Source: Bacteroidales bacterium | GTDB taxonomy: Bacteria > Bacteroidota > Bacteroidia > Bacteroidales > UBA932 | Assembly (NCBI GenBank): GCA_017439305.1 | Contig: JAFSJK010000088.1 | Coordinates: 52,219-116,218, forward strand | Direction: 5' to 3' | DNA: 64,000 bases | In this document: piece by piece, positions 1 through 64,000 of the stretch | Position numbering within the stretch: position 1 is the stretch's first letter | How the letters are laid out: each line of letters opens with the position of its first letter | Notes under the pieces: model-generated | Told to the model about the DNA's origin: nothing | The model's database searches: none | The model's input: the letters and a program-made list of their open reading frames with translations, nothing else | Translations under genes and position numbers: made by a program

Positions 1-36
1 CAACAGGCAGATGGAGAGAAGGAGGGTCTTTTTCAT
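1..36 (-). CDS. Start of an exported protein (partial, cut by window edge)
   Basis: Only twelve codons lie in the window, reading MKKTLLLSICLL on the minus strand. A start methionine, two lysines and a leucine-rich run look like the beginning of a signal peptide or lipoprotein leader. The gene begins 6 bases after the stop of the putative anti-sigma gene, so it is probably the third gene of the sigma/anti-sigma operon. Its function cannot be judged from this fragment. Confidence 0.55.
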   Translation of the reverse strand, partial: MKKTLLLSICLL

Positions 37-42
37 ACTTTC

Positions 43-552
43 TTACTGATTCAATGATACGAGATTGAAGGAACTGCCTCCGTCCAGCGGGGTGACGATG
101 TAGGAGGCGGTCTGCCCATCGGGGAAATGGGCGGTCATCACAAACCCGTCCCCAACGGGTTTGAATTCGATGTTGTCGGCGTCGGCCGGATTGAAGTTGG
201 AAATGAAGGCCAGTTGCTGGATCAGGTCCATGTAATGGTCTGGCTGCGGAGTCGGTACGGCGGGGCGCTCCGGTTTGCCGGTCAGGAGGATGACCGCTGC
301 GATGGCGGCGGCCACACCGGTCAGGGACAGGCCCCAGCGCAGTTTGACCGGTTTGACGATCCGGTCATATTCATCCTCTGCATCAGGGAGTTCCTGGATC
401 CGGACAGGCTGGATGGCCTGTATCATTTGATAGACGGCCATTTCTTCCTCATCGGCAGGGGGCGTGTTGGCGAACGAATCGGCAAGCTCCCGCTCCTGTG
501 CGGCTGTCGTTTCCGCGTCCAGATACAGTTTGATCAAGTCTTTCCGGTCCAT
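43..552 (-). CDS. Putative anti-sigma factor, single-pass membrane protein
   Basis: This is a 169-residue protein with an acidic, helical N-terminal part of about 70 residues, one membrane segment near residues 75-92 (SLTGVAAAIAAVILL) and an extracytoplasmic C-terminal domain. It starts 4 bases after the stop of the ECF sigma gene, in the same direction. Position and topology are those of the small membrane anti-sigma proteins that Bacteroidetes encode next to ECF sigma factors, where the N-terminal segment holds the sigma factor at the membrane. I see no zinc-binding HxxxCxxC motif, so it is not a classical ZAS protein. The assignment rests on context and topology, not on a recognised domain. 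Confidence 0.6.
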   Translation of the reverse strand: MDRKDLIKLYLDAETTAAQERELADSFANTPPADEEEMAVYQMIQAIQPVRIQELPDAEDEYDRIVKPVKLRWGLSLTGVAAAIAAVILLTGKPERPAVPTPQPDHYMDLIQQLAFISNFNPADADNIEFKPVGDGFVMTAHFPDGQTASYIVTPLDGGSSFNLVSLNQ

Positions 553-556
553 TGTC

Positions 557-1048
557 CTATTTCAGATTAAGTGATTTCATCATTTCTTTCCGTGCCGTGG
601 AGATGGAACTCTTTACGCTTCCTTTCGACCTTCCGGTCAGGGCGGCGATTTCGTCGAGGGACAGCCCGGTGGCTTTCAACTGCAGCAAACGCCGTGTACC
701 TTCCGGAATCTGTTCCAGGGCTTTTTGAGCCAGGCTTTCGGCTTCGGTCAGCTCTATTTTTGCCGATGCCTCATCGCCGTCTGGGAGCCATTCTGGGAAC
801 ACTCCGCTTCGGACAGGACCTTTTTTGCGCCAAAGGGAGATGCAGCAGTTCTTGGCCGTTGCTACGGCCCAAGCCTCTGCGCTGCGGATCGTCGCTCCGT
901 CCCGTCTGGCTACCCAAAGCCTGAGCAGGACATCCTGCACCACATCCTCCGGATCGCCTTCCAGCCTGGCTGCCCGGAAGAATCTCCGAGCCATCGCAAG
1001 GACCTTGGGCCTTATTTGAGCGAGTTCTGTTTCGAGCGCTTTTTCCAT
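557..1048 (-). CDS. RNA polymerase ECF-type sigma-70 factor
   Basis: The 163-residue protein has the two-domain ECF layout. Region 2 covers about residues 10-75, with DPEDVVQDVLLRLW as the helix that binds core polymerase and melts the -10 element. Region 4 covers about residues 105-158, with a helix-turn-helix around LSLDEIAALTGRSKGSVKSS. Length is normal for the family (160-190). The gene directly precedes a membrane protein that is probably its anti-sigma factor. Upstream, a sequence resembling an ECF promoter suggests it transcribes its own operon. The stimulus and regulon cannot be inferred. Confidence 0.93.
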   Translation of the reverse strand: MEKALETELAQIRPKVLAMARRFFRAARLEGDPEDVVQDVLLRLWVARRDGATIRSAEAWAVATAKNCCISLWRKKGPVRSGVFPEWLPDGDEASAKIELTEAESLAQKALEQIPEGTRRLLQLKATGLSLDEIAALTGRSKGSVKSSISTARKEMMKSLNLK

Positions 1049-1060
1049 ACTTCACACCCT

Positions 1061-1084
1061 TAGACGCAAAAAGCGTGAAAAGTT
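1061..1084 (-). promoter_or_regulatory. Candidate ECF-type promoter of the sigma operon
   Basis: On the minus strand, AAC (1084-1082) is followed after 15 bases by CGTCTA (1066-1061), 12 bases before the sigma-factor start codon. AAC at -35 and CGTC at -10 with roughly this spacing is the usual ECF pattern, which suggests autoregulation. It is a single site and short motifs occur by chance. Confidence 0.4.
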
Positions 1085-1111
1085 AAGAAGATTCCGTACA
1101 TTTGTTCTGCA

Positions 1112-1915
1112 ATGTCCGAACACTGGGAAATATACGCCGACTGGAATCCGTGGCACGGCTGCACCAAGATAAGCCCTGGGTGCAAGTATTGTTACGTGTA
1201 CCGGCAGGACGAAATGTACGGCAGCGAAATTGCAAGCAGTGTATGCCGGAAGACGGGGAATTTCAACCTTCCGTTGAAGCGGAAGCGGGACAGGTCTTGG
1301 AAGATCGAGAGCGGGAAGATCGTCTTTACCTGCTTCACCTCTGACTTCCTGCTGAAGGATGCCGATGAATGGCGCCCCGACTGCTGGAAGATGATCAAGT
1401 ACCGGCGCGACCTCTGGTTCTTCTTTTTCACCAAACGTATCGACCGCATTATGGAGTGCGTGCCTCCCGACTGGGGCGACGGCTATGACAATGTGATCGT
1501 GGGGTGCACCGTGGAGAATCAGGAGATGGCCGACTATCGGCTTCCCATCTTCCTGTCGCTTCCCATCAAGCACAAAACCATCATCGTATCACCGATGATT
1601 ACAGCCGTGAACCTCACGCCCTATCTGGATGAAACGATCGAGGAAGTGTCGGTCGGGGGAGAGTCCGGAGCCGAGGCAAGGCCTTGCAACTACGACTGGA
1701 TCCTTTCGGTCAGGGAACAATGCATCGCGAAAGATATTCCCTTCCGCTTCCATCAGACCGGTGCCCGCTTCATCAAGGACGGCAAGATGTACCGGGTACC
1801 CCGCTGTTACCAGCTCAGCCAGGCACATAAAGCCAACATTGACTACAAGATTGGGAAATACCTCGTGCCCGAGAAAGTGAGGTACGAGTGGAAGGACAGT
1901 GATTATCACGATTGA
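1112..1915 (+). CDS. DUF5131 (phage Gp37/Gp68 family) radical-SAM-like protein
   Basis: This 267-residue protein opens with WNPWHGCTKISPGCKYCYV, whose cysteines (C-x6-C-x2-C) near residues 16-26 resemble an iron-sulfur site of the radical SAM type. Later motifs VGCTVENQ, VSVGGESG and FRFHQTGA are family hallmarks as I know them. DUF5131 genes are common in phages and mobile regions, often beside a TcmP three-Cys-motif partner, and their reaction is not established. No partner is present, so this copy is an orphan. A -7-like TACATTTG lies at 1097-1104. An AT-rich gene-free stretch and a tRNA follow, which fits a remnant of acquired DNA. Confidence 0.85.
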   Translation: MSEHWEIYADWNPWHGCTKISPGCKYCYVYRQDEMYGSEIASSVCRKTGNFNLPLKRKRDRSWKIESGKIVFTCFTSDFLLKDADEWRPDCWKMIKYRRDLWFFFFTKRIDRIMECVPPDWGDGYDNVIVGCTVENQEMADYRLPIFLSLPIKHKTIIVSPMITAVNLTPYLDETIEEVSVGGESGAEARPCNYDWILSVREQCIAKDIPFRFHQTGARFIKDGKMYRVPRCYQLSQAHKANIDYKIGKYLVPEKVRYEWKDSDYHD

Positions 1916-1916
1916 C

Positions 1917-1939
1917 AGCCGGGTCACTTGAACCCGGCT
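1917..1939 (+). terminator. Hairpin after the DUF5131 gene
   Basis: AGCCGGGT (1917-1924) and ACCCGGCT (1932-1939) form a perfect 8-bp stem with a 7-base loop immediately after the stop codon. No clear T-run follows, so termination would be weak or factor-assisted. Confidence 0.4.
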
Positions 1940-1990
1940 CCTGAAACGAGCTCCTTCCCATGTATATTGCTCACGTGTCCTGCCTATGTG

Positions 1991-2060
1991 TGTACACTGC
2001 TTCTGTGTACACGAAATCGTTCTTTCATGCAGTTTCTGGTGTACACACGGGCAGTGTACA
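1991..2060. repeat. Nested inverted repeat built from GTGTACAC palindromes
   Basis: Four copies of the palindrome GTGTACAC (the last ends in T) start at 1990, 2005, 2039 and 2054, so the spacings are 15, 34 and 15 bases. The first pair (1991-2012) and the second pair (2039-2060) are inverted copies of each other, identical at 19 of 22 positions, around a 26-base centre. The element can form a long stem-loop or act as a multi-site operator. It lies in a gene-free region, and no other copy was noticed in the window. Confidence 0.75.
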
Positions 2061-2061
2061 T

Positions 2062-2357
2062 GCTTTTGCAATGCTTATCGTTGGGGGGGGGCTATCACTC
2101 TCTTTTTTGCCCGGTAGTTCAGAGCTGACCCGTCCTGATTTTTGGGTCTATTAGACAAATGGGATGATAGATCAGATTATTATGAGATGCTTTTCTGTTT
2201 CGTTCGGCAACTAAAAGAGCCTGGATTTTTTAATGAAAAGACCGCACGGAGGGCGTTCAACTTGGTCTTTTCAGTAAAAAAAGACAGGTGGTAAATTTGC
2301 CGAGAGGAACAGAATAGAATCAGTGTAAAACTATTTCAGGACAAGTCAGATGCTCAA
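2062..2357. other. Gene-free AT-rich stretch
   Basis: No convincing reading frame lies between the repeat and the tRNA terminator. The stretch is visibly AT-richer than the flanks. It contains a run of nine G at 2083-2091, prone to slippage, and a perfect 9-bp inverted repeat, GAAAAGACC (2235-2243) against GGTCTTTTC (2264-2272). It may be decayed acquired DNA, but no transposase or integrase remnant is readable. Confidence 0.5.
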
Positions 2358-2393
2358 ACAAAAAAAGTCCAGCCAATTCGGCTGGACTCTTTT
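2358..2393 (-). terminator. Rho-independent terminator of tRNA-Ala(GGC)
   Basis: AGTCCAGCC (2366-2374) and GGCTGGACT (2380-2388) make a perfect 9-bp stem with a 5-base loop. On the minus strand it is followed by a run of U (2360-2366), directly downstream of the tRNA. Confidence 0.85.
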
Positions 2394-2394
2394 G

Positions 2395-2467
2395 TGGAGC
2401 ATAGGAGAATCGAACTCCTGACCTTTTGAATGCCATTCAAACGCTCTACCAACTGAGCTAATACCCC
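2395..2467 (-). tRNA. tRNA-Ala, anticodon GGC
   Basis: The minus strand folds into a standard 73-base cloverleaf. The acceptor stem GGGGTAT pairs with ATGCTCC, the D-arm is GCTC-AGTTGGTA-GAGC, the anticodon loop ATGGCAT gives GGC, and the T-arm loop is TTCGATT. The G3-U70 wobble pair, the main identity element for alanine, is present. CCA is not encoded. It shares its 5' half with the second alanine tRNA at 15307. Confidence 0.97.
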
Positions 2468-2640
2468 GTGTCCCGTGCGGAGGTTTCCGTTTGGGACTAC
2501 AAAGGTAGGCAGTTTTTTTGGAAATGCAAACTTTTTGGAAGTTTTTTTTACGCGTTGCCTGAAAAGGGGAGGGGGTATGGCTTTGTTCGGGGAAAATGAT
2601 TATATTTGTATGATGAAGCCCAGAGAGGGCAGATGAAGCA

Positions 2641-3675
2641 ATGAAAATTGTCGCAGATGCACACATCCCGTTCCTGAAGGGAGTGTTCGAACCCTACGCG
2701 GACGTCGTCTATAAGGACGGCCCGGAGATTTGCCGTGAGGACTGCCTGGATGCCGACGTGCTGGTCACCCGTACCCGTACCCGCTGCAATGCGGAACTTT
2801 TGGAAGGGACGAAGGTGCGGATGATTTCGACGGCCACCATCGGAACCGACCATATCGACCTTCCCTGGTGCGAGGCCCACGGGATTGAAGTTTTCAATGC
2901 CGCCGGATGCAATGCAGGGGGCGTGATGAATTACGTGTTCTCCGCCATGTATGGCGTGGCTTCCCGGAAGAAGATTCCGCTCCAGGGTGCGAAACTGGGC
3001 ATCGTCGGCGTGGGCCATGTCGGCCGGAGGGTGGAGCGGATGGGCCGGAAACTCGGCTTCCAGATTCTCCGCTGCGATCCGCCCAGGGCGGAAAAAGAGG
3101 GCCCCGAGGATTTCTGCACGCTGGACGAACTTCTCGCGGAGGCGCAGATTGTGACCATGCATGTCCCTCTGGATGAAACGACCCGGGGGATGGCCAACGA
3201 CGATTTCTTCGGAAAAATGCGCCCGGGAACCATTTTCATCAATGCTGCCCGGGGAGAAGTGGTGGACGAAGCGGCCCTTCTCCGGGCGCGACCCAAGCTC
3301 GGCGCCCTGGTCATCGACACCTGGTGCAACGAGCCGGATGTAAACCAGCGCCTGCTGGGTGAATGCGATATTGCGACGCCCCATATCGCGGGGTATTCCT
3401 ACCAAGGCAAGCAGAACGGCACTTCCATGGCGGTCCGGGCCGTGGCCCGGCGGTTCGGGTTCCACGAATTGGAACACTATTACCCGGAACCCGAAGATAT
3501 CGACCTGCATCCCGTCCTGATCGACGTGGCGGGGAAAAGCCAGGGCCAGGTGGCATCCATGCTCCAGTACAACTACCCCATTTTCACGGACGATTTCCTG
3601 TTCCGGACCGACCCGCAGGGGTTCGAGCGGATCCGGAGCTTCTATCAGTACCGCAGGGAATTTTATGTAGAATAA
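2641..3675 (+). CDS. pdxB: 4-phosphoerythronate dehydrogenase
   Basis: PdxB oxidises 4-phospho-D-erythronate to 2-oxo-3-hydroxy-4-phosphobutanoate, the second step of the DXP-dependent pyridoxal phosphate pathway. At 344 residues the length is slightly below the usual 370-380. The D-2-hydroxyacid dehydrogenase fold is clear. The PdxB-type N-terminus includes TATIGTDHID and NAAGCNAGGVMNYV. The NAD Rossmann motif GIVGVGHVGRR lies near residues 120-130, the catalytic region NAARGEVVDE near 200, and the histidine is in TPHIAGYS. A C-terminal dimerisation segment of the DUF3410 kind follows. A TATATTTG -7 element is at 2601-2608. The next gene starts 20 bases downstream. Confidence 0.93.
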   Translation: MKIVADAHIPFLKGVFEPYADVVYKDGPEICREDCLDADVLVTRTRTRCNAELLEGTKVRMISTATIGTDHIDLPWCEAHGIEVFNAAGCNAGGVMNYVFSAMYGVASRKKIPLQGAKLGIVGVGHVGRRVERMGRKLGFQILRCDPPRAEKEGPEDFCTLDELLAEAQIVTMHVPLDETTRGMANDDFFGKMRPGTIFINAARGEVVDEAALLRARPKLGALVIDTWCNEPDVNQRLLGECDIATPHIAGYSYQGKQNGTSMAVRAVARRFGFHELEHYYPEPEDIDLHPVLIDVAGKSQGQVASMLQYNYPIFTDDFLFRTDPQGFERIRSFYQYRREFYVE

Positions 3676-3694
3676 CCATATTGACACTAAGACT

Positions 3695-5188
3695 ATGTTC
3701 AACCAGAAAGACACCACCCAGATCCAACAGAGAGGTTCTTCCGTCCGCGACGTAGAGGAGCAGATCGAGCATTTCAAGAAAGGATTCCCCTGGATGAAAA
3801 TCGTGGGGCCGGCTACGCCCGAGCGGGGTATCCGGGTCCTGAGCGAGGCCGAGGCCGATGAGGCCATCCATTATTACGACGGGGCGGCGATTGCGGGGAA
3901 ATGCAAGTTCGTTCCCGCTTCGGGAGCGGCATCCCGGATGTTCAAGGACATCTTCGCCGGCCTGGCCACCCTGGAAAAGGGAGACGACCTGCCTGCCGAT
4001 GCTGCCGGTTCCAAGCTGGCCGCTCAGATCGAGAAATTCGCCTTCTACACGGAGGAACTCTTCGGAAAGAAAGAGGATACCGCCGCTTACCGGAAGTCGG
4101 TCCTGAAGAAGGTTCTGACCGATGAAGGTCTCGGATACGGGGCCAAACCCAAAGGCGTCATCCGCTTCCACCGTTATGCCGACGGGGAAGTGCGCACCGC
4201 CATCGCCGAGCATCTGGTGGAGGCCGCGACCTACATGCGCAATGACGACGGCACCTGCAACCTGGTCGTCACCATCTCCCCGGAGCACAAGCAGCTGTTC
4301 GAGGATGCCCTGGCCGAGGTCCAGCCCGCTTTCGAGGCCCGCTACGGCGTGAAATACAACGTGACCTTCACCTATCAGGACAAAGCTACCGACACGATTG
4401 CCGTAGATGCGAAGAACAAGCCTTTCCGGACCGACGATGACGCGCTCCTGTTCCGCCCCGCCGGTCACGGTGCCCTGATCTATAACCTGAACAAGGTGGA
4501 GGAAGAACTCGTCTCCATCAAGAATATCGACAATGTCGCCCACGAGAAACTCCTGGGCACGACCGCCCGTTACAAGAAAGTGCTGATGGGCGAGGCCCTG
4601 AAGGTGCGCGACCGGATCTTCGGCTATCTCAGGAAACTGGATGAGAATCCCTCGGTGCAGCTTTGCAATGAGATCGAAAACTTCCTGGACAAGGAACTGT
4701 GTGTCCAGCTCCCGTTGGCCCGCGGAGAGGCCGAGCGTGTGGAGTTGCTCCGCGAGAAACTCAACCGTCCTGTCCGCGTCTGCGGAATGGTCCGCAACGA
4801 GGGCGAACCCGGAGGCGGTCCCTACATCATTGCCGGAAAGGATGGCGCCACTTCCCTCCAGATCCTGGAAAGCGTCCAGATCAACAAAGAGGACGCCGGC
4901 GCCATGGCCGCGATGTCCCGCGCCACCCATTTCAATCCTGTCGACTTGGTGTGCTGCCTGAAGGACTACAAGGGTGACAAGTTCGACCTGCTGGCCCACG
5001 TGGACCCGGAAGCCGGCTTCATCAGCTCCAAGAGTTATCAGGGCCGCGAGCTCAAGGCGCTGGAACTTCCCGGTCTTTGGAACGGTGCAATGAGCGACTG
5101 GAACACCCTCTTCGTGGAGGTGCCGCTGGAGACCTTCAATCCGGTCAAGGTGGTCCTGGACCTGCTCCGTCCCGCCCATCAGGCGTAA
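3695..5188 (+). CDS. DUF4301 family protein
   Basis: This 497-residue soluble protein without a signal peptide matches the DUF4301 family, which is nearly confined to Bacteroidetes. Family-like stretches are FVPASGAASRMFKD (near residues 70-83), KPKGVIRFHRY, LFRPAGHGALIYNLN and VCGMVRNEGEPGGGPY. The ASGAASRMFK segment and the glycine-rich GEPGGGP resemble phosphate or nucleotide-binding loops of sugar-phosphate nucleotidyltransferases. That is inference, as no activity is known. It begins 20 bases after pdxB and may be co-transcribed with it. The citrate-lyase operon follows but appears to have its own promoter. Confidence 0.85.
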   Translation: MFNQKDTTQIQQRGSSVRDVEEQIEHFKKGFPWMKIVGPATPERGIRVLSEAEADEAIHYYDGAAIAGKCKFVPASGAASRMFKDIFAGLATLEKGDDLPADAAGSKLAAQIEKFAFYTEELFGKKEDTAAYRKSVLKKVLTDEGLGYGAKPKGVIRFHRYADGEVRTAIAEHLVEAATYMRNDDGTCNLVVTISPEHKQLFEDALAEVQPAFEARYGVKYNVTFTYQDKATDTIAVDAKNKPFRTDDDALLFRPAGHGALIYNLNKVEEELVSIKNIDNVAHEKLLGTTARYKKVLMGEALKVRDRIFGYLRKLDENPSVQLCNEIENFLDKELCVQLPLARGEAERVELLREKLNRPVRVCGMVRNEGEPGGGPYIIAGKDGATSLQILESVQINKEDAGAMAAMSRATHFNPVDLVCCLKDYKGDKFDLLAHVDPEAGFISSKSYQGRELKALELPGLWNGAMSDWNTLFVEVPLETFNPVKVVLDLLRPAHQA

Positions 5189-5202
5189 AAAGCGGAAAAA
5201 GC

Positions 5203-5233
5203 TTTGAAATTGATACGAAAAAGGCTAATTTCG
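5203..5233 (+). promoter_or_regulatory. Promoter of the citrate lyase operon
   Basis: TTTG at 5203-5206 and TAATTTCG at 5226-5233 are separated by 19 bases, close to the Bacteroidetes consensus with one mismatch in the -7 box. citD starts 33 bases downstream. Confidence 0.55.
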
Positions 5234-5265
5234 CATCACAATTGAAACCGAACCCCTAATTTTCT

Positions 5266-5541
5266 ATGGAAATCAAAAACGCAGTGGCCGGAACCTTGGA
5301 GTCTGGGGACATCATGGTCCAGATTGCTCCGGGTGAAGGCCTGCAGGTAGACCTGCAAAGTTCTGTCGCCGCCCAGTTCGGACGGCAGATCAAGGCGGTC
5401 ATCACCGAGACCCTGACGGGACTCGGCATCGACAATGCCTATGTCAAGGCAACGGACAAGGGTGCACTTGACTGCACCATCCGGGCACGTGTAACCGCGG
5501 CGGCCGTCCGCGCAACGGGAAAGGACGTATGGAAAGACTGA
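5266..5541 (+). CDS. citD: Citrate lyase acyl carrier protein (gamma subunit)
   Basis: CitD carries the 2'-(5''-phosphoribosyl)-3'-dephospho-CoA arm on which acetyl and citryl thioesters are formed in the citrate lyase complex. The 91-residue length is normal. The modification site is visible: AGTLESGD near the N-terminus places the acceptor serine at residue 13, as in known CitD proteins. It opens the operon citD-citE-citF-citX-citCG and overlaps citE by 13 bases, which suggests translational coupling. Confidence 0.95.
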   Translation: MEIKNAVAGTLESGDIMVQIAPGEGLQVDLQSSVAAQFGRQIKAVITETLTGLGIDNAYVKATDKGALDCTIRARVTAAAVRATGKDVWKD

Positions 5542-6419
5542 GAAGGACGATGATGTTCGTTCCCGGCAACAACCCGGGAATGATGGCCGACGCCCACATC
5601 TATGGGCCTGATTCCATTATGCTGGACCTGGAGGATTCCGTGACGATGGCCGAGAAGGACGCCGCCCGTCTCCTGGTTCACAATGCATTGAAATCCATCG
5701 ATTTCGGTGGAACTGAGATGGTGGTCCGCATCAACCCGCTGAACACCCCTTACGGAAAGAAGGACGTGGAAGCCGTGGTCAAGGCCGGTGTGGATGTGAT
5801 CCGCATGCCCAAGACCGAGACCGCGGACGAGGTCCGCGAACTGGAGGCCGAGATCGTGAAGGTTGAGACCGAACTTGGCTGCGTGGGCCGCACGCTCATC
5901 ATGGCTGCCATCGAAAGCGCCCTGGGTGTGGTGAATGCCTACGAGATCGCTACCGCATCCAAGCGGATGATGGGCATCGCCCTCGGCGCCGAGGACTATT
6001 CCGCCAACCTGAAGACCCAGCGTACTCCTGGCGGTGCTGAGCTCCTGCTCGCCCGCGAGAGCATCGTCGTGGCCGCCCGTGCCGCCGGCATCGCCTGCTT
6101 TGACACGGTCTATTCCAACCTGGACGACATGGAAACCTTCCGGAAGGAGGTCGAACTCATCAAGACGCTCGGCTTCGACGGGAAATCCATCATCAACCCG
6201 CGCCAGATCGAAGTCGTGAACGAGGTCTTCGCCCCGTCGCAGAAGGACATCGACAAGGCCCTCAGGATCATCGCCGCCATCAAGGAGGCCCAGGCCAAGG
6301 GTTCCGGCGTCATCGCCGTGAACGGCAAGATGGTCGACCGTCCGGTCGTCATCCGCGCTGAGCGCACGGTTGCGCTCGCCATCGCATCGGGTATTTTGGA
6401 TAAGGAGGAAGCGTTATGA
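5529..6419 (+). CDS. citE: Citrate lyase beta subunit (citryl-ACP lyase)
   Basis: CitE cleaves citryl-ACP into oxaloacetate and acetyl-ACP. The 296 residues show the HpcH/HpaI TIM-barrel family. RRTMMFVPGNNPGM is at the start, DSIMLDLEDSV gives the acidic metal site, VVRINPLNTPYG supplies the phosphate-binding arginine region, and IALGAEDYSANL is near residue 155. Length is typical. It overlaps citD at the start and citF at the end (ATGA at 6416-6419). Confidence 0.95.
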   Translation: MERLRRTMMFVPGNNPGMMADAHIYGPDSIMLDLEDSVTMAEKDAARLLVHNALKSIDFGGTEMVVRINPLNTPYGKKDVEAVVKAGVDVIRMPKTETADEVRELEAEIVKVETELGCVGRTLIMAAIESALGVVNAYEIATASKRMMGIALGAEDYSANLKTQRTPGGAELLLARESIVVAARAAGIACFDTVYSNLDDMETFRKEVELIKTLGFDGKSIINPRQIEVVNEVFAPSQKDIDKALRIIAAIKEAQAKGSGVIAVNGKMVDRPVVIRAERTVALAIASGILDKEEAL

Positions 6420-7837
6420 GAAACACGAAAGTCGTCACTCTCGAAGAAGCCATCCGCCGGTCCGGCCTGAAGGACGGGATGACCATCTCGTTCCATCATC
6501 ATTTCCGCGGCGGGGACAAGGTCGTGAACCTGGTGGTCGCCAAGCTCGCCGAAATGGGATTCAAGAACCTGCACCTGGCGGCATCCAGCCTGTCCGACGT
6601 GCATGCCCCGCTCATCGACCATATCAAGAACGGTGTCATCACGAAGATTTCCACTTCCGGCCTGCGCGGAGACCTTGCGAACGAGATCTCCCATGGCCTG
6701 ATGAAGGAGCCGGTCGTGTTCCGTTCCCATGGTGGCCGCGGCAGCGCCATCGCTTCCGGCGAGCTGCATATCGACGTCGCTTTCCTGGGTGCCTCCTCTT
6801 GCGACGAGCTGGGCAATGCCTCCGGCTGCCCCCGTTCCGAGAATGCCAAGTCCATCTGCGGCTCCCTGGGCTATGCCCTTCCGGATGCCCGCTATGCTGA
6901 CCATGTCGTCGTCCTGACGGACGACCTCGTTGCCTATCCGAACGTTCCCAAGTCCATCTCCGCCTGCGACGTGGAGTCCGTGGTGGTCGTGGATTCCGTA
7001 GGTGACAGTTCCAAGATTTCCTCCGGCGCCATCCGTGACAGCAAGAATCCGCGCGACATCCTGCTGGCGAAGCAGGCTGCCAAAGTCATCATCAACAGCG
7101 GTTATTTCAAGGACGGATTCAGCATCCAGACCGGTACCGGCGGCGCATCCCTTGCCGCTGTCAAGTACATCCGGGAGAGCATGCTGGAGAAGGGAATCAA
7201 GGCTTCCTTCGCCCTGGGCGGCATCACGGCCCATATGGTGAAACTCCACGAGGAAGGTCTCATCGGCCGCCTGGTGGACGTGCAGTCCTTCGACAAGGTC
7301 GCGGCGGAATCCATCGCCAACGACCAGATGCATCAGGAAGTCTCCGCCGTGGAGTACGCGAGTGCCGACCATATCGGCTCCGCCGTCCATGCCCTGGATA
7401 TCGTCATCCTCTCCGCCCTGGAAGTGGACGTTGACTTCAATGTCAATGTCCTCGTGGGCTCCGACGGCATCATCCGCGGCGCCATCGGCGGCCATCCGGA
7501 TACGGCCGAGGACAGCGCCCTCTCGATCATCGTGTGCCCGCTCCTGCGAGGCCGCATTCCGTGCGTCGTTCCGAAAGTGACCACGCTGATCACGCCCGGA
7601 AAGGGAGTCGACGTGGTGGTGACCGAATACGGCATCGCCGTCAATCCGGCCCGTCCGGAGATCGCCGACCGCCTCAAGGCCGCCGGTCTCAAGGTCGTGG
7701 ACATCCACGACCTAGCCGCCAAGGCCCGGAGCATCATCGGCGAGCCCGACGCCCTTCCGTTCGGTGACCGGGTCGTCGGCATCGTGATGGACCGTCACGG
7801 CAAGGTGCTGGACAAGATCCACAACATCTTGGACTAA
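6416..7837 (+). CDS. citF: Citrate lyase alpha subunit (citrate:acetyl-ACP transferase)
   Basis: CitF swaps acetyl for citrate on the acyl carrier protein. The protein opens almost at the conserved core (EEAIRRSGLKDGMTISFHHHFRGGD), so its 473 residues lack about 35 N-terminal residues found in the E. coli enzyme. Family motifs continue with SHGGRGSAIASGELHIDVAF, SGAIRD, FSIQTGTGGASLAAV and GAIGGHPDTA. The start codon overlaps the stop of citE by 4 bases, which fixes the start. Together with CitD and CitE it completes the lyase complex. Confidence 0.95.
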   Translation: MRNTKVVTLEEAIRRSGLKDGMTISFHHHFRGGDKVVNLVVAKLAEMGFKNLHLAASSLSDVHAPLIDHIKNGVITKISTSGLRGDLANEISHGLMKEPVVFRSHGGRGSAIASGELHIDVAFLGASSCDELGNASGCPRSENAKSICGSLGYALPDARYADHVVVLTDDLVAYPNVPKSISACDVESVVVVDSVGDSSKISSGAIRDSKNPRDILLAKQAAKVIINSGYFKDGFSIQTGTGGASLAAVKYIRESMLEKGIKASFALGGITAHMVKLHEEGLIGRLVDVQSFDKVAAESIANDQMHQEVSAVEYASADHIGSAVHALDIVILSALEVDVDFNVNVLVGSDGIIRGAIGGHPDTAEDSALSIIVCPLLRGRIPCVVPKVTTLITPGKGVDVVVTEYGIAVNPARPEIADRLKAAGLKVVDIHDLAAKARSIIGEPDALPFGDRVVGIVMDRHGKVLDKIHNILD

Positions 7838-7839
7838 GC

Positions 7840-8349
7840 ATGGAAATCACCCTGGAGCAGTTGCTCGAGGCCCGCGACAGGCGGTACGCGAAGCAACTCG
7901 CGCTTGTGAAAGAGTGGCCCGACAAGACCCTGGTCTCCATGACCGTGGTCTTGCCGGGCCCTGTCAAGCGTGACGCCCGTTCGCTGAAGGTGGCGGAAGC
8001 CGGCGTCAAGGCGGTCCAGGATGTCCTGTCTCCCGTCTATCGGGAACTGTTCGACCGGGAGACCGGTTTCGAGGGCTTTTTCATCGTGGACGGTCAGCTG
8101 CTGGATGTCAAGAAGGCTTGCTGCGAAATCGAGAACGAACATCCCTTCGGGCGCCTGATGGACCTGGATGTCCTGGAGCCGATAGGGGATACGGTTGTAC
8201 CCGTGAGCCGTGAAAGGGTGGGGGAAGCACCCCGCAAGTGCCTTCTTTGCGACCGGCCGGCGCGAGAGTGCATGCGGGCCCATACGCACCCTTTTGGTGA
8301 AATCGTCCAAACCATTGACAAAATCATCGGATTTGATATAAATCCGTAA
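7840..8349 (+). CDS. citX: Apo-citrate lyase phosphoribosyl-dephospho-CoA transferase
   Basis: CitX transfers the prosthetic group onto the acceptor serine of CitD. This 169-residue protein starts 2 bases after citF and has the CitX pattern: LEARDRRYAKQ near the N-terminus, PGPVKRD, and the nucleotidyltransferase-like motif HPFGRLMDLDVL near residues 102-113. The C-terminus has CLLCDRPARECMRAHTH, the usual cysteine and histidine cluster. In several bacteria CitX is fused to CitG. Here it stands alone, and CitG is fused to CitC in the next gene. Confidence 0.93.
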   Translation: MEITLEQLLEARDRRYAKQLALVKEWPDKTLVSMTVVLPGPVKRDARSLKVAEAGVKAVQDVLSPVYRELFDRETGFEGFFIVDGQLLDVKKACCEIENEHPFGRLMDLDVLEPIGDTVVPVSRERVGEAPRKCLLCDRPARECMRAHTHPFGEIVQTIDKIIGFDINP

Positions 8350-8438
8350 CAAAACCTTGGGAAATCGGTTTTAAATCCCTACCTTCGTGTCGTTAAATCA
8401 ATCTGAGGTGGAACCGGGAGTATTGGAAAGCCTGCAGG

Positions 8439-10199
8439 ATGATGGAACCATTTGAAAGGATCGACATACAGGAACTGCCTTTGAGCGTTCCGGCATTCCG
8501 CCGCCAGGTGGAGGACTTCCTCGGGAGAAACGGTCTCCGGCTCGAGGAGGTCGATTTGTATATGGCGGTCCTCTCCGATGACGGCAAGATCCTGGCCGGC
8601 GGCGGACTTTTCCGCGACATCATCAAGTGCATTGCCGTATCCGGAGCCGCCCGCTCCCTGGGACTCTCCGTTCCCCTGGTCTCCCGGCTGGTTTCCGTGG
8701 CCGCCGAAAGAGGTTTCACGAATGTCAAGGTCTTCACCAAGCCGGAGAACCGGGCTGTCTTTGAAAGCCTGGGATTCCGGGTCCTGGCCGAAGCGCCCAA
8801 GGCCATCCTGATGGAGAACGGCAGGGGACTGGAAGACTATTGCCAGTATTTGCGCGGACACCGCGCGGATGGTGTCATCGTCATGAACGCCAATCCTTTC
8901 ACGCTCGGACACAGGTATCTCGTCGAGCAGGCTGCCTCTCAGGGCAGGCTCGCCGTCATTCCCGTACGGGAGGATGCTTCGCGCTTCCCTTATGCGGAGC
9001 GCGTCTCCATGGTCCGCCAGGGCTGCGAAGACTTGTCCGATATCGTGGAAGGATCTGACTATCAGATTTCTGCCGCTACTTTTCCTACATACTTCCTGAA
9101 AAACCTGTCCGACGCAGCGGAAACCCAGATGCGTCTGGACATCGACCTCTTCGGCCGACACATTGCTCCCGCCCTGGGAGCGACTGTCCGTTTCGTGGGC
9201 AGCGAACCGTCCGATGCCTTGACGGCGCGGTATAACGCGTTAATGAAGGAACTTCTTCCTTCTTATGGCATAAGGGTGGTGGAAGTGAAGCGCCTGAAAG
9301 GATCAAACGGCCGTTTTGTCACCGCCTCCCGGGTGCGGGAATTGCTTGACCTGGGCCGCTTTGCCGCTGCCAGGGACCTGACTCCTTCATCGACCTGGCC
9401 CTACCTGATGGCCGACCTGGCGGAGCGGGCGCTCCGGATGGAGCTGGATGCGCCGCTGAAGCCCGGACTGGTGGGGCCGGATTCCACCGGTGCCCATGCC
9501 GACATGGACTACGCACTGATGCGGAAGAGTATCGCTTCCATCCGTCCTTTCTTCCCGCGCATGGCCCTGGCTTCCTCCCCGGCTGAACTCCGGCAGCTCG
9601 GCATCGACGCGGAGGCTGCGATGCTGGCGGCGACCGGTGGGGTGAATTGCCACCGCGGGGCCATCTTCGCGCTGGGTATTTCCCTTTCCGTCTTCCGGCG
9701 TCGAATGGAAGTAATTGGAAATAAGTTACTTATGTGGAAATGCCTAGTCCAAACTTCCCGGGTAATTTTGGATAACTCGTTGACAGATAATCAAATGCAT
9801 TCGACGGCTTTGTCGCACGGGGCGGCTGTCGTGCAAAAATATGGTGTCAAAGGAGCCAAAACGACAGCCCTGGAGGGCTACGCGGACCTGTTCCGTTTCT
9901 GGCAGCCTTTTTATTCCAAGATAAAGAGGCAACCTTTTGCGCTTCAGCGGACCCTTGTTTTCCTGATAGCCTCCCTGGACGATACCTGCTTGATTCACCG
10001 GGTGGGATATGAACGGTCCGAGGAGTTTCGTAACGAAGCTGCGGACGTTCTCGGTGAGATTGCCCATGGTGCCGATTACGGTAAGACGGAATCACTCCTG
10101 AAAGACCTGTGTATGCGTTATGCCCGGGAAGGCGCTTCTCCCGGCGGGGCTGCGGATATGCTGGCCCTGACCGTTTTCATGGATTCCTTACTCTCTTAA
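8439..10199 (+). CDS. citC/citG: CitC-CitG fusion: citrate lyase ligase / triphosphoribosyl-dephospho-CoA synthase
   Basis: The 586 residues combine two activities needed to make active citrate lyase. Residues 1-130 are an acetyltransferase-like domain. Residues 140-310 are the CitC nucleotidyltransferase domain, with NANPFTLGH at 150-158 and VTASRVRELL near 295. CitC acetylates the CitD arm using acetate and ATP. From about residue 325 CitG begins (ERALRMELDAPLKPGLV, STGAHADMDY, GGVNCHRGAIFALG). CitG makes the prosthetic-group precursor from dephospho-CoA and ATP. The usual GARGEA motif reads GAKTTA at 472-477, and the DNA around 9690-9960 is AT-richer than its flanks. An 89-base gap separates the gene from citX. 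Confidence 0.9.
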   Translation: MMEPFERIDIQELPLSVPAFRRQVEDFLGRNGLRLEEVDLYMAVLSDDGKILAGGGLFRDIIKCIAVSGAARSLGLSVPLVSRLVSVAAERGFTNVKVFTKPENRAVFESLGFRVLAEAPKAILMENGRGLEDYCQYLRGHRADGVIVMNANPFTLGHRYLVEQAASQGRLAVIPVREDASRFPYAERVSMVRQGCEDLSDIVEGSDYQISAATFPTYFLKNLSDAAETQMRLDIDLFGRHIAPALGATVRFVGSEPSDALTARYNALMKELLPSYGIRVVEVKRLKGSNGRFVTASRVRELLDLGRFAAARDLTPSSTWPYLMADLAERALRMELDAPLKPGLVGPDSTGAHADMDYALMRKSIASIRPFFPRMALASSPAELRQLGIDAEAAMLAATGGVNCHRGAIFALGISLSVFRRRMEVIGNKLLMWKCLVQTSRVILDNSLTDNQMHSTALSHGAAVVQKYGVKGAKTTALEGYADLFRFWQPFYSKIKRQPFALQRTLVFLIASLDDTCLIHRVGYERSEEFRNEAADVLGEIAHGADYGKTESLLKDLCMRYAREGASPGGAADMLALTVFMDSLLS

Positions 10200-10229
10200 T
10201 ACTTTAACTATTTAAACCAAACAATCATT

Positions 10230-12470
10230 ATGGTAGAACTGATTCCTCACGGTGTGTATCTCCTGGACGGGAAGACGATCGTCTCCGACCCGACAGGATT
10301 GCCGTCTCCGGACGAGTCCCGCGAAAACACCATCACCTACGGAATCCTCCGCGCCCATGACGTCGACGGCGGCAAGGGCAAGAAGATGCGCATCCGCTTT
10401 GATGCGATGGTATCTCACGACATCACGTACGTGGGCATTATCCAGACTGCCCGTGCGAGCGGCCTGGAGAAGTTCCCACTGCCGTACGCGATGACCAATT
10501 GCCACAACTCCCTCTGCGCTGTGGGCGGTACCATCAACGAGGACGACCACGTGTTCGGCCTCTCCGCCGCGAAGAAGTACGGCGGTATCTATGTTCCTGC
10601 CAACCAGGCTGTTATCCACCAGTATGCCCGCGAGGCCCTCACCGCTTGCGGCAACATGATCCTCGGCTCCGACTCCCACACGCGCTACGGCTCGCTGGGT
10701 AACATGGGCGTGGGCGAAGGCGGCGGCGAGCTGGTGAAGCAGCTCCTCCGCAACACTTGGGACATCAATGCTCCCGAGGTCGTCCTCGTCTGGCTGGAAG
10801 GCAAGCCGCGCCACGGTGTTGGCCCGCACGATGTGGCCATCTCCCTGGTGAAGGCTGTGTTCGAGAGCGGTTTCGTGAAGAACAAGGTGCTCGAATTCGC
10901 CGGCCCCGGCGTCAAGGAACTGCCCATCGACTTCCGTAACGGCATCGACGTGATGACCACCGAGACCACCTGCCTCAGCTCCATTTGGATTACCGACGAG
11001 ACGGTCAAGGAGTACTTCGAACTCCACGAGCGTCCGGAGGCTTACAAGAAGCTCGAGCCCGGCAAGGTCGCGTATTACGACAGCATGATCCGCATCGACC
11101 TGTCCAAGCAGGAGTGCATGATCGCCCTGCCGTTCCACCCGTCCAACGCCTACACGATCCACGAACTCCAGGCCCGTCCGGTCGAAATCCTCAAAAGCAT
11201 CGAGGACGACGCCCGCAAGCGTTTCGGCGACAAGATCCAGATTGACCTCGTTTCCAAGGTCAAGGATGGCAAACTCGTTGCTGACCAGGCCCTTATCGCC
11301 GGCTGCTCCGGCGGTACCTACGACAATCTCTCCGAGGCTGCGACCATCCTGAAGGGCAAGTCCATCGGCAATGACTACTTCACGATGAGCTGCTATCCGC
11401 AGTCCACCCCGGTGTACCTCGCCACTACCCGCAACCACATCGCCGAGGAACTCCTCGAGGCCGGCGTGGTGATCAAGCCCGCTTTCTGCGGCCCTTGCTT
11501 CGGTGCCGGCGACGTGCCCGCCAACAACGGTTTCTCCATCCGCCACACCACCCGTAACTTCCCGAACCGCGAAGGTTCCAAGCCGGGCCAGGGCCAGATT
11601 TCCCTCGTGTCCCTGATGGACGCCCGTTCCATCGCCGCGACCGCTGCCAACGGTGGCGTCATCACTGCTGCGACGGACATCGAATATGAGGACACCCACA
11701 AGCCTTACACCTTCGACGATCGCATCTACAAGAGCCGCATCTACAACGGCTACGGCAAGGCCGACCTTTCCGTCGAGCTCCGGTACGGTCCGAACATCAA
11801 GGACTGGCCCACGATGTATCCGATGGAGGAGAACATGCTCGTGGAACTCGCCGCCGTCATCCACGACCCGGTGACCACCACTGACGAGCTCATCCCTTCC
11901 GGCGAGACCTCCAGCTACCGTTCCAACCCGCTTAAGCTCAGCGAGTTCGCCCTCAGCCGCCGCGTTCCTGAATATGTCGGCCTTTCCAAGCGGATCCAGG
12001 CCCAGGATCTCGAGCGCCGTGCTGGCAACGTGCCTGCGAATGTCGCCGAGGCGCTGAAGAAGGTCGGTGCTTCCGCCTCCGACACTTCCTTCGGTTCCTG
12101 CGTTTTCGCCAACAAGCCCGGTGACGGTTCCGCCCGCGAGCAGGCCGCTTCCTGCCAGAAGGTGCTCGGCGGCGACGCCAACATCTGCTACGAGTACGCC
12201 ACCAAGCGCTATCGTTCCAACTGCATCAACTGGGGTATTGTCCCGTTCACGATCGCTCCGGAGACCGCCTTCGATTATGAGCCGGGCGACTTCGTGTTCG
12301 TTCCGGGAATCCGCAAGGCCATCCTCGCCGGCGCCGAGGAAATCGACGCCCAGGTAATCTCCAAGGCCGGCGTGAAGCCCATCCATCTCTATTTCCAGAA
12401 TCTCACTGCCGCCGAGCGGGAAATCCTCGCGGACGGCTGCCTTATGAACTACTACAAAAACCGCAAATAA
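10230..12470 (+). CDS. Aconitase-family hydratase (YbhJ type)
   Basis: This 746-residue aconitase-superfamily protein has the three iron-sulfur ligands: one cysteine in AGCSGGTYDN and two in CGPCFGAGD. Other aconitase-fold segments are SHDITYVGIIQTARASG, MTNCHNS, GSDSHTRYGSLGNMGVGEGG, TRNFPNREGSKPG and, near the C-terminus, SNCINWGIVPF. It resembles the group annotated simply as hydratase (E. coli YbhJ and clostridial proteins) more than classical AcnA/AcnB or the mitochondrial-like Bacteroides enzyme. Placed between citrate lyase genes and isocitrate dehydrogenase, with 4 bases to the latter, it probably interconverts citrate and isocitrate. That activity is inferred from context. Confidence 0.85.
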   Translation: MVELIPHGVYLLDGKTIVSDPTGLPSPDESRENTITYGILRAHDVDGGKGKKMRIRFDAMVSHDITYVGIIQTARASGLEKFPLPYAMTNCHNSLCAVGGTINEDDHVFGLSAAKKYGGIYVPANQAVIHQYAREALTACGNMILGSDSHTRYGSLGNMGVGEGGGELVKQLLRNTWDINAPEVVLVWLEGKPRHGVGPHDVAISLVKAVFESGFVKNKVLEFAGPGVKELPIDFRNGIDVMTTETTCLSSIWITDETVKEYFELHERPEAYKKLEPGKVAYYDSMIRIDLSKQECMIALPFHPSNAYTIHELQARPVEILKSIEDDARKRFGDKIQIDLVSKVKDGKLVADQALIAGCSGGTYDNLSEAATILKGKSIGNDYFTMSCYPQSTPVYLATTRNHIAEELLEAGVVIKPAFCGPCFGAGDVPANNGFSIRHTTRNFPNREGSKPGQGQISLVSLMDARSIAATAANGGVITAATDIEYEDTHKPYTFDDRIYKSRIYNGYGKADLSVELRYGPNIKDWPTMYPMEENMLVELAAVIHDPVTTTDELIPSGETSSYRSNPLKLSEFALSRRVPEYVGLSKRIQAQDLERRAGNVPANVAEALKKVGASASDTSFGSCVFANKPGDGSAREQAASCQKVLGGDANICYEYATKRYRSNCINWGIVPFTIAPETAFDYEPGDFVFVPGIRKAILAGAEEIDAQVISKAGVKPIHLYFQNLTAAEREILADGCLMNYYKNRK

Positions 12471-12474
12471 AGCC

Positions 12475-13686
12475 ATGGAAAAAATCAAAATGACCACCCC
12501 GCTCGTCGAAATGGACGGCGATGAAATGACCCGAATCCTTTGGAAGATGATCAAGGATGAACTCATCCTCCCGTTCGTCGACCTCAAGACCGAATACTAT
12601 GACCTCGGCCTGCCGAACCGCGACAAGACCGCCGACCTGGTGACGATCGACTCCGCCCTCGCCACCAAGCGTCTGGGTGTCGCCGTCAAGTGCGCGACCA
12701 TCACGCCGAACGTGCAGCGCATGAGCGAGTACAACCTCCACGAGATGTGGAAGAGCCCGAACGGCACCATCCGTGCCATGCTGGACGGCACCGTGTTCCG
12801 TGCTCCGATCACCATCCCTTCCATCCATCCGGCCGTGAAGTTCTGGAAGAAGCCCATCACCATCGCCCGTCATGCCTATGGCGACGTCTACCGTGATGTC
12901 GAGATCCAGACCACTGAGCCCGGTGTCGCGAAGCTCGTCTTCGAAGGCGTTTCCGGCAAGCGTGAGGAAATGGTCATCCATGAGTTCAAGGGCCCCGGCG
13001 TCATCGAGGGTATGCACAACACCGATGATTCCATCCGCAGTTTCGCCCACGCCTGCTTCAAGTATGCGCTGGATGTGAAGCAGACCCTGTGGTTCGCCAC
13101 CAAGGATACCATCTCCAAGAAGTACGACGGCCGCTTCAAGGCCATCTTCGAGGAAGTGTACCAGGAGTACAAGGACCAGTTCGAGGCCGCCGGCATCGAG
13201 TATTTCTACACCCTGATCGACGACGCCGTCGCCCGCGTAATGCGTTCCGAGGGCGGTTTCATCTGGGCCTGCAAGAACTACGACGGTGACGTGATGTCCG
13301 ACATGGTCTCCACCGCCTTCGGTTCCCTGGCCATGATGACCTCTGTCCTGGTGAGCCCGGACGGCAAGTACGAGTACGAGGCCGCCCACGGCACCGTGAC
13401 CCGTCACTACTACAAGTATCTGAAGGGTGAGGAAACCTCCACCAACCCGATGGCCACGATCTTCGCCTGGAGCGGCGCCTTCCGCAAGCGCGGTGAGATG
13501 GACAACCTCCCGGAGCTTATCAATTACGCCAACCAGCTCGAGGCCGCCTGCTTCGACACGCTGAACGAGGGTTTGACCTCCAAGGACCTCGTGAACCTCA
13601 TGGAAGGTATCACGCCGAAGTCCCTGACTTCCCTCGAGTTCCTCCGCGCCATCCGCGAGCGTCTCGCCAAGCGCCTGGGTGCGTAA
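12475..13686 (+). CDS. icd: NADP-dependent isocitrate dehydrogenase (eukaryotic-type homodimer)
   Basis: This enzyme decarboxylates isocitrate to 2-oxoglutarate. The 403 residues match the eukaryote-like type II subfamily: VEMDGDEMTRILW at the start, KCATITPNVQRM, KSPNGTIRAMLDGTVFRAPI for substrate binding, and YDGDVMSDMVSTAFGSLAMM with the metal-binding aspartates. EAAHGTVTRHY is the cofactor loop, where His and Arg favour NADP. It follows the hydratase by 4 bases and ends at a strong terminator, so hydratase and dehydrogenase form a citrate-to-2-oxoglutarate unit behind the lyase genes. Confidence 0.96.
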   Translation: MEKIKMTTPLVEMDGDEMTRILWKMIKDELILPFVDLKTEYYDLGLPNRDKTADLVTIDSALATKRLGVAVKCATITPNVQRMSEYNLHEMWKSPNGTIRAMLDGTVFRAPITIPSIHPAVKFWKKPITIARHAYGDVYRDVEIQTTEPGVAKLVFEGVSGKREEMVIHEFKGPGVIEGMHNTDDSIRSFAHACFKYALDVKQTLWFATKDTISKKYDGRFKAIFEEVYQEYKDQFEAAGIEYFYTLIDDAVARVMRSEGGFIWACKNYDGDVMSDMVSTAFGSLAMMTSVLVSPDGKYEYEAAHGTVTRHYYKYLKGEETSTNPMATIFAWSGAFRKRGEMDNLPELINYANQLEAACFDTLNEGLTSKDLVNLMEGITPKSLTSLEFLRAIRERLAKRLGA

Positions 13687-13704
13687 GAGAATCCTTCAAT
13701 AACG

Positions 13705-13736
13705 AAAAAAAGGCTGGTTTCTACCAGCCTTTTTTT
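13705..13736. terminator. Bidirectional rho-independent terminator
   Basis: AGGCTGGT (13711-13718) and ACCAGCCT (13723-13730) pair around a 4-base loop, with an A-run before and a T-run after, so it works on both strands. It closes the icd operon and overlaps the last codons of the convergent dehydrogenase gene. Confidence 0.9.
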
Positions 13737-14647
13737 ATGTTTTCTGCCATCTCGTGTGCGAGACGGGCCCGCGCTTCGACACTGTACCAGGCGATGTGGG
13801 GGGAGAGGAGGATCCGTTCAGGATGCTTCGCGTTCAGATAGGGATGGTCCAGGGCGACCGGTTCCTTCTGGTACACATCGATGCCGATTCCCGCAATCCT
13901 GCCTTCGTCGACCGCTCGGACGAGGTCGGCTTCCACAGCGATGCCACCGCGGCCTGTGTTAACGATGAAAGCGGTCGGTTTCATCTTGCAAAGTCCTTCA
14001 TAATCAATGAGTTCCGCCGTGCGCTCATTGTAGGGCGCATGGATGCTGATGACGTCGGATTCTTTCAGGAGTTCATCCAGCGAAACACACGGATAGTCCT
14101 TGCAGTGCCCTGTGCCGGAGGTGGAGTAGTAGATGACTTTCATCCCGAACGCGGTGCCGATGGCTGCGACCTTCTGGCCGATGGCGCCCATGCCCACGAT
14201 GCCGAGGGTTTTCCCGGCGATCTCCGTGAAGGGATGGTCCGCATCGACGTGGATGCTGCCCGCGCTGTAGCGGCCGTCCCGTGCATACGCGTTATAATGG
14301 AATGCCAGGCCGGCGAGGTTGAGGATGTGCATCCAGGCAATCTGGGCGACGGAGTCCGTGGAATAGCCGGCTACGTTCCGGACGATGACGCCCCGTTCGT
14401 CACATAGCTTCGTGTCAATGTTGTTGATGCCGGTTCCCGCCTCGCAGATGAGCCGTACCTTCGGACAGGCGTCCAGAAAGGCTTGGTTGACAATCACTTT
14501 GTTCAGGAGGACGACATCGGCATCCGCTGCGCGGACGCGGGCTTCTTCGGCCGTGGAGGAAGGGTAACAGGTGAATTCGCCGAGGGCGGCGATTTCCGCC
14601 ATGGAGGCGTCGCCCATCGTGGCGGCATCGAGAAAAACGATTTTCAT
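13721..14647 (-). CDS. D-2-hydroxyacid dehydrogenase (NAD-dependent)
   Basis: The 308-residue protein belongs to the D-isomer hydroxyacid dehydrogenases (hydroxypyruvate reductase or lactate dehydrogenase-like). It shows CEAGTGINNID, the NAD-binding GIVGMGAIGQKVA near residue 145, the catalytic arginine in VNTGRGGIAVEADL, the glutamate in DVYQKEPVALDHP and the histidine in LSPHIAWYS. I place the start at MKIVFLDA (14647), because the 25 codons upstream lie in the AT-rich promoter zone and do not look coding. The substrate cannot be told from sequence. The gene is divergent from the hypothetical gene at 14715. Confidence 0.88.
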   Translation of the reverse strand: MKIVFLDAATMGDASMAEIAALGEFTCYPSSTAEEARVRAADADVVLLNKVIVNQAFLDACPKVRLICEAGTGINNIDTKLCDERGVIVRNVAGYSTDSVAQIAWMHILNLAGLAFHYNAYARDGRYSAGSIHVDADHPFTEIAGKTLGIVGMGAIGQKVAAIGTAFGMKVIYYSTSGTGHCKDYPCVSLDELLKESDVISIHAPYNERTAELIDYEGLCKMKPTAFIVNTGRGGIAVEADLVRAVDEGRIAGIGIDVYQKEPVALDHPYLNAKHPERILLSPHIAWYSVEARARLAHEMAENIKKGW

Positions 14648-14714
14648 GTCGGTCAGTGTTAGTGATACAAATTTAGAATAATATTTGTATATTTGAAAAA
14701 TCAACCGCATACGG

Positions 14715-15260
14715 ATGGACACGAAACAGGCATATCTTACCCTGGTTCAGGAACTGAAAAAGCAGCTGGACGCCGAGATGCCGCTGGCCAAGGAGGCCGA
14801 CGACACCCTGGTCGCCAAGCAGTTGCTCTCGGCTCCCGGCGAGGCGGCCGCCTTGTTCGATGTCCCCATCGACGGGTATGTGGACCGGATTGCGAAGGAA
14901 GTGGAAGCTGAAGCGTTCAATGCAGGGAAATACATGGTCTCCCTGTACCAGACCGATGATGAAGCGGCCCTTTGCGACGCCATCGCCGATCTCGCCTTCG
15001 CCCAGATCCAGCGGAAGGCTGTCGTCAAAAAGGCCAAGCCGGCGGGGGAGTATGAGAATGCCGTCGCCTTCGTCTTGGGACTGTACACTTGCTTCGTCAT
15101 TCTGCACAGTGGTTTCAAGGCGGAAGACTTTACCCGGCTGCACAAGCGTGCCGTGTACAATTTCTATCTGAATCACAGTTCCCGGCAGATCCGTCGGGTC
15201 TATGATCTCGGCTGGGAAGGCAAATACGCCCCCCGGTCGATTTTTTATCCTTTAGGGTGA
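14715..15260 (+). CDS. Hypothetical protein, no recognised domain
   Basis: This 181-residue soluble protein is largely helical, with an acidic first half and a more basic C-terminus (LHKRAVYNFYLNHSSRQIRRVYDLGWEG). There is no signal peptide, and the only hydrophobic stretch (NAVAFVLGLYTCFVILHSG) is too polar at its flanks to call a membrane segment with confidence. A TATATTTG -7 element lies at 14688-14695, 20 bases before the start. Codon usage matches the neighbours. It is probably a lineage-specific Bacteroidales protein of unknown role. Confidence 0.75.
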   Translation: MDTKQAYLTLVQELKKQLDAEMPLAKEADDTLVAKQLLSAPGEAAALFDVPIDGYVDRIAKEVEAEAFNAGKYMVSLYQTDDEAALCDAIADLAFAQIQRKAVVKKAKPAGEYENAVAFVLGLYTCFVILHSGFKAEDFTRLHKRAVYNFYLNHSSRQIRRVYDLGWEGKYAPRSIFYPLG

Positions 15261-15306
15261 TTATTTGAAAATTATTGTTACCTTTGCATTCCCAAACGGG
15301 AACCAC

Positions 15307-15379
15307 GGGGTATTAGCTCAGTTGGTAGAGCGATAGGTTCGCAATCTATAGGTCAGGGGTTCGAATCCCCTATGCTCCA
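15307..15379 (+). tRNA. tRNA-Ala, anticodon CGC
   Basis: A 73-base cloverleaf: acceptor GGGGTAT with ATGCTCC, D-arm GCTC-AGTTGGTA-GAGC, anticodon loop TTCGCAA giving CGC, and T-arm AGGGG-TTCGAAT-CCCCT. The G3-U70 pair supports alanine. CCA is not encoded. A TACCTTTG -7 element is at 15279-15286. Confidence 0.96.
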
Positions 15380-15380
15380 C

Positions 15381-15411
15381 AAAAAAGCAGGCTGATTCAG
15401 CCTGCTTTTTT
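15381..15411 (+). terminator. Rho-independent terminator after tRNA-Ala(CGC)
   Basis: A-run plus GCAGGCTGA pairs with TCAGCCTGC plus a T-run, giving a perfect stem with a very short loop two bases after the tRNA. Confidence 0.88.
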
Positions 15412-15450
15412 CGTTGGATTTTATTATCTTGGGGACAAATTGAGAATGCC

Positions 15451-16650
15451 ATGAAGAGATTCCTGCTTGTCAGCGTGATTGCGTTCCTTTCCCTGGCTGC
15501 CCGTGCCGGTGATCGGGACTGCTGGGTGGAAACGATGACCCGTATCGCATCGCCGGTCTTGGAGAACCTGGCGGCCGGCACCTTGAAGGCCAATATGCCT
15601 TTCGAGTCCCTGTCGACCGATCCGCTCCGGAAGGAAGTATCCTATCTGGAGGCGTTCGGGCGCACGGTTTGCGGCATCGCTCCCTGGTTGGAACTGGGGC
15701 CGGACGAAACGCCGGAAGGGCAACTTCGCGCGAAATATATTGAATTGACTGTCAGGGCGCTGCAACAAGCCGTGGATCCGGAGTCGCCGGACCATCTGGT
15801 GTTTGACAACCGCCATACCCAGCCGCTGGTCGATGCAGCTTTCCTGGCCGAGGGCATCCTGCGGGCTCCGGTGCAGATCTGGGGCCGGCTGGACCCGGTG
15901 ACGAAGGACCGTCTTATCCATGAATGGAAGGTTTCCCGGAGCATTAAGCCTTTCGAGAGCAACTGGCTGCTGTTCGCCTCCATCATTGAGGCGGCCTTGC
16001 TGGAGTTTACGGGCGAATGCGACTTCGAGCGGCTGTATGACGGAGTCATCCGTTTCCGCGATGCTTGGTACAAGGGGGATGCCTGGTACGGCGACGGCCG
16101 GGATTTCCATCTGGACTATTACAACAGCCTGGTCATCCATCCAATGCTTACGGAAGTGCTTCAGTTCCTGGACAATCATCATCTTCCAGCCGCGGATTTC
16201 CTGCCGGAGCAGCAACGGCGTATTGGCCGTTTCGCTGCCCAGTTGGAGCGGATGATTTCGCCGGAAGGGACCTATCCGGTCATCGGCCGTTCCATCGCTT
16301 ATCGGTTCGGCTCTTTCCACGCTTTGTCCGACGCGGCGCTGCTGCATCTTCTTCCGGAGGATGTAGATCCTGCCCAGGTCCGATGCGCTTTGACTGCGGT
16401 CATCCGACGGCAAGCTGCCGCCCCCGGAACCTTCGATGAGAACGGCTGGCTCAAGGTCGGATTCGCCGGCAGCCAGCTCCGGATGGGGGAGGAGTATATC
16501 AATACGGGAAGCGTGTACCTGTGCATGGCGGTTTTCCTTCCGCTCGGCCTGCCGGAAACCGATCCGTTCTGGAGCCGGCCGGATGCCGACTGGACTTCCA
16601 GGAAGGCCTGGAACGGGGTGGATGTGGGCGCTGACCACGCCATCCGGTAG
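15451..16650 (+). CDS. Exported DUF2264 family protein
   Basis: The 399-residue protein has a signal peptide (MKRFLLVSVIAFLSLAARA) and then a DUF2264 domain spanning nearly the whole chain. Typical stretches are YLEAFGRTVCGIAPWLE near residue 67, FDNRHTQPLVDAAFLAEGI, NNWLLFASIIEAAL-like SNWLLFASIIEAALL, WYGDGRDFHLDYYNSLVIHPML and PVIGRSIAYRFGSFHAL. DUF2264 proteins have an alpha/alpha toroid fold and are suspected of acting on plant or host polysaccharides. The periplasmic location fits, but no substrate is known. No glycan-utilisation genes lie beside it. Confidence 0.88.
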   Translation: MKRFLLVSVIAFLSLAARAGDRDCWVETMTRIASPVLENLAAGTLKANMPFESLSTDPLRKEVSYLEAFGRTVCGIAPWLELGPDETPEGQLRAKYIELTVRALQQAVDPESPDHLVFDNRHTQPLVDAAFLAEGILRAPVQIWGRLDPVTKDRLIHEWKVSRSIKPFESNWLLFASIIEAALLEFTGECDFERLYDGVIRFRDAWYKGDAWYGDGRDFHLDYYNSLVIHPMLTEVLQFLDNHHLPAADFLPEQQRRIGRFAAQLERMISPEGTYPVIGRSIAYRFGSFHALSDAALLHLLPEDVDPAQVRCALTAVIRRQAAAPGTFDENGWLKVGFAGSQLRMGEEYINTGSVYLCMAVFLPLGLPETDPFWSRPDADWTSRKAWNGVDVGADHAIR

Positions 16651-16697
16651 CCTGTACAGTCTTTTTTTCATTTTTCCTGCAAATTTTTCAAAAAAAG

Positions 16698-16728
16698 TTT
16701 GCAGGTTTCATTTTTGTTTGTACCTTTG
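16698..16728 (+). promoter_or_regulatory. Promoter of the ABC transporter/GntR operon
   Basis: TTTG (16698-16701), 19 bases, then TACCTTTG (16721-16728): an exact Bacteroidetes-type promoter. The predicted start of transcription falls in the palindrome that follows. Confidence 0.8.
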
Positions 16729-16730
16729 CG

Positions 16731-16752
16731 GTGTACTAATAAACTAATACAC
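16731..16752. promoter_or_regulatory. Probable GntR (YtrA-type) operator
   Basis: GTGTACTA and TAATACAC form an imperfect palindrome with a 6-base centre, placed 2 bases after the -7 box and 10 bases before the first gene. YtrA-type GntR regulators are known to bind such GTnTA palindromes, and the third gene of this operon encodes one, so negative autoregulation is likely. Confidence 0.6.
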
Positions 16753-16761
16753 GCAAAAGAT

Positions 16762-17601
16762 ATGATCGAAATCAACAACCTCGCATTCAGCTATGGCCCC
16801 AAAACCGTACTGAAGAACATCTCGATGAAGGTGTCCGAAGGCAACATCTACGGACTCCTCGGCGAGAACGGGGTGGGGAAGACCACCCTGCTGACCCTCC
16901 TCTGCGGCTTGAAGAAGCCCCAGGAAGGTACCATTCTCGTGGACGGTCGCAATCCTTTCGACCGCCAGCCGTCTCTCCTCTCCGATCAGTTCTATCTCCC
17001 GGACGAGGTAACTCCCGTGCATGCCAAGGCCATTGACTTTGCCAAGGAGCACGGTGTCTTCTGGCCGAACTTCGACCTGGAGAAGTTCGAAAAGATCCTG
17101 ACTGAATTCGAGGTGGAAGCCCAGCAGCGGATGGATGCGATGTCCGCCGGCCAGCTCAAGAAGGCCTGGATCTCCTTCGCGCTCGCGTGCAACGCGAAAT
17201 ACTATTATCTGGACGAACCCACGAATGGCCTGGATATCCCTTCCAAGGCCCAGTTCCGCAAGGCTGTCACCAAGTACACGGCCGAGGATTCGACCCTCAT
17301 CATCTCCACGCACCAGGTCCGCGACCTGGAGAACATCATCGACCCGATCATCATCCTGGACAACCAGGCCGTGCTGGTGAATGCATCGATGCAGGAAATC
17401 TCGGAAAAGCTCTTCTTCGACTATGGTACCGAACTTCATCCCGGCGCCCTGTATCTGGAGCAGACCCCTGGTGGGTGCATCCAGGTGTATCCCAATACGA
17501 CGGGCGAGGAGAGCAAGGTCAACGTGGAAGCTTTCTTCAACACGGTCCATGCCCACAAGGACCTCGTCAACCCCCTGTTCAACAACCCTGTAAACGAGTA
17601 A
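16762..17601 (+). CDS. ABC transporter ATP-binding protein
   Basis: The 279-residue ATPase has Walker A GENGVGKTT near residue 35, a signature motif MSAGQLKKA in the LSGGQ position, Walker B YYLDEPTNGLD, and the switch histidine in STHQ. It belongs to the two-component exporter type (YtrB/BcrA-like) that pairs with a separate permease. The start at 16762 (MIEINNLAF) is chosen because it follows the operator and begins the ABC fold. The C-terminal 60 residues are an accessory domain. The permease gene follows by 4 bases and a GntR repressor comes third, a layout used for antibiotic- or envelope-stress-responsive transporters. The cargo is unknown. Confidence 0.92.
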   Translation: MIEINNLAFSYGPKTVLKNISMKVSEGNIYGLLGENGVGKTTLLTLLCGLKKPQEGTILVDGRNPFDRQPSLLSDQFYLPDEVTPVHAKAIDFAKEHGVFWPNFDLEKFEKILTEFEVEAQQRMDAMSAGQLKKAWISFALACNAKYYYLDEPTNGLDIPSKAQFRKAVTKYTAEDSTLIISTHQVRDLENIIDPIIILDNQAVLVNASMQEISEKLFFDYGTELHPGALYLEQTPGGCIQVYPNTTGEESKVNVEAFFNTVHAHKDLVNPLFNNPVNE

Positions 17602-17605
17602 GGCC

Positions 17606-18424
17606 ATGAACGAAACATTCAACTTCAAGCGCTTCTGGACCTATTTCCAATACGACCTCAAGCAGATGTGGCGGAACCACTCGAAGGCCGCCATCATGAT
17701 CGGCGGTGCCAGCGCCATCTTCTATGTTATCTGGGTGCTCTGCGGTCTGGTATTCTCCCAACACTGGTCCTCTCCTGTCATTGAGGCCCGCGTGGTCATC
17801 CTCATTCTCGCTTTTGCCATCCTTGAGCTGTACCAGGTCCGTACCTATGGGCATCTGACCGAGAAAAAGGCCGGATCGTCCTGGCTCATGATCCCGGCTT
17901 CGAAGGCGGAGAAATTCGTGTCGATGCTGCTGATAACCACCATCGTCATCCCTCTCCTTTTCTTTGCGGTCTACTTCATCCTGGACGGCTTCCTGAGCCT
18001 GGTGGACCCGACTTACGGGAAGGCATTGTTTACGGGTTTCGTGGGCACGTACACCGAGATGATCCAGGGGATTTCCTCCCTCAGTGAGGTCTCTCCCATC
18101 CTCTTCACCCCTTCCAGCCTCATTTTCCCGACAATCATCAGCGTTTTCTGCAATTTCCTGTACTTCCTTCTTTGTGGAATCTGTTTCAAGAAGAACAAGC
18201 TCGTGGGCGCTATTGCCATCCTTTTCGGCCTCTCCATGGTGCTCTCGCTCCTGACCGGTCTCTCCATGCCGCATCTGTTCCGGAATTTCCAGGGGAACAT
18301 CGACGAATCCCAGTTGGCTGAGTGGGTGGTCCGCCTTGCGAACGGGATGACTATCCTTACCTGCCTCCTGACTGTCGGCCTGGGCTGGGGTGTCTGGCGC
18401 CGCATCAAAACCCTGCAACACTGA
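17606..18424 (+). CDS. ABC transporter permease
   Basis: The 272-residue membrane protein has about six hydrophobic segments: near residues 30-52 (AAIMIGGASAIFYVIWVLCGL), 62-80, 107-127, 167-192, 202-222 and 243-262. It lies between the ATPase gene and the GntR gene and should form the transmembrane channel of the same transporter. There is no substrate-binding protein gene nearby, which points to export or bilayer remodelling rather than nutrient uptake. Family assignment comes from topology and context. Confidence 0.85.
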   Translation: MNETFNFKRFWTYFQYDLKQMWRNHSKAAIMIGGASAIFYVIWVLCGLVFSQHWSSPVIEARVVILILAFAILELYQVRTYGHLTEKKAGSSWLMIPASKAEKFVSMLLITTIVIPLLFFAVYFILDGFLSLVDPTYGKALFTGFVGTYTEMIQGISSLSEVSPILFTPSSLIFPTIISVFCNFLYFLLCGICFKKNKLVGAIAILFGLSMVLSLLTGLSMPHLFRNFQGNIDESQLAEWVVRLANGMTILTCLLTVGLGWGVWRRIKTLQH

Positions 18425-18428
18425 AGCT

Positions 18429-18767
18429 ATGATTTTCAATACTGAAAAACCCATCTATCTCCAGATCGTGGATGTGATCTCCGACCGCATCCTCTCGGGA
18501 GACCTCAAGGGAGGGGACCGCATCCCTTCCGTGAGGGAGTACGGTGCCGACATCGGGGTGAACCCGAACACGATGATGCGTTCCTACGAGAAGCTCACCG
18601 CTGACGGCATCATCTACAACAAGCGCGGCATCGGGTATTTCGTCTCGGACGACGCCCGTGACACCGTGCTGGCCACCCAGCGCAAGGACTTCATCGAGAA
18701 GGAAGTCCCCGCCATCCGGCAGCGCATGCAACTTCTCGGCCTCGATTCATCCATCTTCAACGACTAA
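18429..18767 (+). CDS. GntR family transcriptional regulator (YtrA subfamily)
   Basis: The 112-residue protein has an N-terminal winged helix-turn-helix (YLQIVDVISDRILSGDLKGGDRIPSVREYGADIGVNPNTMMRSYEKL) and only a short helical tail of about 40 residues. That size is characteristic of the YtrA subfamily, which lacks a large effector domain. The start at 18429 (MIFNTEKPIYLQ) is the family's usual beginning. YtrA-type repressors commonly control the ABC transporter encoded with them, and a matching palindrome lies at the operon promoter. Confidence 0.93.
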   Translation: MIFNTEKPIYLQIVDVISDRILSGDLKGGDRIPSVREYGADIGVNPNTMMRSYEKLTADGIIYNKRGIGYFVSDDARDTVLATQRKDFIEKEVPAIRQRMQLLGLDSSIFND

Positions 18768-18771
18768 TCCC

Positions 18772-19467
18772 ATGAAACAGATCCTTTCCATAGCGGCGAT
18801 GGCGCTCCTTTGCGCCTCCTGCTTCCATGTCAATACCAACTTCAAGGGCACCATCAACGGCAAGAACTCCATTAAGGGCGAAGGCCCCGTCATTACCAAG
18901 TCATTCGACTTCAAGGATTTCGATGCCATCCGGGTTAATGGCCAGGCCGATCTGGTCTTCATCCAGGGCGAAGCCTTCGAGGTCACCCTCCGGACCCAGG
19001 AGAACATCTTCGACTACGTGGACTACCGGGTGGAAGGAACCACCCTCATCCTCGAGCTCAAGGACAAACAGACGGCCCGTGCGGAAGAATACGACGTGAC
19101 GGTAAAAGCCCCTGTTCTGAAGAAGCTGGAGGTGAACGGTGCCGGTGATGTCCGGATTCCCGGCGGAATGATGTCCGATGATGATTTCAAGGTCGAGGTG
19201 AACGGTGCCGGCGACCTGGATTTCACCAGGATCAGTTGCAAAGATTTGATTGTCAGGGCTAACGGTGCTGCGGATATCAATGCCATGGGCATCGACGTCC
19301 AGCGCGTGGACATCCAGGTCAACGGGGCTGGCGATGTCGAGCTCAGCGGCAAGGCCGGCCAGGCCGACCTGAACGTAAACGGAGCCGGCGACATCAATGC
19401 CACGGGCCTCACCGTGGCCGGCGAAGTCAATAAGAAAGCTTCCGGGATCGCCAAGATCCGGATCTAA
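18772..19467 (+). CDS. DUF2807 lipoprotein (GIN domain, beta-helix)
   Basis: This 231-residue protein has a lipoprotein signal (MKQILSIAAMALLCASC, lipobox CASC) and then a repetitive beta-rich domain of the DUF2807 family, also called the putative autotransporter adhesin head GIN domain. The motif VNGAGD or NGAAD recurs about every 20 residues (near 115, 141, 164, 186 and 206), consistent with a right-handed beta-helix. It starts 4 bases after the GntR gene, so it is the last gene of the transporter operon. Such proteins often accompany small regulators and envelope stress operons in Bacteroidetes. The exact role is unknown. Confidence 0.9.
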   Translation: MKQILSIAAMALLCASCFHVNTNFKGTINGKNSIKGEGPVITKSFDFKDFDAIRVNGQADLVFIQGEAFEVTLRTQENIFDYVDYRVEGTTLILELKDKQTARAEEYDVTVKAPVLKKLEVNGAGDVRIPGGMMSDDDFKVEVNGAGDLDFTRISCKDLIVRANGAADINAMGIDVQRVDIQVNGAGDVELSGKAGQADLNVNGAGDINATGLTVAGEVNKKASGIAKIRI

Positions 19468-19479
19468 GATTCCTTTTGG

Positions 19480-19920
19480 TTAAACATAATCGTTTTCCGG
19501 GGCCGGGATGTCGGGAGACATCCTGGCCTCTTTGCGCCATTGTGCCGGGGTTTGCCCCGTGTACGCGAGGAACTGACGGGAGAAGTTGGACCGGTTGGAA
19601 AAGCCTGTCCTTCGGGCGATTTCAGCGGTACTGGCCCCTGGATTCTCCAGCATCATCCGCTTCGCGTCTTCCAGCCGGAGCCGGTTCCGCCAGGTCCGGA
19701 AGTCGGTTTTCATCCGCTGTTCGAAGTAATGGAAGAGAGTGACGGTGTCCGTTCCCAGGTAGTCGGCCTCTTCCTTGAGGGTCCGGAAGGGGATCCGCCA
19801 GGAGGCCGTTTCCATCCACCAGTCCAACGCCTTCTGCAACCGGTCCATTTTCCGGTTTTCGTTATGATCGTTCAGGGTAAAGATGCGCCCGAGGCGCCGC
19901 ACAAGAGTCTCCATGCACAT
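19480..19920 (-). CDS. AraC-type helix-turn-helix regulator
   Basis: The 146-residue protein carries a full AraC DNA-binding domain in its C-terminal 100 residues. A first helix-turn-helix around LKEEADYLGTDTVTLFHYFEQRM is followed by LRLEDAKRMMLENPGASTAEIARRTGFSNRSNFSRQFLAYTGQTPAQWRK. There is no ligand-binding domain, only about 45 leading residues. I chose the ATG at 19920 (MCMETLV). The frame could extend to a TTG at 19956, and the ATG at 19914 is also possible. It is divergent from the aquaporin gene, which it might regulate. Confidence 0.85.
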   Translation of the reverse strand: MCMETLVRRLGRIFTLNDHNENRKMDRLQKALDWWMETASWRIPFRTLKEEADYLGTDTVTLFHYFEQRMKTDFRTWRNRLRLEDAKRMMLENPGASTAEIARRTGFSNRSNFSRQFLAYTGQTPAQWRKEARMSPDIPAPENDYV

Positions 19921-19961
19921 TTCCGGCCGCTTAGGCCGCCTGTGCAAAATTAGCAAAATCT

Positions 19962-19991
19962 TTTGATTGTCGTTAAAATTGTTTATATTTG
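19962..19991 (+). promoter_or_regulatory. Promoter of the aquaporin gene
   Basis: TTTG (19962-19965) and TATATTTG (19984-19991) are 18 bases apart, one short of the usual spacing. The start codon lies 27 bases further on. Confidence 0.55.
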
Positions 19992-20018
19992 AGTCACTAA
20001 ACCATAACTTTTTTATTT

Positions 20019-20702
20019 ATGAAGAAGTACATTGCTGAATGCGTGGGCACATTCGTCCTCACATTCCTGGGCTGCGGAACGGCGATGTTCCTCGGCTGCG
20101 GTGAGCCTGCTGGCGTGGTGGGCACCGCCATTGCCTTCGGTCTCGCCGTGGTCGCGATGGCTTACACCATCGGCGAAATCAGCGGCTGCCACATCAACCC
20201 GGCCATCACCTTCGCCGTTGCCCTCTCCGGCCGTATGAGCTGGAAGGATGCCTGCGGTTATTGGGTGGGCCAGGTCATCGGCGGTATCCTCGCCGGTGCG
20301 CTGCTTCTGCTGGTCGTGAAGGCCACCGGAGCTCCCGGAGCAATGGGCAATCCTGCCGGCCTTGGCGCCAACGGCGTTGCGAACGCCGGCGGTGCGGGCG
20401 GTGCGTTCATCGTGGAGGTAATCGCCACCTTCCTCTTCGTCCTCGTCGTCCTTGGAACGACCGATTCCAAATACGGCGCCGGCAAGCCCGCCGGTCTCGC
20501 CATCGGTCTTTCCCTCATCCTGATCCACCTCGTGTGCATCAACCTCACCGGCACCTCCGTGAACCCGGCCCGTTCCATCGGTCCGGCCCTCTTCGCCGGT
20601 GGCGATGCCCTCAAGGACCTCTGGGTGTTCATCTGCGCCCCGCTCGTGGGCGGTGCCCTCAGCGCCCTTGTGTGGAAGGGAATGGTCCCGAAGGAGAAGT
20701 AA
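20019..20702 (+). CDS. aqpZ: Aquaporin Z-type water channel
   Basis: The 227-residue inner-membrane protein has six membrane segments and both NPA half-helices, HINPAITF near residue 63 and SVNPARSI near 184. The selectivity filter residues of water-specific AqpZ can be read: a histidine in LIHLVCINLTG, the threonine of TGTSVNPARS and the arginine directly after the second NPA. This favours water over glycerol. Glycine and alanine-rich insertions (GAPGAMGNPAGLGANGVANAGG) form the periplasmic loop. It is monocistronic, bounded by its own promoter and a terminator. Confidence 0.95.
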   Translation: MKKYIAECVGTFVLTFLGCGTAMFLGCGEPAGVVGTAIAFGLAVVAMAYTIGEISGCHINPAITFAVALSGRMSWKDACGYWVGQVIGGILAGALLLLVVKATGAPGAMGNPAGLGANGVANAGGAGGAFIVEVIATFLFVLVVLGTTDSKYGAGKPAGLAIGLSLILIHLVCINLTGTSVNPARSIGPALFAGGDALKDLWVFICAPLVGGALSALVWKGMVPKEK

Positions 20703-20723
20703 GCCCATTCTTCACTGGTTTAA

Positions 20724-20754
20724 GGCCAGGCCCACGCGGGTCTGGTCTTTTTTT
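20724..20754 (+). terminator. Rho-independent terminator of aqpZ
   Basis: AGGCCAGGCCC (20724-20734) pairs with GGGTCTGGTCT (20739-20749), with two G-T wobbles, and is followed by a T-run to 20754. Confidence 0.85.
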
Positions 20755-20785
20755 ATTATCTTTGTGCGATTAATCAAGATTGCGT

Positions 20786-22123
20786 ATGTTTGAGAATCTG
20801 AGCGAGAGACTGGAGCGGTCTTTCAAGATACTGAAGGGTGAAGGGAAGATCACCGAGATCAATGTGGCGGAGACCGTCAAGGACATCCGCAAGGCCCTGC
20901 TGGACGCCGACGTAAGCTACAAGGTGGCCAAGGACTTCTGCAACCGCGTGAAGGACAAGGCCATCGGCGCGAATGTCCTGACGGCGGTGAAGCCGCAGCA
21001 GATGATGATCAAGATCATGCACGACGAACTCGCCGAGTTCATGGGCTCCGAGGCGCAGGATATCAACGTCAAAGGGAATCCGGGCGTCGTGCTGGTCGCC
21101 GGCCTGAATGGTTCCGGTAAGACCACTTTCTCCGGAAAGCTGGCCATCCACATCAAGTCCAAGCGGGGCATGAAAGTCCTGCTCGCCGCCTGCGATACGT
21201 TCCGTCCGGCGGCCATCGAGCAGTTGAAGGTGCTCGGTGAGGGCATCGGCGTCCCCGTCTATACCGAGGAAGGGGAGAAGGATCCGATCAAGATCGCCCA
21301 GGCTGCCATCGCGAAGGCCAAGTCCGAAGGTTACAGCGTCGTCATCGTCGATACCGCCGGCCGGCTGGCCGTCGACCAGCAGCTGATGGACGAGATTTCC
21401 GCCCTGCACCAGGCCGTCCGGCCTACGGAAACCCTCTTTGTCGTGGATGCGATGACCGGACAGGATGCCGTGGAAACCGCGAAGGCTTTCAACGACCGGC
21501 TGGATTTCGACGGCGTTGTCCTGACCAAGATGGACGGCGATACCCGCGGCGGTGCCGCCCTTTCCATCAAGGCCGTCGTCGGCAAGCCCATCAAGTTTGT
21601 CTCCTCTGGCGAGAAGATGGAGGCGCTGGACGTCTTCCATCCGAACCGGATCGCGGACAGGATCCTGGGCATGGGCGATGTGGTTTCCCTCGTGGAGAAA
21701 GCCCAGGAGCAGTTTGACGAAAAGCAGGCCCGTGAGTTGCGGAAGAAGATGGCGAAGGACCAGTTCACCCTCTGGGACTTCTACCAGCAGATCCAGCAGG
21801 TCAAGAAGATGGGCAACATCAAGGACCTCGCCGGCATGATCCCGGGGGTGGGAAAGGCCATCAAGGACGTCGACATCGACAATGACAAGGCCTTCAAGAC
21901 CACCGAGGCCATCATCCTCTCGATGACGCAGAAGGAGCGCGAGCATCCGGAGATCATCAACGGCTCCCGCCGCAAGCGCATCGCCGACGGTTCGGGCACG
22001 TCCCTGCAGGAAGTGAACCGGCTTCTCAAGCAGTTCGAGGGTACCCGGAAGATGATGAAGGGCGCGATGACCGGAAACCTGATGCAGCGGATGGGCGGCA
22101 TGCCGGGTATGCGCAGACACTAA
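20786..22123 (+). CDS. ffh: Signal recognition particle GTPase Ffh (SRP54)
   Basis: Ffh binds 4.5S RNA and signal sequences and delivers ribosomes to the membrane. The 445 residues contain the N domain, then the GTPase G domain with GLNGSGKTTFSGKLA, DTFRPAAIEQL, DTAGRLAVD and TKMDGD, and the methionine-rich M domain (MIPGVGKA, then IINGSRRKRIADGSGTS and the ending MQRMGGMPGM). The ATG at 20786 (MFENLSERL) is the normal start; a TTG two codons upstream is unlikely. A TATCTTTG -7 element lies at 20757-20764. Confidence 0.97.
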   Translation: MFENLSERLERSFKILKGEGKITEINVAETVKDIRKALLDADVSYKVAKDFCNRVKDKAIGANVLTAVKPQQMMIKIMHDELAEFMGSEAQDINVKGNPGVVLVAGLNGSGKTTFSGKLAIHIKSKRGMKVLLAACDTFRPAAIEQLKVLGEGIGVPVYTEEGEKDPIKIAQAAIAKAKSEGYSVVIVDTAGRLAVDQQLMDEISALHQAVRPTETLFVVDAMTGQDAVETAKAFNDRLDFDGVVLTKMDGDTRGGAALSIKAVVGKPIKFVSSGEKMEALDVFHPNRIADRILGMGDVVSLVEKAQEQFDEKQARELRKKMAKDQFTLWDFYQQIQQVKKMGNIKDLAGMIPGVGKAIKDVDIDNDKAFKTTEAIILSMTQKEREHPEIINGSRRKRIADGSGTSLQEVNRLLKQFEGTRKMMKGAMTGNLMQRMGGMPGMRRH

Positions 22124-22135
22124 TTCTTCGACGAT

Positions 22136-22636
22136 ATGAAAAAGTGGTTATTCACGCTTCTGGCCGCGGCTCTGACGGTTGCGGGATGCGGTGTCCTCTC
22201 CACCGAGACGCGGGAGGAAAGGGCCGCCCGGGAAATCCGGGAGGCGCAGCTGGTCCGGGAATACGTCCAGTCCGGCAATTTCAAGATACGCATCGACCGG
22301 ATGTATCCTGCGCGGGGCATGTCCCGGTCGGTGACTGATTATTCCGTGGAAGTCAAGGACGGGGTGCTGAATTCCTACCTGCCTTATTTCGGAGAGGTCT
22401 GGCGTGCTCCGTACGGCGGTGGCCACGGCCTGAACTTCAAGGCCGACATCGGGCATTATTCCGTGGAGCAGACCCGCAGGGACGGCTATGACATCCGGAT
22501 CTTCGTCAAGACCGACGAGGACGAGCACTGGTATCTCCTGACGGTCTTCGACAACGGCCGGGTCTCGCTGGATGTCCATTCGGTGAACCGGGACCGTATC
22601 TCCTATTCCGGCGAGGTGGAATTCCCGCTCGAATAG
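22136..22636 (+). CDS. DUF4251 lipoprotein
   Basis: This 166-residue protein has a lipoprotein leader (MKKWLFTLLAAALTVAGC) and a DUF4251 domain: FKIRIDRMYPARGMSRSVTDYSVEVKDGVLNSYLPYFGEVWRAPYG is cut here into its parts as NFKIRIDRMYPARG, SVEVKDGVLNSYLPYFG and GLNFKADIGHYSVEQTRRDG, then a beta-rich end. The family is common in Bacteroidetes and of unknown function. It starts 12 bases after ffh. Its last 34 bases overlap the convergent GSCFA gene, which fixes both ends. Confidence 0.88.
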   Translation: MKKWLFTLLAAALTVAGCGVLSTETREERAAREIREAQLVREYVQSGNFKIRIDRMYPARGMSRSVTDYSVEVKDGVLNSYLPYFGEVWRAPYGGGHGLNFKADIGHYSVEQTRRDGYDIRIFVKTDEDEHWYLLTVFDNGRVSLDVHSVNRDRISYSGEVEFPLE

Positions 22637-23469
22637 AACGGCTGGTGCCGGGAACGGCGCCACTCCTGCATCCTTTTCTCATACAGGTCCCATTCCCGGG
22701 TGGGAAGGGCCCATTCGATGAAGCGGTCGCACAGATAGTCGGCCGCTTGTTTCGTCGGATGGACCATGTCCTCCGCCCACCAGCGGTAGTCGCGCAGTTC
22801 ATCCATCATGATTTCATAGGAAGGGAAGTAGGGGAGACCTTCTGTGGCAAGCAGCAAAGTGCTCTTGGACAATTGGTTGCCGTGTGCTCCGTCGGCAAGA
22901 TGCCGGATCGGGCTGACGGTGAAGATGAATTGTTTGCCGGGATGGCGGGTGACGATTCCCTGCAGGATGGCGGCGGTCAGCGGAACCGTCAGCCGGTAGC
23001 GGGTGAATTCGGCGGCCGGCCGCTTGAGGCAGTTGGCGACGGTCTCGCCGGTCTCATTGAACCGGAATGCCCAGGCAGCTCCGAGCGTGATGATGACACG
23101 CGTACAGTCCTTCCAAAAGGCGGAGGCTGTTTCCAGCGACCTGTTTGCGTTCTCCAGAAACTCCTCGGCCGAGTCCCTCGCGAAGGACGTGTGATGCCAG
23201 AAAGAACAGTATTTTCCGGCATTTGCGCCCATTTCCACGACGTCCTCCATCTGGAAAGGGATACCGCTGGAAAGCCTCGTGATGGCATTGCCGACGGAGA
23301 CCGGATTGTACAGGGTGCCGAAAGGATTGGCAAGGACCTTGAAACCGGCATCGGAGAGACGCTGGCCGATTTCCCCGGCGAAGCAGCTTCCGAGGACGAG
23401 GATCGAGTCGTCGTAGGAGATGGAGACCGGTGCCGGTTCCAGGGTAACGGGGGTCTGAAGTTTCATCAT
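22603..23469 (-). CDS. GSCFA domain protein (SGNH-type hydrolase-like)
   Basis: The 288-residue cytoplasmic protein contains the defining LGSCFAGEIGQRL block near residues 26-38, followed by NPFGTLYNPVSVGNAI and FTVSPIRHLADGAHGNQLSKSTL. The chain ends with a DMVHPTKQAADYL block holding the Asp-x-x-His pair expected of SGNH esterases. GSCFA proteins are predicted hydrolases with no proven substrate. The start may be 23469 or one codon later. The 3' end overlaps the DUF4251 gene on the other strand. Confidence 0.9.
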   Translation of the reverse strand: MMKLQTPVTLEPAPVSISYDDSILVLGSCFAGEIGQRLSDAGFKVLANPFGTLYNPVSVGNAITRLSSGIPFQMEDVVEMGANAGKYCSFWHHTSFARDSAEEFLENANRSLETASAFWKDCTRVIITLGAAWAFRFNETGETVANCLKRPAAEFTRYRLTVPLTAAILQGIVTRHPGKQFIFTVSPIRHLADGAHGNQLSKSTLLLATEGLPYFPSYEIMMDELRDYRWWAEDMVHPTKQAADYLCDRFIEWALPTREWDLYEKRMQEWRRSRHQPFYSSGNSTSPE

Positions 23470-23519
23470 GGTGCAAATGTACGTAAATTTCCCTATCTTT
23501 GCATGATAAGACCACTGAT

Positions 23520-25265
23520 ATGAAATCCAGACATTTCCTTCTTGCCGCCTTGGCCTTCCTGGCCCTTTCCTGCGGACACCGGCTCCGTGACGGAGAATAT
23601 ACCCTGACCATCCTTTCCACCAATGACGTCCACGGGACCTGGTTCGATTCCACCTATGTGGACGGCCGGACCCGGAATTCCCTGTTCGCTGTCAAGCATT
23701 ATGTGGACAGTGTCCGGACGGCTGACGGGGTGGACAACGTCCTTCTCCTGGATGTGGGTGACTGTCTGCAGGGGGACAATGCGCCTTACTACTTCAATTA
23801 TGTGGACACAGTCACCCCGCACCTGTTCCCCCGGTTGATGAAATATATGGGGTATGATGCCGTCGCCGTGGGCAACCACGATATCGAAACCGGACATCCG
23901 GTCTATGACCGCGTCGCGGCGGACCTGAAGAGGAACGGAGTGGATTTCCTGGCGGCCAATGCCATCCGGAACGACAACGGGAAGCCCTATTTCACGCCGT
24001 ACAAGATCGTGAAGAGAGCCGGATTGAGGGTTGCTCTCCTGGGTTATACGAATGCCAACATGAAAGCATGGCTTACGGAGGAACTCTGGAGCGGGATGCA
24101 TTTCGAGCCCATCATGGACGTGATCCAGGCCGATGTGGACCGGATTATCGCCAAGGAGCATCCGGATGTCGTTGTGGCGATGATGCATTCTGGTACGGGG
24201 CAGGGAGACGGCACGGTGCTGGAATCCGAGGCCTTGGATGTGTTCCGCAGCGTGCGGGGCGTGGACTGGGTCCTCGCGAGCCACGACCATCGTCCCCATC
24301 TGGAAGCGAACGATTCCTGCGGCTTCCTGAATTCCGGCAGCCACAGCCGCAATCTGGCCGAAGGAAAGATGCACTTGACCGTCCAGGGACGCAAGGTTGT
24401 CGCCAAGTCCTATGAGACCAAGCTCATCCCTGTCCGTGCCAACCAGGCCGATCCCGAGATGCGGGCGTATTTCCAGCCGGATTACGAAGCGGTCAAGGCC
24501 TTTACGCTCAAGGAAGTGGGCATCCTGAACACGGACCTGTGGACCCGTGACGCCTATCGGGGGATGAGCGACTACATGAACCTCATCCATACCCTGAGCC
24601 TGGGCTGCAAACCGGCCGAAATCTCTTTCGGCGCTCCGCTCACCTTCAACGGACACGTCAAATCCGGCATCCTCCGGTATAATGACCTTTTCACGATCTA
24701 TCCGTTTGAGAACCAACTCTTTGTCGTCAAGATGACCGGCGAGGAAATCCAGCGCTACCTGGAGGTTTCCTATGACAAATGGATCAATACCATCGCCAAG
24801 GCCGACGACCATCTTCTCAAGATCGAGGGCCGGGATGATTCCCGTACCCAGCAGCGGGGGTGGTCCTTCGTCAACCGTTCCTACAATTTCGACTCGGCTG
24901 CGGGCATCAACTATACGGTGGACGTGACGAAGCCCTTCGGGGAGCGCATTGCCATCACGACGACGGTGGACGGAAAGCCCTTCGATCTCCAGCGTGAATA
25001 CAATGTGGCGATGACTTCCTACCGTGCTTCCGGCGGCGGCAACCTGATGAAGGAAACCGGCATCGACACCGACCGCATCGAAGAGCGCACCGTCGCCCGC
25101 TATCCGGAGATCCGGAACATCCTGTACGACTACCTGATGGCCAATGGCTCCATCGATCCGGAAGTCATCGGAAACCCGGCGGTCATCGGTGGCTGGAAGT
25201 TCGTTCCGGAGAAACTGGCGGAGCAGGCGATGGACCGGGATATGCAGCTGCTGTTCAAGCGATGA
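23520..25265 (+). CDS. 5'-nucleotidase / UshA-type metallophosphatase lipoprotein
   Basis: The 581-residue protein starts at 23520 with a lipoprotein signal (MKSRHFLLAALAFLALSC). The N-terminal calcineurin-like phosphatase domain has the metal ligands ILSTNDVHG, LLDVGDCLQGDN, VAVGNHDIE, VVAMMHSGTG and LASHDHRPH. The C-terminal 5'-nucleotidase domain begins near residue 340, with the adenine-stacking region around FTIYPFENQLFVVKMTGEEI. It should hydrolyse extracellular nucleotides. The divergent promoter zone holds a TATCTTTG at 23494-23501. The next gene overlaps its stop by 4 bases. Confidence 0.92.
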   Translation: MKSRHFLLAALAFLALSCGHRLRDGEYTLTILSTNDVHGTWFDSTYVDGRTRNSLFAVKHYVDSVRTADGVDNVLLLDVGDCLQGDNAPYYFNYVDTVTPHLFPRLMKYMGYDAVAVGNHDIETGHPVYDRVAADLKRNGVDFLAANAIRNDNGKPYFTPYKIVKRAGLRVALLGYTNANMKAWLTEELWSGMHFEPIMDVIQADVDRIIAKEHPDVVVAMMHSGTGQGDGTVLESEALDVFRSVRGVDWVLASHDHRPHLEANDSCGFLNSGSHSRNLAEGKMHLTVQGRKVVAKSYETKLIPVRANQADPEMRAYFQPDYEAVKAFTLKEVGILNTDLWTRDAYRGMSDYMNLIHTLSLGCKPAEISFGAPLTFNGHVKSGILRYNDLFTIYPFENQLFVVKMTGEEIQRYLEVSYDKWINTIAKADDHLLKIEGRDDSRTQQRGWSFVNRSYNFDSAAGINYTVDVTKPFGERIAITTTVDGKPFDLQREYNVAMTSYRASGGGNLMKETGIDTDRIEERTVARYPEIRNILYDYLMANGSIDPEVIGNPAVIGGWKFVPEKLAEQAMDRDMQLLFKR

Positions 25266-26674
25266 GGAACAGACTCTCCCTCTTTATCCTGTCTTTGGCA
25301 GGCCTGCTGGTCTCCTGTTCCCGTTCCGTGGAACCGGGGCTGTACCAGATGCAGGACGGTTTCCTGCGGGTCGGCCTTGATTCCCTGGGTCGGGAGGAAG
25401 CCGTTTTCTACCGGAACACCGGGAATCTATGGGCGGATACGACCCATCTTGTCCTCGACGGGAAAAAGTTGTCGCTGAAGCCTTATGTGGCTCCTGAATT
25501 CCGGGAGTTCTCCGACCGGGACCTGTATTTGAATCCCTTGTTTGCGGTAGGGGAGACCAAGGATGTCGTCTATGGCCGGGTGGTCCGCAATGCGTCGTCC
25601 GAAAGGGAAACGGAGGACCTTACGCTGGATATCTATTATCCCAGGAATGACCGGGCCGACCTGCGTCCCTTGCTGGTGATGCTTCACGGCGGCGGGTTCA
25701 AGGATGGAGACAAGCGGGATACCACGGTCGTCGAATGGTGCCGGCATTTCGCTTCCCTCGGATACGTCGTCTCTTCCGTCAATTACCGACAAGGATACCG
25801 GCGGACCGTCGAGTCCACGGATGACGCCCTCTATCGCGCCCTCAAGGATGCGAATGCTTCCGTGCGGTTCCTTTTGAAGCGGGACTCGCTCCTGATTGAC
25901 CGGGACAGGATCTTCGCATCCGGGATGGATGCCGGTGCCATCACGGCACTCAGCCTGGCCTACATGCGGGAGGAAAACCTCCCGGAAGTCATTCAGGAAA
26001 AGGAAGATACGACCGTCGTAGTCCACCAGCCCCTGATGCGCGGTTTCGATGTCCGTGCCGTGGCCAATCTGTGGGGAGCCATCACGGATACGTCCATCCT
26101 TCACAACGCCGTGATACCGGTCATCTCCTTCCAAAGCCAGAATGATCCTGTCGTTCCTTTCGGGGAAGGTTATCCTTATGACGGACCGGTCGAAGAGGAA
26201 ACGAATTTCTTCAAGGCTGCTCTGGAAGCCATTCTCTCCCTTTTCCTGCCGGATGCGCATCCCTTCCGGAAGATGTTCGGCGCCGGGATGATCGACCGCA
26301 TCTTGAAATCAAGGCAGGTGGGTTCGGAACTGCATGCCTATGATACGGAGCGTCATGATCTCCTTTACGCTGAGGACGGAACCATCGACTATCCGTTCTT
26401 CGATGCTGTCAAGGAGATGACTGCCCGCTTCTTTTCCACCAGGATGGAAACCAATCCCGTCTCGCTCCGACAGGATCCGGAGGATCTTCAGGTATTTGTC
26501 ATCAACGACCTGGAAGTCCAGACCTGCCTGTGGAAAGTGGAGGGCGGCGTCATACTCGGAAAGAGCTCCGATACGATCCGGGTCCTTCTGTTCCCGGATG
26601 CATCGGAGCACTCCGTTTCCGTCAGCGGTGTCTATTCTTCCGGTCTGACGTTCTTCGAGACGGTGGAACTGTAA
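25262..26674 (+). CDS. Alpha/beta hydrolase-fold lipoprotein with Asp in the nucleophile elbow
   Basis: The 470-residue protein has a lipoprotein leader (MRNRLSLFILSLAGLLVSC). An alpha/beta hydrolase domain follows, recognisable from LDIYYPRNDR, the oxyanion loop MLHGGGF (residues 140-146), SVNYRQGYRR and the elbow IFASGMDAGAITALSLAY. The expected GxSxG reads GMDAG, so residue 223 is aspartate (codon GAT at 25928-25930) where relatives have the serine nucleophile. A possible catalytic histidine is in TERHDLLY. A C-terminal extension of about 60 residues resembles a secretion-type beta domain. It overlaps the nucleotidase stop by 4 bases. It is either an Asp-nucleophile enzyme or a non-catalytic binding protein. 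Confidence 0.8.
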   Translation: MRNRLSLFILSLAGLLVSCSRSVEPGLYQMQDGFLRVGLDSLGREEAVFYRNTGNLWADTTHLVLDGKKLSLKPYVAPEFREFSDRDLYLNPLFAVGETKDVVYGRVVRNASSERETEDLTLDIYYPRNDRADLRPLLVMLHGGGFKDGDKRDTTVVEWCRHFASLGYVVSSVNYRQGYRRTVESTDDALYRALKDANASVRFLLKRDSLLIDRDRIFASGMDAGAITALSLAYMREENLPEVIQEKEDTTVVVHQPLMRGFDVRAVANLWGAITDTSILHNAVIPVISFQSQNDPVVPFGEGYPYDGPVEEETNFFKAALEAILSLFLPDAHPFRKMFGAGMIDRILKSRQVGSELHAYDTERHDLLYAEDGTIDYPFFDAVKEMTARFFSTRMETNPVSLRQDPEDLQVFVINDLEVQTCLWKVEGGVILGKSSDTIRVLLFPDASEHSVSVSGVYSSGLTFFETVEL

Positions 26675-26678
26675 GGAT

Positions 26679-27188
26679 TCATTCCTTGTCCGGAAGGATG
26701 ATTACGGTCATCCCCAGGAAAACGGAGGGTTTCAGTTCGAGGATGTCCTCATTCTTCATCCGGATACACCCTTCCGTCACCCTGCTTCCGATGGAAGCGG
26801 GAAGATGGGTGCCGTGAATCCCGATGTCGCGGTAGCCCGGCACATCCAGCCGGAAGAACCAGGGACCGTAGGCATCCTTGATGGGTCCTTTCCCGTCCTT
26901 GAAGTCGTGCGGGATTCCCTTGGCATTCAGGAGCTGGTTGATCTTGAATGTCCCTTCCGGGGTCTTGTGGTCTCCTCTTTTCTGTTTGTTCCCGAAGTTC
27001 TTTCCGCAGGCGATGCCGTATGTCTTAACGGCCTTCCCTGCGGCGTCGAAATAAGTGAGGGTAAAGGCCTGCTTGTCAATCAGCAGGTAGGGCTCTCCCT
27101 TCGGGCCGTTTCCTTGTGCAAAACCGGAAACGGACAGGAGTATTCCCACGAGCAACAGGGAAATCGACAGGACTGTTTTCTTGTTCAT
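26679..27188 (-). CDS. L,D-transpeptidase (YkuD domain), exported
   Basis: The 169-residue protein has a signal peptide (MNKKTVLSISLLLVGILLSVSGFA) and then a YkuD catalytic domain. The active-site signature is clear near residues 123-142: IGIHGTHLPASIGSRVTEGCIRM, that is a histidine followed by S-x-G-C-x-R with the catalytic cysteine. These enzymes cross-link peptidoglycan stem peptides or attach proteins to them. TPEGTF near residue 78 is also conserved. The gene converges on the hydrolase gene with 4 bases between stops. Confidence 0.94.
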   Translation of the reverse strand: MNKKTVLSISLLLVGILLSVSGFAQGNGPKGEPYLLIDKQAFTLTYFDAAGKAVKTYGIACGKNFGNKQKRGDHKTPEGTFKINQLLNAKGIPHDFKDGKGPIKDAYGPWFFRLDVPGYRDIGIHGTHLPASIGSRVTEGCIRMKNEDILELKPSVFLGMTVIILPDKE

Positions 27189-27315
27189 GGCTGTTATTCT
27201 ATATCCCTTGCTTGATTGCCTGGTTTTGCAAAGATAATTTTTTTTATATTTGTGACAAAGTGTATAGTATGAATGACGGAATGATGACCTGCATTCATCC
27301 TTGAAATGGCGTAGT

Positions 27316-28059
27316 ATGAAACAAAACTGGCAGTTGGAATCAGAATCAGATACGGAACATACTCGGTTCGAGAATGTTTTTGAAATAGAGGAGACCGTCC
27401 CGTCTTATCAGGAGACTGAGCCTGAACAAGAATCGCTGGACGAACCCGTGCCTGAACCCGTGCCTGAACCCCACCCCGAACCTCTATCCGAATCGAAGCC
27501 GAAAAGAGAGCCGCCGAAGTCCAAGAAAAAGAAAGCGGGCAAGGCTGGTTGGTGGATAGCCTTGGGAACTGCGGTTATCGTTGTGGGGATAATGGTTGTC
27601 CTGTTCGGTGGAAATGCGAAATCCGGGAGTAGTAAGAAGGCGGAAAAGGAGAGGGGATATTATGAGGCTATGGTCACAGCCTGCAGGGATTCCATCCGCG
27701 CTTGGGGCGATTTTCGGGGTACGGTCCCCTCTGAAGCCTTGGATTTGCTGTCACGTATCAAGAAGGATGAATTGTTGTATGGCCAGAATGCCGAAGGGTA
27801 TGATGCTTCAGCCGGTTTGGCCGAGAAGTTGGTTGAAAAGATGCAGGCGGCAACGGACAAGTGGGAGACGGCCGGTGATGCGCAAAGACCGGTCAATCCC
27901 TTGATGGCGCGGGATTGTTACGGTCTGGCACTTCAGTTGGCTCAATCTGTCGAATCCGTTGAGCGGGAGATATTCGGTCTGGATGCCGCTGCTGTCCAGA
28001 AGAGAGGGCGCTCCAGGCAGATCCAATCCAAGATTGAACGATTGCAAGAATCAAAGTAG
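27316..28059 (+). CDS. Single-pass membrane protein with acidic Pro-Glu repeat
   Basis: The 247-residue protein has no recognised family. From the ATG at 27316 it has an acidic N-terminal region with a PEPVPEPVPEPHPEP repeat near residues 45-65. A lysine-rich stretch (KPKREPPKSKKKKAGKAG) comes next, then one membrane segment (WWIALGTAVIVVGIMVVLF, near 80-98) and a helical extracytoplasmic region of about 145 residues. Topology is therefore N-in with a periplasmic helical domain. DNA is AT-richer than neighbours. It is followed after 12 bases by the TPR/MORN protein, so the two probably act together. A TATATTTG element lies at 27245-27252. Confidence 0.75.
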   Translation: MKQNWQLESESDTEHTRFENVFEIEETVPSYQETEPEQESLDEPVPEPVPEPHPEPLSESKPKREPPKSKKKKAGKAGWWIALGTAVIVVGIMVVLFGGNAKSGSSKKAEKERGYYEAMVTACRDSIRAWGDFRGTVPSEALDLLSRIKKDELLYGQNAEGYDASAGLAEKLVEKMQAATDKWETAGDAQRPVNPLMARDCYGLALQLAQSVESVEREIFGLDAAAVQKRGRSRQIQSKIERLQESK

Positions 28060-28071
28060 ATTTCCAGTCTG

Positions 28072-29712
28072 ATGAAAAAGAAAGGTTTTCTCTTTTTGAT
28101 GATGTTGCTCCTGGCAGCGTCGTCTCCCATGTTTGCCCAGGTAAACTGCTATTCCGGTTCTCGGAGTCAAGGTCTCGCGCTGATGAAGAGTGGACAATAT
28201 GAAACCGCCATCGATGTATTCAAGGGGGCGATGTTATGTCCGGACAAGCCTGCAGACAATGACTTGCAGGCGAGAATCTCGGAATGCCAGAGAAAGATCC
28301 GGGAGCGGACGGAAGCCCATCAGAAACGAAAAGCGGAGCAGGCTCAGAGGCTCGAGGAGAATGAGCGCAGGCGGGAAGCTGAACTCGCTTCCATCGGCTA
28401 TATGGAAATAAGGGGATTGGAATTTGCCAATTCCGTCAACGGCAAGTTCCAGGGGGAGCCGGGAGATCCTTTGTTTGAGAGTTCGACCCGGAACATCCAT
28501 CCGGTCCTGTCGTACCGGGGACTTGCCCATGGATCCAAGACTGTTGAACTGGGGATCAGATTCATCGCTCCCGACGGGACACTTGTCGGCGGAACCGCTA
28601 CACCCGAGGGTTATTCCTATAAGTACACGGCGACAGTTGACCCCCAAGGGGGGCGTTTGAACATTATCGGCTGGGGCAACAATGATCAGTGTATTTTCCA
28701 GCCCGGCGTCCATACATGTGAGATATGGTGTAACGGGAATAAACTGACATCCGGCACATTCACCATTTATGAAGATGCTTTTGCGAACTATGGTGGCGTA
28801 TTCTATGTCACCGGCCTTACCCTTGCGAACACTACGTTTGACAACGAAATGCTCAGTGGTTATGGCGCGACCCTGTTCTCGGATGACCTCCGGTATCTAA
28901 AAGCCAGGCTCCGGTACAGTTCCGACCGGAGCCGGAAGGTGGACTTGTCTGTCAAGATCATGAAACCGGACGGAACGGACATCTCGGATACGGATTCGTA
29001 TTTTATCAATGCCGGGACCGGACTGGAACTGCCGTTGACGGGCTGGGGAGCCAAGAGGATGAGTATTTTCTCTCCCGGTACGTATCAATATGAGATCTGG
29101 TTCGAAGGCCGCAAACTGTATACGCAGACTTTCTATGTCGTCGAATCGGATTGGCGGGTGTCGATGAACCGGGTGATGCTCGACCGGAGCGCGGAAGTCT
29201 ATCCGGAAGATAACAGCAAGTATCGGGGCGGTTTTTCCGATTCGGGTGACATCTGGAACCGGAACGGACTCGGCGTCTATTCCTGGCCGGACGGCTCTTT
29301 CTATTGGGGAGAATGGGCTGACGGTGTCTGTGAAGGGGATGGCCTTTATATCGCGGCAGCCACCTATACGCTCAGCCATTGTCCCGGCTGTACCTTCTAT
29401 GTGGGGTCTTATGTCAACAATTCCAGGTCCGGCTGGGGTGCCTGCTACGATATGGACGGCAATCTGGTGTATGAGGGGAACTTCTCTGCGGACTATCCGA
29501 CAGGCTCTTTCCCGTCCGCCGGGCAGTCAAATAAAAGATTCCAGATCCTGAAAGTCGACGGAGGCTACTATGTCGGTGAAACCTTGGACGGCAGAATGCA
29601 CGGAAAGGGGATTTTCATCTCCGATTCGGGGGATGCCTGGTACGGTAACTGGGCCGGTGGGTCCAGACAGGGAGAAGGGCTTGATCTCCGCCGGTATTCG
29701 GACCAATACTAG
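28072..29712 (+). CDS. Exported protein: TPR-like, coiled coil, duplicated beta domain, MORN repeats
   Basis: The 546-residue protein has a signal peptide (to about residue 24, MFAQ) and four parts. Residues 25-70 look like one tetratricopeptide repeat (GLALMKSGQYETAIDVFKGAM). Residues 72-108 are a charged coiled coil. Residues 110-360 hold two copies of an Ig-like beta unit, each ending in a block of the type F-x-PG-x6-W-x-G-x-KL (HTCEIWCNGNKLTSGTF and YQYEIWFEGRKLYTQTF). Residues 370-540 carry MORN repeats (FYWGEWADGVCEGDG, YYVGETLDGRMHGKG, AWYGNWAGGSRQGEG). No catalytic site is visible. It is probably a periplasmic or surface scaffold paired with the upstream membrane protein. Its stop overlaps the convergent antiporter gene by 4 bases. 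Confidence 0.8.
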   Translation: MKKKGFLFLMMLLLAASSPMFAQVNCYSGSRSQGLALMKSGQYETAIDVFKGAMLCPDKPADNDLQARISECQRKIRERTEAHQKRKAEQAQRLEENERRREAELASIGYMEIRGLEFANSVNGKFQGEPGDPLFESSTRNIHPVLSYRGLAHGSKTVELGIRFIAPDGTLVGGTATPEGYSYKYTATVDPQGGRLNIIGWGNNDQCIFQPGVHTCEIWCNGNKLTSGTFTIYEDAFANYGGVFYVTGLTLANTTFDNEMLSGYGATLFSDDLRYLKARLRYSSDRSRKVDLSVKIMKPDGTDISDTDSYFINAGTGLELPLTGWGAKRMSIFSPGTYQYEIWFEGRKLYTQTFYVVESDWRVSMNRVMLDRSAEVYPEDNSKYRGGFSDSGDIWNRNGLGVYSWPDGSFYWGEWADGVCEGDGLYIAAATYTLSHCPGCTFYVGSYVNNSRSGWGACYDMDGNLVYEGNFSADYPTGSFPSAGQSNKRFQILKVDGGYYVGETLDGRMHGKGIFISDSGDAWYGNWAGGSRQGEGLDLRRYSDQY

Positions 29713-31958
29713 CCCATTATCCGGTCTACATCCTCTTTTTCTCCCACGATCCACAGTACGTCACCGTCCTCGAAAGGGACGGTGACGTCTGGTACATGGA
29801 GTTCACCGTCGCTTTTTTCCACGCCGGCGAGAAGGCAATGGAAACTGTCGCGGATGCCCGCCTCACGGAGTGTCTTGCCTACGAAGGGGGAACTGCTGGT
29901 GACAGGGACGCACCGCAGCAGCATCTCGCCACTGTGGTAGCGTTCGTCTTCAAGGTCGATGGCGCTGGCATTCAGTTGTTTCCCGAATTCCTCCAAGTCG
30001 TTGTCGGTACCGATGACCTGGATACGGTCCTTGGGGAAGATGCGGTCGGTCGCCTTGGGAATGTTGATCCGGAGAGCTCCGCGAAGGATGGAGACGACCT
30101 GGATGTCGAACCGCTTTCCGAGATTGAGCTGGGCCAGCGTCTGGCCGCCCCATTCGATTTCAGCGGGGACGTCGAAATCGGCCAGGTGCATATCCTTCGA
30201 CAGGAGTCGGGAGGCATATTCAGGTTTCTTTTCTCCCAGGTACTCGGCGCGAAGTTCACGGGAGCGGAAATTCGTCAGGAAAGTCCGTTCGATGCGCTGT
30301 GCGTTCCGCTTGATAAAACGGCTGGAGACCATCAGGAAGACGGCCGCGAAGGCAATCAAGGCGATCAGGACGACGGAAATGTGGAACAGCCGGGCCAGGA
30401 CATAGAACACGAATCCCAGGGCCAGGACATACCGGAGGACGATTGTCGCGACAAGGAGCGGACGGTTGGACCGGTTTTCCGCCCAGAGGGCCTGGAAGGA
30501 ATCGGAATGGCTGTGCTTGACCACGATGGTCCTCAGGAAGGGCGAAAGGGCCATCAGGGTGACAGCGGCCGAGATGATATTGGCCCAGGGGGCGGGAACC
30601 CATTTGGCGACGAAAGGGACCAGCAGACCGAAGGAAAGCCCGCAGATGGCGATGCAGATGATGCCGTAGATCAGGATGACCTTCAGGATGGAACCGATGT
30701 ACTGTTTCCACTCGCTGGTCTTGCCGGTTGCCGGAGTGCTGGAGGTGGAATAGTTGTCCAGGAATGACCGGACGCGTCCGGGAAGGTGCTTGTATACAAA
30801 GCCGTAGGCCGGTTCAGCCAGCCGGATCATGTACGGGGTCAGGAAGATGGTGATGACCGAAACCGCAACGACGATCGGGTAGAGGAAACTGCCGGTCACG
30901 CCCAGCGAGAGGCCGAGCGTGGCGATGATGAAGGCGAACTCGCCGATCTGTGTCAGGGAGAATCCGCACTGCATCGCCGTCTTCAGGGATTGCCCGGACA
31001 GGAGGACGCCGGTGGTAGCGAAGAACAACTGGCCGACGATTACCGTCAGGGTAATGACCACGATGGGAAGCCAGTACTGGCCGATCATCGCCGGGTCCAC
31101 CATCATTCCCACGGAAACGAAGAAGATGGCACCGAACAGGTCCTTGACCGGTTTGACCAGATGCTCAATATGCTCGGCTTCAATGGTTTCTGCCAGAATG
31201 GAGCCCATGATGAAGGCACCGAAGGCGGCGGAGAACCCAGTCTTCGCAGCCAGGACGACCATCCCGAAGCACAGGCCCAGGGCTACGACGAGCAGCGTCT
31301 CGTCGTTCATCAATTTCTTGGCCCAGCGCAGCAGCTGGGGAATCAGGTAAATGCCCACCAGGATCCAGAGGACAAGGAAGAAGACCAGTTTTCCCACGGA
31401 GAACAACAGTTCCCGTCCCTCGAAATTGTTGGATACGGCTACCGTCGACAGGACGACCATCAGCACGACGGCCAGGATGTCTTCCAAAATGAGGATGGAC
31501 ATCACCAGACCGGCGAATTGTTTCTTGGCAAGTCCCAGGTCTTCGAAGGCCTTGTAGATGATGGTGGTGGAAGACATCGAGATCATTCCGCCCAGGAAAA
31601 GGGCGTCCATCTTGCTCCAGCCGAAACTGGAACCGACCGTGAACCCCAGGAAGATCATGCCGAAGATGATGGTGAGGGCCGCGATGACGGCCGGCCCGCC
31701 CACCTTGACGATCTTCTTGAAACTGAATTCCAGACCCAGGGCGAACAGGAGGAAGATCACGCCGATGTCCGACCAGGTGTGGATACTGGCCGTGTCGATG
31801 ACCGACGGGGTGAGGGCAAAGTGCGGGCTCGCGATGAAACCCGCCACGATGTACCCCAGCACAAGCGGCTGCTTGAGCTTCTTGAAGATGAGGGTCATCA
31901 CGCCTGCGCAGATCAGGATCAGCGCCAGGTCGGCTATCAGGGGTTCGATCTCGGCCAT
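29709..31958 (-). CDS. CPA2-family cation:proton antiporter with TrkA-C domain
   Basis: The 749-residue protein has a Na+/H+ exchanger (CPA2, KefB-like) domain of about 12 membrane segments in its first 400 residues. Motifs include GYIVAGFIASP, FALGLEFSF, SMSSTTIIYKAFEDL, LILEDILAVVLM and GFSAAFGAFIMGSILAET. A second membrane block (430-560) follows, then two cytoplasmic TrkA-C-like modules (GKRFDIQVVSILRG with KDRIQVIGTDNDLEEFG, and GKTLREAGIRDSFHCLLAGVE). The usual KTN nucleotide-binding domain is absent. The ATG at 31958 is preferred over a TTG at 31970. It starts 1 base beyond the dsbD stop and is likely co-transcribed with it. Confidence 0.9.
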   Translation of the reverse strand: MAEIEPLIADLALILICAGVMTLIFKKLKQPLVLGYIVAGFIASPHFALTPSVIDTASIHTWSDIGVIFLLFALGLEFSFKKIVKVGGPAVIAALTIIFGMIFLGFTVGSSFGWSKMDALFLGGMISMSSTTIIYKAFEDLGLAKKQFAGLVMSILILEDILAVVLMVVLSTVAVSNNFEGRELLFSVGKLVFFLVLWILVGIYLIPQLLRWAKKLMNDETLLVVALGLCFGMVVLAAKTGFSAAFGAFIMGSILAETIEAEHIEHLVKPVKDLFGAIFFVSVGMMVDPAMIGQYWLPIVVITLTVIVGQLFFATTGVLLSGQSLKTAMQCGFSLTQIGEFAFIIATLGLSLGVTGSFLYPIVVAVSVITIFLTPYMIRLAEPAYGFVYKHLPGRVRSFLDNYSTSSTPATGKTSEWKQYIGSILKVILIYGIICIAICGLSFGLLVPFVAKWVPAPWANIISAAVTLMALSPFLRTIVVKHSHSDSFQALWAENRSNRPLLVATIVLRYVLALGFVFYVLARLFHISVVLIALIAFAAVFLMVSSRFIKRNAQRIERTFLTNFRSRELRAEYLGEKKPEYASRLLSKDMHLADFDVPAEIEWGGQTLAQLNLGKRFDIQVVSILRGALRINIPKATDRIFPKDRIQVIGTDNDLEEFGKQLNASAIDLEDERYHSGEMLLRCVPVTSSSPFVGKTLREAGIRDSFHCLLAGVEKSDGELHVPDVTVPFEDGDVLWIVGEKEDVDRIMG

Positions 31959-31959
31959 G

Positions 31960-33918
31960 TCATTCTGCAATTGCCGGAGAATCCAGGAATGCGATGAATC
32001 CCGGGATGGAGAGGTTGTAGCCGCGCGGACCGGCCAAAACCTCGCCGTCGGGGGAGAGGATGAGGTAGTTGGGCTGGGCGTTCACGTCGAAACGGGTCCG
32101 GGCGATGTAGGCATTCACGCTGCCCAAGGTCTTGAGTGTTTTGCCGGCCGGTGTGGTAAACCACTCGCTTTCCGGGAGTTTCTGCTTGTCGTCGGTATAC
32201 AGGGCGACGATTTCGAAGTTGTCGCGCAGGCGACGGAGCACCTCCGGGTCGCTCCATACCCGGGCCTCCATCTCGCGGCAGTTGGTGCAGCCGTGGCCGG
32301 TGACATCGACAAAGACGGGTTTCCCACTTTCTTTTGCTGCGGCAAGCCCTTCATCCAGCGTGAAATAGCCGGGAAGGTTGTGGGCGATCTTCAGTCCGTA
32401 CCGGTTCCCGCCCGAAGGGGCGGCGGCCGTTGTGCCGGCCACCTGTCCTTCGGCGTAATTGGCAATGATGAAGTCCTGTGTCTCAATGGGCGGCAGATAG
32501 CCGGAAAGGGCCTTCAGCGGAGCGCCGAACATGCCCGGAATCATATACACCACAAATGAGAATACGGCGATGGCGAGCGAAAGCCGCGTGACGCCGATCT
32601 TCTCCACCGGTTCGTCGTGCGTGAACCGGATCTTGCCAAGCAGGTAAAAGCCGAGCAGGGCGAAGACCACGATCCAGATGGCGAGGTAGACCTCCCGGTC
32701 CAGCAGGCCCCAATGATAGGTCTGGTCCGCGACAGACAGGAACTTGAAGCCGAAGGCAACTTCGACAAAGCCCATCACGACCTTCACGGAGTTGAGCCAG
32801 GAACCGCTTTTGAGTTTTTTCAGCAGTTCCGGGAACAGGGCGAAGATGGTGAAGGGGAGGGCGAAGGCTATGGAAAAGGCCAGCATCGTGACCATCGGCG
32901 TCCAGAATTCACCCCGGGTGGACTTGATCAGGACGGAGCCGACGATGGGACCCGTGCAGGAGAAGGACACCAGCACCAGGGTAAGCGCCATGAAGAAGAC
33001 GCCGGCAAGGCCTTTCTTGCCAGATGCCGCATCGCTCTTGTTCTGCCAGGAGGAGGGGAGGACGATCTCGAACGCTCCGAAGAAGGAAGCGGCGAAGACC
33101 ATGAACACAATGAAGAAGAGGAGGTTCGGCAACCAGTGCGTCGCCAGCCAGTTGAAGATGTCGGCGGTCACCGTCTCACCGCCCAGCAGGCGCGTAAGGC
33201 CGATGATGATGCAGATGGGTACCGTATACAGCAGGACGATGAACAAGCCGTACATGAAGGCCTTGAACCGTCCCTCGTGCACGTTTTCCGACCCTTTCAG
33301 GAAGAAGGAGATCGTCATCGGGATCATCGGGAACACGCAGGGCGTCAGGAGCATCGCGAATCCCCACAGGATGGCTTCGATGATGAGTGCCCACAATCCG
33401 CCGTTGCCTTGCGATTCCTCTTCCGGATCGCCTATCGCCGTTTGATGGGAACCGGCCCCTTCCACGAGTGCGACAGTGAATTCCTGCTCCTCCGGGAAGC
33501 TGCACATCTCGTCCGTGCAAGCCTGCCAGTAGACGGATCCTTCCACCGTTTCCGCCCCGTCTACGGTCACTTCCTGGGTCAGGACGACCTTGTCGAAGAA
33601 GACGGGTTCACCCCGGTAATCCCGTTTCTCGGACGCTTCCACCAGTTCACCGGCGGTGAGGTCCGTCACGTAGTCGACCCCGGTCGGATTGCCCTCTTCC
33701 GTTTCGATGCCGTAGATATGCTTCCCGGCTTCGATCCGGCCGGTGAAGGTCAGCCGGTAGGTCTGTTCGGAAACCGGTTCGGAGGTGACTTTCCAGGTTA
33801 CCGACGGCTTGTCGGCAGGCCCCTGGGCAAAAAGGGCAGTGCTCCCGAGAAGGAGCGCTACCAGAAGGGTGATGAATGTCATGCCGGGCCTGCCCCGGCG
33901 TCTCAGGTTACTTTGCAT
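31960..33918 (-). CDS. dsbD: Thiol:disulfide interchange protein DsbD
   Basis: DsbD moves electrons from cytoplasmic thioredoxin to periplasmic thiols. The protein (up to 652 residues) has a signal peptide and an N-terminal immunoglobulin-like domain with CTDEMC. An eight-segment membrane domain has the cysteine pair in [11 protein letters not shown] and [13 protein letters not shown]-terminal thioredoxin domain carries [17 protein letters not shown] (active site CTNC). The start at 33918 overlaps the stop of rny by 11 bases. A second possible start ([13 protein letters not shown]) is at 33882, which would give a cleaner signal peptide. Confidence 0.93.
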
Positions 33919-35449
33919 AAGCTACCGATCTGGTCTCCCGGATGACGGTGATCTTCACCTGGCCGGGATAGGTCATTTCATCCTGGATCTTCTTGGCGAT
34001 TTCGCCGGACAGCACTTCGGCCTGCTGGTCGGAGATCTGGTCGGCACCCACGATCACGCGGAGTTCGCGACCGGCCTGGATGGCGTAGGACTTCGTGACG
34101 CCCGGATAGGCGGCAGCGAGGTCTTCCATGCCCTTGAGACGCTTGATATAGGACTCGATCACTTCGCGGCGGGCTCCCGGACGGGCACCGGAGATGGCGT
34201 CGCCCACCAGGACGATCGGGGCGTAGAGGGACGTCATTTCGGTTTCCTCGTGGTGCGCGCCCACGGCGTTGCAGATCTCAGGCTTCTCCTTGTATTGCTC
34301 GGCGAGCTTCATGCCCAGGATGGCGTGCGGCAGGTCCGGCTCCTCTTCGGACACCTTTCCGATATCGTGGAGCAGGCCGGCACGCTTGGCAATCTTGGGG
34401 TTCAGGCCCAGCTCGGAGGCCATGATGGCGCAGATGTTCGCGACTTCACGCGAGTGCTGCAGGAGGTTCTGGCCATAGGAGGAACGGTATTTCATCCGGC
34501 CGATCAGGCGGACGAGTTCCATCGACATCCCGTGGATGCCCAGGTCGATGCAGGTGCGCTTGCCGGTTTCCAGGATCTCATCCTCGAGCTGCTTCTGGAC
34601 CTTGGTGACGACCTCCTCGATGCGGGCGGGATGGATGCGTCCGTCCACCACGAGCTGATGCAGGGCCAGCCGGGCGACTTCGCGGCGGACCGGGTCGAAG
34701 GCGGACAGCATGATGGCATCAGGGGTATCGTCCACGACGATTTCCACGCCCGTCGCAGCTTCGAGAGCCCGGATGTTGCGGCCTTCACGTCCGATGATGC
34801 GTCCCTTGATCTCGTCGTTGTCGATCGGGAAGGTAGTGACGGCGTTCTCGATGGCCGTTTCCGTCGCCGTGCGCTGGATGGTGTTGATGACGATGCGCTT
34901 GGCTTCCTTCGCGGCGTTCAGGCGGGCTTCGTCGATGGTGTCGTTGATGTAGGCCTGGGCCTCGGTCCGGGCTTCCGCCTTCATGTTTTCCATCAGCTGG
35001 TTCTTGGCTTCCTGCGCGGTCATGCCGGCGATGGACTCGATCTGGCGGTTCGCCTGTTCGATGCGGCGGTCGAATTCCTCCTCCTTGCGCTTGAGGGCTT
35101 CCTGCTGTCCCTTGAGGGAGGCCTTGATGTTGTCCACTTCCTTGTTCTTGCGGTCCAGTTCCCCCAGTTTCTGGTTGACGGTGTTCTCCTTCTGCTTGAC
35201 GCGGGATTCGGCTTCACGGACCTGGGCGTTCTTGTTGTTGACGAACTCCTCGTGCTCGGCCTTGAGGGAGAGGAACTTCTCCTTCGCCTGCAGGATCTTG
35301 TCATTCTTGATCTTCTCCGCCTCGATCTCGGCTTTCTCCAGGATCTCCTCCCGTTTTCCCCGAAGGATGGACCTCCGGATGAGTATGTAGGCCGCCAGGG
35401 CCAGGACAGCCCCGACAATCAATCCGATAAGTAACGATACGATATTCAT
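33908..35449 (-). CDS. rny: Ribonuclease Y
   Basis: RNase Y is a membrane-anchored endoribonuclease that starts mRNA decay. The 513 residues show an N-terminal anchor ([21 protein letters not shown]), a long coiled coil (residues 30-200), a KH domain ([19 protein letters not shown]) and an HD domain with [14 protein letters not shown] and HHEETEM. Length is standard. I chose the ATG at 35449, since the nine codons up to an ATG at 35476 run into the terminator of the preceding RNA gene. Confidence 0.96.
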
Positions 35450-35476
35450 GATATATTGTGTAATAATATGTTCCAT

Positions 35477-35508
35477 AAAAAAGACAGGCCTCCGTTCGGA
35501 GACCTGTC
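35477..35508 (-). terminator. Rho-independent terminator between the 6S-like RNA and rny
   Basis: On the minus strand, GACAGGTCTCC pairs with GGAGGCCTGTC (one G-T) around GAAC and is followed by six U. It stops transcription coming from zapA and the RNA gene, so rny must have its own promoter or rely on readthrough. Confidence 0.85.
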
Positions 35509-35516
35509 CCGGATGG

Positions 35517-35705
35517 AAAAAAACCGCCGCAATCCGTGTCAGAAAATCTTATTGGATAAGATTTGAGTTCCGACCAGTTGCTGATATCCCACGTCCCGCC
35601 TTGCGGCGGAATCCCCGCATCGGGTCACCTGGGCCCGTCATCCCTGGTCTGAGTAAACTCGGTACGTTGTACTACGTTGTTTTCAGCAGGGGATATGTGC
35701 GGCGG
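35517..35705 (-). ncRNA. ssrS: Probable 6S RNA
   Basis: The gap between zapA and rny encodes a structured RNA of about 185 bases on the minus strand. Its 5' end CCGCCGCA (35705-35698) pairs perfectly with its 3' end TGCGGCGG (35531-35524), immediately followed by seven U. Inside this closing stem, ATATCCC near the 5' end pairs with GGGATAT on the 3' side, leaving a larger central open region, as expected for 6S RNA, which mimics an open promoter and binds sigma-70 polymerase. A location right after zapA is the classical neighbourhood of ssrS in many bacteria. The RNA starts 3 bases after the zapA stop, so it may be processed from the zapA transcript. Confidence 0.62.
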
Positions 35706-35707
35706 CT

Positions 35708-35998
35708 CTATTGCTTCCCTGTGCCCGTCAGATAGTTCGCCAGATCGCTGCTGAGCTGTTCCGCCTCGGCTTTGCGGGCGTCGATGTCGCGTTGGAAGGA
35801 GATCCGGCAGGCGCATTCGTTCAGCGCAACCATCGACATCAGTTCGACGAGGGTTTTCCCCGGATTCTTCCGCGTGTATCCGTCCAGGCGCCGGTTGATG
35901 GCGTCGGCTGCCAGGCGGATGACCTCTTCCTGCTGCGGGGTGGAGGCGGTCAGGTTGAACGTCCGGTCGGCGATCTTGATGCTGATCTTCTGGTCCAT
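35708..35998 (-). CDS. zapA: Cell division protein ZapA
   Basis: ZapA cross-links FtsZ filaments at the division ring. The 96-residue protein begins with the ZapA fold (ISIKIADRTFNLTASTPQQEEVIRLAADAINRRL) and ends in a helical region (LVELMSMVALNECACRISFQRDI) that forms the coiled-coil dimer. Size is normal. It lies 3 bases after a small coiled-coil protein gene on the same strand. Confidence 0.92.
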   Translation of the reverse strand: MDQKISIKIADRTFNLTASTPQQEEVIRLAADAINRRLDGYTRKNPGKTLVELMSMVALNECACRISFQRDIDARKAEAEQLSSDLANYLTGTGKQ

Positions 35999-36001
35999 AC
36001 G

Positions 36002-36271
36002 CTAGCTTTCCAGATAGGAGATGCACTTGTCAATCTCCCGTATCAGTTGGTCCATCTTCTCTTTGGCGGCGCGGTGGTCGCCGCCGGCGGTAAAGGCTTC
36101 AGTCAGTTTCAGGGTCTCTATCGAGGACTCAAGGTCCATCATCTGTCTCCTGTAGGCCTCTCCGGTTTCCTTGCACGCTCGTAGCTCTTCGCGGAGACGT
36201 TCGTTCTCCACTTTCTCAGCCTCATAGAGTGCAATCAGCTTTTCGATATGTTTCCTGATATCCTCAAGCAT
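36002..36271 (-). CDS. Small coiled-coil protein next to ZapA (ZapB-like)
   Basis: From the ATG at 36271 this is an 89-residue, almost wholly helical, charged protein (MLEDIRKHIEKLIALYEAEKV, then NERLREELRACKETGEAYRR). It has the heptad pattern of a coiled coil and no membrane segment. It lies 3 bases upstream of zapA. ZapB, the partner of ZapA in enterobacteria, is a similarly small coiled coil, so a division role is plausible, but sequence similarity cannot be claimed. The longer upstream frame runs through AT-rich promoter DNA with a TAAATTTG element at 36301-36294 and is not believed. Confidence 0.72.
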   Translation of the reverse strand: MLEDIRKHIEKLIALYEAEKVENERLREELRACKETGEAYRRQMMDLESSIETLKLTEAFTAGGDHRAAKEKMDQLIREIDKCISYLES

Positions 36272-36368
36272 CGCCGGATCGGTGTCTATTTCGTGCAAAT
36301 TTAAAAAAAAACTTTTATTATCGGAATAATTTGCACGTTTTTTACCGCATTCTGAAAAGCGTTTTCCG

Positions 36369-37193
36369 CTACAGGCTGGCAATCATCTTCTTGAAAATGA
36401 AGGTCATCTTGTCGGCCGCCGCATTGGCCGCCGCCACGATGGCCTCGCCGTCGGTGACGTATTCCTCGTCGTCGGTCGCGTGGGCGACGTCGGTGATGAC
36501 GGACATGCCGAAGACGGGGATGTCCGAATGACGGGCTACGATCACTTCAGGGACCGTACTCATGCCAACCGCGTCCGCTCCGATCTGGCGGAAATACCGG
36601 TATTCGGCCGGCGTCTCATAGCACGGACCGGTGACAGCCACGTAGACACCTTTCCTCAGGTCGATGCCTTCCTGGTCCGCCAGCTTTTCCGCCATCCGGA
36701 TAAGGCCGGGGTCGTAGGGACGGGTCATGTCCGGGAAACGGGGACCGAACTCGTCCAGGTTCGGGCCGATGAGCGGGTTGGGAAGGAGATTGATATGGTC
36801 GCGGATGATCATCAGGTCCCCCACGTGGAAGGAAAGGTTGGTTCCGCCGGCGGCATTGGAGACGAACAGGCGGCTGATGCCCACCTTGATCATCACGCGG
36901 ATCGGAAGGACGACCTGGGCCATCCCGTAGCCTTCATAGTAGTGGATCCGACCCTGCATGGCGATGACGGTCTTGCCGCCCAGGGTGCCGATGATGAAAT
37001 TGCCCTTGTGGCCGATGGCCGTGGAGACGGGGAACCCCGGGATTTCCCCATAGGGAATGACCAGCGGGTCCTGGATTTCGTCCGCCAGTTTTCCGAGTCC
37101 GCTGCCGAGGACGATGCCGATTTCCGGTTTCCGTCCTTCCAGCCGCTGCGTCAAATAGTCGGCCGCGGCGTGAATGATTCCTAAAATATCCAT
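36369..37193 (-). CDS. Purine nucleoside phosphorylase, copy A (Asp variant)
   Basis: The 274-residue protein is a trimeric-type (class I) purine nucleoside phosphorylase. It has the phosphate loop LGSGLGKLA near residue 30, [21 protein letters not shown], the base-binding glutamate in GPCYETPAEYR and [13 protein letters not shown]. Where human PNP has Asn243 (SLITNK), this copy has Asp235 (SVITDVA, codon GAC at 36491-36489). Asp at this site favours 6-aminopurines, as in methylthioadenosine phosphorylases and in the human N243D mutant. It lies 3 bases after the second PNP gene, with which it is closely similar along its whole length, so the pair is a tandem duplication. Confidence 0.9.
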   Translation of the reverse strand: MDILGIIHAAADYLTQRLEGRKPEIGIVLGSGLGKLADEIQDPLVIPYGEIPGFPVSTAIGHKGNFIIGTLGGKTVIAMQGRIHYYEGYGMAQVVLPIRVMIKVGISRLFVSNAAGGTNLSFHVGDLMIIRDHINLLPNPLIGPNLDEFGPRFPDMTRPYDPGLIRMAEKLADQEGIDLRKGVYVAVTGPCYETPAEYRYFRQIGADAVGMSTVPEVIVARHSDIPVFGMSVITDVAHATDDEEYVTDGEAIVAAANAAADKMTFIFKKMIASL

Positions 37194-37196
37194 AAC

Positions 37197-38024
37197 TTAC
37201 AGGTTTTCAATCATTTTTCGAATCAGTGACGTCATCCGGCCGGCTGCAGCGTTGGCGGCAGCCACGACGTCCTGTCCGTCGTTCACATAATCTTCCGCAT
37301 AGTCATCGTGGGCTTCGTTCGTGATGACCGAGATGCCGAAAACAGGGACTCCCGCGTGCCGGGCAGCGATGACTTCAGGCACCGTGCTCATGCCCACGGC
37401 ATCGCCGCCGATGAGCCGGTAGTATTTGTATTCGGCCGGGGTCTCATAGGACGGGCCGGTGTCGCCCACATACACGCCTTCCTTGAGGGTTACGCCCTGC
37501 TCGTCGGCGATTTTTTTCGCGAGCTTGATGAGGGAGGGGTCGTACGGACGGGTCATGTCCGGGAAACGGGGTCCCAGATCCTCCATGTTCGGCCCGATCA
37601 GCGGGTTGGGAAGGAGGTTGATGTGGTCCTTGATGATCATCAGGTCGCCGATGTGCAGGTGGAAGCTCACGCCGCCGGCGGCGTTGGAGACGAACAGGGT
37701 CCGGATGCCGACGGACATCATCACACGGATGGGGAGGACGACCATTTCCATCCCGTAGCCTTCGTAGAAATGGATGCGTCCCTGCATGGCGATGACAGTC
37801 TTGCCGCCCAGGGTGCCGACGATGAAGTTCCCTTTGTGGCCGATGGCCGTGGAGACGGGGAAGCCGGGAATTTCCTTGTACGGTATGACGAGCGGGTTCT
37901 CGATCTGTTCGGCCAGTTTTCCGAGTCCGCTGCCGAGGACGATGCCGATTTCCGGCTTGCGGCCGGCCATCGTTTCCTTCACATAGTCCGCAGCACCGTG
38001 AATCTTTTCAATACGAGGATCCAT
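37197..38024 (-). CDS. Purine nucleoside phosphorylase, copy B (Asn form)
   Basis: The 275-residue class I PNP splits inosine and guanosine with phosphate. It has [43 protein letters not shown] and [11 protein letters not shown]. It keeps asparagine at the key base-contact site (Asn236 in SVITNEA, codon AAC at 37319-37317), as in enzymes for 6-oxopurines. It is the upstream gene of the tandem pair. It is likely the housekeeping enzyme, with copy A its diverged partner. Confidence 0.92.
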
Positions 38025-38081
38025 AATGGTTTGTTTTAGTGTTATTCAAAGGGGCCGCCCGCAGGCGGTCGGGGAAGCGGC

Positions 38082-38109
38082 AAAAAAACCGGCAGCGCAT
38101 GCAGCCGGT
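38082..38109 (-). terminator. Rho-independent terminator of the DUF3276 gene
   Basis: On the minus strand ACCGGC and GCCGGT form a stem around a 10-base loop, followed by seven U, just beyond the stop codon at 38116. Confidence 0.8.
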
Positions 38110-38115
38110 CGTCTG

Positions 38116-38457
38116 TCAGAACTCGTCAAAGGAGACGTCGTTGCGGGGTTCTTCCTTCAGAAGCCGGGACCGGATGAAGGTGACAGCGTCCTCGAGACCT
38201 TCGGCAAACTTCTCGAAATCCTCCTTGTAGAGGAAGATCTTGTGCTTGTCGTAGGTGAAGGTCCCGTCCCGCTCCTGGCGGCGCTTGCTTTCGGTAATGG
38301 TCAGATAAAAGTCGTTGTTGCCTTTTGTAGCCTTCACATCGAAGAAGTAGGTACGCTTGCCGGCACGGACCGGTTTCGAGTAGACGTCTTCGGTGTTTCT
38401 CTCCTGGGCGTTCGCCCTTTCAAAATCTTCACTGTACATGGCTTGGTGCTTTTGCAT
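38116..38457 (-). CDS. PUR family nucleic acid-binding protein (DUF3276)
   Basis: The 113-residue protein matches DUF3276, a Bacteroidetes family with a PUR-alpha-like fold. KRTYFFDVKATKGNNDFYLTI is preceded by SKPVRAG and followed by ESKRRQERDGTFTYDKHKIFLYKEDF. A PUR domain of this kind in Borrelia binds DNA and RNA, so a regulatory nucleic acid-binding role is likely. The start may be 38457 or MYSEDFE at 38439. A TACATTTG -7 element is on the minus strand at 38473-38466. It is divergent from nusB. Confidence 0.88.
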   Translation of the reverse strand: MQKHQAMYSEDFERANAQERNTEDVYSKPVRAGKRTYFFDVKATKGNNDFYLTITESKRRQERDGTFTYDKHKIFLYKEDFEKFAEGLEDAVTFIRSRLLKEEPRNDVSFDEF

Positions 38458-38521
38458 TTCTTTTACAAATGTAGGGAAATTATTTAAAAAACGCTAACTT
38501 TGTAGAAATAATTTGATACGT

Positions 38522-39487
38522 ATGCTCAATCGAAGAATGCTGCGGATCAAGGCCTTCAAAATCCTCTATTCCTATGCTGAAAACCGGGATATGACCCTGA
38601 AGGAAGCCTTGTCCGCCCTGGATATCTCCTGCGAGGCGACCCGCGACCTTTACCTCCTGATGCTTTCCATCGTTGGCCCCCTCACCGCCGAGGCCGCCCG
38701 TCGGACGGAAGCCGCCCGCCTCAAGTTCAATCCCACCGAGGAGGACCTCCATCCCAATCTCAAGTTCGTCCGGAATTCCCTGGCTCCGCTGCTGGCGTCC
38801 GACCTTGATTTCCAGAAACTTCTCGAGCGGAAGAAACTCTCCTGGGAGCAGGAGGACGCTTTTGTCCACCAGCTGTATGAAAGGGTGAAATCCCGTCCTT
38901 ACTATGCGGAATACATGGCCGGTCCTGAAGTCTCCCTTGCCCAGGATACCGCCTTGTTCAAACATATCTTCGAAGAGGAATTCGAAGATGACGAGACGCT
39001 CGCCCAGATGCTGGAAGACCGGTCTATCTATTGGACCGACGACCTGGCCTACGCCCTGAACTATGTCATCCGCAGTCTGGACGTCATCGCCAAGACCGGA
39101 AGGTGGACCCTTCCTCCGCTCTATCAGAGCGATATCCTCGCCGCCGAAGGCCGAAAAGCCGACAGTGACCGTCAGTTCGTCCAGCGGCTTCTCCAGGTCG
39201 CTTTCGGACGTTTCTCCGAGTACTACGAGAAGGTGGCCGGTTCCGTCGTCGGCTGGGACCGCGAGCGTCTCTTCACCACGGACATCGTCCTGATCGCCAT
39301 GGGCCTTGCCGAAGCGGAGAACTTCCCGGAAATCCCGGTCAAGGTGACCATCAACGAGTATGTGGAGATCTCCAAATACTATTCTACGCCCAAGAGCCGT
39401 TCCTTCGTCAACGGCCTCCTGGATCGCCTGGTCAAGGAGAGTGCCGCCGAAGGCCGGATCGCCAAGGCCGGAAAAGGATTGTTGTAA
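38522..39487 (+). CDS. nusB: Transcription antitermination factor NusB (long Bacteroidetes form)
   Basis: NusB, with NusE, binds boxA in rRNA leaders. The start MLNRRMLRIKAFKILYSY is the family's usual RRxxRxxAxQxLY region. The 321-residue length is about twice that of the E. coli protein but normal in Bacteroidetes. The conserved C-terminal block appears near residues 240-300 (FTTDIVLIAMGLAEAENFPEIPVKVTINEYVEI is the core, ending KYYSTPKSRSFVNGLLDRL). A TAACTTTG -7 element is at 38495-38502. It heads a run of genes continuing with yajC. Confidence 0.93.
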   Translation: MLNRRMLRIKAFKILYSYAENRDMTLKEALSALDISCEATRDLYLLMLSIVGPLTAEAARRTEAARLKFNPTEEDLHPNLKFVRNSLAPLLASDLDFQKLLERKKLSWEQEDAFVHQLYERVKSRPYYAEYMAGPEVSLAQDTALFKHIFEEEFEDDETLAQMLEDRSIYWTDDLAYALNYVIRSLDVIAKTGRWTLPPLYQSDILAAEGRKADSDRQFVQRLLQVAFGRFSEYYEKVAGSVVGWDRERLFTTDIVLIAMGLAEAENFPEIPVKVTINEYVEISKYYSTPKSRSFVNGLLDRLVKESAAEGRIAKAGKGLL

Positions 39488-39508
39488 TCAATTAAACCGA
39501 TTCATACC

Positions 39509-39829
39509 ATGCACACGCTATTCATTCTCCTCGACGCCCAGCCGCAGCCGGCTCAGGGCAACCCCTGGTCGATGTGGATCATGCTGATCCTCGTCTTTGT
39601 CGTGATGTGGCTTTTCATGATCCGTCCGCAGCGCAAGCAGCAGAAGGAACTGGAAGCCTTCCAGAACTCCCTCAAGAAGGGCGACAAGGTCGTGATCGGC
39701 AACAGCGGAATCTTCGGCGAGGTGGTCGAGGTCAACGAGAAGACCGCCCTGGTCCGGGTGGACGGGGACACCAAGCTCCGCGTTTCCAAGCAGGCCCTCG
39801 TGAAGGATTATTCCGAGAGCCAGCAGTAA
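39509..39829 (+). CDS. yajC: Preprotein translocase accessory subunit YajC
   Basis: YajC is a small inner-membrane protein of the SecDF-YajC holotranslocon. The 106-residue protein has one membrane segment (WIMLILVFVVMWLFMI) followed by the signature RPQRKQQKELEAFQNSLKKGD and a beta domain (VVIGNSGIFGEVVEVNEKTALVRV). Length and order are typical. It lies 21 bases after nusB and 4 bases before the YbbR-like gene. Confidence 0.94.
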   Translation: MHTLFILLDAQPQPAQGNPWSMWIMLILVFVVMWLFMIRPQRKQQKELEAFQNSLKKGDKVVIGNSGIFGEVVEVNEKTALVRVDGDTKLRVSKQALVKDYSESQQ

Positions 39830-39833
39830 TTCC

Positions 39834-40793
39834 GTGAAACGGAAGAAGTCCCGGCTGAATCTGCACGGGGGGGAGAGCCTTCTGCTGGTTACCTCCTTCC
39901 TGCTTGCGATTGTGATCTGGTTGCTGAGCAATCTCTCGAGGGATTACTCGGGCGTGATCAGCGTACCCGTCGTCGCCGAATGCAACATTCCGGGACACAG
40001 CAATATATCTTCGAACCAGACGACCGTTTCCGCCCGTTGCCGCGCTTCGGGTTTCCGTCTGCTGGGTGAAAGGGTCCGGAAGGGGAAACATCCGGTCCAG
40101 GTGAGGATCTCCCGTTCCGACATCCGGTCGGGCGGGGGAGACCGCTATTACCTTTCCGGCAACGCGAAGAATTCCTATCTGGAGCAGATCTTCGGGGATG
40201 CCGTCGCGGTGGAAGCCTTCATTTCCGACACGCTTTCCTTTACCTTTCCGGCGGTGAACCATAAGAAGGTCCCTGTCCAATTGGCCGGTGACGTTTCCTA
40301 CCGCAGCCAGTACATGGCGTCGGGACCGATGCGCCTGTCTCCGGACTCGGTAACCGTCTATGGCGAGCCGGGGCGGCTGGACATCATCGACCATGTATCC
40401 ACGGCAACCTTGCTGCTGGATGACGTCCACGACAGCCAGCACGGACTGCTCCGGCTGCGCCCGGTCAAGGGGATCCGTTTATCCGACGCGGAAGTCAGCT
40501 ACGAGCTTCCGGTCGCCCGGTATGTCGAGGTCCGGTCCACGCTTCCTGTCAACGTTGACGGGGTTCCTGCCGGCCGGCAGCTGCAGGTATTCCCTTCCCA
40601 GGCCACCGTCATCCTCCATTGTACGTTCCCCGTCGGACGGGATCCCTTCGAATCCTTCCGGCTCTCCATCGATTACGAGGATTTCGTATCCTCCCTGTCC
40701 GGCCGATGCATCCCGCGTGCGGACAAACTGCCGCCCGGCGTCCTGGATTACCGGGTCGTCCCCAAGATCTTCGACTGCATCGAAACGGATTGA
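39834..40793 (+). CDS. YbbR-like domain membrane protein
   Basis: The 319-residue protein starts at a GTG (39834), as no ATG is available before the membrane anchor LLLVTSFLLAIVIWLLSNL (near residues 16-34). The extracytoplasmic part holds beta domains of the YbbR/CdaR kind (PVVAECNIPGHSNI, VPVQLAGDVSY, PDSVTVYGEPGRLDIIDHV, SFRLSIDYEDF). In Firmicutes CdaR regulates the diadenylate cyclase CdaA. In Bacteroidetes the gene is commonly next to coaE and yajC, and its function is untested. It precedes coaE by 4 bases. Confidence 0.85.
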   Translation: MKRKKSRLNLHGGESLLLVTSFLLAIVIWLLSNLSRDYSGVISVPVVAECNIPGHSNISSNQTTVSARCRASGFRLLGERVRKGKHPVQVRISRSDIRSGGGDRYYLSGNAKNSYLEQIFGDAVAVEAFISDTLSFTFPAVNHKKVPVQLAGDVSYRSQYMASGPMRLSPDSVTVYGEPGRLDIIDHVSTATLLLDDVHDSQHGLLRLRPVKGIRLSDAEVSYELPVARYVEVRSTLPVNVDGVPAGRQLQVFPSQATVILHCTFPVGRDPFESFRLSIDYEDFVSSLSGRCIPRADKLPPGVLDYRVVPKIFDCIETD

Positions 40794-40797
40794 CGCC

Positions 40798-41406
40798 ATG
40801 AAGACCGTCATCCTCACCGGCGGAATGGGGAGCGGGAAATCCGCCGTCTGCCGCTATCTATCCTCCCGCGGTGTCCCCGTCTATGATTCGGACGCGCGGA
40901 CCAAGTCCCTTTATGACCGGGATCCGTCCCTGGTCCTGAGAATGGAAGAGGTCCTGCGGGTTTCCCTCCGGGATTCGGAAGGCCGGCTGGACCGATGCCG
41001 CCTGGCCGGGGTCATCTTCTCGGATCCGGTCGCCAAGTCCCGGGTGGAATCGGTCGTCTATCCGGCCGTCCTGGACGATTTCAAGCGCTGGAAGCGCTGG
41101 CACCGTCCCAAGGGATGGTCTTATGGGTCCGTCCCTTTCGTCGTCCTGGAGTCGGCCGTCATCCTTTCCAGTCCGATTTTTGACGGTTTGGGCGACAAGG
41201 TTGTGCTCGTCGATGCCCCGGAGGATGTCCGGGTCCGGAGATCCGTCGAACGGGACCATTCCGATCCCGCCGCCGTCCTCCGGAGGATCCGGCAGCAGGC
41301 TTTCGACCTTTCCCGCGTGGACGCCGTCATCCGGAACACCGGCTCCCTGGAGGAGCTTTCCGCGGAGACCGACCGGGTATTTCTGAATTTATTCCTATAT
41401 TTGTAA
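40798..41406 (+). CDS. coaE: Dephospho-CoA kinase
   Basis: CoaE phosphorylates dephospho-CoA to coenzyme A. From the ATG at 40798 the protein has 202 residues. It has a P-loop (LTGGMGSGKSAVCRYL, residues 6-21), the acidic substrate motif YDSDARTK, VVLESAVILSS, and the lid region APEDVRVRRSVERDHSDPAAVLRRIRQQ. The open frame continues upstream into the YbbR gene, but that part is not coding here. Confidence 0.93.
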   Translation: MKTVILTGGMGSGKSAVCRYLSSRGVPVYDSDARTKSLYDRDPSLVLRMEEVLRVSLRDSEGRLDRCRLAGVIFSDPVAKSRVESVVYPAVLDDFKRWKRWHRPKGWSYGSVPFVVLESAVILSSPIFDGLGDKVVLVDAPEDVRVRRSVERDHSDPAAVLRRIRQQAFDLSRVDAVIRNTGSLEELSAETDRVFLNLFLYL

Positions 41407-41411
41407 GTTAA

Positions 41412-41858
41412 ATGTCAATTGATACCAAGATGAAAACCGATCTGACTAAAATCCTTTCCGTCCGCGGACAGCGCGGTCTTTTCAACTATATCGCCCAGTC
41501 CCGCAACGGTGCCATCGCCGCCTCCCTCCGGGATGGAAAGCGGACGAATTTCACCGCGAACAGCGGCATCACGACCCTGGCTGACATCTCCATCTACACG
41601 ATGGAAGGCGAGGTGAAACTCAAGGAAGTGTTCCTGAAGATCCAGTCCGTGCTGGGCGATGCCGACGCCCCTTCATCCAAGGCGACCCCCGAAGAACTGA
41701 AGGCCCTGTTCGAAAAGGCCCTGCCCGACTATGACTCCGACCGCTTCTATGTCTCCCACATGCGCAAGGTGGTCGACTGGTATAACGAGTTGAAGCAGTT
41801 TGCCTCCCTTGATTTCGTCGAGGAGGAGGCAGGGGAGGAGCCGGCCCCCGAAGCTTAG
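41412..41858 (+). CDS. DUF5606 domain protein
   Basis: This 148-residue soluble protein begins with the conserved DLTKILSVRGQRGLFNYIAQ stretch and has an SH3-like N-terminal half, then SGITTLADISIYTMEGEVKLKEV and a helical C-terminus. An acidic tail (EEEAGEEPAPEA) ends the protein. DUF5606 is widespread in Bacteroidetes and uncharacterised. It lies 5 bases after coaE and 2 bases before rimO, so it belongs to this operon. Confidence 0.87.
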   Translation: MSIDTKMKTDLTKILSVRGQRGLFNYIAQSRNGAIAASLRDGKRTNFTANSGITTLADISIYTMEGEVKLKEVFLKIQSVLGDADAPSSKATPEELKALFEKALPDYDSDRFYVSHMRKVVDWYNELKQFASLDFVEEEAGEEPAPEA

Positions 41859-41860
41859 CG

Positions 41861-43180
41861 ATGCCTACCCTGCAGGTCATTACCCTGGGATGTTCCAAGA
41901 ACACGGTTGATACGGAGCATCTCCTTTATCAGGTACGGAAATCCTATGACATCGTACCGGAAGGGGAGGTGTGCCCCGTGGACGTCCAACTCATCAATAC
42001 CTGCGGATTCATCGGAGATGCGAAGGAACAGTCCATCCAGACAATCCTCGCCTCCGTCCAGCGGAAGAAGGCCGGCGAGATCGGCCGCCTGCTGGTATTC
42101 GGCTGTCTGTCACAACGATACAGGAAGGACCTTCCGGACCTGATCCCGGAAGTGGACGGCTGGTTCGGAGCCCGGGACCTGGACCCTGTCGTCCGTGCGT
42201 TGGGGTGCGAACCGGACCTGTCCTCCAGTCACCGCCGGGTGCTGACGGACGGACGCCATCCTTATGCCTACCTCAAGATTTCGGAGGGCTGTGACCGGCG
42301 CTGCTCCTATTGCGCCATCCCCCTGATCCGCGGGCCGCACCGGTCCGTTCCGATGGAAATCTTGGTAAAGGAAGCCGAGGCTCTGGCTGCGGAAGGAATC
42401 CGGGAACTCGTCGTCATCGCCCAGGATACTACTTATTACGGCCTGGACTTGTACGGGAAAAGGTGCCTGGCGGAACTGCTCCGGAAGCTTTCCGCCGTGG
42501 AGGGTATCGAGTGGATCCGCATCCATTATTCCTATCCTGCTGATTTTCCGGAGGATGTGCTGGACGAAATGGCGGACAATCCCAAGGTGTGCCGGTATAT
42601 GGACATCCCGCTCCAGCATATCGACGACAAGGTGCTGGACAAGATGCACCGGAATGTGGACGGCGCCTGGACGCGGGAATTGATCCGCCGGATGCGGGCG
42701 CGCGTCCCGGGTGTGGTGCTGCGTACCACGATGATTGTCGGCCATCCCGGCGAAACCCCGTACGCCTTCAGGAATCTGCTCCAGTTCCTGGAAGAAGCAC
42801 GTTTTGAGCGGCTGGGAGCCTTCACTTACTCCGAAGAGGAAGGGACGTATGGAGCCGGCCATTTTGCCGACACCGTAAGCCCCCGGACCAAGAAAAACCG
42901 GTTGGACCGCCTGATGGAACTCCAGCGTGGCATTTCTCTTGCATATAACCTCTCGCGCGTGGGGACGGAAGTCCGCGTCCTGGTGGACGACTTCGTCGAC
43001 GGAATCCTCGTGTGCCGCAGCGAATTCGAAAGTCCGGAAGTGGATGGGGAGATCTTGGTGAAGTACGATCCGGAGAAGTTCGACGGCATCGAGCCTTATT
43101 CCCTGGTCGGCAGTTTCATCCGGGTCCGGCCCGTTTCCGCGGACGAGTATGATTTGACCGCTGAACTAGTCGAGTTATGA
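41861..43180 (+). CDS. rimO: Ribosomal protein S12 methylthiotransferase RimO
   Basis: RimO adds a methylthio group to an aspartate of ribosomal protein S12. The 439 residues contain the three-cysteine N-terminal domain (LGCSKNTVDTE, NTCGFIGDAKEQS, FGCLSQRY). The radical SAM motif ISEGCDRRCSYCAIP, with CxxxCxxC, is near residues 141-155. TTMIVGHPGET lies in the barrel, and the C-terminal TRAM domain ends the chain. Length is standard. It overlaps the following lipoprotein gene by 4 bases. Confidence 0.96.
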   Translation: MPTLQVITLGCSKNTVDTEHLLYQVRKSYDIVPEGEVCPVDVQLINTCGFIGDAKEQSIQTILASVQRKKAGEIGRLLVFGCLSQRYRKDLPDLIPEVDGWFGARDLDPVVRALGCEPDLSSSHRRVLTDGRHPYAYLKISEGCDRRCSYCAIPLIRGPHRSVPMEILVKEAEALAAEGIRELVVIAQDTTYYGLDLYGKRCLAELLRKLSAVEGIEWIRIHYSYPADFPEDVLDEMADNPKVCRYMDIPLQHIDDKVLDKMHRNVDGAWTRELIRRMRARVPGVVLRTTMIVGHPGETPYAFRNLLQFLEEARFERLGAFTYSEEEGTYGAGHFADTVSPRTKKNRLDRLMELQRGISLAYNLSRVGTEVRVLVDDFVDGILVCRSEFESPEVDGEILVKYDPEKFDGIEPYSLVGSFIRVRPVSADEYDLTAELVEL

Positions 43181-44100
43181 AAAGATCCATCCTGATCGCG
43201 GGCCTTTTCGCCCTTGCGCTGGCGGCATGTTCGCCCCAGACCCTGACGATGAACGTAGAGATGCGTCATCCGTCCAAATCCGGCATCGACCTGTCCCGGA
43301 AGACGATGTCCATCGTCTATATGGACGCCGGTACGGCGGACACCACCTTCAGCAACCTCGTGGCGTCCAGCCTGGCCCGCAGCCTGGAGGCCGATTATTT
43401 CCGGGGGGAGGAAGCCATCGGCGTATACAAGATTCCCGCTGATTCCATCAACGTGGACCTGATGCACCGCCTGGTGATGGACACCGGGGACGACGTCGTT
43501 TTCCTGCTGGGTGTCCCTTCTTTCGGAGAAGTCGCCCTGGCTGACCCTGTCGCCGTCTCGAATGCCCGGAATGTGGATTCCGCGTTTGTTTCCACGGCAC
43601 AGATCCCTTACAACGCCCGTCTGTATGTCTATGACAGCATGGGCAAGACGGACGAAGTCAACGGATTCCGGGGCTCCAGCATCCTCCGGGTTCCGGTTTA
43701 CAGCAACGGTGGTCTTACGAAGGAGGTCCTTGCCGAAAAGGCTGTCCAGAATATAGATTCCGGGGCCGAAATGGTCGGATCCCAGATGAGCAACCGTTTC
43801 CTTCCCACTTGGAAGACAGAGGGTTACACCTTGTACTTCTTTGACGGTTTCAACGAAGACTGGCAGCGGGCTGCCATCTACGCCTACGACTACCGCTGGA
43901 AGGAAGCCGCTGACATCTGGATGAAGTATGTCAATGCCAACAACGTCGAAAAGCGCGCCTGTGCCTGTTATGACCTCGCGCTGGCCTTCTACATGATGGG
44001 AGACCTGAATCTGGCGACCAAATGGCTGGACCGGGCCGATGAAAACGCCACCCTCAGCCTGTCACCCGGGCTCCGGAAACGGATTGACGCGCGCAAGTAA
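43177..44100 (+). CDS. DUF6340 lipoprotein
   Basis: The 307-residue protein has a lipoprotein leader (MKRSILIAGLFALALAAC). A domain I recognise as DUF6340, a Bacteroidetes family, follows: TMNVEMRHPSKSGI, then SIVYMDAGTADTTFSNLVASSLARSL and, near residue 210, SNRFLPTWKTEGYTLYFF. The C-terminus (residues 230-300) is TPR-like, with AAIYAYDYRWKEAADIWMKY and CYDLALAFYMMGDLNLATKWL. It is probably an outer- or inner-membrane-anchored protein of unknown role. The start overlaps the rimO stop (ATGA). Confidence 0.83.
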   Translation: MKRSILIAGLFALALAACSPQTLTMNVEMRHPSKSGIDLSRKTMSIVYMDAGTADTTFSNLVASSLARSLEADYFRGEEAIGVYKIPADSINVDLMHRLVMDTGDDVVFLLGVPSFGEVALADPVAVSNARNVDSAFVSTAQIPYNARLYVYDSMGKTDEVNGFRGSSILRVPVYSNGGLTKEVLAEKAVQNIDSGAEMVGSQMSNRFLPTWKTEGYTLYFFDGFNEDWQRAAIYAYDYRWKEAADIWMKYVNANNVEKRACACYDLALAFYMMGDLNLATKWLDRADENATLSLSPGLRKRIDARK

Positions 44101-44120
44101 CGTTAGTTACCAACTCAAAT

Positions 44121-44182
44121 AAAAGAAAGACAGTGGGGTCGGGCTCCGAAAAAAAGTCGCCCGACCCCACTGTCTTTCTTTT
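44121..44182. terminator. Very strong bidirectional terminator (24-bp perfect inverted repeat)
   Basis: Arms at 44121-44144 and 44159-44182 are perfect complements over 24 bases (core GACAGTGGGGTCGGGC), with a 14-base A-rich loop. A-rich and T-rich ends give U-runs on both strands. It separates the rimO operon from the convergent glp genes. Confidence 0.9.
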
Positions 44183-44193
44183 TATTCTGAGAA

Positions 44194-45411
44194 CTAATCT
44201 TCCAGCGCTTCGGCGAGGATTGAAATCGGATTCTTGACCGTGTAGCCCGTGGACATTTCCAGCTGCCATTTGCAGGTCTCACAGTCGCATGCGACGAAGT
44301 CGGGATTGACGGAGCGGATCTGGTCGAAGAGCGGTTTCCCGATGGCCTGGGAGGCCTCGTAATTCTCTTTCTTGAAACCGTAGGTGCCGGAGATGCCGCA
44401 GCAATTGGAATCAAGCAGGGTGAACTCCACGCCCGGGATCATCTTGAGCAGTTCGTAGGAGAAGATGCCCCAGCCGAGTTTCTCCAGATGGCACGGCATG
44501 TGATAGGCGATCCGGGCACGGTAATTTTCCTTGAACCGGAGCTGCGCGGCACCGGATTCGATGAGCTGATAGATGTAGCGCGTCGCCAGGATTACGGAGT
44601 CCCGGACGGATGCATTGTCAACCTTGAGCAACTCGGGATATTCGTCCCGCAGGGTCATCGTGCAGGTGGAGGAAGTGGTAAGGACCGTCAGACCTGCATC
44701 GACGGCCTTCTGAAGGGCCTGGACGTTTTGCCCTGCGTTCCTGGCGGCTTTCTGGGACATGCCGTTGGCAATGAGGGCCACGCCGCAGCATTTCTCTTTC
44801 TCCAGGAGCTGGACGCCGATTCCCAGGGCGTTCATCACCTTGACGAAGTCCTTTCCCAGCTGGGGATAATTGTAATTCGCATAGCAGCCGTGGAAATAGG
44901 CGACCTGTTTGGGGAACTTGGCCTGCTCCTTGGCCCTGCGTTTGAGCCAGCCCTCGAAACTCCTCCCGCTGTATTTCGGGAAGGTCCGGTGCCGGTCGAT
45001 GGCGAAGGTGACGTCAAGGACGGTCTTTGTAACGCCGAGGCTGGTTACGCCGTTGACAATGGGGGCGAAAGGACGTGCCAGGCGGCCCATGAAGTCCGTG
45101 TTGGCCAGTACCCGGTCCCGGAGCCGGGGCGGCGTATGGTCATACCGGATCCGGGCCGACTGGATGATGTCGGCCACCTTGACCCCGGAAGGGCAGACCA
45201 CTTCGCAACGCTTGCAGTTCAGGCAGTATTTGAGTGCCTGGTTGAAGAAGTACGGGTCCTTGAGGCGGAGCCGCTCTCCGTCCGGACCGGCCTGCTTGGG
45301 GCCGGGGTAGCGCGGATTCACCGGCACGACCGGGCAGTAGGCCGTGCAGATGGTGCACTTCATGCATTCCTCGAAATTGTGGGCGCTGGCGGTAAATTCC
45401 TGCAGTTTCAT
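44194..45411 (-). CDS. glpC: Anaerobic glycerol-3-phosphate dehydrogenase subunit C
   Basis: GlpC is the iron-sulfur subunit that anchors GlpAB and passes electrons to menaquinone. The 405 residues have two 4Fe-4S clusters (CMKCTICTAYCP near residue 17 and CLNCKRCEVVCPSGV near 64). Two cysteine-rich CCG domains follow (HGCYANYNYPQLG, KEKCCGVALIANG, YHMPCHLEKLG, DSNCCGISGTYG). The gene ends the glpABC set and overlaps glpB by 4 bases. Confidence 0.95.
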   Translation of the reverse strand: MKLQEFTASAHNFEECMKCTICTAYCPVVPVNPRYPGPKQAGPDGERLRLKDPYFFNQALKYCLNCKRCEVVCPSGVKVADIIQSARIRYDHTPPRLRDRVLANTDFMGRLARPFAPIVNGVTSLGVTKTVLDVTFAIDRHRTFPKYSGRSFEGWLKRRAKEQAKFPKQVAYFHGCYANYNYPQLGKDFVKVMNALGIGVQLLEKEKCCGVALIANGMSQKAARNAGQNVQALQKAVDAGLTVLTTSSTCTMTLRDEYPELLKVDNASVRDSVILATRYIYQLIESGAAQLRFKENYRARIAYHMPCHLEKLGWGIFSYELLKMIPGVEFTLLDSNCCGISGTYGFKKENYEASQAIGKPLFDQIRSVNPDFVACDCETCKWQLEMSTGYTVKNPISILAEALED

Positions 45412-46541
45412 ACGTTACCTCCTTTGATCGTGTCCGCGACCGCAAAGGCCGTCCGGATGGCAAGTCCTGCCGCTGATCCATAATCCGCTTTCCGTGTATT
45501 CCCCAGGATGGAACCGATTGCGTACAGGTTCTGGAGGGGCACTCCGTCCTTCACGGCCCGGAGCGATTCGTCCGTCTTGACGCCGAAGTTGAGATAGGGC
45601 TGGTCCGCGAAGAAGTCGGGGTCGTACCAGGCGTTCCGGTCTTCGGGATAATCGATGTCCAGGCCGAACAGCGGTTCGTTGACCAGGGTCGGGGTGGACA
45701 CCAGTCCCTTGGAGAAATAGCCGCCGGTCGCCAGGATGAAATGGTCGGCAAAAAGCCGCGCCGTATCCAGGTTCCGGGTGGTGACGCTGCTCACGATTCC
45801 CTCGTGCATGGCGGCGGAAGTGACCTCGTCGCCCATGAGGAAAGTGCCGCCGAGGACCTCGAACCGGCGTTTCAGGAGCATCTGGGTGCGGATGCCCGGA
45901 ACAGACGGAGGCATGGTGCCGATGAAGGCGACCCTGGCCGGAAAGGCGGTCCGGATCTTGTCCAGGACCGACAGGTCCTTCAGTCCGAACACTTGGGGAA
46001 GGAGGATGAGATCCTCGTCCTTGAGCAGTACGCGGATGTCGGAGACCACTTTCTCCCAGTGCTCGTCCATGACCCGGGCAATGTTCACGGAGCGCATCTC
46101 GCTGGGACTCAGCCTCAAGTGTTCCATCTCCGGAATCCGGACGAACCGGATCCGGCAGGTGGTCCCGTTCTTTTCCAGCGCTTCGGCGAGGAAAGTGCCA
46201 TAGAAATCATGGAAACCGGTATAGTTGACGATGAGCGCCTTTTCGGCCACATGCTTGTCCGGAAATACAGCGACATCGTCCAGGGTCAGGGAGACTTCCC
46301 GCATGGACCCCATCGGCATGAGCATCCATCCGTCGGAGGAATGGGTGCGGACGCCCGCGGACGCAAAGAGGGCCGAGACCCGTTCCCGGGCCGTTCCGAT
46401 CTCCTCGAAGTTGCCGGAGAAGAAATGCATCGCATTCTGGCCGGCGCTGACGATGGCGACTTTCTGGCCCGCCTCCTGGAGGCTGATGCCGGCGGTGAGG
46501 CCCGCCAGGCCCCCACCGATGATGACGGTATCGAATCTCAT
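45408..46541 (-). CDS. glpB: Anaerobic glycerol-3-phosphate dehydrogenase subunit B
   Basis: GlpB is the FMN subunit of the anaerobic complex. The 377-residue protein begins with an FAD/NAD-type Rossmann motif (FDTVIIGGGLAGLTAGISL) and continues with AGQNAMHFFSGNFE, PQVFGLKDL, FIGTMPPSVPGIR, ATGGYFSKGL and, near the C-terminus, NLYAIGSILGNTRKADYGS. Both ends overlap neighbouring genes by 4 bases. Confidence 0.94.
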   Translation of the reverse strand: MRFDTVIIGGGLAGLTAGISLQEAGQKVAIVSAGQNAMHFFSGNFEEIGTARERVSALFASAGVRTHSSDGWMLMPMGSMREVSLTLDDVAVFPDKHVAEKALIVNYTGFHDFYGTFLAEALEKNGTTCRIRFVRIPEMEHLRLSPSEMRSVNIARVMDEHWEKVVSDIRVLLKDEDLILLPQVFGLKDLSVLDKIRTAFPARVAFIGTMPPSVPGIRTQMLLKRRFEVLGGTFLMGDEVTSAAMHEGIVSSVTTRNLDTARLFADHFILATGGYFSKGLVSTPTLVNEPLFGLDIDYPEDRNAWYDPDFFADQPYLNFGVKTDESLRAVKDGVPLQNLYAIGSILGNTRKADYGSAAGLAIRTAFAVADTIKGGNV

Positions 46542-48133
46542 ACGCCCAGTACGTGTTTATAGACCCACTGCGTATATTCCGCTTCGCGGAGCGCATCGCC
46601 CCAGCCGATGGGATACATCCCTTTCCAGCGTTCGGTCATGAAGTCCTTCAGATCCTCCCGGGCGCGGTCGGCGCATCCGTGCGCCTTGGCCAGCAGGCCG
46701 GCGGCCCGGCAGCCGCAGAGTTCACCCTGACAGGTGCCCATTCCGACACGGGTACGGCGCCGCAGGTCGGTGAGGCCGTTGACGTCCAGCCGCTCGATGG
46801 CGGAGTTGATTTCGCCCACGGACACTTCCTCGCATTCACATACGAGCGACTGGCTTACGGAGTCGGAGGACTGCATCCGTTCGGCCGCCATTCCAAGCCG
46901 TCCGACGGCCGCTTTCTGGACCGTGGTCGGGTTCTCCCAGATCTTTTCGGCTACTTCGCGGAAGCTTTTTCCGCCGGAACCGGGAAGCGGCGTCTCCGCC
47001 GTTGCGCAGGCTTTGTCAACCGCCAGTTTCCGGCATACGAGGTCTGTCGCCATTTCGGCCATCAGCCTGTAGGTCATCAACTTACCTCCGGTTATCGTAA
47101 TGAAGCCTTTCAGTCCGTCGCGGGTTTCGTGATCCAGGCATACGATGCCGCGGCTGATGTTGCGGCCGCTGGGATCGTTGTCGGCGCTCACCAGCGGACG
47201 GACACCGGCATAGGCGCGCAGGATGCGAGTGCTGGCCAGGGCCGGGGCCAGTTTGGCCCCTTCCTCGATGAGGAGGTTCACCTCGTCCGGGGTAACCTTG
47301 ACATTGTCGCATTCCTCGAAGGGGATCTTCGTGGAGGTCGTACCAATCACGCAGACGGTGTCACCCGGAACGAGGATGTCGGCATTGGCGGGTTTCCGGC
47401 ACCGGTTGATAACGATGCCATTGACCCTGTGGGCGAAGATCAGGAGCGCTCCCTTGGCCGGGAACATCCCGATCTTGACTCCCGCAAGCTCGGCGATGTG
47501 CTGGCCCCAGATGCCGGCGGCATTGACTGTGATGGGGGCGTAGTATTCTCCGCTTTTATGGGTCTGGTGATTGTAGGTGCGGATTCCCTGTATCCGGTCA
47601 CCTTCCTTGATGAAGCCCGTGACCTCGGTATAGAGCAGGACCTGCGCACCGTGGAGTTTGGCGTCCAGCATGTTGGCCGCACACAGACGGAACGGGTCCA
47701 CGCTTCCGTCGGGCACCTTGACGGCACCGATCAGGTCCGGATTCATGGATGGCTCCATCCGCAGGGCTTCCTTAGGGTCCACGATCTCGGCGTTGATGCC
47801 GGCCGCGAGGCAGGATTCCACGAATTTCGCCTGGTAGTTCAGGTCGTCTTCCGGCAGGGTGATGAAGAAGCCGTCCGTCTCGTCCACGCAATGGGAGGCG
47901 ATTTGCCGGAGGATCATGTTCTCGCGGATGCACTCGCTCGCGGATTCCTGGTCGGTCACGGCATAGCGCGCGCCGGAATGGAGCAGTCCGTGATTGCGGC
48001 CCGTCGCTCCGGTGGCGATGTCGTGGCGTTCGATGAGGAGGACCCGCAGACCGCGCATCGCGCAATCCCTTGCGGTGCCTGCACCCGTGATACCGCCACC
48101 GACGATGATGACGTCGTACTCGTTCCTTTTCAT
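46538..48133 (-). CDS. glpA: Anaerobic glycerol-3-phosphate dehydrogenase subunit A
   Basis: GlpA is the FAD-binding catalytic subunit that oxidises glycerol-3-phosphate to dihydroxyacetone phosphate. The 531 residues start with VIIVGGGITGAGTARDCAMRG and have GATGRNHGLLHSGARYA, VNAAGIWGQ and RAYAGVRPLV. A C-terminal BFD-like 2Fe-2S domain carries CECEEVSVGEI and GMGTCQGELCGC. It overlaps the stop of queE by 4 bases, so it is translationally coupled to a queuosine gene. Confidence 0.95.
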   Translation of the reverse strand: MKRNEYDVIIVGGGITGAGTARDCAMRGLRVLLIERHDIATGATGRNHGLLHSGARYAVTDQESASECIRENMILRQIASHCVDETDGFFITLPEDDLNYQAKFVESCLAAGINAEIVDPKEALRMEPSMNPDLIGAVKVPDGSVDPFRLCAANMLDAKLHGAQVLLYTEVTGFIKEGDRIQGIRTYNHQTHKSGEYYAPITVNAAGIWGQHIAELAGVKIGMFPAKGALLIFAHRVNGIVINRCRKPANADILVPGDTVCVIGTTSTKIPFEECDNVKVTPDEVNLLIEEGAKLAPALASTRILRAYAGVRPLVSADNDPSGRNISRGIVCLDHETRDGLKGFITITGGKLMTYRLMAEMATDLVCRKLAVDKACATAETPLPGSGGKSFREVAEKIWENPTTVQKAAVGRLGMAAERMQSSDSVSQSLVCECEEVSVGEINSAIERLDVNGLTDLRRRTRVGMGTCQGELCGCRAAGLLAKAHGCADRAREDLKDFMTERWKGMYPIGWGDALREAEYTQWVYKHVLGV

Positions 48134-48702
48134 CTGATGTCCATTAGTTTATGTGTCTGCAGCGACAGCCTCCAATGCGGATGCCGCTGGATGTAGCTGA
48201 TGGCTTCGTCCGTATTGGCGCACGAACAGGGCTGGAGGAAATGCCATGGAGCAGGAAATTCCGCCCACTTCTCGACATCCTTTCCCAGGTACACGACCTT
48301 CACCTCGTCCGCCCGCTCAAGCGCTACAGCTCCGTTTCCCTGCAAGCCTTCCACGTCCTGCTTCGGGCTCATCGTCACCCAATCCACGCCCTCCGGGAGA
48401 AGCCGGGTTCCGTTGGTCTCGACATGGATCTTGAATCCGGCCTCGTGCAGAGCCTCGACGAGTGTCTTGTCCAGTTGTAACAAAGGTTCTCCGCCAGTAA
48501 CGCATACCCTGCCGCATGCCCCTCCGGCCCGGGACGCTTCCTTTACGATCTCCTCCGCACCCATCTCCAGGAATCCGCTGTGGTCCGTATCGCAGAACGG
48601 GCACTTCAGGTTGCACCCGCTGAACCGCACGAACACCATCGGCGTCCCCGTCCAAAACCCTTCACCCTGAAGGCTGTAGAATATTTCGTTTACCCTGTAC
48701 AT
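48130..48702 (-). CDS. queE: 7-carboxy-7-deazaguanine synthase
   Basis: QueE is a radical SAM enzyme that contracts 6-carboxytetrahydropterin to 7-carboxy-7-deazaguanine. The 190-residue protein has the usual start (VNEIFYSLQGEGFWTGTPMVF), the cluster motif SGCNLKCPFCDTDH (CxxxCxxC near residues 30-37), TGGEPLLQ, VETNGT and MSPKQD. Length fits the compact QueE forms. It lies 19 bases after queD and overlaps glpA at its stop. Confidence 0.95.
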   Translation of the reverse strand: MYRVNEIFYSLQGEGFWTGTPMVFVRFSGCNLKCPFCDTDHSGFLEMGAEEIVKEASRAGGACGRVCVTGGEPLLQLDKTLVEALHEAGFKIHVETNGTRLLPEGVDWVTMSPKQDVEGLQGNGAVALERADEVKVVYLGKDVEKWAEFPAPWHFLQPCSCANTDEAISYIQRHPHWRLSLQTHKLMDIR

Positions 48703-48721
48703 GTCACCCTGCCACGACCCA

Positions 48722-49054
48722 TCAGTCTCTCTCGTAGGCTGCCATGTTCATCTCGGATTCCCAGACCTCGACCTTGTACGCATTGGGCGTGTTGTCACAG
48801 ATCCAGCGCGCGATGTTCTCGGCCGTGGGGTTCATCGGGAGGACATCGTTGAGGTTCTTGTGGTCCAGGGCCTTCTCGATGTTCCGCTTGATGAGGGTGA
48901 AGTCGGTGACCATGCCGTCCTGGTTTAGGGTTTCGGACTTGCAGTAGATCTTGACGATCCAGTTGTGGCCGTGCAGGTCCTCGCATTTGCTCTCATAGGA
49001 GAGCATCAGGCTGTGCGCAGCCGATATTTCCAGTCGTTTGCAAACGTAATACAT
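48722..49054 (-). CDS. queD: 6-carboxy-5,6,7,8-tetrahydropterin synthase
   Basis: QueD converts 7,8-dihydroneopterin triphosphate to 6-carboxytetrahydropterin. The 110-residue protein has the zinc histidines (SAAHSL, then DLHGHNW) and the catalytic cysteine in SKCEDLHGH. DHKNLND and the glutamate in VEVWESE complete the T-fold active site. It is 6 bases from queC and in the same operon. Confidence 0.95.
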   Translation of the reverse strand: MYYVCKRLEISAAHSLMLSYESKCEDLHGHNWIVKIYCKSETLNQDGMVTDFTLIKRNIEKALDHKNLNDVLPMNPTAENIARWICDNTPNAYKVEVWESEMNMAAYERD

Positions 49055-49060
49055 AGGCTG

Positions 49061-49702
49061 TTATTCTTCGTATTCGGTAGGGTCGAATCCGGCCAGGGCT
49101 TCTTTCCGTTCGGTGCAGGTGCCGCAGCGTCCGCAGTGCTTTTCACCGCCCTTGTAGCAGGAATAGGTGAGGGAATAGTCGATTCCGAGCGCCTTTCCGC
49201 GCAGGGCGATGTCTCGCTTGGTGATGTTGCAGTAAGGGGAGACGATGCGGACGCCGTTGTAAGTTCCCGCTTCAGCCGCCCGGTCGAAGGCTTCGATGAA
49301 TTCGGGCCGGCAGTCCGGATAGATGGCATGGTCGCCGCCGTGGTTCGCAATGAGGACGGTATCCAGGTCGTTGCTCTCCGCCAGACCGGCGGCGATGGCC
49401 AGCATGATGCCGTTCCGGAAGGGGACGACGGTGGATTTCATGTTTTCATCGGCATAGGAGCCTTCCGGGATTTGCCCTCCGGAAAGAAGGAGGTCGCTCC
49501 GGAAATATTTACCGATGAAATCCAGCGAAATGATCCGGTGGGGGATTCCCAGCCGCCGGCAATTTTCCACTGCGCAGGCGATTTCCTTCGCATTATGCTT
49601 CGAACCGTAGTCGAAACTGACGGCCAGCGTGATGCTCTCCCTGTATTCGTACAGGAGCGTGGTGCTGTCCAGCCCGCCGGAATAGATGAGGACCGCCTTC
49701 AT
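49061..49702 (-). CDS. queC: 7-cyano-7-deazaguanine synthase
   Basis: QueC makes preQ0 from carboxydeazaguanine with ammonia and ATP. The 213-residue protein has the PP-loop IYSGGLDSTTLLYEY at the start, SFDYGSKHNAKEI, VPFRNGIMLAIAAGLAE and the zinc-binding C-terminus SCYKGGEKHCGRCGTCTERKEA with four cysteines. With QueD and QueE it forms a complete preQ0 branch. GTP cyclohydrolase, QueF and Tgt are not in the window. Confidence 0.96.
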   Translation of the reverse strand: MKAVLIYSGGLDSTTLLYEYRESITLAVSFDYGSKHNAKEIACAVENCRRLGIPHRIISLDFIGKYFRSDLLLSGGQIPEGSYADENMKSTVVPFRNGIMLAIAAGLAESNDLDTVLIANHGGDHAIYPDCRPEFIEAFDRAAEAGTYNGVRIVSPYCNITKRDIALRGKALGIDYSLTYSCYKGGEKHCGRCGTCTERKEALAGFDPTEYEE

Positions 49703-49706
49703 AAGC

Positions 49707-50945
49707 TTATTCCGCTTTGCGTCCGTAGCGGGCGATGATGGCGTCCACGGCTTTTCGGGCGGAGGCGACGGCTTCCACGACGGTCTTCGGCCCCGTCAGG
49801 AAATCGCCGGCGGCGAAGACGTTGTCGATGCCCTTGATGATCACCTGGCCGTCTTCCGTCACCTGGGGGATGTTCCAGCGGTCCAGGAGCGGTTCGCAAC
49901 CCGTGAAAATGGTCGGATCCGGCGTCTCGCTGATGGCCGTCAGGAGGGTTTCGCAATCCACTTCATGTTCGGTTCCTTCCAGGATCTTGGTGACGACCTT
50001 GCCGGTTTCCGGGTCCGTCACGTTCTGGCAGTCGCAGAAGACGACGCTGTTCGTGCGGACTTCCACGGGTGCCTGGAAAACGCGGAAATGCACGCCGTCC
50101 CGCATGGCCTCCGCGATTTCGTTCGGATTGGCCGGCATGTTCCCGTAATCCTTCCGGTAGTAGATCCAGGTTTCGGTACCTTGCCGGACGGCGGCTCGGC
50201 TGGCGTCCATCGCCACGTTTCCGCCACCGATGACGATGACTTTCCTGCCCAGGTCGAATGCGGCGGGGTTCCGGAGGAAGGGGAGGGCTTGCAGGCCTTT
50301 TCCTTCGCCGGGAATGTTGAGGGAAGCCGGCTTCTCGGCTCCGGCTCCCAGCAGGACGGCGTCGTAGCGGGCGGCCACCCGGTCGAGGGCGATGTCCCGG
50401 CCGACCCTCATCTCTCCCTGGAACTTGATGCCGGCGTCGTCGAACATCCGTTCAAAGGCATTGACATACTTCTTGTCCAGCCGGAAGGCGGGGATCCCGT
50501 ATCGCAAGACGCCGCCCATGCGGGGATTGGCATCGGCCATCGAGATGTCCGCACCGGCGCGGTAGAGCCAGACGGCGGCGGCGATTCCGACGGGCCCGGC
50601 ACCGACCAGGGCGATCTTCTTGCCGGCAAGGACGTCGGATTCCCGTTTCAGTTTCGCACTGAACAGATAGGCGTCGGAGATTTCCTGCTCGATTTCGTAC
50701 CATCGGACCGGAATGTGCTTGACATTCAGGACGCAGTTGCCGTGACACAGCTGTTTCCAGTTGCAGACACGGGAGGTTATGGCAGAGAGGGGATTGTTGT
50801 CGAAAAGGAGTTTTCCGGCCTCATCCAGTTTGTCTTCCCGGTACAGGGCCATGCATTCCGGAATGGGCGTATGGACAGGGCATCCCTGCAGGGAGCACTT
50901 GGGCTTCTTGCACAGGAGACAGCGCCTGGCTTCATTGTTTTTCAT
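49707..50945 (-). CDS. Glutamate synthase small-subunit-like flavoprotein
   Basis: The 412-residue protein belongs to the GltD / NADPH-dependent oxidoreductase family. The N-terminus has two cysteine groups for 4Fe-4S clusters (CLLCKKPKCSLQGCPV and VCNWKQLCHGNC). An FAD site (IALVGAGPVGIAAAVWLYRAG, near residue 112), an NADPH site (KVIVIGGGNVAMDASRAAV) and the terminal FAD motif (IDNVFAAGDFLTGPKTV) follow. No large GltB subunit lies beside it, so it is probably an electron-transfer subunit for another enzyme (NfnB- or PreT-like). It is the first gene of the que-glp chain, 4 bases before queC. Confidence 0.87.
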   Translation of the reverse strand: MKNNEARRCLLCKKPKCSLQGCPVHTPIPECMALYREDKLDEAGKLLFDNNPLSAITSRVCNWKQLCHGNCVLNVKHIPVRWYEIEQEISDAYLFSAKLKRESDVLAGKKIALVGAGPVGIAAAVWLYRAGADISMADANPRMGGVLRYGIPAFRLDKKYVNAFERMFDDAGIKFQGEMRVGRDIALDRVAARYDAVLLGAGAEKPASLNIPGEGKGLQALPFLRNPAAFDLGRKVIVIGGGNVAMDASRAAVRQGTETWIYYRKDYGNMPANPNEIAEAMRDGVHFRVFQAPVEVRTNSVVFCDCQNVTDPETGKVVTKILEGTEHEVDCETLLTAISETPDPTIFTGCEPLLDRWNIPQVTEDGQVIIKGIDNVFAAGDFLTGPKTVVEAVASARKAVDAIIARYGRKAE

Positions 50946-51004
50946 ATCTACCGAGGATGTCTTTTACAAAGGGTTTTATATTTTACAAATATAACAAAAA
51001 AGTG

Positions 51005-51472
51005 TCACAGATAGAGGGCGTGCGTGTTTTTTATTTCGTCCATCACGAAGGTCGACAGAATGCTGCCGATGGAGTCGATGGTTCCGAGCACGTTGATGAT
51101 GAATTCGTTGTAGTACTTCATATCCGGCGCGTGGATCTTGAGCAGATAGTCGTATTCGCCGGAAACGTTGTAGCATTCAGCTACCTGCGGAATATCCTTG
51201 ACGACGGACACGAATTCCCGGGCTACTTCCCGGTTCATCTGCTTCAGCTTCACCGAGCAGAAGACGACGAAGCCCAGATGGAGTTTTTCCGCGTCCAGGA
51301 CGGCGACGTACTTGCGGATCACGCCGCTGCGTTCCAGGCGCTTGAGCCGCTCGAAAACGGGGGTGGTGGACAGATGGACCCGGGCGGCCAGTTCCTTGGT
51401 GGTGAGCCGGGCGTTCTCCTGCATGCAGCGCAGGATGTCGAGGTCAACGGAGTCGAGGAGGAGATCATTCAT
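51005..51472 (-). CDS. Lrp/AsnC family transcriptional regulator
   Basis: The 155-residue protein has an N-terminal winged helix (LDILRCMQENARLTTKELAARVHLSTTPVFERLKRLERSGVI is the region; the recognition helix is STTPVFERLKRL) and a C-terminal RAM ligand-binding domain (ECYNVSGEYDYLLKIHAPDM). These proteins form octamers and sense amino acids. It is divergent from metY-metX, with 155 bases between start codons, which suggests it regulates methionine synthesis, itself or both. Confidence 0.93.
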   Translation of the reverse strand: MNDLLLDSVDLDILRCMQENARLTTKELAARVHLSTTPVFERLKRLERSGVIRKYVAVLDAEKLHLGFVVFCSVKLKQMNREVAREFVSVVKDIPQVAECYNVSGEYDYLLKIHAPDMKYYNEFIINVLGTIDSIGSILSTFVMDEIKNTHALYL

Positions 51473-51577
51473 GGCAAAGAATAATATTCTGTTTGACGGC
51501 CGGATACCGGCTTTAATTTCTTTGTTTTTCCAAATTTGGGGTAAATATAGAAATATTTTCTAAATTATTGTAGATTG

Positions 51578-51608
51578 TTGTATGGATTTTCCAAAGAGAC
51601 TATCTTTG
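51578..51608 (+). promoter_or_regulatory. Promoter of metY-metX
   Basis: TTG (51578-51580), 20 bases, then TATCTTTG (51601-51608), a good Bacteroidetes promoter, 19 bases before the metY start codon. No SAM-type riboswitch is recognisable in the short leader. Confidence 0.72.
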
Positions 51609-51627
51609 TTTGGAAAAACGAACTGAA

Positions 51628-52908
51628 ATGAGCAAACTGGATACCCTCTGCCTCCATGCAGGCTATACTCCCAAGCGCGGCGAACCGCGTCAGCTTCCCA
51701 TCGTACAGAGCACGACTTTCAAATACGAGACTTCCGACCAGATGGGCCGCCTTTTCGACCTGGAGGACAGCGGCTACTTCTATACCCGGCTGGCAAATCC
51801 TACCTGCGACGCCGTGGCATCCCGTATCGCAGCCCTGGAGGGCGGTGTGGGGGCCATTCTTACGTCTTCCGGGCAGGCGGCGAACCTGTTCGCCTGCCTG
51901 AATATCTGCCAGGCGGGCGACCATATCGTGAGCCTGAACAACATTTACGGCGGCACTTTTAATCTGCTGGGGGTGACGCTCGCGAAGATGGGCATTGACG
52001 TTACCTTCGTGGACCATAAGGCCGACGATGCAGAAGTGGAGTCCGCCTTCCGTCCGGAGACCAAACTCGTCTTCGGGGAAACCCTCTCCAATCCCGGCGT
52101 AGAAGTCCTTGACATCGAACGTTTTGCAAAGATTGCCCATGCGCACGGGGTACCGCTTGTCATCGACAACACCTTCGCTACGCCGATTCACTGCCGGCCT
52201 TTCGAGTGGGGGGCCGACATCGTCACCCACTCCACGACCAAGTATATCGACGGACATGGCGCTACGGTCGGCGGCTGCCTCGTGGACAGCGGCAATTTCG
52301 ACTGGGATGCCCATGCCGGCAAGTTCCCGGGACTCACGACTCCGGATGAATCCTATCACGGTCTGACTTATACGAAAGCCTTCGGACGTGCGGCTTACAT
52401 CACCAAGGCTGTGACGCACCTGATGCGCGACCTCGGCTCCACCCAGAGCCCGCAGAATGCCTTCTATCTGAACCTCGGCCTGCAGACGCTCCATCTCCGG
52501 ATCCGCCGTGTCACCGAAAGTGCGCTGAAGGTAGCGCAATTCTTGAAGTCTCATCCTGCCGTTGCGTGGGTCCGTTTCCCGGACCTTCCTGACGACCCTG
52601 AGCACGAAAAGCAGCTCAAATACCTGCCGGAAGGCAGCTGCGGCGTGATGTGCATCGGCCTCAAAGGCGGCCGTGACTTCGACAACCGTTTCATGGATGC
52701 CTTGCGGTTGATTACCATCGAGACGCACGTGGCCGACTGTTTCTCCTGCATCCTGCACCCGGCTTCCCATACGCACCGGCAGCTGTCGGACGAACAGCTG
52801 CGCGCCGCGGGCATCGATCCGGGCCTGATGCGCCTTTCTATCGGACTGGAAGATGTGGACGACATCATCGCCGACCTGTCCCAAGCCCTTGACGCCGCCG
52901 CCGAATGA
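51628..52908 (+). CDS. metY: O-acetylhomoserine aminocarboxypropyltransferase (sulfhydrylase)
   Basis: MetY makes homocysteine from O-acetylhomoserine and sulfide using PLP. From MSKLDTLCLHAGY the protein has 426 residues with the Cys/Met metabolism fold. It shows YTRLANPTCDAVASRIAALEGG, TSSGQAANLFACLN, FGETLSNPGVEVLDIE, VIDNTFATPI and the PLP lysine in THSTTKYIDGHGA. CFSCILHPASHTHRQLSDEQ is near the C-terminus. Length is normal. Its stop overlaps the start of metX by 4 bases, so substrate synthesis and use are coupled. Confidence 0.95.
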   Translation: MSKLDTLCLHAGYTPKRGEPRQLPIVQSTTFKYETSDQMGRLFDLEDSGYFYTRLANPTCDAVASRIAALEGGVGAILTSSGQAANLFACLNICQAGDHIVSLNNIYGGTFNLLGVTLAKMGIDVTFVDHKADDAEVESAFRPETKLVFGETLSNPGVEVLDIERFAKIAHAHGVPLVIDNTFATPIHCRPFEWGADIVTHSTTKYIDGHGATVGGCLVDSGNFDWDAHAGKFPGLTTPDESYHGLTYTKAFGRAAYITKAVTHLMRDLGSTQSPQNAFYLNLGLQTLHLRIRRVTESALKVAQFLKSHPAVAWVRFPDLPDDPEHEKQLKYLPEGSCGVMCIGLKGGRDFDNRFMDALRLITIETHVADCFSCILHPASHTHRQLSDEQLRAAGIDPGLMRLSIGLEDVDDIIADLSQALDAAAE

Positions 52909-53909
52909 TCCGACATGAATTGACAACCCGGGTTGAGCTCGAGGCGGGGGGAATCCTCCCCGCTGCCAGGATCGTCTTCCATACTTCGCAGGAGAAGTGG
53001 GATGGACGACGCCCTGTCATCTGGATATGCCATGCCCTCACGGCGAACAGCGACCCGGAGGACTGGTGGCCGGAAATGGTCGGTCCCGGCAAGGCCATCG
53101 ACACGGAGAAGAATTTCGTGGCTTGCGTGAACATGCTGGGGTCCGCCTACGGTTCGGAAGGACCGGCCCGGGTGAATCCGGCGACGGGAAAACCCTGGTT
53201 GCTGGACTTTCCGAAGGTGACGGTCAGGGACTTTGTAACCACCTTGTCATTCGTTCGGAAATCTTTGGGAATCAATCGGGTGGACTTGCTGATCGGAAGT
53301 TCCATCGGAGGTTTCCAGTCCGTCGAATGGGCTGTGACGGAGCCCTTGGTTTTCAAGCGGTGCATATTCATCGCCACGGCACCGCGCGTATCTCCTTACC
53401 TGTCTGCCACGGTGGAGGCGCAGCGGATGGCCCTGGAAGCCGATCCCACCTTCCGGGCAGCCCGGGACCTGAGCGGTGGTGCGGCCGGGCTGAAATGCGC
53501 CCGGGCCCAGGCCTTGATCACCTACCGATGCTTCGAGGGATATGGATTGACCCAGTCCGAATCGGATCCGGATACGCTTTTCGCCGGACGGGCGGCCTCG
53601 TATGAGCGCTATCAGGGTGAGAAACTGGTCCGTCGCCAGTTCGACGCCTATTCCTACTATACGCTATGCAACGCGTTGGACAGCCATAATGTGGGCCGTG
53701 GCCGCGGTGGCGTGGAGAAAGCGCTTGCCCGGATCAAAGCCCGGACTACCGTCGTCTCCATCGATACGGACTCGATTTTCCCGACAATGGAAGCTTCGGC
53801 CTGGGCCCGCCTGATTCCCGGTGCGGACCATATCGAGATCTCCTCCCATTTCGGGCACGACGGCTTCCTGCTGGAAACGGCGCGCCTGACGGCGATCCTG
53901 ATGAGCTGA
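52905..53909 (+). CDS. metX: Homoserine O-acetyltransferase (MetX family)
   Basis: MetX acylates homoserine, supplying MetY. The 334-residue alpha/beta hydrolase-fold protein has VIWICHALTANSDPEDWWPEMVG, NMLGSAYGSEGPARVNPATG, the nucleophile elbow LIGSSIGGFQSVEWA (serine in GSSIGG, near residue 132) and the catalytic histidine in HFGHDGFLLE. It lacks the first 15-20 residues of many homologues. Acetyl versus succinyl specificity cannot be read, but pairing with a MetY-type enzyme fits acetyl. Confidence 0.92.
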   Translation: MIRHELTTRVELEAGGILPAARIVFHTSQEKWDGRRPVIWICHALTANSDPEDWWPEMVGPGKAIDTEKNFVACVNMLGSAYGSEGPARVNPATGKPWLLDFPKVTVRDFVTTLSFVRKSLGINRVDLLIGSSIGGFQSVEWAVTEPLVFKRCIFIATAPRVSPYLSATVEAQRMALEADPTFRAARDLSGGAAGLKCARAQALITYRCFEGYGLTQSESDPDTLFAGRAASYERYQGEKLVRRQFDAYSYYTLCNALDSHNVGRGRGGVEKALARIKARTTVVSIDTDSIFPTMEASAWARLIPGADHIEISSHFGHDGFLLETARLTAILMS

Positions 53910-53932
53910 CCGGTTGCATATCACCAATGATG

Positions 53933-53967
53933 GGGATTGCGATTTTCGACGCAATCCCTTATTTTTG
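53933..53967 (+). promoter_or_regulatory. Promoter with palindrome before the Fur-family gene
   Basis: TTG (53937-53939) and TATTTTTG (53960-53967) are 20 bases apart. A perfect 9-bp palindrome, GGGATTGCG (53933-53941) and CGCAATCCC (53950-53958), fills the spacer. This placement suits a repressor site, probably for the gene's own product. Since T-rich sequence follows, the same hairpin could also terminate metX transcripts. Confidence 0.6.
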
Positions 53968-53974
53968 CACTTGT

Positions 53975-54388
53975 ATGGAAGACAGTCATCTGCTCGAACT
54001 GATGGAACGCCACGGTGTGAAGCCCACGGCGAACCGCATCCTGATTGCCCGCGCCCTGGCTGCGGCGGGACGGCCGATGTCCATGTCCGAACTGGAAGTC
54101 CGGCTGGAAACGATTGACAAGTCCAACATCTTCCGCACCCTTCAGGCCTTCCGCGACGCGCATCTGGTCCACGTCCTGGAAGATACGGGGGATGGCGTAC
54201 GCTATGAACTGTGCCACAGTCACCATGACGACGAAGACGATGACCTCCACGTCCACTTCTACTGCGAAAAGTGCCACCGCACCTTCTGCCTGGAAGACAT
54301 CCCCGTCCCTCCGGTCAGCATTCCCGACTCCTTCGAGCCAAGAACAGTCAGTTACTTGATCAAAGGCCTCTGTAAGGATTGCCGCTGA
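53975..54388 (+). CDS. Fur-family metalloregulator
   Basis: The 137-residue protein has a winged-helix DNA-binding domain (MERHGVKPTANRILIARAL, SMSELEVRLETIDKSNIFRTLQAF) and a histidine-rich metal region (CHSHHDDEDDDLHVHFYC). Two CxxC pairs (CEKC and CKDC) hold structural zinc. The start at 53975 follows the promoter directly. Whether it senses iron, zinc or peroxide cannot be decided, although the strongly acidic and histidine-rich loop and the lack of nearby transporters leave Zur and Fur both open. Confidence 0.9.
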   Translation: MEDSHLLELMERHGVKPTANRILIARALAAAGRPMSMSELEVRLETIDKSNIFRTLQAFRDAHLVHVLEDTGDGVRYELCHSHHDDEDDDLHVHFYCEKCHRTFCLEDIPVPPVSIPDSFEPRTVSYLIKGLCKDCR

Positions 54389-54390
54389 TC

Positions 54391-55131
54391 CTATGGACAA
54401 ATATCCTGGATAACCAGTGAAGCCAGTGTGAAACCGAATGGGGCCGTGACGGTCACCAAGGAGCCGTTGTGGGAGACTTTGTCGAATTTGAGCTCTTCCG
54501 GGAGGGCGGTATCGGTGCCGCGGTTGGGGAGGAGTTCTTCGTCATAGACACATAGGAAGTCCTTGGCTGGAAGGGTGTTGGCCTTGCGGAGTTTCTTGCG
54601 GAGCATGGCGCCGAGGGGGCACCCTCGGACTTCCCAGAAGGAAGCGACCCGGATGCGGGTCGGATCCACTTTGCAGGCCGCTCCCATTGAGGAGAAGAAG
54701 GTGGCGCGGGAGGCAGTGGCGTGCAGGATGAGCGACGCCTTGTCCTTCAGGGCGTCGATGGCGTCAATGACATAGTCGTAGGAATCCAGTCCGAAACCGG
54801 CCGCAGAAGCCTCCGTGAACCGGGCCTGGATCGTTTCGACAGAGGCGGAGGGATTGATTTCCAGCAGCATTTCCTTCAGTACATCAACTTTCGGGCGGCC
54901 GACGGTGGAGACCGTGGCCATCCGCTGGCGGTTGATGTTGGAAGGGGCGACGCAGTCGGCATCGACCAGGGTCAGATGCGTAACGCCCGACCGGACAAGG
55001 CCTTCTGCGCACCAGCTGCCCACGCCGCCTACACCGAAGAGAATGACCCGGACGGTGCTGAGACGCTCCATCACACCGGCACCGAGCAGGAGTTCCGCCC
55101 GGTTGAATATTTCCTTGGAAGTGGGATTCAT
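54391..55131 (-). CDS. tcdA: tRNA threonylcarbamoyladenosine dehydratase
   Basis: TcdA (CsdL) is an E1-like enzyme that cyclises t6A37 in tRNA to ct6A. The 246 residues show FNRAELLLGAGVMERL, the ATP-binding VILFGVGGVGSWCAEGL, the adenylation aspartate region LVDADCVAPSNINRQ, DAIDALKDK and SSMGAACKVDPTRI. The start at 55131 overlaps the upstream stop by 4 bases. It is the last gene of a coupled leftward operon. Confidence 0.94.
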   Translation of the reverse strand: MNPTSKEIFNRAELLLGAGVMERLSTVRVILFGVGGVGSWCAEGLVRSGVTHLTLVDADCVAPSNINRQRMATVSTVGRPKVDVLKEMLLEINPSASVETIQARFTEASAAGFGLDSYDYVIDAIDALKDKASLILHATASRATFFSSMGAACKVDPTRIRVASFWEVRGCPLGAMLRKKLRKANTLPAKDFLCVYDEELLPNRGTDTALPEELKFDKVSHNGSLVTVTAPFGFTLASLVIQDICP

Positions 55132-56051
55132 CGCGCAAGCCATCCGTCCAGGCGGTCGCGGACATCACGCCACACGTCTTCCCGGCCGACTTCATTCAGG
55201 ATCTCATGGCGCATCCTGGGGTAGACCTGGCTGGTCACTTCACGGTAGCCCCGTCCGCGGAGGAAACTTACCGCTTGCGAGAACTTCTTCAGGTTGATGA
55301 TGCAGGGGTCCTCGGCTCCGGCGATGAAGTGGACGGGCAGTTCCGGATTCGACATGACCCAACCTTCCGGGGAGTAGATGTCCATCATCAGGCGGAACAG
55401 GCCGTTCCGGTAGCCGTTGACCGTGAACATGAAGCCGCACAGAGGATCGTTGTTATAGGCATGGACATTGGCCTTGTTGGTGGAAAGCCAGGCATTTTTG
55501 ATTCCGTCGGCTTTGAACTTCCTGTCGTTGTTGCCGGTGCACAGGTTCGCAAGGAATTCCGAGCGGTACCGCTGTCCCTTGAAGAGGCCGATGCAGCCTG
55601 CGAGAAAACTGCCCAGGCCGGCGGCCGGGTTCTTGCTGGGGCTGCCGCAGACGATGAGACCGGCGATGTCCCTGTCGTACCGTTTGAGATAGCTGCGGAC
55701 GATCATCGATCCCATGCTGTGACCGAAAAGGAAGACCGGAAGACCGGGAAAACGTTCTTTGATCCAGTCCGTTACGCAGTGGACGTCGTCCACGAGGCCT
55801 CGCATTCCACCCTTTCCCAGATAGCCGAGGTCCTCCTGCGAGGCAACGGTTTCTCCATGCCCCCGGAGATCGCAGATGACGCATGCATACCCCATCTCCG
55901 ACAGGTAGTTCATGAAGGGAATATAGCGCTCCTTGTGTTCCGCCATTCCGTGGACCAGCTGGAGGACCGCCTTGGGCGCCTCGGGAGCGATGAGGAGGGT
56001 GCTGAGCTGAACGCCGTCAGATGCACCGGGGACCGTGAACGTTTCCATCAT
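55128..56051 (-). CDS. Alpha/beta hydrolase (monoacylglycerol lipase-like)
   Basis: The 307-residue protein is a serine hydrolase of the lysophospholipase or monoacylglycerol lipase type. QLVHGMAEHKERYIPFMNYL provides the oxyanion region. VFLFGHSMGSMIVRSYLKRY holds the nucleophile (GHSMG, near residue 112). The aspartate is near GAEDPCIINLKKF and the histidine in PRMRHEILNE. No signal peptide is present. The start codon overlaps the stop of the pseudouridine synthase gene (ATGA). Confidence 0.92.
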   Translation of the reverse strand: MMETFTVPGASDGVQLSTLLIAPEAPKAVLQLVHGMAEHKERYIPFMNYLSEMGYACVICDLRGHGETVASQEDLGYLGKGGMRGLVDDVHCVTDWIKERFPGLPVFLFGHSMGSMIVRSYLKRYDRDIAGLIVCGSPSKNPAAGLGSFLAGCIGLFKGQRYRSEFLANLCTGNNDRKFKADGIKNAWLSTNKANVHAYNNDPLCGFMFTVNGYRNGLFRLMMDIYSPEGWVMSNPELPVHFIAGAEDPCIINLKKFSQAVSFLRGRGYREVTSQVYPRMRHEILNEVGREDVWRDVRDRLDGWLAR

Positions 56052-57043
56052 TGTTCGAATCTTTCAAAGGCTTCGGGAAGCGGGGACTTGCAACGGATGA
56101 TTTCGCCGGAAATCGGATTCCGGAAAACGAGGGAAGCTGCATGGAGGGCGAGCCGGCGGATCGGGTCCGTCTCGGCGCCGTATTTCCCGTCGCCGGCGAT
56201 GGGATGGCCGATGTCGGCGGCGTGGACGCGGATCTGGTTCTTCCGTCCGCTCTCCAGGGAGAATTCGGCCTTGGTGTAGACGCCTTTTCCCTTATGGACA
56301 TAGTCCAGGACCTTGTAATGGGTGATGGCCAGATGGCCGTCCCGGACTTCTTCGGGATAGGAATGGACCTTCATCGACTTGGGGTTTTCCACGAGCCAGC
56401 TCTGGATGGCGCCGGACTCCTTCTCCACCTTCTTCTCCAGATAGGCGACGTAGCGGCGTTCGATGACGAGTTCCTTCCAGCGGCTTTGGAGGATTTCCTT
56501 GGCCCTTTCGTTCTTGGCGAAGACCAGCAGGCCGGAGGTTCCCTTGTCAATGCGGTGGACGATCCAGATCTTGGCCGTGCTGCGGTCCGGTGTGCGGCCG
56601 CTGGCCAGGTCCTCCTTCCGCCGGGAACGGGCCTGGACCTTCACATAGGCGTTCAGGATGGCGTACAGGGTGGTTTCCTTATGGCCAGATTTGCTTTGGG
56701 ACCCCCGGGCGGTGGAAACGCTCAGCATTCCCGACGGTTTGTCCACCACGATGTAGTCGTCATCTTCGTATACGATCTTGACACCGGTTTTTTCCACCTC
56801 CTCCCGGGCATTGACGGCATTTTCGCGTGCCATCGAGATGACCTTGGGAAGGACCAGGAGCGCGTCCCCGGCCTGGAGCGGATGGTCGAAGGCGGTCCGC
56901 TGCTGCCCGTTCACCAGGACCTGGCCTTTGGAAAGCATGTTCTTGACCCCGGTCTTGGACTGGGTCGGAAAGATCTCATACAGGTATTTCAGGAGGGGGG
57001 CGTCGTGGGCGACGGTGAATTTCTGTCCGGCGGTTCCGTTCAT
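56048..57043 (-). CDS. RluA-family rRNA/tRNA pseudouridine synthase
   Basis: The 331-residue protein has an N-terminal S4 RNA-binding domain (LKYLYEIFPTQSKTGVKNMLSKGQVLVNG) and the RluA catalytic domain. It has YEDDDYIVVDKPSGML, the active-site motif HRIDKGTSGLLVFAK with the catalytic aspartate, and RKNQIRVHAADIGHPIAGD near the end. The start at MNGTAGQKF (57043) overlaps the LRR gene stop by 4 bases. The open frame upstream is only the reverse shadow of that gene. Which uridine is modified (RluC or RluD type) is not clear. Confidence 0.93.
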   Translation of the reverse strand: MNGTAGQKFTVAHDAPLLKYLYEIFPTQSKTGVKNMLSKGQVLVNGQQRTAFDHPLQAGDALLVLPKVISMARENAVNAREEVEKTGVKIVYEDDDYIVVDKPSGMLSVSTARGSQSKSGHKETTLYAILNAYVKVQARSRRKEDLASGRTPDRSTAKIWIVHRIDKGTSGLLVFAKNERAKEILQSRWKELVIERRYVAYLEKKVEKESGAIQSWLVENPKSMKVHSYPEEVRDGHLAITHYKVLDYVHKGKGVYTKAEFSLESGRKNQIRVHAADIGHPIAGDGKYGAETDPIRRLALHAASLVFRNPISGEIIRCKSPLPEAFERFEQ

Positions 57044-57663
57044 AACTCTTCCAGGAATTCGTGATACTGTTTGGGAATAAGGGTCAGGAACTTGTCCAAA
57101 GTTCCGGACGGGATGAGGATGGATTCCAATGATTCGCAGTCGTCGAAGGCTTCTTCCCCGATGGCTTCCAGGCCCTTGTTCAGGCGGACCTGGTACAGGT
57201 TGATGCAGCCCTGGAAGGCCCGGGGGCCGATGGCCCGCAGTGAGGCGGGGCAACTGATCCTTTCCAGGTTCCAGCAGTCGCAGAAGGCTTCCTCTCCGAT
57301 GTACAGGAGGCTCTTGGGGAGCCGGATGGATTCCAGGAAGCCGCACTCGTTGAAGACCGCCTTGCCGATGTGGGTGAGGGTGGAAGGCAGGTGGATTTTC
57401 TCCAGGAAGGAATCCCGCTCGTCCAGGGGGATATCCTCGCCGATCTTCCGGTCCTGCGCCATGTAGTCCTGGAAGGCGAACACCTCGTCGCAAAGGATGT
57501 GGCAACCCTCCCGGACGGTGACGTCCGCCGGAAAATTCTCGGCGTCCAGCAACTTGGTGCCGTCGGCCGAGTAGCAGCAACGGTTATCGTCGTCCCAGAT
57601 GTCGTCCGCCAGGTCTTCGGGGAATGGGGCCGTGGGGACGTTGATGATCTCTTCGAGGGTCAT
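57040..57663 (-). CDS. Cytoplasmic leucine-rich repeat protein (BspA type)
   Basis: The 207-residue protein has about four BspA-like LRR_5 repeats between residues 85 and 190: LEKIHLPSTLTHIGKAVFNEC, FLESIRLPKSLLYIGEEAF, LERISCPASLRAIGPRAFQGC and LYQVRLNKGLEAIGEEAF. Most Bacteroidetes LRR_5 proteins are exported, but this one has no signal peptide and is embedded in an RNA-modification operon, coupled by overlap to the pseudouridine synthase. It is probably a cytoplasmic protein-binding module with an unknown partner. Confidence 0.85.
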   Translation of the reverse strand: MTLEEIINVPTAPFPEDLADDIWDDDNRCCYSADGTKLLDAENFPADVTVREGCHILCDEVFAFQDYMAQDRKIGEDIPLDERDSFLEKIHLPSTLTHIGKAVFNECGFLESIRLPKSLLYIGEEAFCDCWNLERISCPASLRAIGPRAFQGCINLYQVRLNKGLEAIGEEAFDDCESLESILIPSGTLDKFLTLIPKQYHEFLEEL

Positions 57664-57669
57664 GGGAAA

Positions 57670-58131
57670 TCAGAAGTTCTTGACGAATTCGATGTCCTTC
57701 TTGAGCATGACCTTGGGCTCCATCACCGAAACCTTCTGGAACAGCTTGAACTGGTAGGCGGGGGAGAGGTAGACCACGTGCTCGTGCTTCCCCTTGCGCC
57801 ACCACTTGTAGAAAGCGATGGGATCCGTGTCGTAGGGAATCCGGGCCTCGACCTCGGAGGAGTAGCCGGGGAAGTCGATGAACATCTTGAGCCCGGTGAT
57901 GCGCTTGTAATATTCGTAATCCGCCCGGCGGAGTTTGGAAACCAGGGGCGTGAACACCTCCATCGGGTCCACTTTCAGGATTTTTTCGCGCACGATCATC
58001 CGGTGGATGCGGACAGGGTCCACATTCAGCCATTCGCCTATCTTCCGGGTTTCGGGCCCATTTTCACATTCAAGTGTCAACAGGTCAGTGGAATAGTACG
58101 TTTTTTCCTGGTCAAGCGGATAGGTTTCCAT
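57670..58131 (-). CDS. Hypothetical protein, first gene of the rlu-tcdA operon
   Basis: This 153-residue soluble protein has no family I recognise. The N-terminal half (TRKIGEWLNVDPVRIHRMIVRE) may form a helix-turn-helix-like segment, and the middle (ADYEYYKRITGLKMFIDFPGY) and end are rich in aromatic and basic residues. No signal peptide or membrane segment. A TATATTTG -7 element lies on the minus strand at 58162-58155, so the operon of five genes probably starts here. Six bases separate it from the LRR gene. Confidence 0.75.
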   Translation of the reverse strand: METYPLDQEKTYYSTDLLTLECENGPETRKIGEWLNVDPVRIHRMIVREKILKVDPMEVFTPLVSKLRRADYEYYKRITGLKMFIDFPGYSSEVEARIPYDTDPIAFYKWWRKGKHEHVVYLSPAYQFKLFQKVSVMEPKVMLKKDIEFVKNF

Positions 58132-58169
58132 TGAAAAATTTTCCTATACCTTGCAAATATAAGAAAAAA

Positions 58170-58201
58170 TTTGTCTTTATTTACGAAAAAATGTATATTT
58201 G
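58170..58201 (+). promoter_or_regulatory. Promoter of the DUF4332 gene
   Basis: TTTG (58170-58173), 20 bases, then TATATTTG (58194-58201), an exact consensus match. The untranslated leader is about 45 bases. Confidence 0.8.
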
Positions 58202-58248
58202 AACGATTAAAATAGCACTGACAACAACCTTTAAACACAAATTTTGAT

Positions 58249-58656
58249 ATGATTTACAAGATTATCGACATCCAGGGCATCGGCCCTGTGTACGCCGAGA
58301 AGCTCATCGGCATCGGCATCGAGACCGTTGACCAGCTCCTGGAAAAGGGCGCTGACGCTAAGGGCCGCCAGGCCATCGAGGAGGCCACCGGCATCCGTCA
58401 CGACCTGGTCCTTACGTGGGTGAACCATGCCGACCTGTTCCGTGTGAAGGGCGTCGGTCCCCAGTTCTCCGAACTCCTCGAGGCCGCCGGTGTGGACACC
58501 GTGAAGGAACTCCGCAACCGCAATGCCGCGAACCTCGCCGCCAAGCTCCTGGAGGTGAATGAAGAGAAGCACCTCTGCCGCCGTACCCCGGTGGAGAAGG
58601 AAGTCCAGAAGTTCATCGATCTCGCTAAGGAACTCGAGCCGAAGGTGACCCATTAG
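58249..58656 (+). CDS. DUF4332 helix-hairpin-helix protein
   Basis: The 135-residue protein contains two helix-hairpin-helix units, IQGIGPVYAEKLIGIGIETV near the start and VKGVGPQFSELLEAAGVDTV near residue 65, as in DUF4332. Such units usually bind DNA non-specifically, though here they may be structural. It has a consensus promoter and its own terminator, so it is monocistronic and probably well expressed. Function is unknown. Confidence 0.88.
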   Translation: MIYKIIDIQGIGPVYAEKLIGIGIETVDQLLEKGADAKGRQAIEEATGIRHDLVLTWVNHADLFRVKGVGPQFSELLEAAGVDTVKELRNRNAANLAAKLLEVNEEKHLCRRTPVEKEVQKFIDLAKELEPKVTH

Positions 58657-58677
58657 TCTTCCGGCACAGTATGTCGA

Positions 58678-58706
58678 ACGGCGTCCCGCGGGATGCCGTT
58701 TTTTTA
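58678..58706 (+). terminator. Rho-independent terminator of the DUF4332 gene
   Basis: ACGGCGTCCC and GGGATGCCGT pair (one G-T) around a 2-base loop and are followed by a T-run. It overlaps the 3' end of the convergent nitroreductase gene. Confidence 0.85.
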
Positions 58707-59333
58707 TATCAATATGTCATCTACCTTCCGTTTCGGGACGAAATGAACCCCGTCTTTCCGGTAATAGTTCAGCGGTTCTCCGGAATCCACTGGCTTCAGG
58801 AAAATATTCTCTGCCCCTTTGCCGATGGCGATGACCAGGAGCGGGGTAAGTTCCAATCCCAATGCTTCCTGCAGCTTCCCGGCGTCGAAGGCGCGGATGA
58901 TGATGCCGTTCAGGCCCATCTCCACGGCTTTCAGCAGCAGGCTTTGCGCAGCGATGCCCAGGTCGATGTCGATGACCGGATTCTCCGGGACCGTGCTTGC
59001 AATGACCAGGAAGGCGCGGGGTTCCGTACCGGGGAAAGGAAGGTGCAATTCCGGAAGTGCGCCGCCTAGCCGGACAAGCGGAAGGACCTTGTCACTTTCT
59101 TCCTCTGTTACAAGGCGATAACGCAGTGCCTGCCGGTTCATTCCCGATGGGACGAGGGTCGTTACTTCCACCAGTTTTCTCAATTCTTCCCGCGTGACGA
59201 CGCGCGAGGGATCGTAGCCCCGGTAACTCCGGTTGCGGCGCAGGAGCGTATCCAGGGACAGGTTGTTCCGCCTGATCACCGGCCGCTTTTCCTGCAGCTC
59301 TTCGTATTTCTTTTCCAAATAGTTGTCTGCCAT
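58704..59333 (-). CDS. Nitroreductase family protein
   Basis: The 209-residue protein is an FMN-dependent nitroreductase-type enzyme. RNRSYRGYDPSRVVTREELRKL supplies the FMN-phosphate arginines, and TTLVPSGMNRQALRYRLV and DLGIAAQSLLLKAVEMGLNG are family blocks. An unusual 30-residue basic helix precedes the domain. The physiological substrate is unknown. It is divergent from the nitrilase-family gene, 35 bases apart. Confidence 0.9.
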   Translation of the reverse strand: MADNYLEKKYEELQEKRPVIRRNNLSLDTLLRRNRSYRGYDPSRVVTREELRKLVEVTTLVPSGMNRQALRYRLVTEEESDKVLPLVRLGGALPELHLPFPGTEPRAFLVIASTVPENPVIDIDLGIAAQSLLLKAVEMGLNGIIIRAFDAGKLQEALGLELTPLLVIAIGKGAENIFLKPVDSGEPLNYYRKDGVHFVPKRKVDDILI

Positions 59334-59368
59334 GGGACAAAGTTAAGGATTTTTCTTATCTTCGCACT

Positions 59369-60133
59369 ATGAGAATTATTCTGTTGCAGACGGCTCCGGA
59401 GTGGGGGAATCCTGCCCAGAGCCGGGAAGATGCCCGCCGGATGCTGATGGGCTCCCGGGCGGACCTTGTCGTCCTCCCCGAAATGTTTTCCACGGGTTTC
59501 GTGACGGAGCCCGAAGGCGTCGCCGAAAGTGAGGAAGGCGACAGCCTCCGCTGGATGCAGGAATATGCAAGGAACAAGGGCTGCGCCGTTGCGGGCAGCG
59601 TGTCCGTCCTGACGGGGAAAGGGTATCGCAACCGCTTCTATTTCGTTTTCCCGGACGGGCATTACCAGTATTATGACAAGCATCACCTTTTTACCTATGC
59701 GGGTGAAGACAACCATTACAAGGCTGGTGATGAACGGGTGATCGTGGAATATGCCGGTTTCCGGATTCTCCTGCAGGTCTGTTACGACCTGCGTTTTCCC
59801 GTCTTCGCCCGGAACCGGCTGGTCGAGGGCAAGCCGGATTACGACCTGATCCTGTATGTGGCCAGCTGGCCGCAGCAGCGCATCGATGCCTGGGACGCCC
59901 TCCTGAAGGCCCGTGCCATCGAGAACGTATGCTTCGTGGCGGGGGTGAACCGGGTCGGAAAGGACCCCGGCAACCTCTATTCCGGACATACCAGTTTGTA
60001 CGGTCCCCGCGGAGAATTGCTTTCAATTTGTAAGGAAGGACGTATTGACATTATCGAATTCGAACTCAAACACGCCCTTTTGGATCAATTCCGTGAATCC
60101 TTCCCGGCCCTTCGGGATGCTGATAATCAATAA
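59369..60133 (+). CDS. Nitrilase-family amidohydrolase (omega-amidase-like)
   Basis: The 254-residue protein has the Glu-Lys-Cys triad of the nitrilase superfamily: glutamate in VVLPEMFSTGF (near residue 38), lysine in YYDKHHLFTYAGE and cysteine in LLQVCYDLRFPVF. The pattern FSTGF plus KHHLF is that of the YafV/omega-amidase group, which hydrolyses 2-oxoglutaramate and 2-oxosuccinamate in metabolite repair. A TATCTTCG -7-like element lies just upstream. Confidence 0.9.
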   Translation: MRIILLQTAPEWGNPAQSREDARRMLMGSRADLVVLPEMFSTGFVTEPEGVAESEEGDSLRWMQEYARNKGCAVAGSVSVLTGKGYRNRFYFVFPDGHYQYYDKHHLFTYAGEDNHYKAGDERVIVEYAGFRILLQVCYDLRFPVFARNRLVEGKPDYDLILYVASWPQQRIDAWDALLKARAIENVCFVAGVNRVGKDPGNLYSGHTSLYGPRGELLSICKEGRIDIIEFELKHALLDQFRESFPALRDADNQ

Positions 60134-60149
60134 TTTTTCCAAGTTTTTC

Positions 60150-60180
60150 TTGTTTTTTAAAAACTAAATCGCCATATTTG
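60150..60180 (+). promoter_or_regulatory. Promoter of the ilv leader and operon
   Basis: TTG (60150-60152), 20 bases, then CATATTTG (60173-60180), one mismatch from TAnnTTTG. The leader peptide starts 25 bases downstream, and the next plausible promoter is not found before ilvD. Confidence 0.55.
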
Positions 60181-60205
60181 CTTTCGGTTACGATTTAGTA
60201 GTGAA

Positions 60206-60256
60206 ATGAACAACGTACTCGTCATCGTCCTCGCCCTTATTATCCTTGCCTGTTAA
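60206..60256 (+). CDS. ilvL: Branched-chain amino acid leader peptide
   Basis: A 16-codon frame reads MNNVLVIVLALIILAC and stops with TAA. Ten of the sixteen residues are valine, leucine or isoleucine, the end products of the operon that follows. It sits between the promoter and a rho-independent terminator, 88 bases before ilvD, the classic arrangement of transcription attenuation: when charged branched-chain tRNAs are scarce the ribosome stalls and termination is avoided. It was found by reading the gap, as it is too short for ordinary gene calling. A small hydrophobic membrane peptide cannot be excluded. Confidence 0.7.
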   Translation: MNNVLVIVLALIILAC

Positions 60257-60297
60257 AGGCGCGGACAGGAAAGGCATGACGGTCGAATATAAACCTC

Positions 60298-60334
60298 AAC
60301 CCCTTCTTGGTCCGCACCGGGAAGGGGTTTTTTT
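60298..60334 (+). terminator. Attenuator terminator of the ilv operon
   Basis: AACCCCTTC (60298-60306) pairs perfectly with GAAGGGGTT (60321-60329), followed by T to 60334, 10 bases before the ilvD start. GCGGAC at 60261-60266 can instead pair with GTCCGC at 60310-60315 in the terminator loop, with AAGG (60271 region) facing CCTT of the left arm, giving a possible antiterminator. Confidence 0.75.
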
Positions 60335-60344
60335 ATAGTAGTGT

Positions 60345-62183
60345 ATGAAGCATCCTTTTAGAAGCAGCGTTACCTTCAAGGGTCGCCGGATGGCCGGAGC
60401 CCGGGCACTTTGGACGGCGGCGGGAATGACGCCCGACCAGGTGGGAAAACCCGTCATCGCCGTCGTGAATTCCTTTACGCAGTTCGTTCCGGGCCATACC
60501 CATCTCCATGAGGCCGGCCAGCTCGTCAAGGCTGAAATCGCCCGTCTGGGCTGCTACGCGGCCGAATTCAACACCATCGCCGTGGACGACGGAATCGCCA
60601 TGGGACACGACGGGATGCTGTACTCCCTTCCTTCCCGGGAAGTCATTGCCGACAGCGTCGAGTACATGGTCAATGCGCACAAGGCCGATGCGATGGTGTG
60701 CATCAGCAACTGTGACAAGATCACGCCCGGCATGCTGATGGCGGCCATGCGGCTGAACATCCCCACGGTTTTCGTATCCGGCGGTCCGATGGAAGCCGGT
60801 GTCCTGGGAAACCGGAAACTGGACCTGATCGACGCGATGGTCCAGTCGGCCGACACCTCCCTTTCTGATGAGGAAATCGCGCAGGTGGAAGCCTCCTCGT
60901 GCCCGGGTTGCGGCTGCTGCTCCGGCATGTTCACGGCCAATTCGATGAACTGTCTCACCGAAGCCATCGGCCTCGCCCTGCCCGGCAATGGGACGGTCGT
61001 GGCGACGCACCGGAACCGGACGGAACTCTTCCGGAAAGCCGCGGCCCTCATCGTTGAGAATGCCTGGAAATACTACCGGGACGGTGATGAGCGGGTCTTG
61101 CCCCGTTCCATCGCTTCCCGGCCCGCTTTTTTGAATGCGATGTCGCTGGACATCGCGATGGGCGGCTCCACCAATACGGTCCTGCATTTGCTGGCCGTAG
61201 CGCAGGAAGCCGGCGTTGACTTTACGATGGAGGACATTGATGTCCTTTCCCGCAAAGTCCCCTGCATCTGCAAGGTGGCGCCCAATACCGCCCAATTTCA
61301 CGTCGAGGACGTGAACCGCGCCGGCGGCGTGGTCTCGATCCTGAGGGAACTGGCCGTTACAGGCCTCGTCGACACTACCCTTTACCGGGTGGACGGGATG
61401 ACCCTCGGGGAGGAGATCGAACGCTATGCCATCCTGTCGGAAGGGGTGACGGACGAAGCCCTGAACCTCTTCCGCAGCGCTCCGGCGGGGCGTTTCAGCA
61501 CGCAGATGGGTTCGCAGGAAACCTATTATGACGCATTGGATACCGACCGGGAGAAAGGCTGTATCCGCAGTGTTTCCAGCGCCTATACCCAGGATGGCGG
61601 CCTGGCCGTGCTGAAGGGCAACATCGCCCTGGACGGCTGCGTCGTCAAGACCGCCGGCGTGGATCCTTCCATCTGGAAATTCAAGGGTCCGGCCCGGGTC
61701 TTCGACTCCCAGGAAGCGGCCTGCGACGGCATCCTGGGCGGAAAGGTCCGCAGCGGAGACGTCGTGGTCATCGCTTATGAAGGCCCTGCCGGCGGCCCGG
61801 GAATGCAGGAAATGCTGTATCCCACCTCGTATCTCAAGTCGGTCCATCTGGGCAAGGAATGCGCCCTCCTTACCGACGGCCGTTTCAGCGGCGGCACCTC
61901 CGGGCTCAGTATCGGCCACATCTCCCCGGAAGCGGCCGCCGGCGGAACCATCGCCCTGGTCCGGGACGGCGACCCTATCGAGATTGACATTCCGGCCCGT
62001 TCCATCCGGGTCCTTCTCTCCGAGGCGGAACTGGACCGGCGCAGGAAAGAAGAGGAAGCCCGTGGCCCCAAGGCCTTTACGCCGCCGCACCGGCTCCGGA
62101 CGGTCTCCAAGAGCCTGCGCTCTTACGCCCGGATGGTCAGTTCCGCCGACAAGGGAGCGGTCCGGATCCTTCCGGAACAGTAA
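60345..62183 (+). CDS. ilvD: Dihydroxy-acid dehydratase
   Basis: IlvD dehydrates dihydroxy-isovalerate and dihydroxy-methylvalerate to the keto acids of valine and isoleucine. The 612 residues have the iron-sulfur cysteines in [11 protein letters not shown] and [21 protein letters not shown], then [27 protein letters not shown] and SPEAAAGG near the C-terminus. Length is standard for the E. coli-type enzyme. It is the first structural gene after the leader and attenuator. Confidence 0.97.
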
Positions 62184-62212
62184 GGAAATCAAAACGAACT
62201 TAACGGATAGAT

Positions 62213-63916
62213 ATGATGACAGGATCGGAAGCACTGTGGTGTTCCCTCATCGAGGAGGGAGTGGATACCGTTTTCGGGTATCCGGGCGGGCAGATCATGC
62301 CCGTCTACGACAGTCTGTACAGTTATAAGGACCGCGTCCGCCATATCCTGGTGCGGCACGAGCAGGGAGCCATCCACGCGGCGCAGGGCTATGCCCGTGT
62401 GAAGGGCGATCCCGGCGTGGTGATCGTCACCTCCGGTCCCGGCGCGACAAACGTCATCACCGGCGTCCACGATGCCATGACGGACTCCACCCCGGTGGTG
62501 GTCATCACCGGCCAGGTTTCGTCCGCCGCCCTGGGCACGGACGCCTTCCAGGAAGCCGACGTCATCGGCCTCACAGGCCCTATCAGCAAATGGAACTATC
62601 AGATCCGCTCGGCGGACGAGGTGGCGTGGGCCGTCGCCCGGGCTTTCTACATCGCCCGGAGCGGCCGTCCAGGCCCCGTGGTTCTGGACTTCACCAAGGA
62701 TGCGCAGGTGGGCCTGACAGACTTCAAGTACGAAAAATGCAATTTTATCCGGAGCTACGTCCCCGACCCGAAGGTCTCTGAAGTGTCTCTGAACAAGGCA
62801 GTCGCCTTATTGAACGAGGCCGAGCGTCCCTTCGTCGTGTTCGGCCAGGGCGTTGTTCTGGGCCACGCGGAGGAGGAGCTCAAGGAATTCCTTCTCAAGG
62901 GCGACATTCCTGCGGGATCCACCCTTCTGGGCCTGAGCGCCCTGCCTTCCGACTTCCCGCTTTATCGCGGGATGATCGGAATGCACGGCAACGTGGCCCC
63001 GAACATCCTGACGAACACCTGCGACGTGCTGGTGGCCGTCGGCATGCGGTTCGACGACCGCGTCACCGGGACGGTATCCACCTACGCCCGCCAGGCGAAG
63101 GTCATCCACATCGATATCGACACCTCCGAGATCGGGAAGATCATTCCCGTCGAGGTGGGCCTCCGCGGTGATGCCAAGAAGGTTCTCAAGGTCCTGACGG
63201 AGCGGATGAAGGAACGCAAGCACCCTGCGTGGAACAAGAGTGTCGAGCGCTGCGACGCCGTGGAGAAGGAAAAGGTCATCGACCCGGAAGTGCACCCCGC
63301 TTCCGGCATGCTCAGGATGGGTGAGGTGGTGGACCGCGTGGTCCGGGCTTCCGCCGAGAAGGCCGTCGTGGTGACGGACGTGGGCCAGAACCAGATGATG
63401 GGCGCCCGCTATTCCCGTTTCACGCGCTCCCGCAGCTTCATCTCCTCCGGCGGTCTTGGTACGATGGGCTTCGGCCTGCCAGCCGCCATCGGCGCCAAGG
63501 TGGCCGAGCCGGGACGCCCCGTGTGCTGCTTCGTTGGCGACGGCGGCATTCAGATGACGATGCAGGAATTCGGTACCATAATGCAGGAGCAGGTGGGCGT
63601 CAAGATCGTCCTCCTGAACAACAACTGGCTGGGCAATGTCCGTCAGTGGCAGGAACTCTTCTTCGGCTGCCGTTATTCTGAAACCCGGATGCTGAATCCC
63701 GACTATGCGATGATCGCCCGCGCCTATGGCATCCCGTGCGTCACCGTGGAAAAGCGGGAGGAACTGGATGCGGCCCTAAAGGCGATGTTCGCCGACGACA
63801 AGCCTTTCCTGCTGGACGTCCACGTCCTGGAAGAGGGGATGGTGATGCCGATGGTGCCGCCCGGCAAGGGCATCCACCAGATTATGATCACGGAAAACGA
63901 ATGGTACAATGGATAG
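62213..63916 (+). CDS. ilvB: Acetolactate synthase large subunit
   Basis: IlvB condenses pyruvate with pyruvate or 2-oxobutyrate using thiamine diphosphate. The 567 residues open with the PYR domain (VDTVFGYPGGQIMPVYD, and the catalytic glutamate in VRHEQGAIHAAQGYARV). The central domain has FDDRVTG, and the C-terminal TPP domain has FVGDGGIQMTMQEFGT and NNNWLGNVRQWQELFF. It starts 29 bases after ilvD and overlaps the regulatory subunit gene by 8 bases. Confidence 0.97.
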   Translation: MMTGSEALWCSLIEEGVDTVFGYPGGQIMPVYDSLYSYKDRVRHILVRHEQGAIHAAQGYARVKGDPGVVIVTSGPGATNVITGVHDAMTDSTPVVVITGQVSSAALGTDAFQEADVIGLTGPISKWNYQIRSADEVAWAVARAFYIARSGRPGPVVLDFTKDAQVGLTDFKYEKCNFIRSYVPDPKVSEVSLNKAVALLNEAERPFVVFGQGVVLGHAEEELKEFLLKGDIPAGSTLLGLSALPSDFPLYRGMIGMHGNVAPNILTNTCDVLVAVGMRFDDRVTGTVSTYARQAKVIHIDIDTSEIGKIIPVEVGLRGDAKKVLKVLTERMKERKHPAWNKSVERCDAVEKEKVIDPEVHPASGMLRMGEVVDRVVRASAEKAVVVTDVGQNQMMGARYSRFTRSRSFISSGGLGTMGFGLPAAIGAKVAEPGRPVCCFVGDGGIQMTMQEFGTIMQEQVGVKIVLLNNNWLGNVRQWQELFFGCRYSETRMLNPDYAMIARAYGIPCVTVEKREELDAALKAMFADDKPFLLDVHVLEEGMVMPMVPPGKGIHQIMITENEWYNG

Positions 63917-64000
63917 CGAAGTGAAAGAATACACGGTGACCATCTACACCGAGAACCAGATCGGCCTCCTGGCGCAGATCACGAACGTGTTCACGCGCCA
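63909..64000 (+). CDS. ilvN: Acetolactate synthase small (regulatory) subunit, partial
   Basis: The last 92 bases begin a protein reading MDSEVKEYTVTIYTENQIGL, then LAQITNVFTR, cut by the window edge. This is the start of an ACT domain as in IlvN/IlvH, which mediates valine feedback. The ATG overlaps the end of ilvB by 8 bases, the usual coupling of the two subunits. Confidence 0.9.
   Translation, partial: MDSEVKEYTVTIYTENQIGLLAQITNVFTR

Follow-up and report, generated by a model that had tools for sequence, protein, structure and literature searches.

The leader region upstream of ilvD

The stretch of DNA analysed here, which we call the window, comprises 64,000 nucleotides of a Bacteroidales genome, and towards its end, between an amidohydrolase-like gene and the branched-chain amino acid genes ilvD and ilvB, it holds the following features:

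59369 to 60133, forward strand: upstream amidohydrolase-like gene (PRK10438, 238.5 bits, just below the cut-off of 249)
60150 to 60180, forward strand: candidate Bacteroides-type promoter, with TTG at 60150-60152, a 20-nt spacer and CATATTTG at 60173-60180
60206 to 60256, forward strand: leader peptide MNNVLVIVLALIILAC of 16 residues, ten of them Val, Leu or Ile (V/L/I), from ATG 60206 to the stop codon TAA 60254-60256
60258 to 60274, forward strand: segment 2, the 5' strand of the antiterminator (from fold energy, covariation and the swap test)
60298 to 60329, forward strand: intrinsic terminator hairpin, segments 3 and 4 paired (14 pairs, -21.9 kcal/mol, z -4.4)
60301 to 60318, forward strand: segment 3, the 3' strand of the antiterminator, overlapping the terminator 5' arm and loop
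60328 to 60334, forward strand: U-run of the terminator (seven T), the predicted end of a short transcript
60345 to 62183, forward strand: ilvD, dihydroxy-acid dehydratase, the first gene under the proposed control (PRK12448 at 1041 bits and TIGR00110 at 774 bits, over their cut-offs)
62213 to 63916, forward strand: ilvB, acetolactate synthase large subunit (TIGR00118 at 667 bits, over its cut-off)

The original prediction spoke of an ilvDBN operon, of which the window holds ilvD and ilvB but, as base 64000 is also the last of the contig, no ilvN; the ilvN match is found instead on another contig of the same genome, which ends with matches to ilvN, ilvC, leuA, leuC, leuD, leuB and ilvE and to a LeuA paralogue. 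In the nearest relative (IlvD 89% identical), ilvN, leuA and the leuA paralogue lie downstream of ilvD on the same contig, with frames sized like ilvC, leuC, leuD and leuB among them and the ilvB frame masked by a longer opposite frame. This gene order on one contig makes it likely that a single operon serves all three branched-chain amino acids and has been split by the assembly in the window genome. The LeuA paralogue of the leu operon (L267:2928-4451, G000:C14) has (R)-citramalate synthase CimA as its best family, at 622.8 bits against a cut-off of 950, which suggests a route to isoleucine via citramalate. The ketol-acid reductoisomerase of the window genome is of the short form (349 aa, L267:7922-8968), and that of another same-order genome is of the long form (492 aa, PRK05225, L269:3755-5230).

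The short frame before ilvD had been proposed as a 16-residue leader with ten Val/Leu/Ile codons, and this description was confirmed: among the 1529 frames with a length of 12-40 codons, counted on both strands over the whole window, the one at 60206-60256 is alone in having at least 60% V/L/I, and it is also the sole site found in the window where a frame with at least 45% of these residues has a stable terminator within 90 nt downstream. Its ten regulatory codons lie between 60215 and 60247, Leu 14 being the last of them. The predicted terminator with its U-run stands, though with 14 pairs and not the 9 first given to it. Its arms, 60298-60311 and 60316-60329, enclose a CCGC loop, and although a plain consensus scan for terminator-like sites found 1 against 1.1 expected by chance, the hairpin is exceptionally stable, none of 200 shuffles equalling it. 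A competing pairing had been suspected between 60261-60266 and 60310-60315, and it turned out to be the core of a longer antiterminator, as the region 60256-60320 folds at -25.4 kcal/mol (z -3.7) with 60258-60274 paired to 60301-60318. This antiterminator takes in most of the terminator 5' arm, and the two helices are therefore mutually exclusive. The window's own pairing of segments 2 and 3 reaches a z of just -2.3 against its shuffled 75-nt region.

Upstream of the peptide, CATATTTG carries five of the six specified bases of TAnnTTTG, an imperfect match to what we take, together with an upstream TTG, to be the Bacteroides promoter motif; with its TTG 20 nt upstream, this candidate would place a transcription start near 60187. 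A sigma-70 promoter scan gave no site.

Relatives and other amino acid operons

The comparison drew on ilvD loci from 61 related genomes including the window's own, of which 26 had a match, and from the best 80 of 596 stretches in named genomes; the fragments L028-L030 were dropped before counting, leaving 107 loci. A V/L/I-rich frame followed by a terminator was found upstream of ilvD in 57 of the 107, the window included. By origin, the layout was present in 24 of the 27 same-order loci from the related-genome set (the window being one of them), in 33 of the 58 named Bacteroidota loci (Bacteroides, Phocaeicola, Odoribacter, Alistipes, Paludibacter and others) and in none of the 22 records labelled as other phyla. 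It appeared in 14 of 1070 dinucleotide-shuffled controls and in 6 of the 383 regions that precede other large open frames, these being mechanically called frames of at least 150 codons. A first detector had found 53 of the 107 and was widened for interrupted T-runs, with changed frame criteria, to give the 57, and both controls used the final version. Among the 57, L071 and L096 were judged doubtful and L055 repeats the leader of L017; L055 was left out of the segment-pairing tests (56 loci), and all three were omitted from the promoter, stop-position, codon-choice and mask-model tests (54 leaders).

Four of four further same-order genomes also carry the layout. A search with the window IlvD at E 1e-150 among 159 class genomes matched 5, its own included and all of them from the same order, and a TIGR00110 search matched 18 of 80 genomes; only 2 of the 17 ilvD matches outside the order (L252 and L253) have a V/L/I leader with terminator, from which the layout directly before ilvD looks occasional outside Bacteroidales. 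The 50 misses include six loci with fewer than 230 bases upstream of ilvD, three of these being among the 22 other-phyla records, and two, L062 (truncated where its contig stops) and L100, where the layout is visible by eye. Seven of the ten records titled Prevotella or Prevotellaceae had no match, the missed L058 having only 195 bases upstream and the doubtful L071 being one of the three matches. At the same-genus ilvD loci L006, L007 and L008 neither leader peptide nor attenuator was detected, and there the attenuator has been lost or was never acquired; L007 has a large opposite-strand frame directly upstream of ilvD and therefore a different neighbourhood. An ilvD-ilvB fusion suspected in L007 proved absent on inspection.

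Two loci have two units of leader frame plus terminator in tandem upstream of ilvD, namely L091:2646-2790 and 2801-2945 (Labilibaculum) and L100:1573-1710 and 1728-1860 (an Odoribacteraceae MAG), the first frame of the latter being poorer in V/L/I codons.

The two helices were examined both leader against leader and column by column. Averaged over the 56 leaders, the pairing of segment 3 with the upstream 75 nt of its own leader has -17.1 kcal/mol, against -12.5 with those of other leaders, and none of 5000 permutations reached the observed total; the own upstream region was the best of all 56 in 10 leaders, where 1 is expected, and segment 3 pairing had a z below -2 against shuffles in 43 of the 56. 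A de novo MAFFT alignment was built from 38 of the 54 leaders, the other 16 being omitted by choice on account of a long or uncertain segment 2. Over the 9 pairs of the terminator, 97.4% of cells are paired and 31 are changed on both sides, with a covariation score of 0.384 against 0.208 when shuffled; over the 10 pairs of the antiterminator, 85.4% of cells are paired and 20 are changed on both sides, with a score of 0.230 against 0.147, and in neither case did any of 500 shuffles reach the score. Slid controls were lower in paired cells and in covariation score for both helices. Less striking is the number of antiterminator pairs with two-sided change, a count attained in 34 of 500 shuffles and matched by one slid version. 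Peptide and hairpin are thus kept at 57 of the 107 ilvD loci, the window included, and both alternative stems covary; the original prediction had named conservation of this kind as support for attenuation.

The full TAnnTTTG motif with TTG 18-22 nt upstream occurs in 42 of the 54 leaders, searched from -120 to +30 nt around the called peptide start and counted with no shuffled control, and a looser criterion is found in all 54, a figure that says almost nothing, given the width of the range searched. Codon choice in the 54 leaders, in counts uncorrected for base composition, departs from that in ilvD, with ATT for 115 of 164 Ile (39% in ilvD), GTC for 105 of 210 Val (21%) and CTA for 32 of 190 Leu (3%), CTT also being favoured; this bias may tune the sensitivity to tRNA charging or reflect the composition of the untranslated region.

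The same terminator and frame finder was applied to other amino acid operons, at 22 of 24 hisG, 17 of 30 leuA, 22 of 30 thrA, 13 of 16 trpE and 23 of 25 pheA loci, the remaining ones being fragmentary or truncated loci, weak matches or members of other subfamilies. Leaders with at least four His precede hisG at 19 of 22 loci, among them MNINNKHHHHLVFGR in the window's own genome, with four His; WWW is found before trpE at 5 of 13; at least seven Phe/Tyr are found before pheA at 13 of 23, and the own-genome pheA leader is the Phe/Tyr-rich MRFYGFDFIYSYYQNR; and leaders rich in V/L/I precede leuA at 6 of 17, by eye from the table. As background, 449 upstream regions gave four His in 6, WWW in none and seven Phe/Tyr in 2. 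A convincing Thr/Ile leader was found at none of the 22 thrA loci, a trpE-type match was not found in the own genome, and the own-genome leuA sits inside the operon. In these sequences, leader codon content tracks the pathway product for ilv, leu, his, trp and phe. All five genomes with both an ilvD and a leuA leader have more Val in the former (6, 5, 6, 4 and 3 against 0, 2, 2, 1 and 1), and such counts, few as they are, would fit a leu operon that serves Leu and, via the CimA-like enzyme, Ile, but not Val.

Ribosome position and rival explanations

We are highly confident that transcription of the branched-chain amino acid operon is controlled at this locus by ribosome-mediated attenuation. 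The original prediction had claimed that all parts of such a device are present and in order, and this holds, with the peptide, the exclusive helices, the layout conserved at 57 of the 107 loci and the covariation all supported by sequence comparison; the start site, the translation of the leader and the response to amino acids are what we infer from these parts. Transcription would start near 60187, and the leader peptide would be translated. When Val-, Leu- or Ile-tRNA is scarce, the ribosome would stall on one of the ten V/L/I codons at 60215-60247, leaving segment 2 (60258-60274) free to pair with segment 3 (60301-60318), and this would block the terminator and let RNA polymerase continue through ilvD, ilvB and the genes behind them in the operon. 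When the amino acids are plentiful, the ribosome would reach the stop codon at 60254 and cover segment 2, segment 3 would pair with segment 4, and termination in the U-run at 60328-60334 would release an RNA of about 150 nt. Very probably, then, the genes of the ilv operon are on only when Val, Leu or Ile run short.

The dependence on ribosome position was computed with a model in which the ribosome masks the stretch from -18 to +12 nt relative to the start of the A-site codon and transcripts are folded as they are released by the polymerase. For the window, with the RNA 3' end at 60316, the modelled antiterminator probability is about 0.9 for stalls at codons 2-15, so that a stall at Leu 14, the last regulatory codon, is still compatible with the antiterminator, and it falls to 0.45 at codon 16 and, once the ribosome sits on the stop codon, to 0.01. 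When the RNA is full-length, the terminator prevails at every stall position except codons 10 and 11, and the decision must therefore be co-transcriptional, as in the standard model. Over the 54 leaders, the terminator 5' arm is sequestered at 0.80 with the ribosome stalled at the best codon, at 0.31 with the ribosome on the stop and at 0.67 ribosome-free, and in 51 of the 54 the value for the best stall is higher than that for the stop by over 0.1. When the stall position is held fixed, sequestration falls by 0.47 on moving the ribosome to the stop, compared with 0.02 in shuffles, and the fall is greater than 0.2 in 49 of 54 leaders against 27 of 216 shuffles. Absolute values of this model are not to be trusted, since among six E. 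coli controls it told stall and stop apart well for trp and thr and weakly for leu and ilvG, but could not do so for his and ilvB. In the model, the leaders have the expected geometry, in which a stall would free the antiterminator strand and a ribosome at the stop would block it.

Since the amidohydrolase-like gene (59369-60133) shares the strand of the hairpin, with 164 nt between the two, the hairpin could simply be the terminator of that gene, the V/L/I frame being incidental. We consider this extremely improbable, given that the same layout recurs before ilvD at 57 of the 107 loci, that the conserved antiterminator covaries with the terminator arm, and that the promoter candidate lies between that gene and the peptide. 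Terminator/antiterminator switches are also employed, as is generally known, by metabolite riboswitches, T-boxes and RNA-binding proteins, any of which could control this terminator without the peptide acting as sensor. At the gathering score, however, Rfam gave two tRNAs only in the window, with no T-box or known riboswitch match, and no match and no leader family in 12 related loci; only 41 nt separate the stop codon from the terminator in the window; and in the ilv, leu, his, trp and phe leaders the codon content follows the pathway, all of which leaves such control very unlikely.

A function of the small peptide in its own right, for example at the membrane, with the V/L/I residues there for hydrophobicity, would agree with the strongly hydrophobic product of the frame and with the LHIIRVVVV-like core common to the leaders of Bacteroides and Phocaeicola. 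We give this reading hardly any credence, because the frames before hisG, trpE and pheA carry runs of His, Trp and Phe/Tyr instead, and because the ilvD leader peptides, compared by eye, vary widely between families apart from their V/L/I content.

Leader design and known attenuators

The stop codon lies between -15 and +25 nt relative to the start of the antiterminator strand in 51 of the 54 leaders, and in the ilvD leaders it is often the TGA of TGAGAAAGG. When folded ribosome-free in the partition model, 42 of the 54 Bacteroidota leaders prefer the antiterminator, in contrast to the E. coli trp, thr and leu leaders with values of 0.05-0.26, though the contrast with E. coli is tentative, since his, ilvB and ilvG reach 0.54-0.79. 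A test for a 1:2 protector duplex gave a mean z of -0.34, with values below -2 in 3 of the 54 leaders; the same test was blank on the six E. coli leaders, and is therefore powerless and no evidence of absence. From these features a possible design difference emerges, with the stop in or beside the antiterminator strand and no evident protector hairpin. We tentatively extend it to a general attenuation regulon of Bacteroidales (ilv, leu, his, trp and phe) with a three-segment design, in which the antiterminator strand would incorporate the stop codon and the terminating ribosome would therefore be the off-switch, the protector hairpin would be absent, and read-through would be the default of an untranslated leader, the reverse of what holds for E. 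coli trp; as a whole, this proposal is plausible, if somewhat more likely to be wrong than right.

Bacteroidales are an order common in the gut, and it is very probable from the comparisons above that a classic gene-control mechanism governs amino acid synthesis in many of its members. A simple annotation rule follows, by which runs of V/L/I, His, Trp or Phe/Tyr are sought before a terminator, and the leaders offer testable constructs for culturable Bacteroides and possible amino-acid-responsive parts for engineering commensals.

Earlier literature touches on this subject at several points. The abstract of Vitreschak et al. 2004 reportedly names attenuation candidates in Bacteroidetes/Chlorobi. 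Among the matches listed from the openly licensed PMC literature, titles and abstract openings mention no ilv attenuator in Bacteroidales. In B. thetaiotaomicron, short frames in long 5' untranslated regions are reminiscent of such leaders, with no ilv- word in the main text of that article (PMC7366714); leader genes have been counted in Bacteroidetes among other groups, without ilv in the available part of that source (PMC4833913); and the words attenuat- and leader peptide are absent from the available text of a paper on amino acid synthesis in gut bacteria (PMC9026213). Close to our case is Flavobacterium psychrophilum, of the same phylum, where transcriptome mapping gave strong clues for leader-peptide attenuation, with a leader peptide and a structured 5' region before amino acid operons as in the window (PMC9723704). 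To the remark in the original prediction that its author was aware of no well-characterised ilv example in Bacteroidota, it must be added that attenuation had already been inferred in that flavobacterium, but the available portion of the study names neither ilv nor any other operon or sequence, whereas here an ilv, leu, his, trp and phe set is described in Bacteroidales, with covariation for ilv (PMC9723704).

Outside Proteobacteria, the Corynebacterium ilvBNC and trp attenuators, as presented in the accessible parts of three articles, likewise combine a leader peptide containing product codons with alternative hairpins (PMC11857589, PMC10272879, PMC1262725), though in a different phylum, the Actinobacteria. 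The E. coli ilvGMEDA, ilvBN, leu, thr, trp and his attenuators share with the window a short frame enriched in product codons, a stop, and a terminator with a competing antiterminator, and the 41 nt from stop to terminator in the window fall within the 17-58 nt of the E. coli leaders. Attenuation as a mechanism is therefore textbook knowledge and had been inferred in a flavobacterium; what is new here is its breadth in Bacteroidales, together with a possible difference in design.
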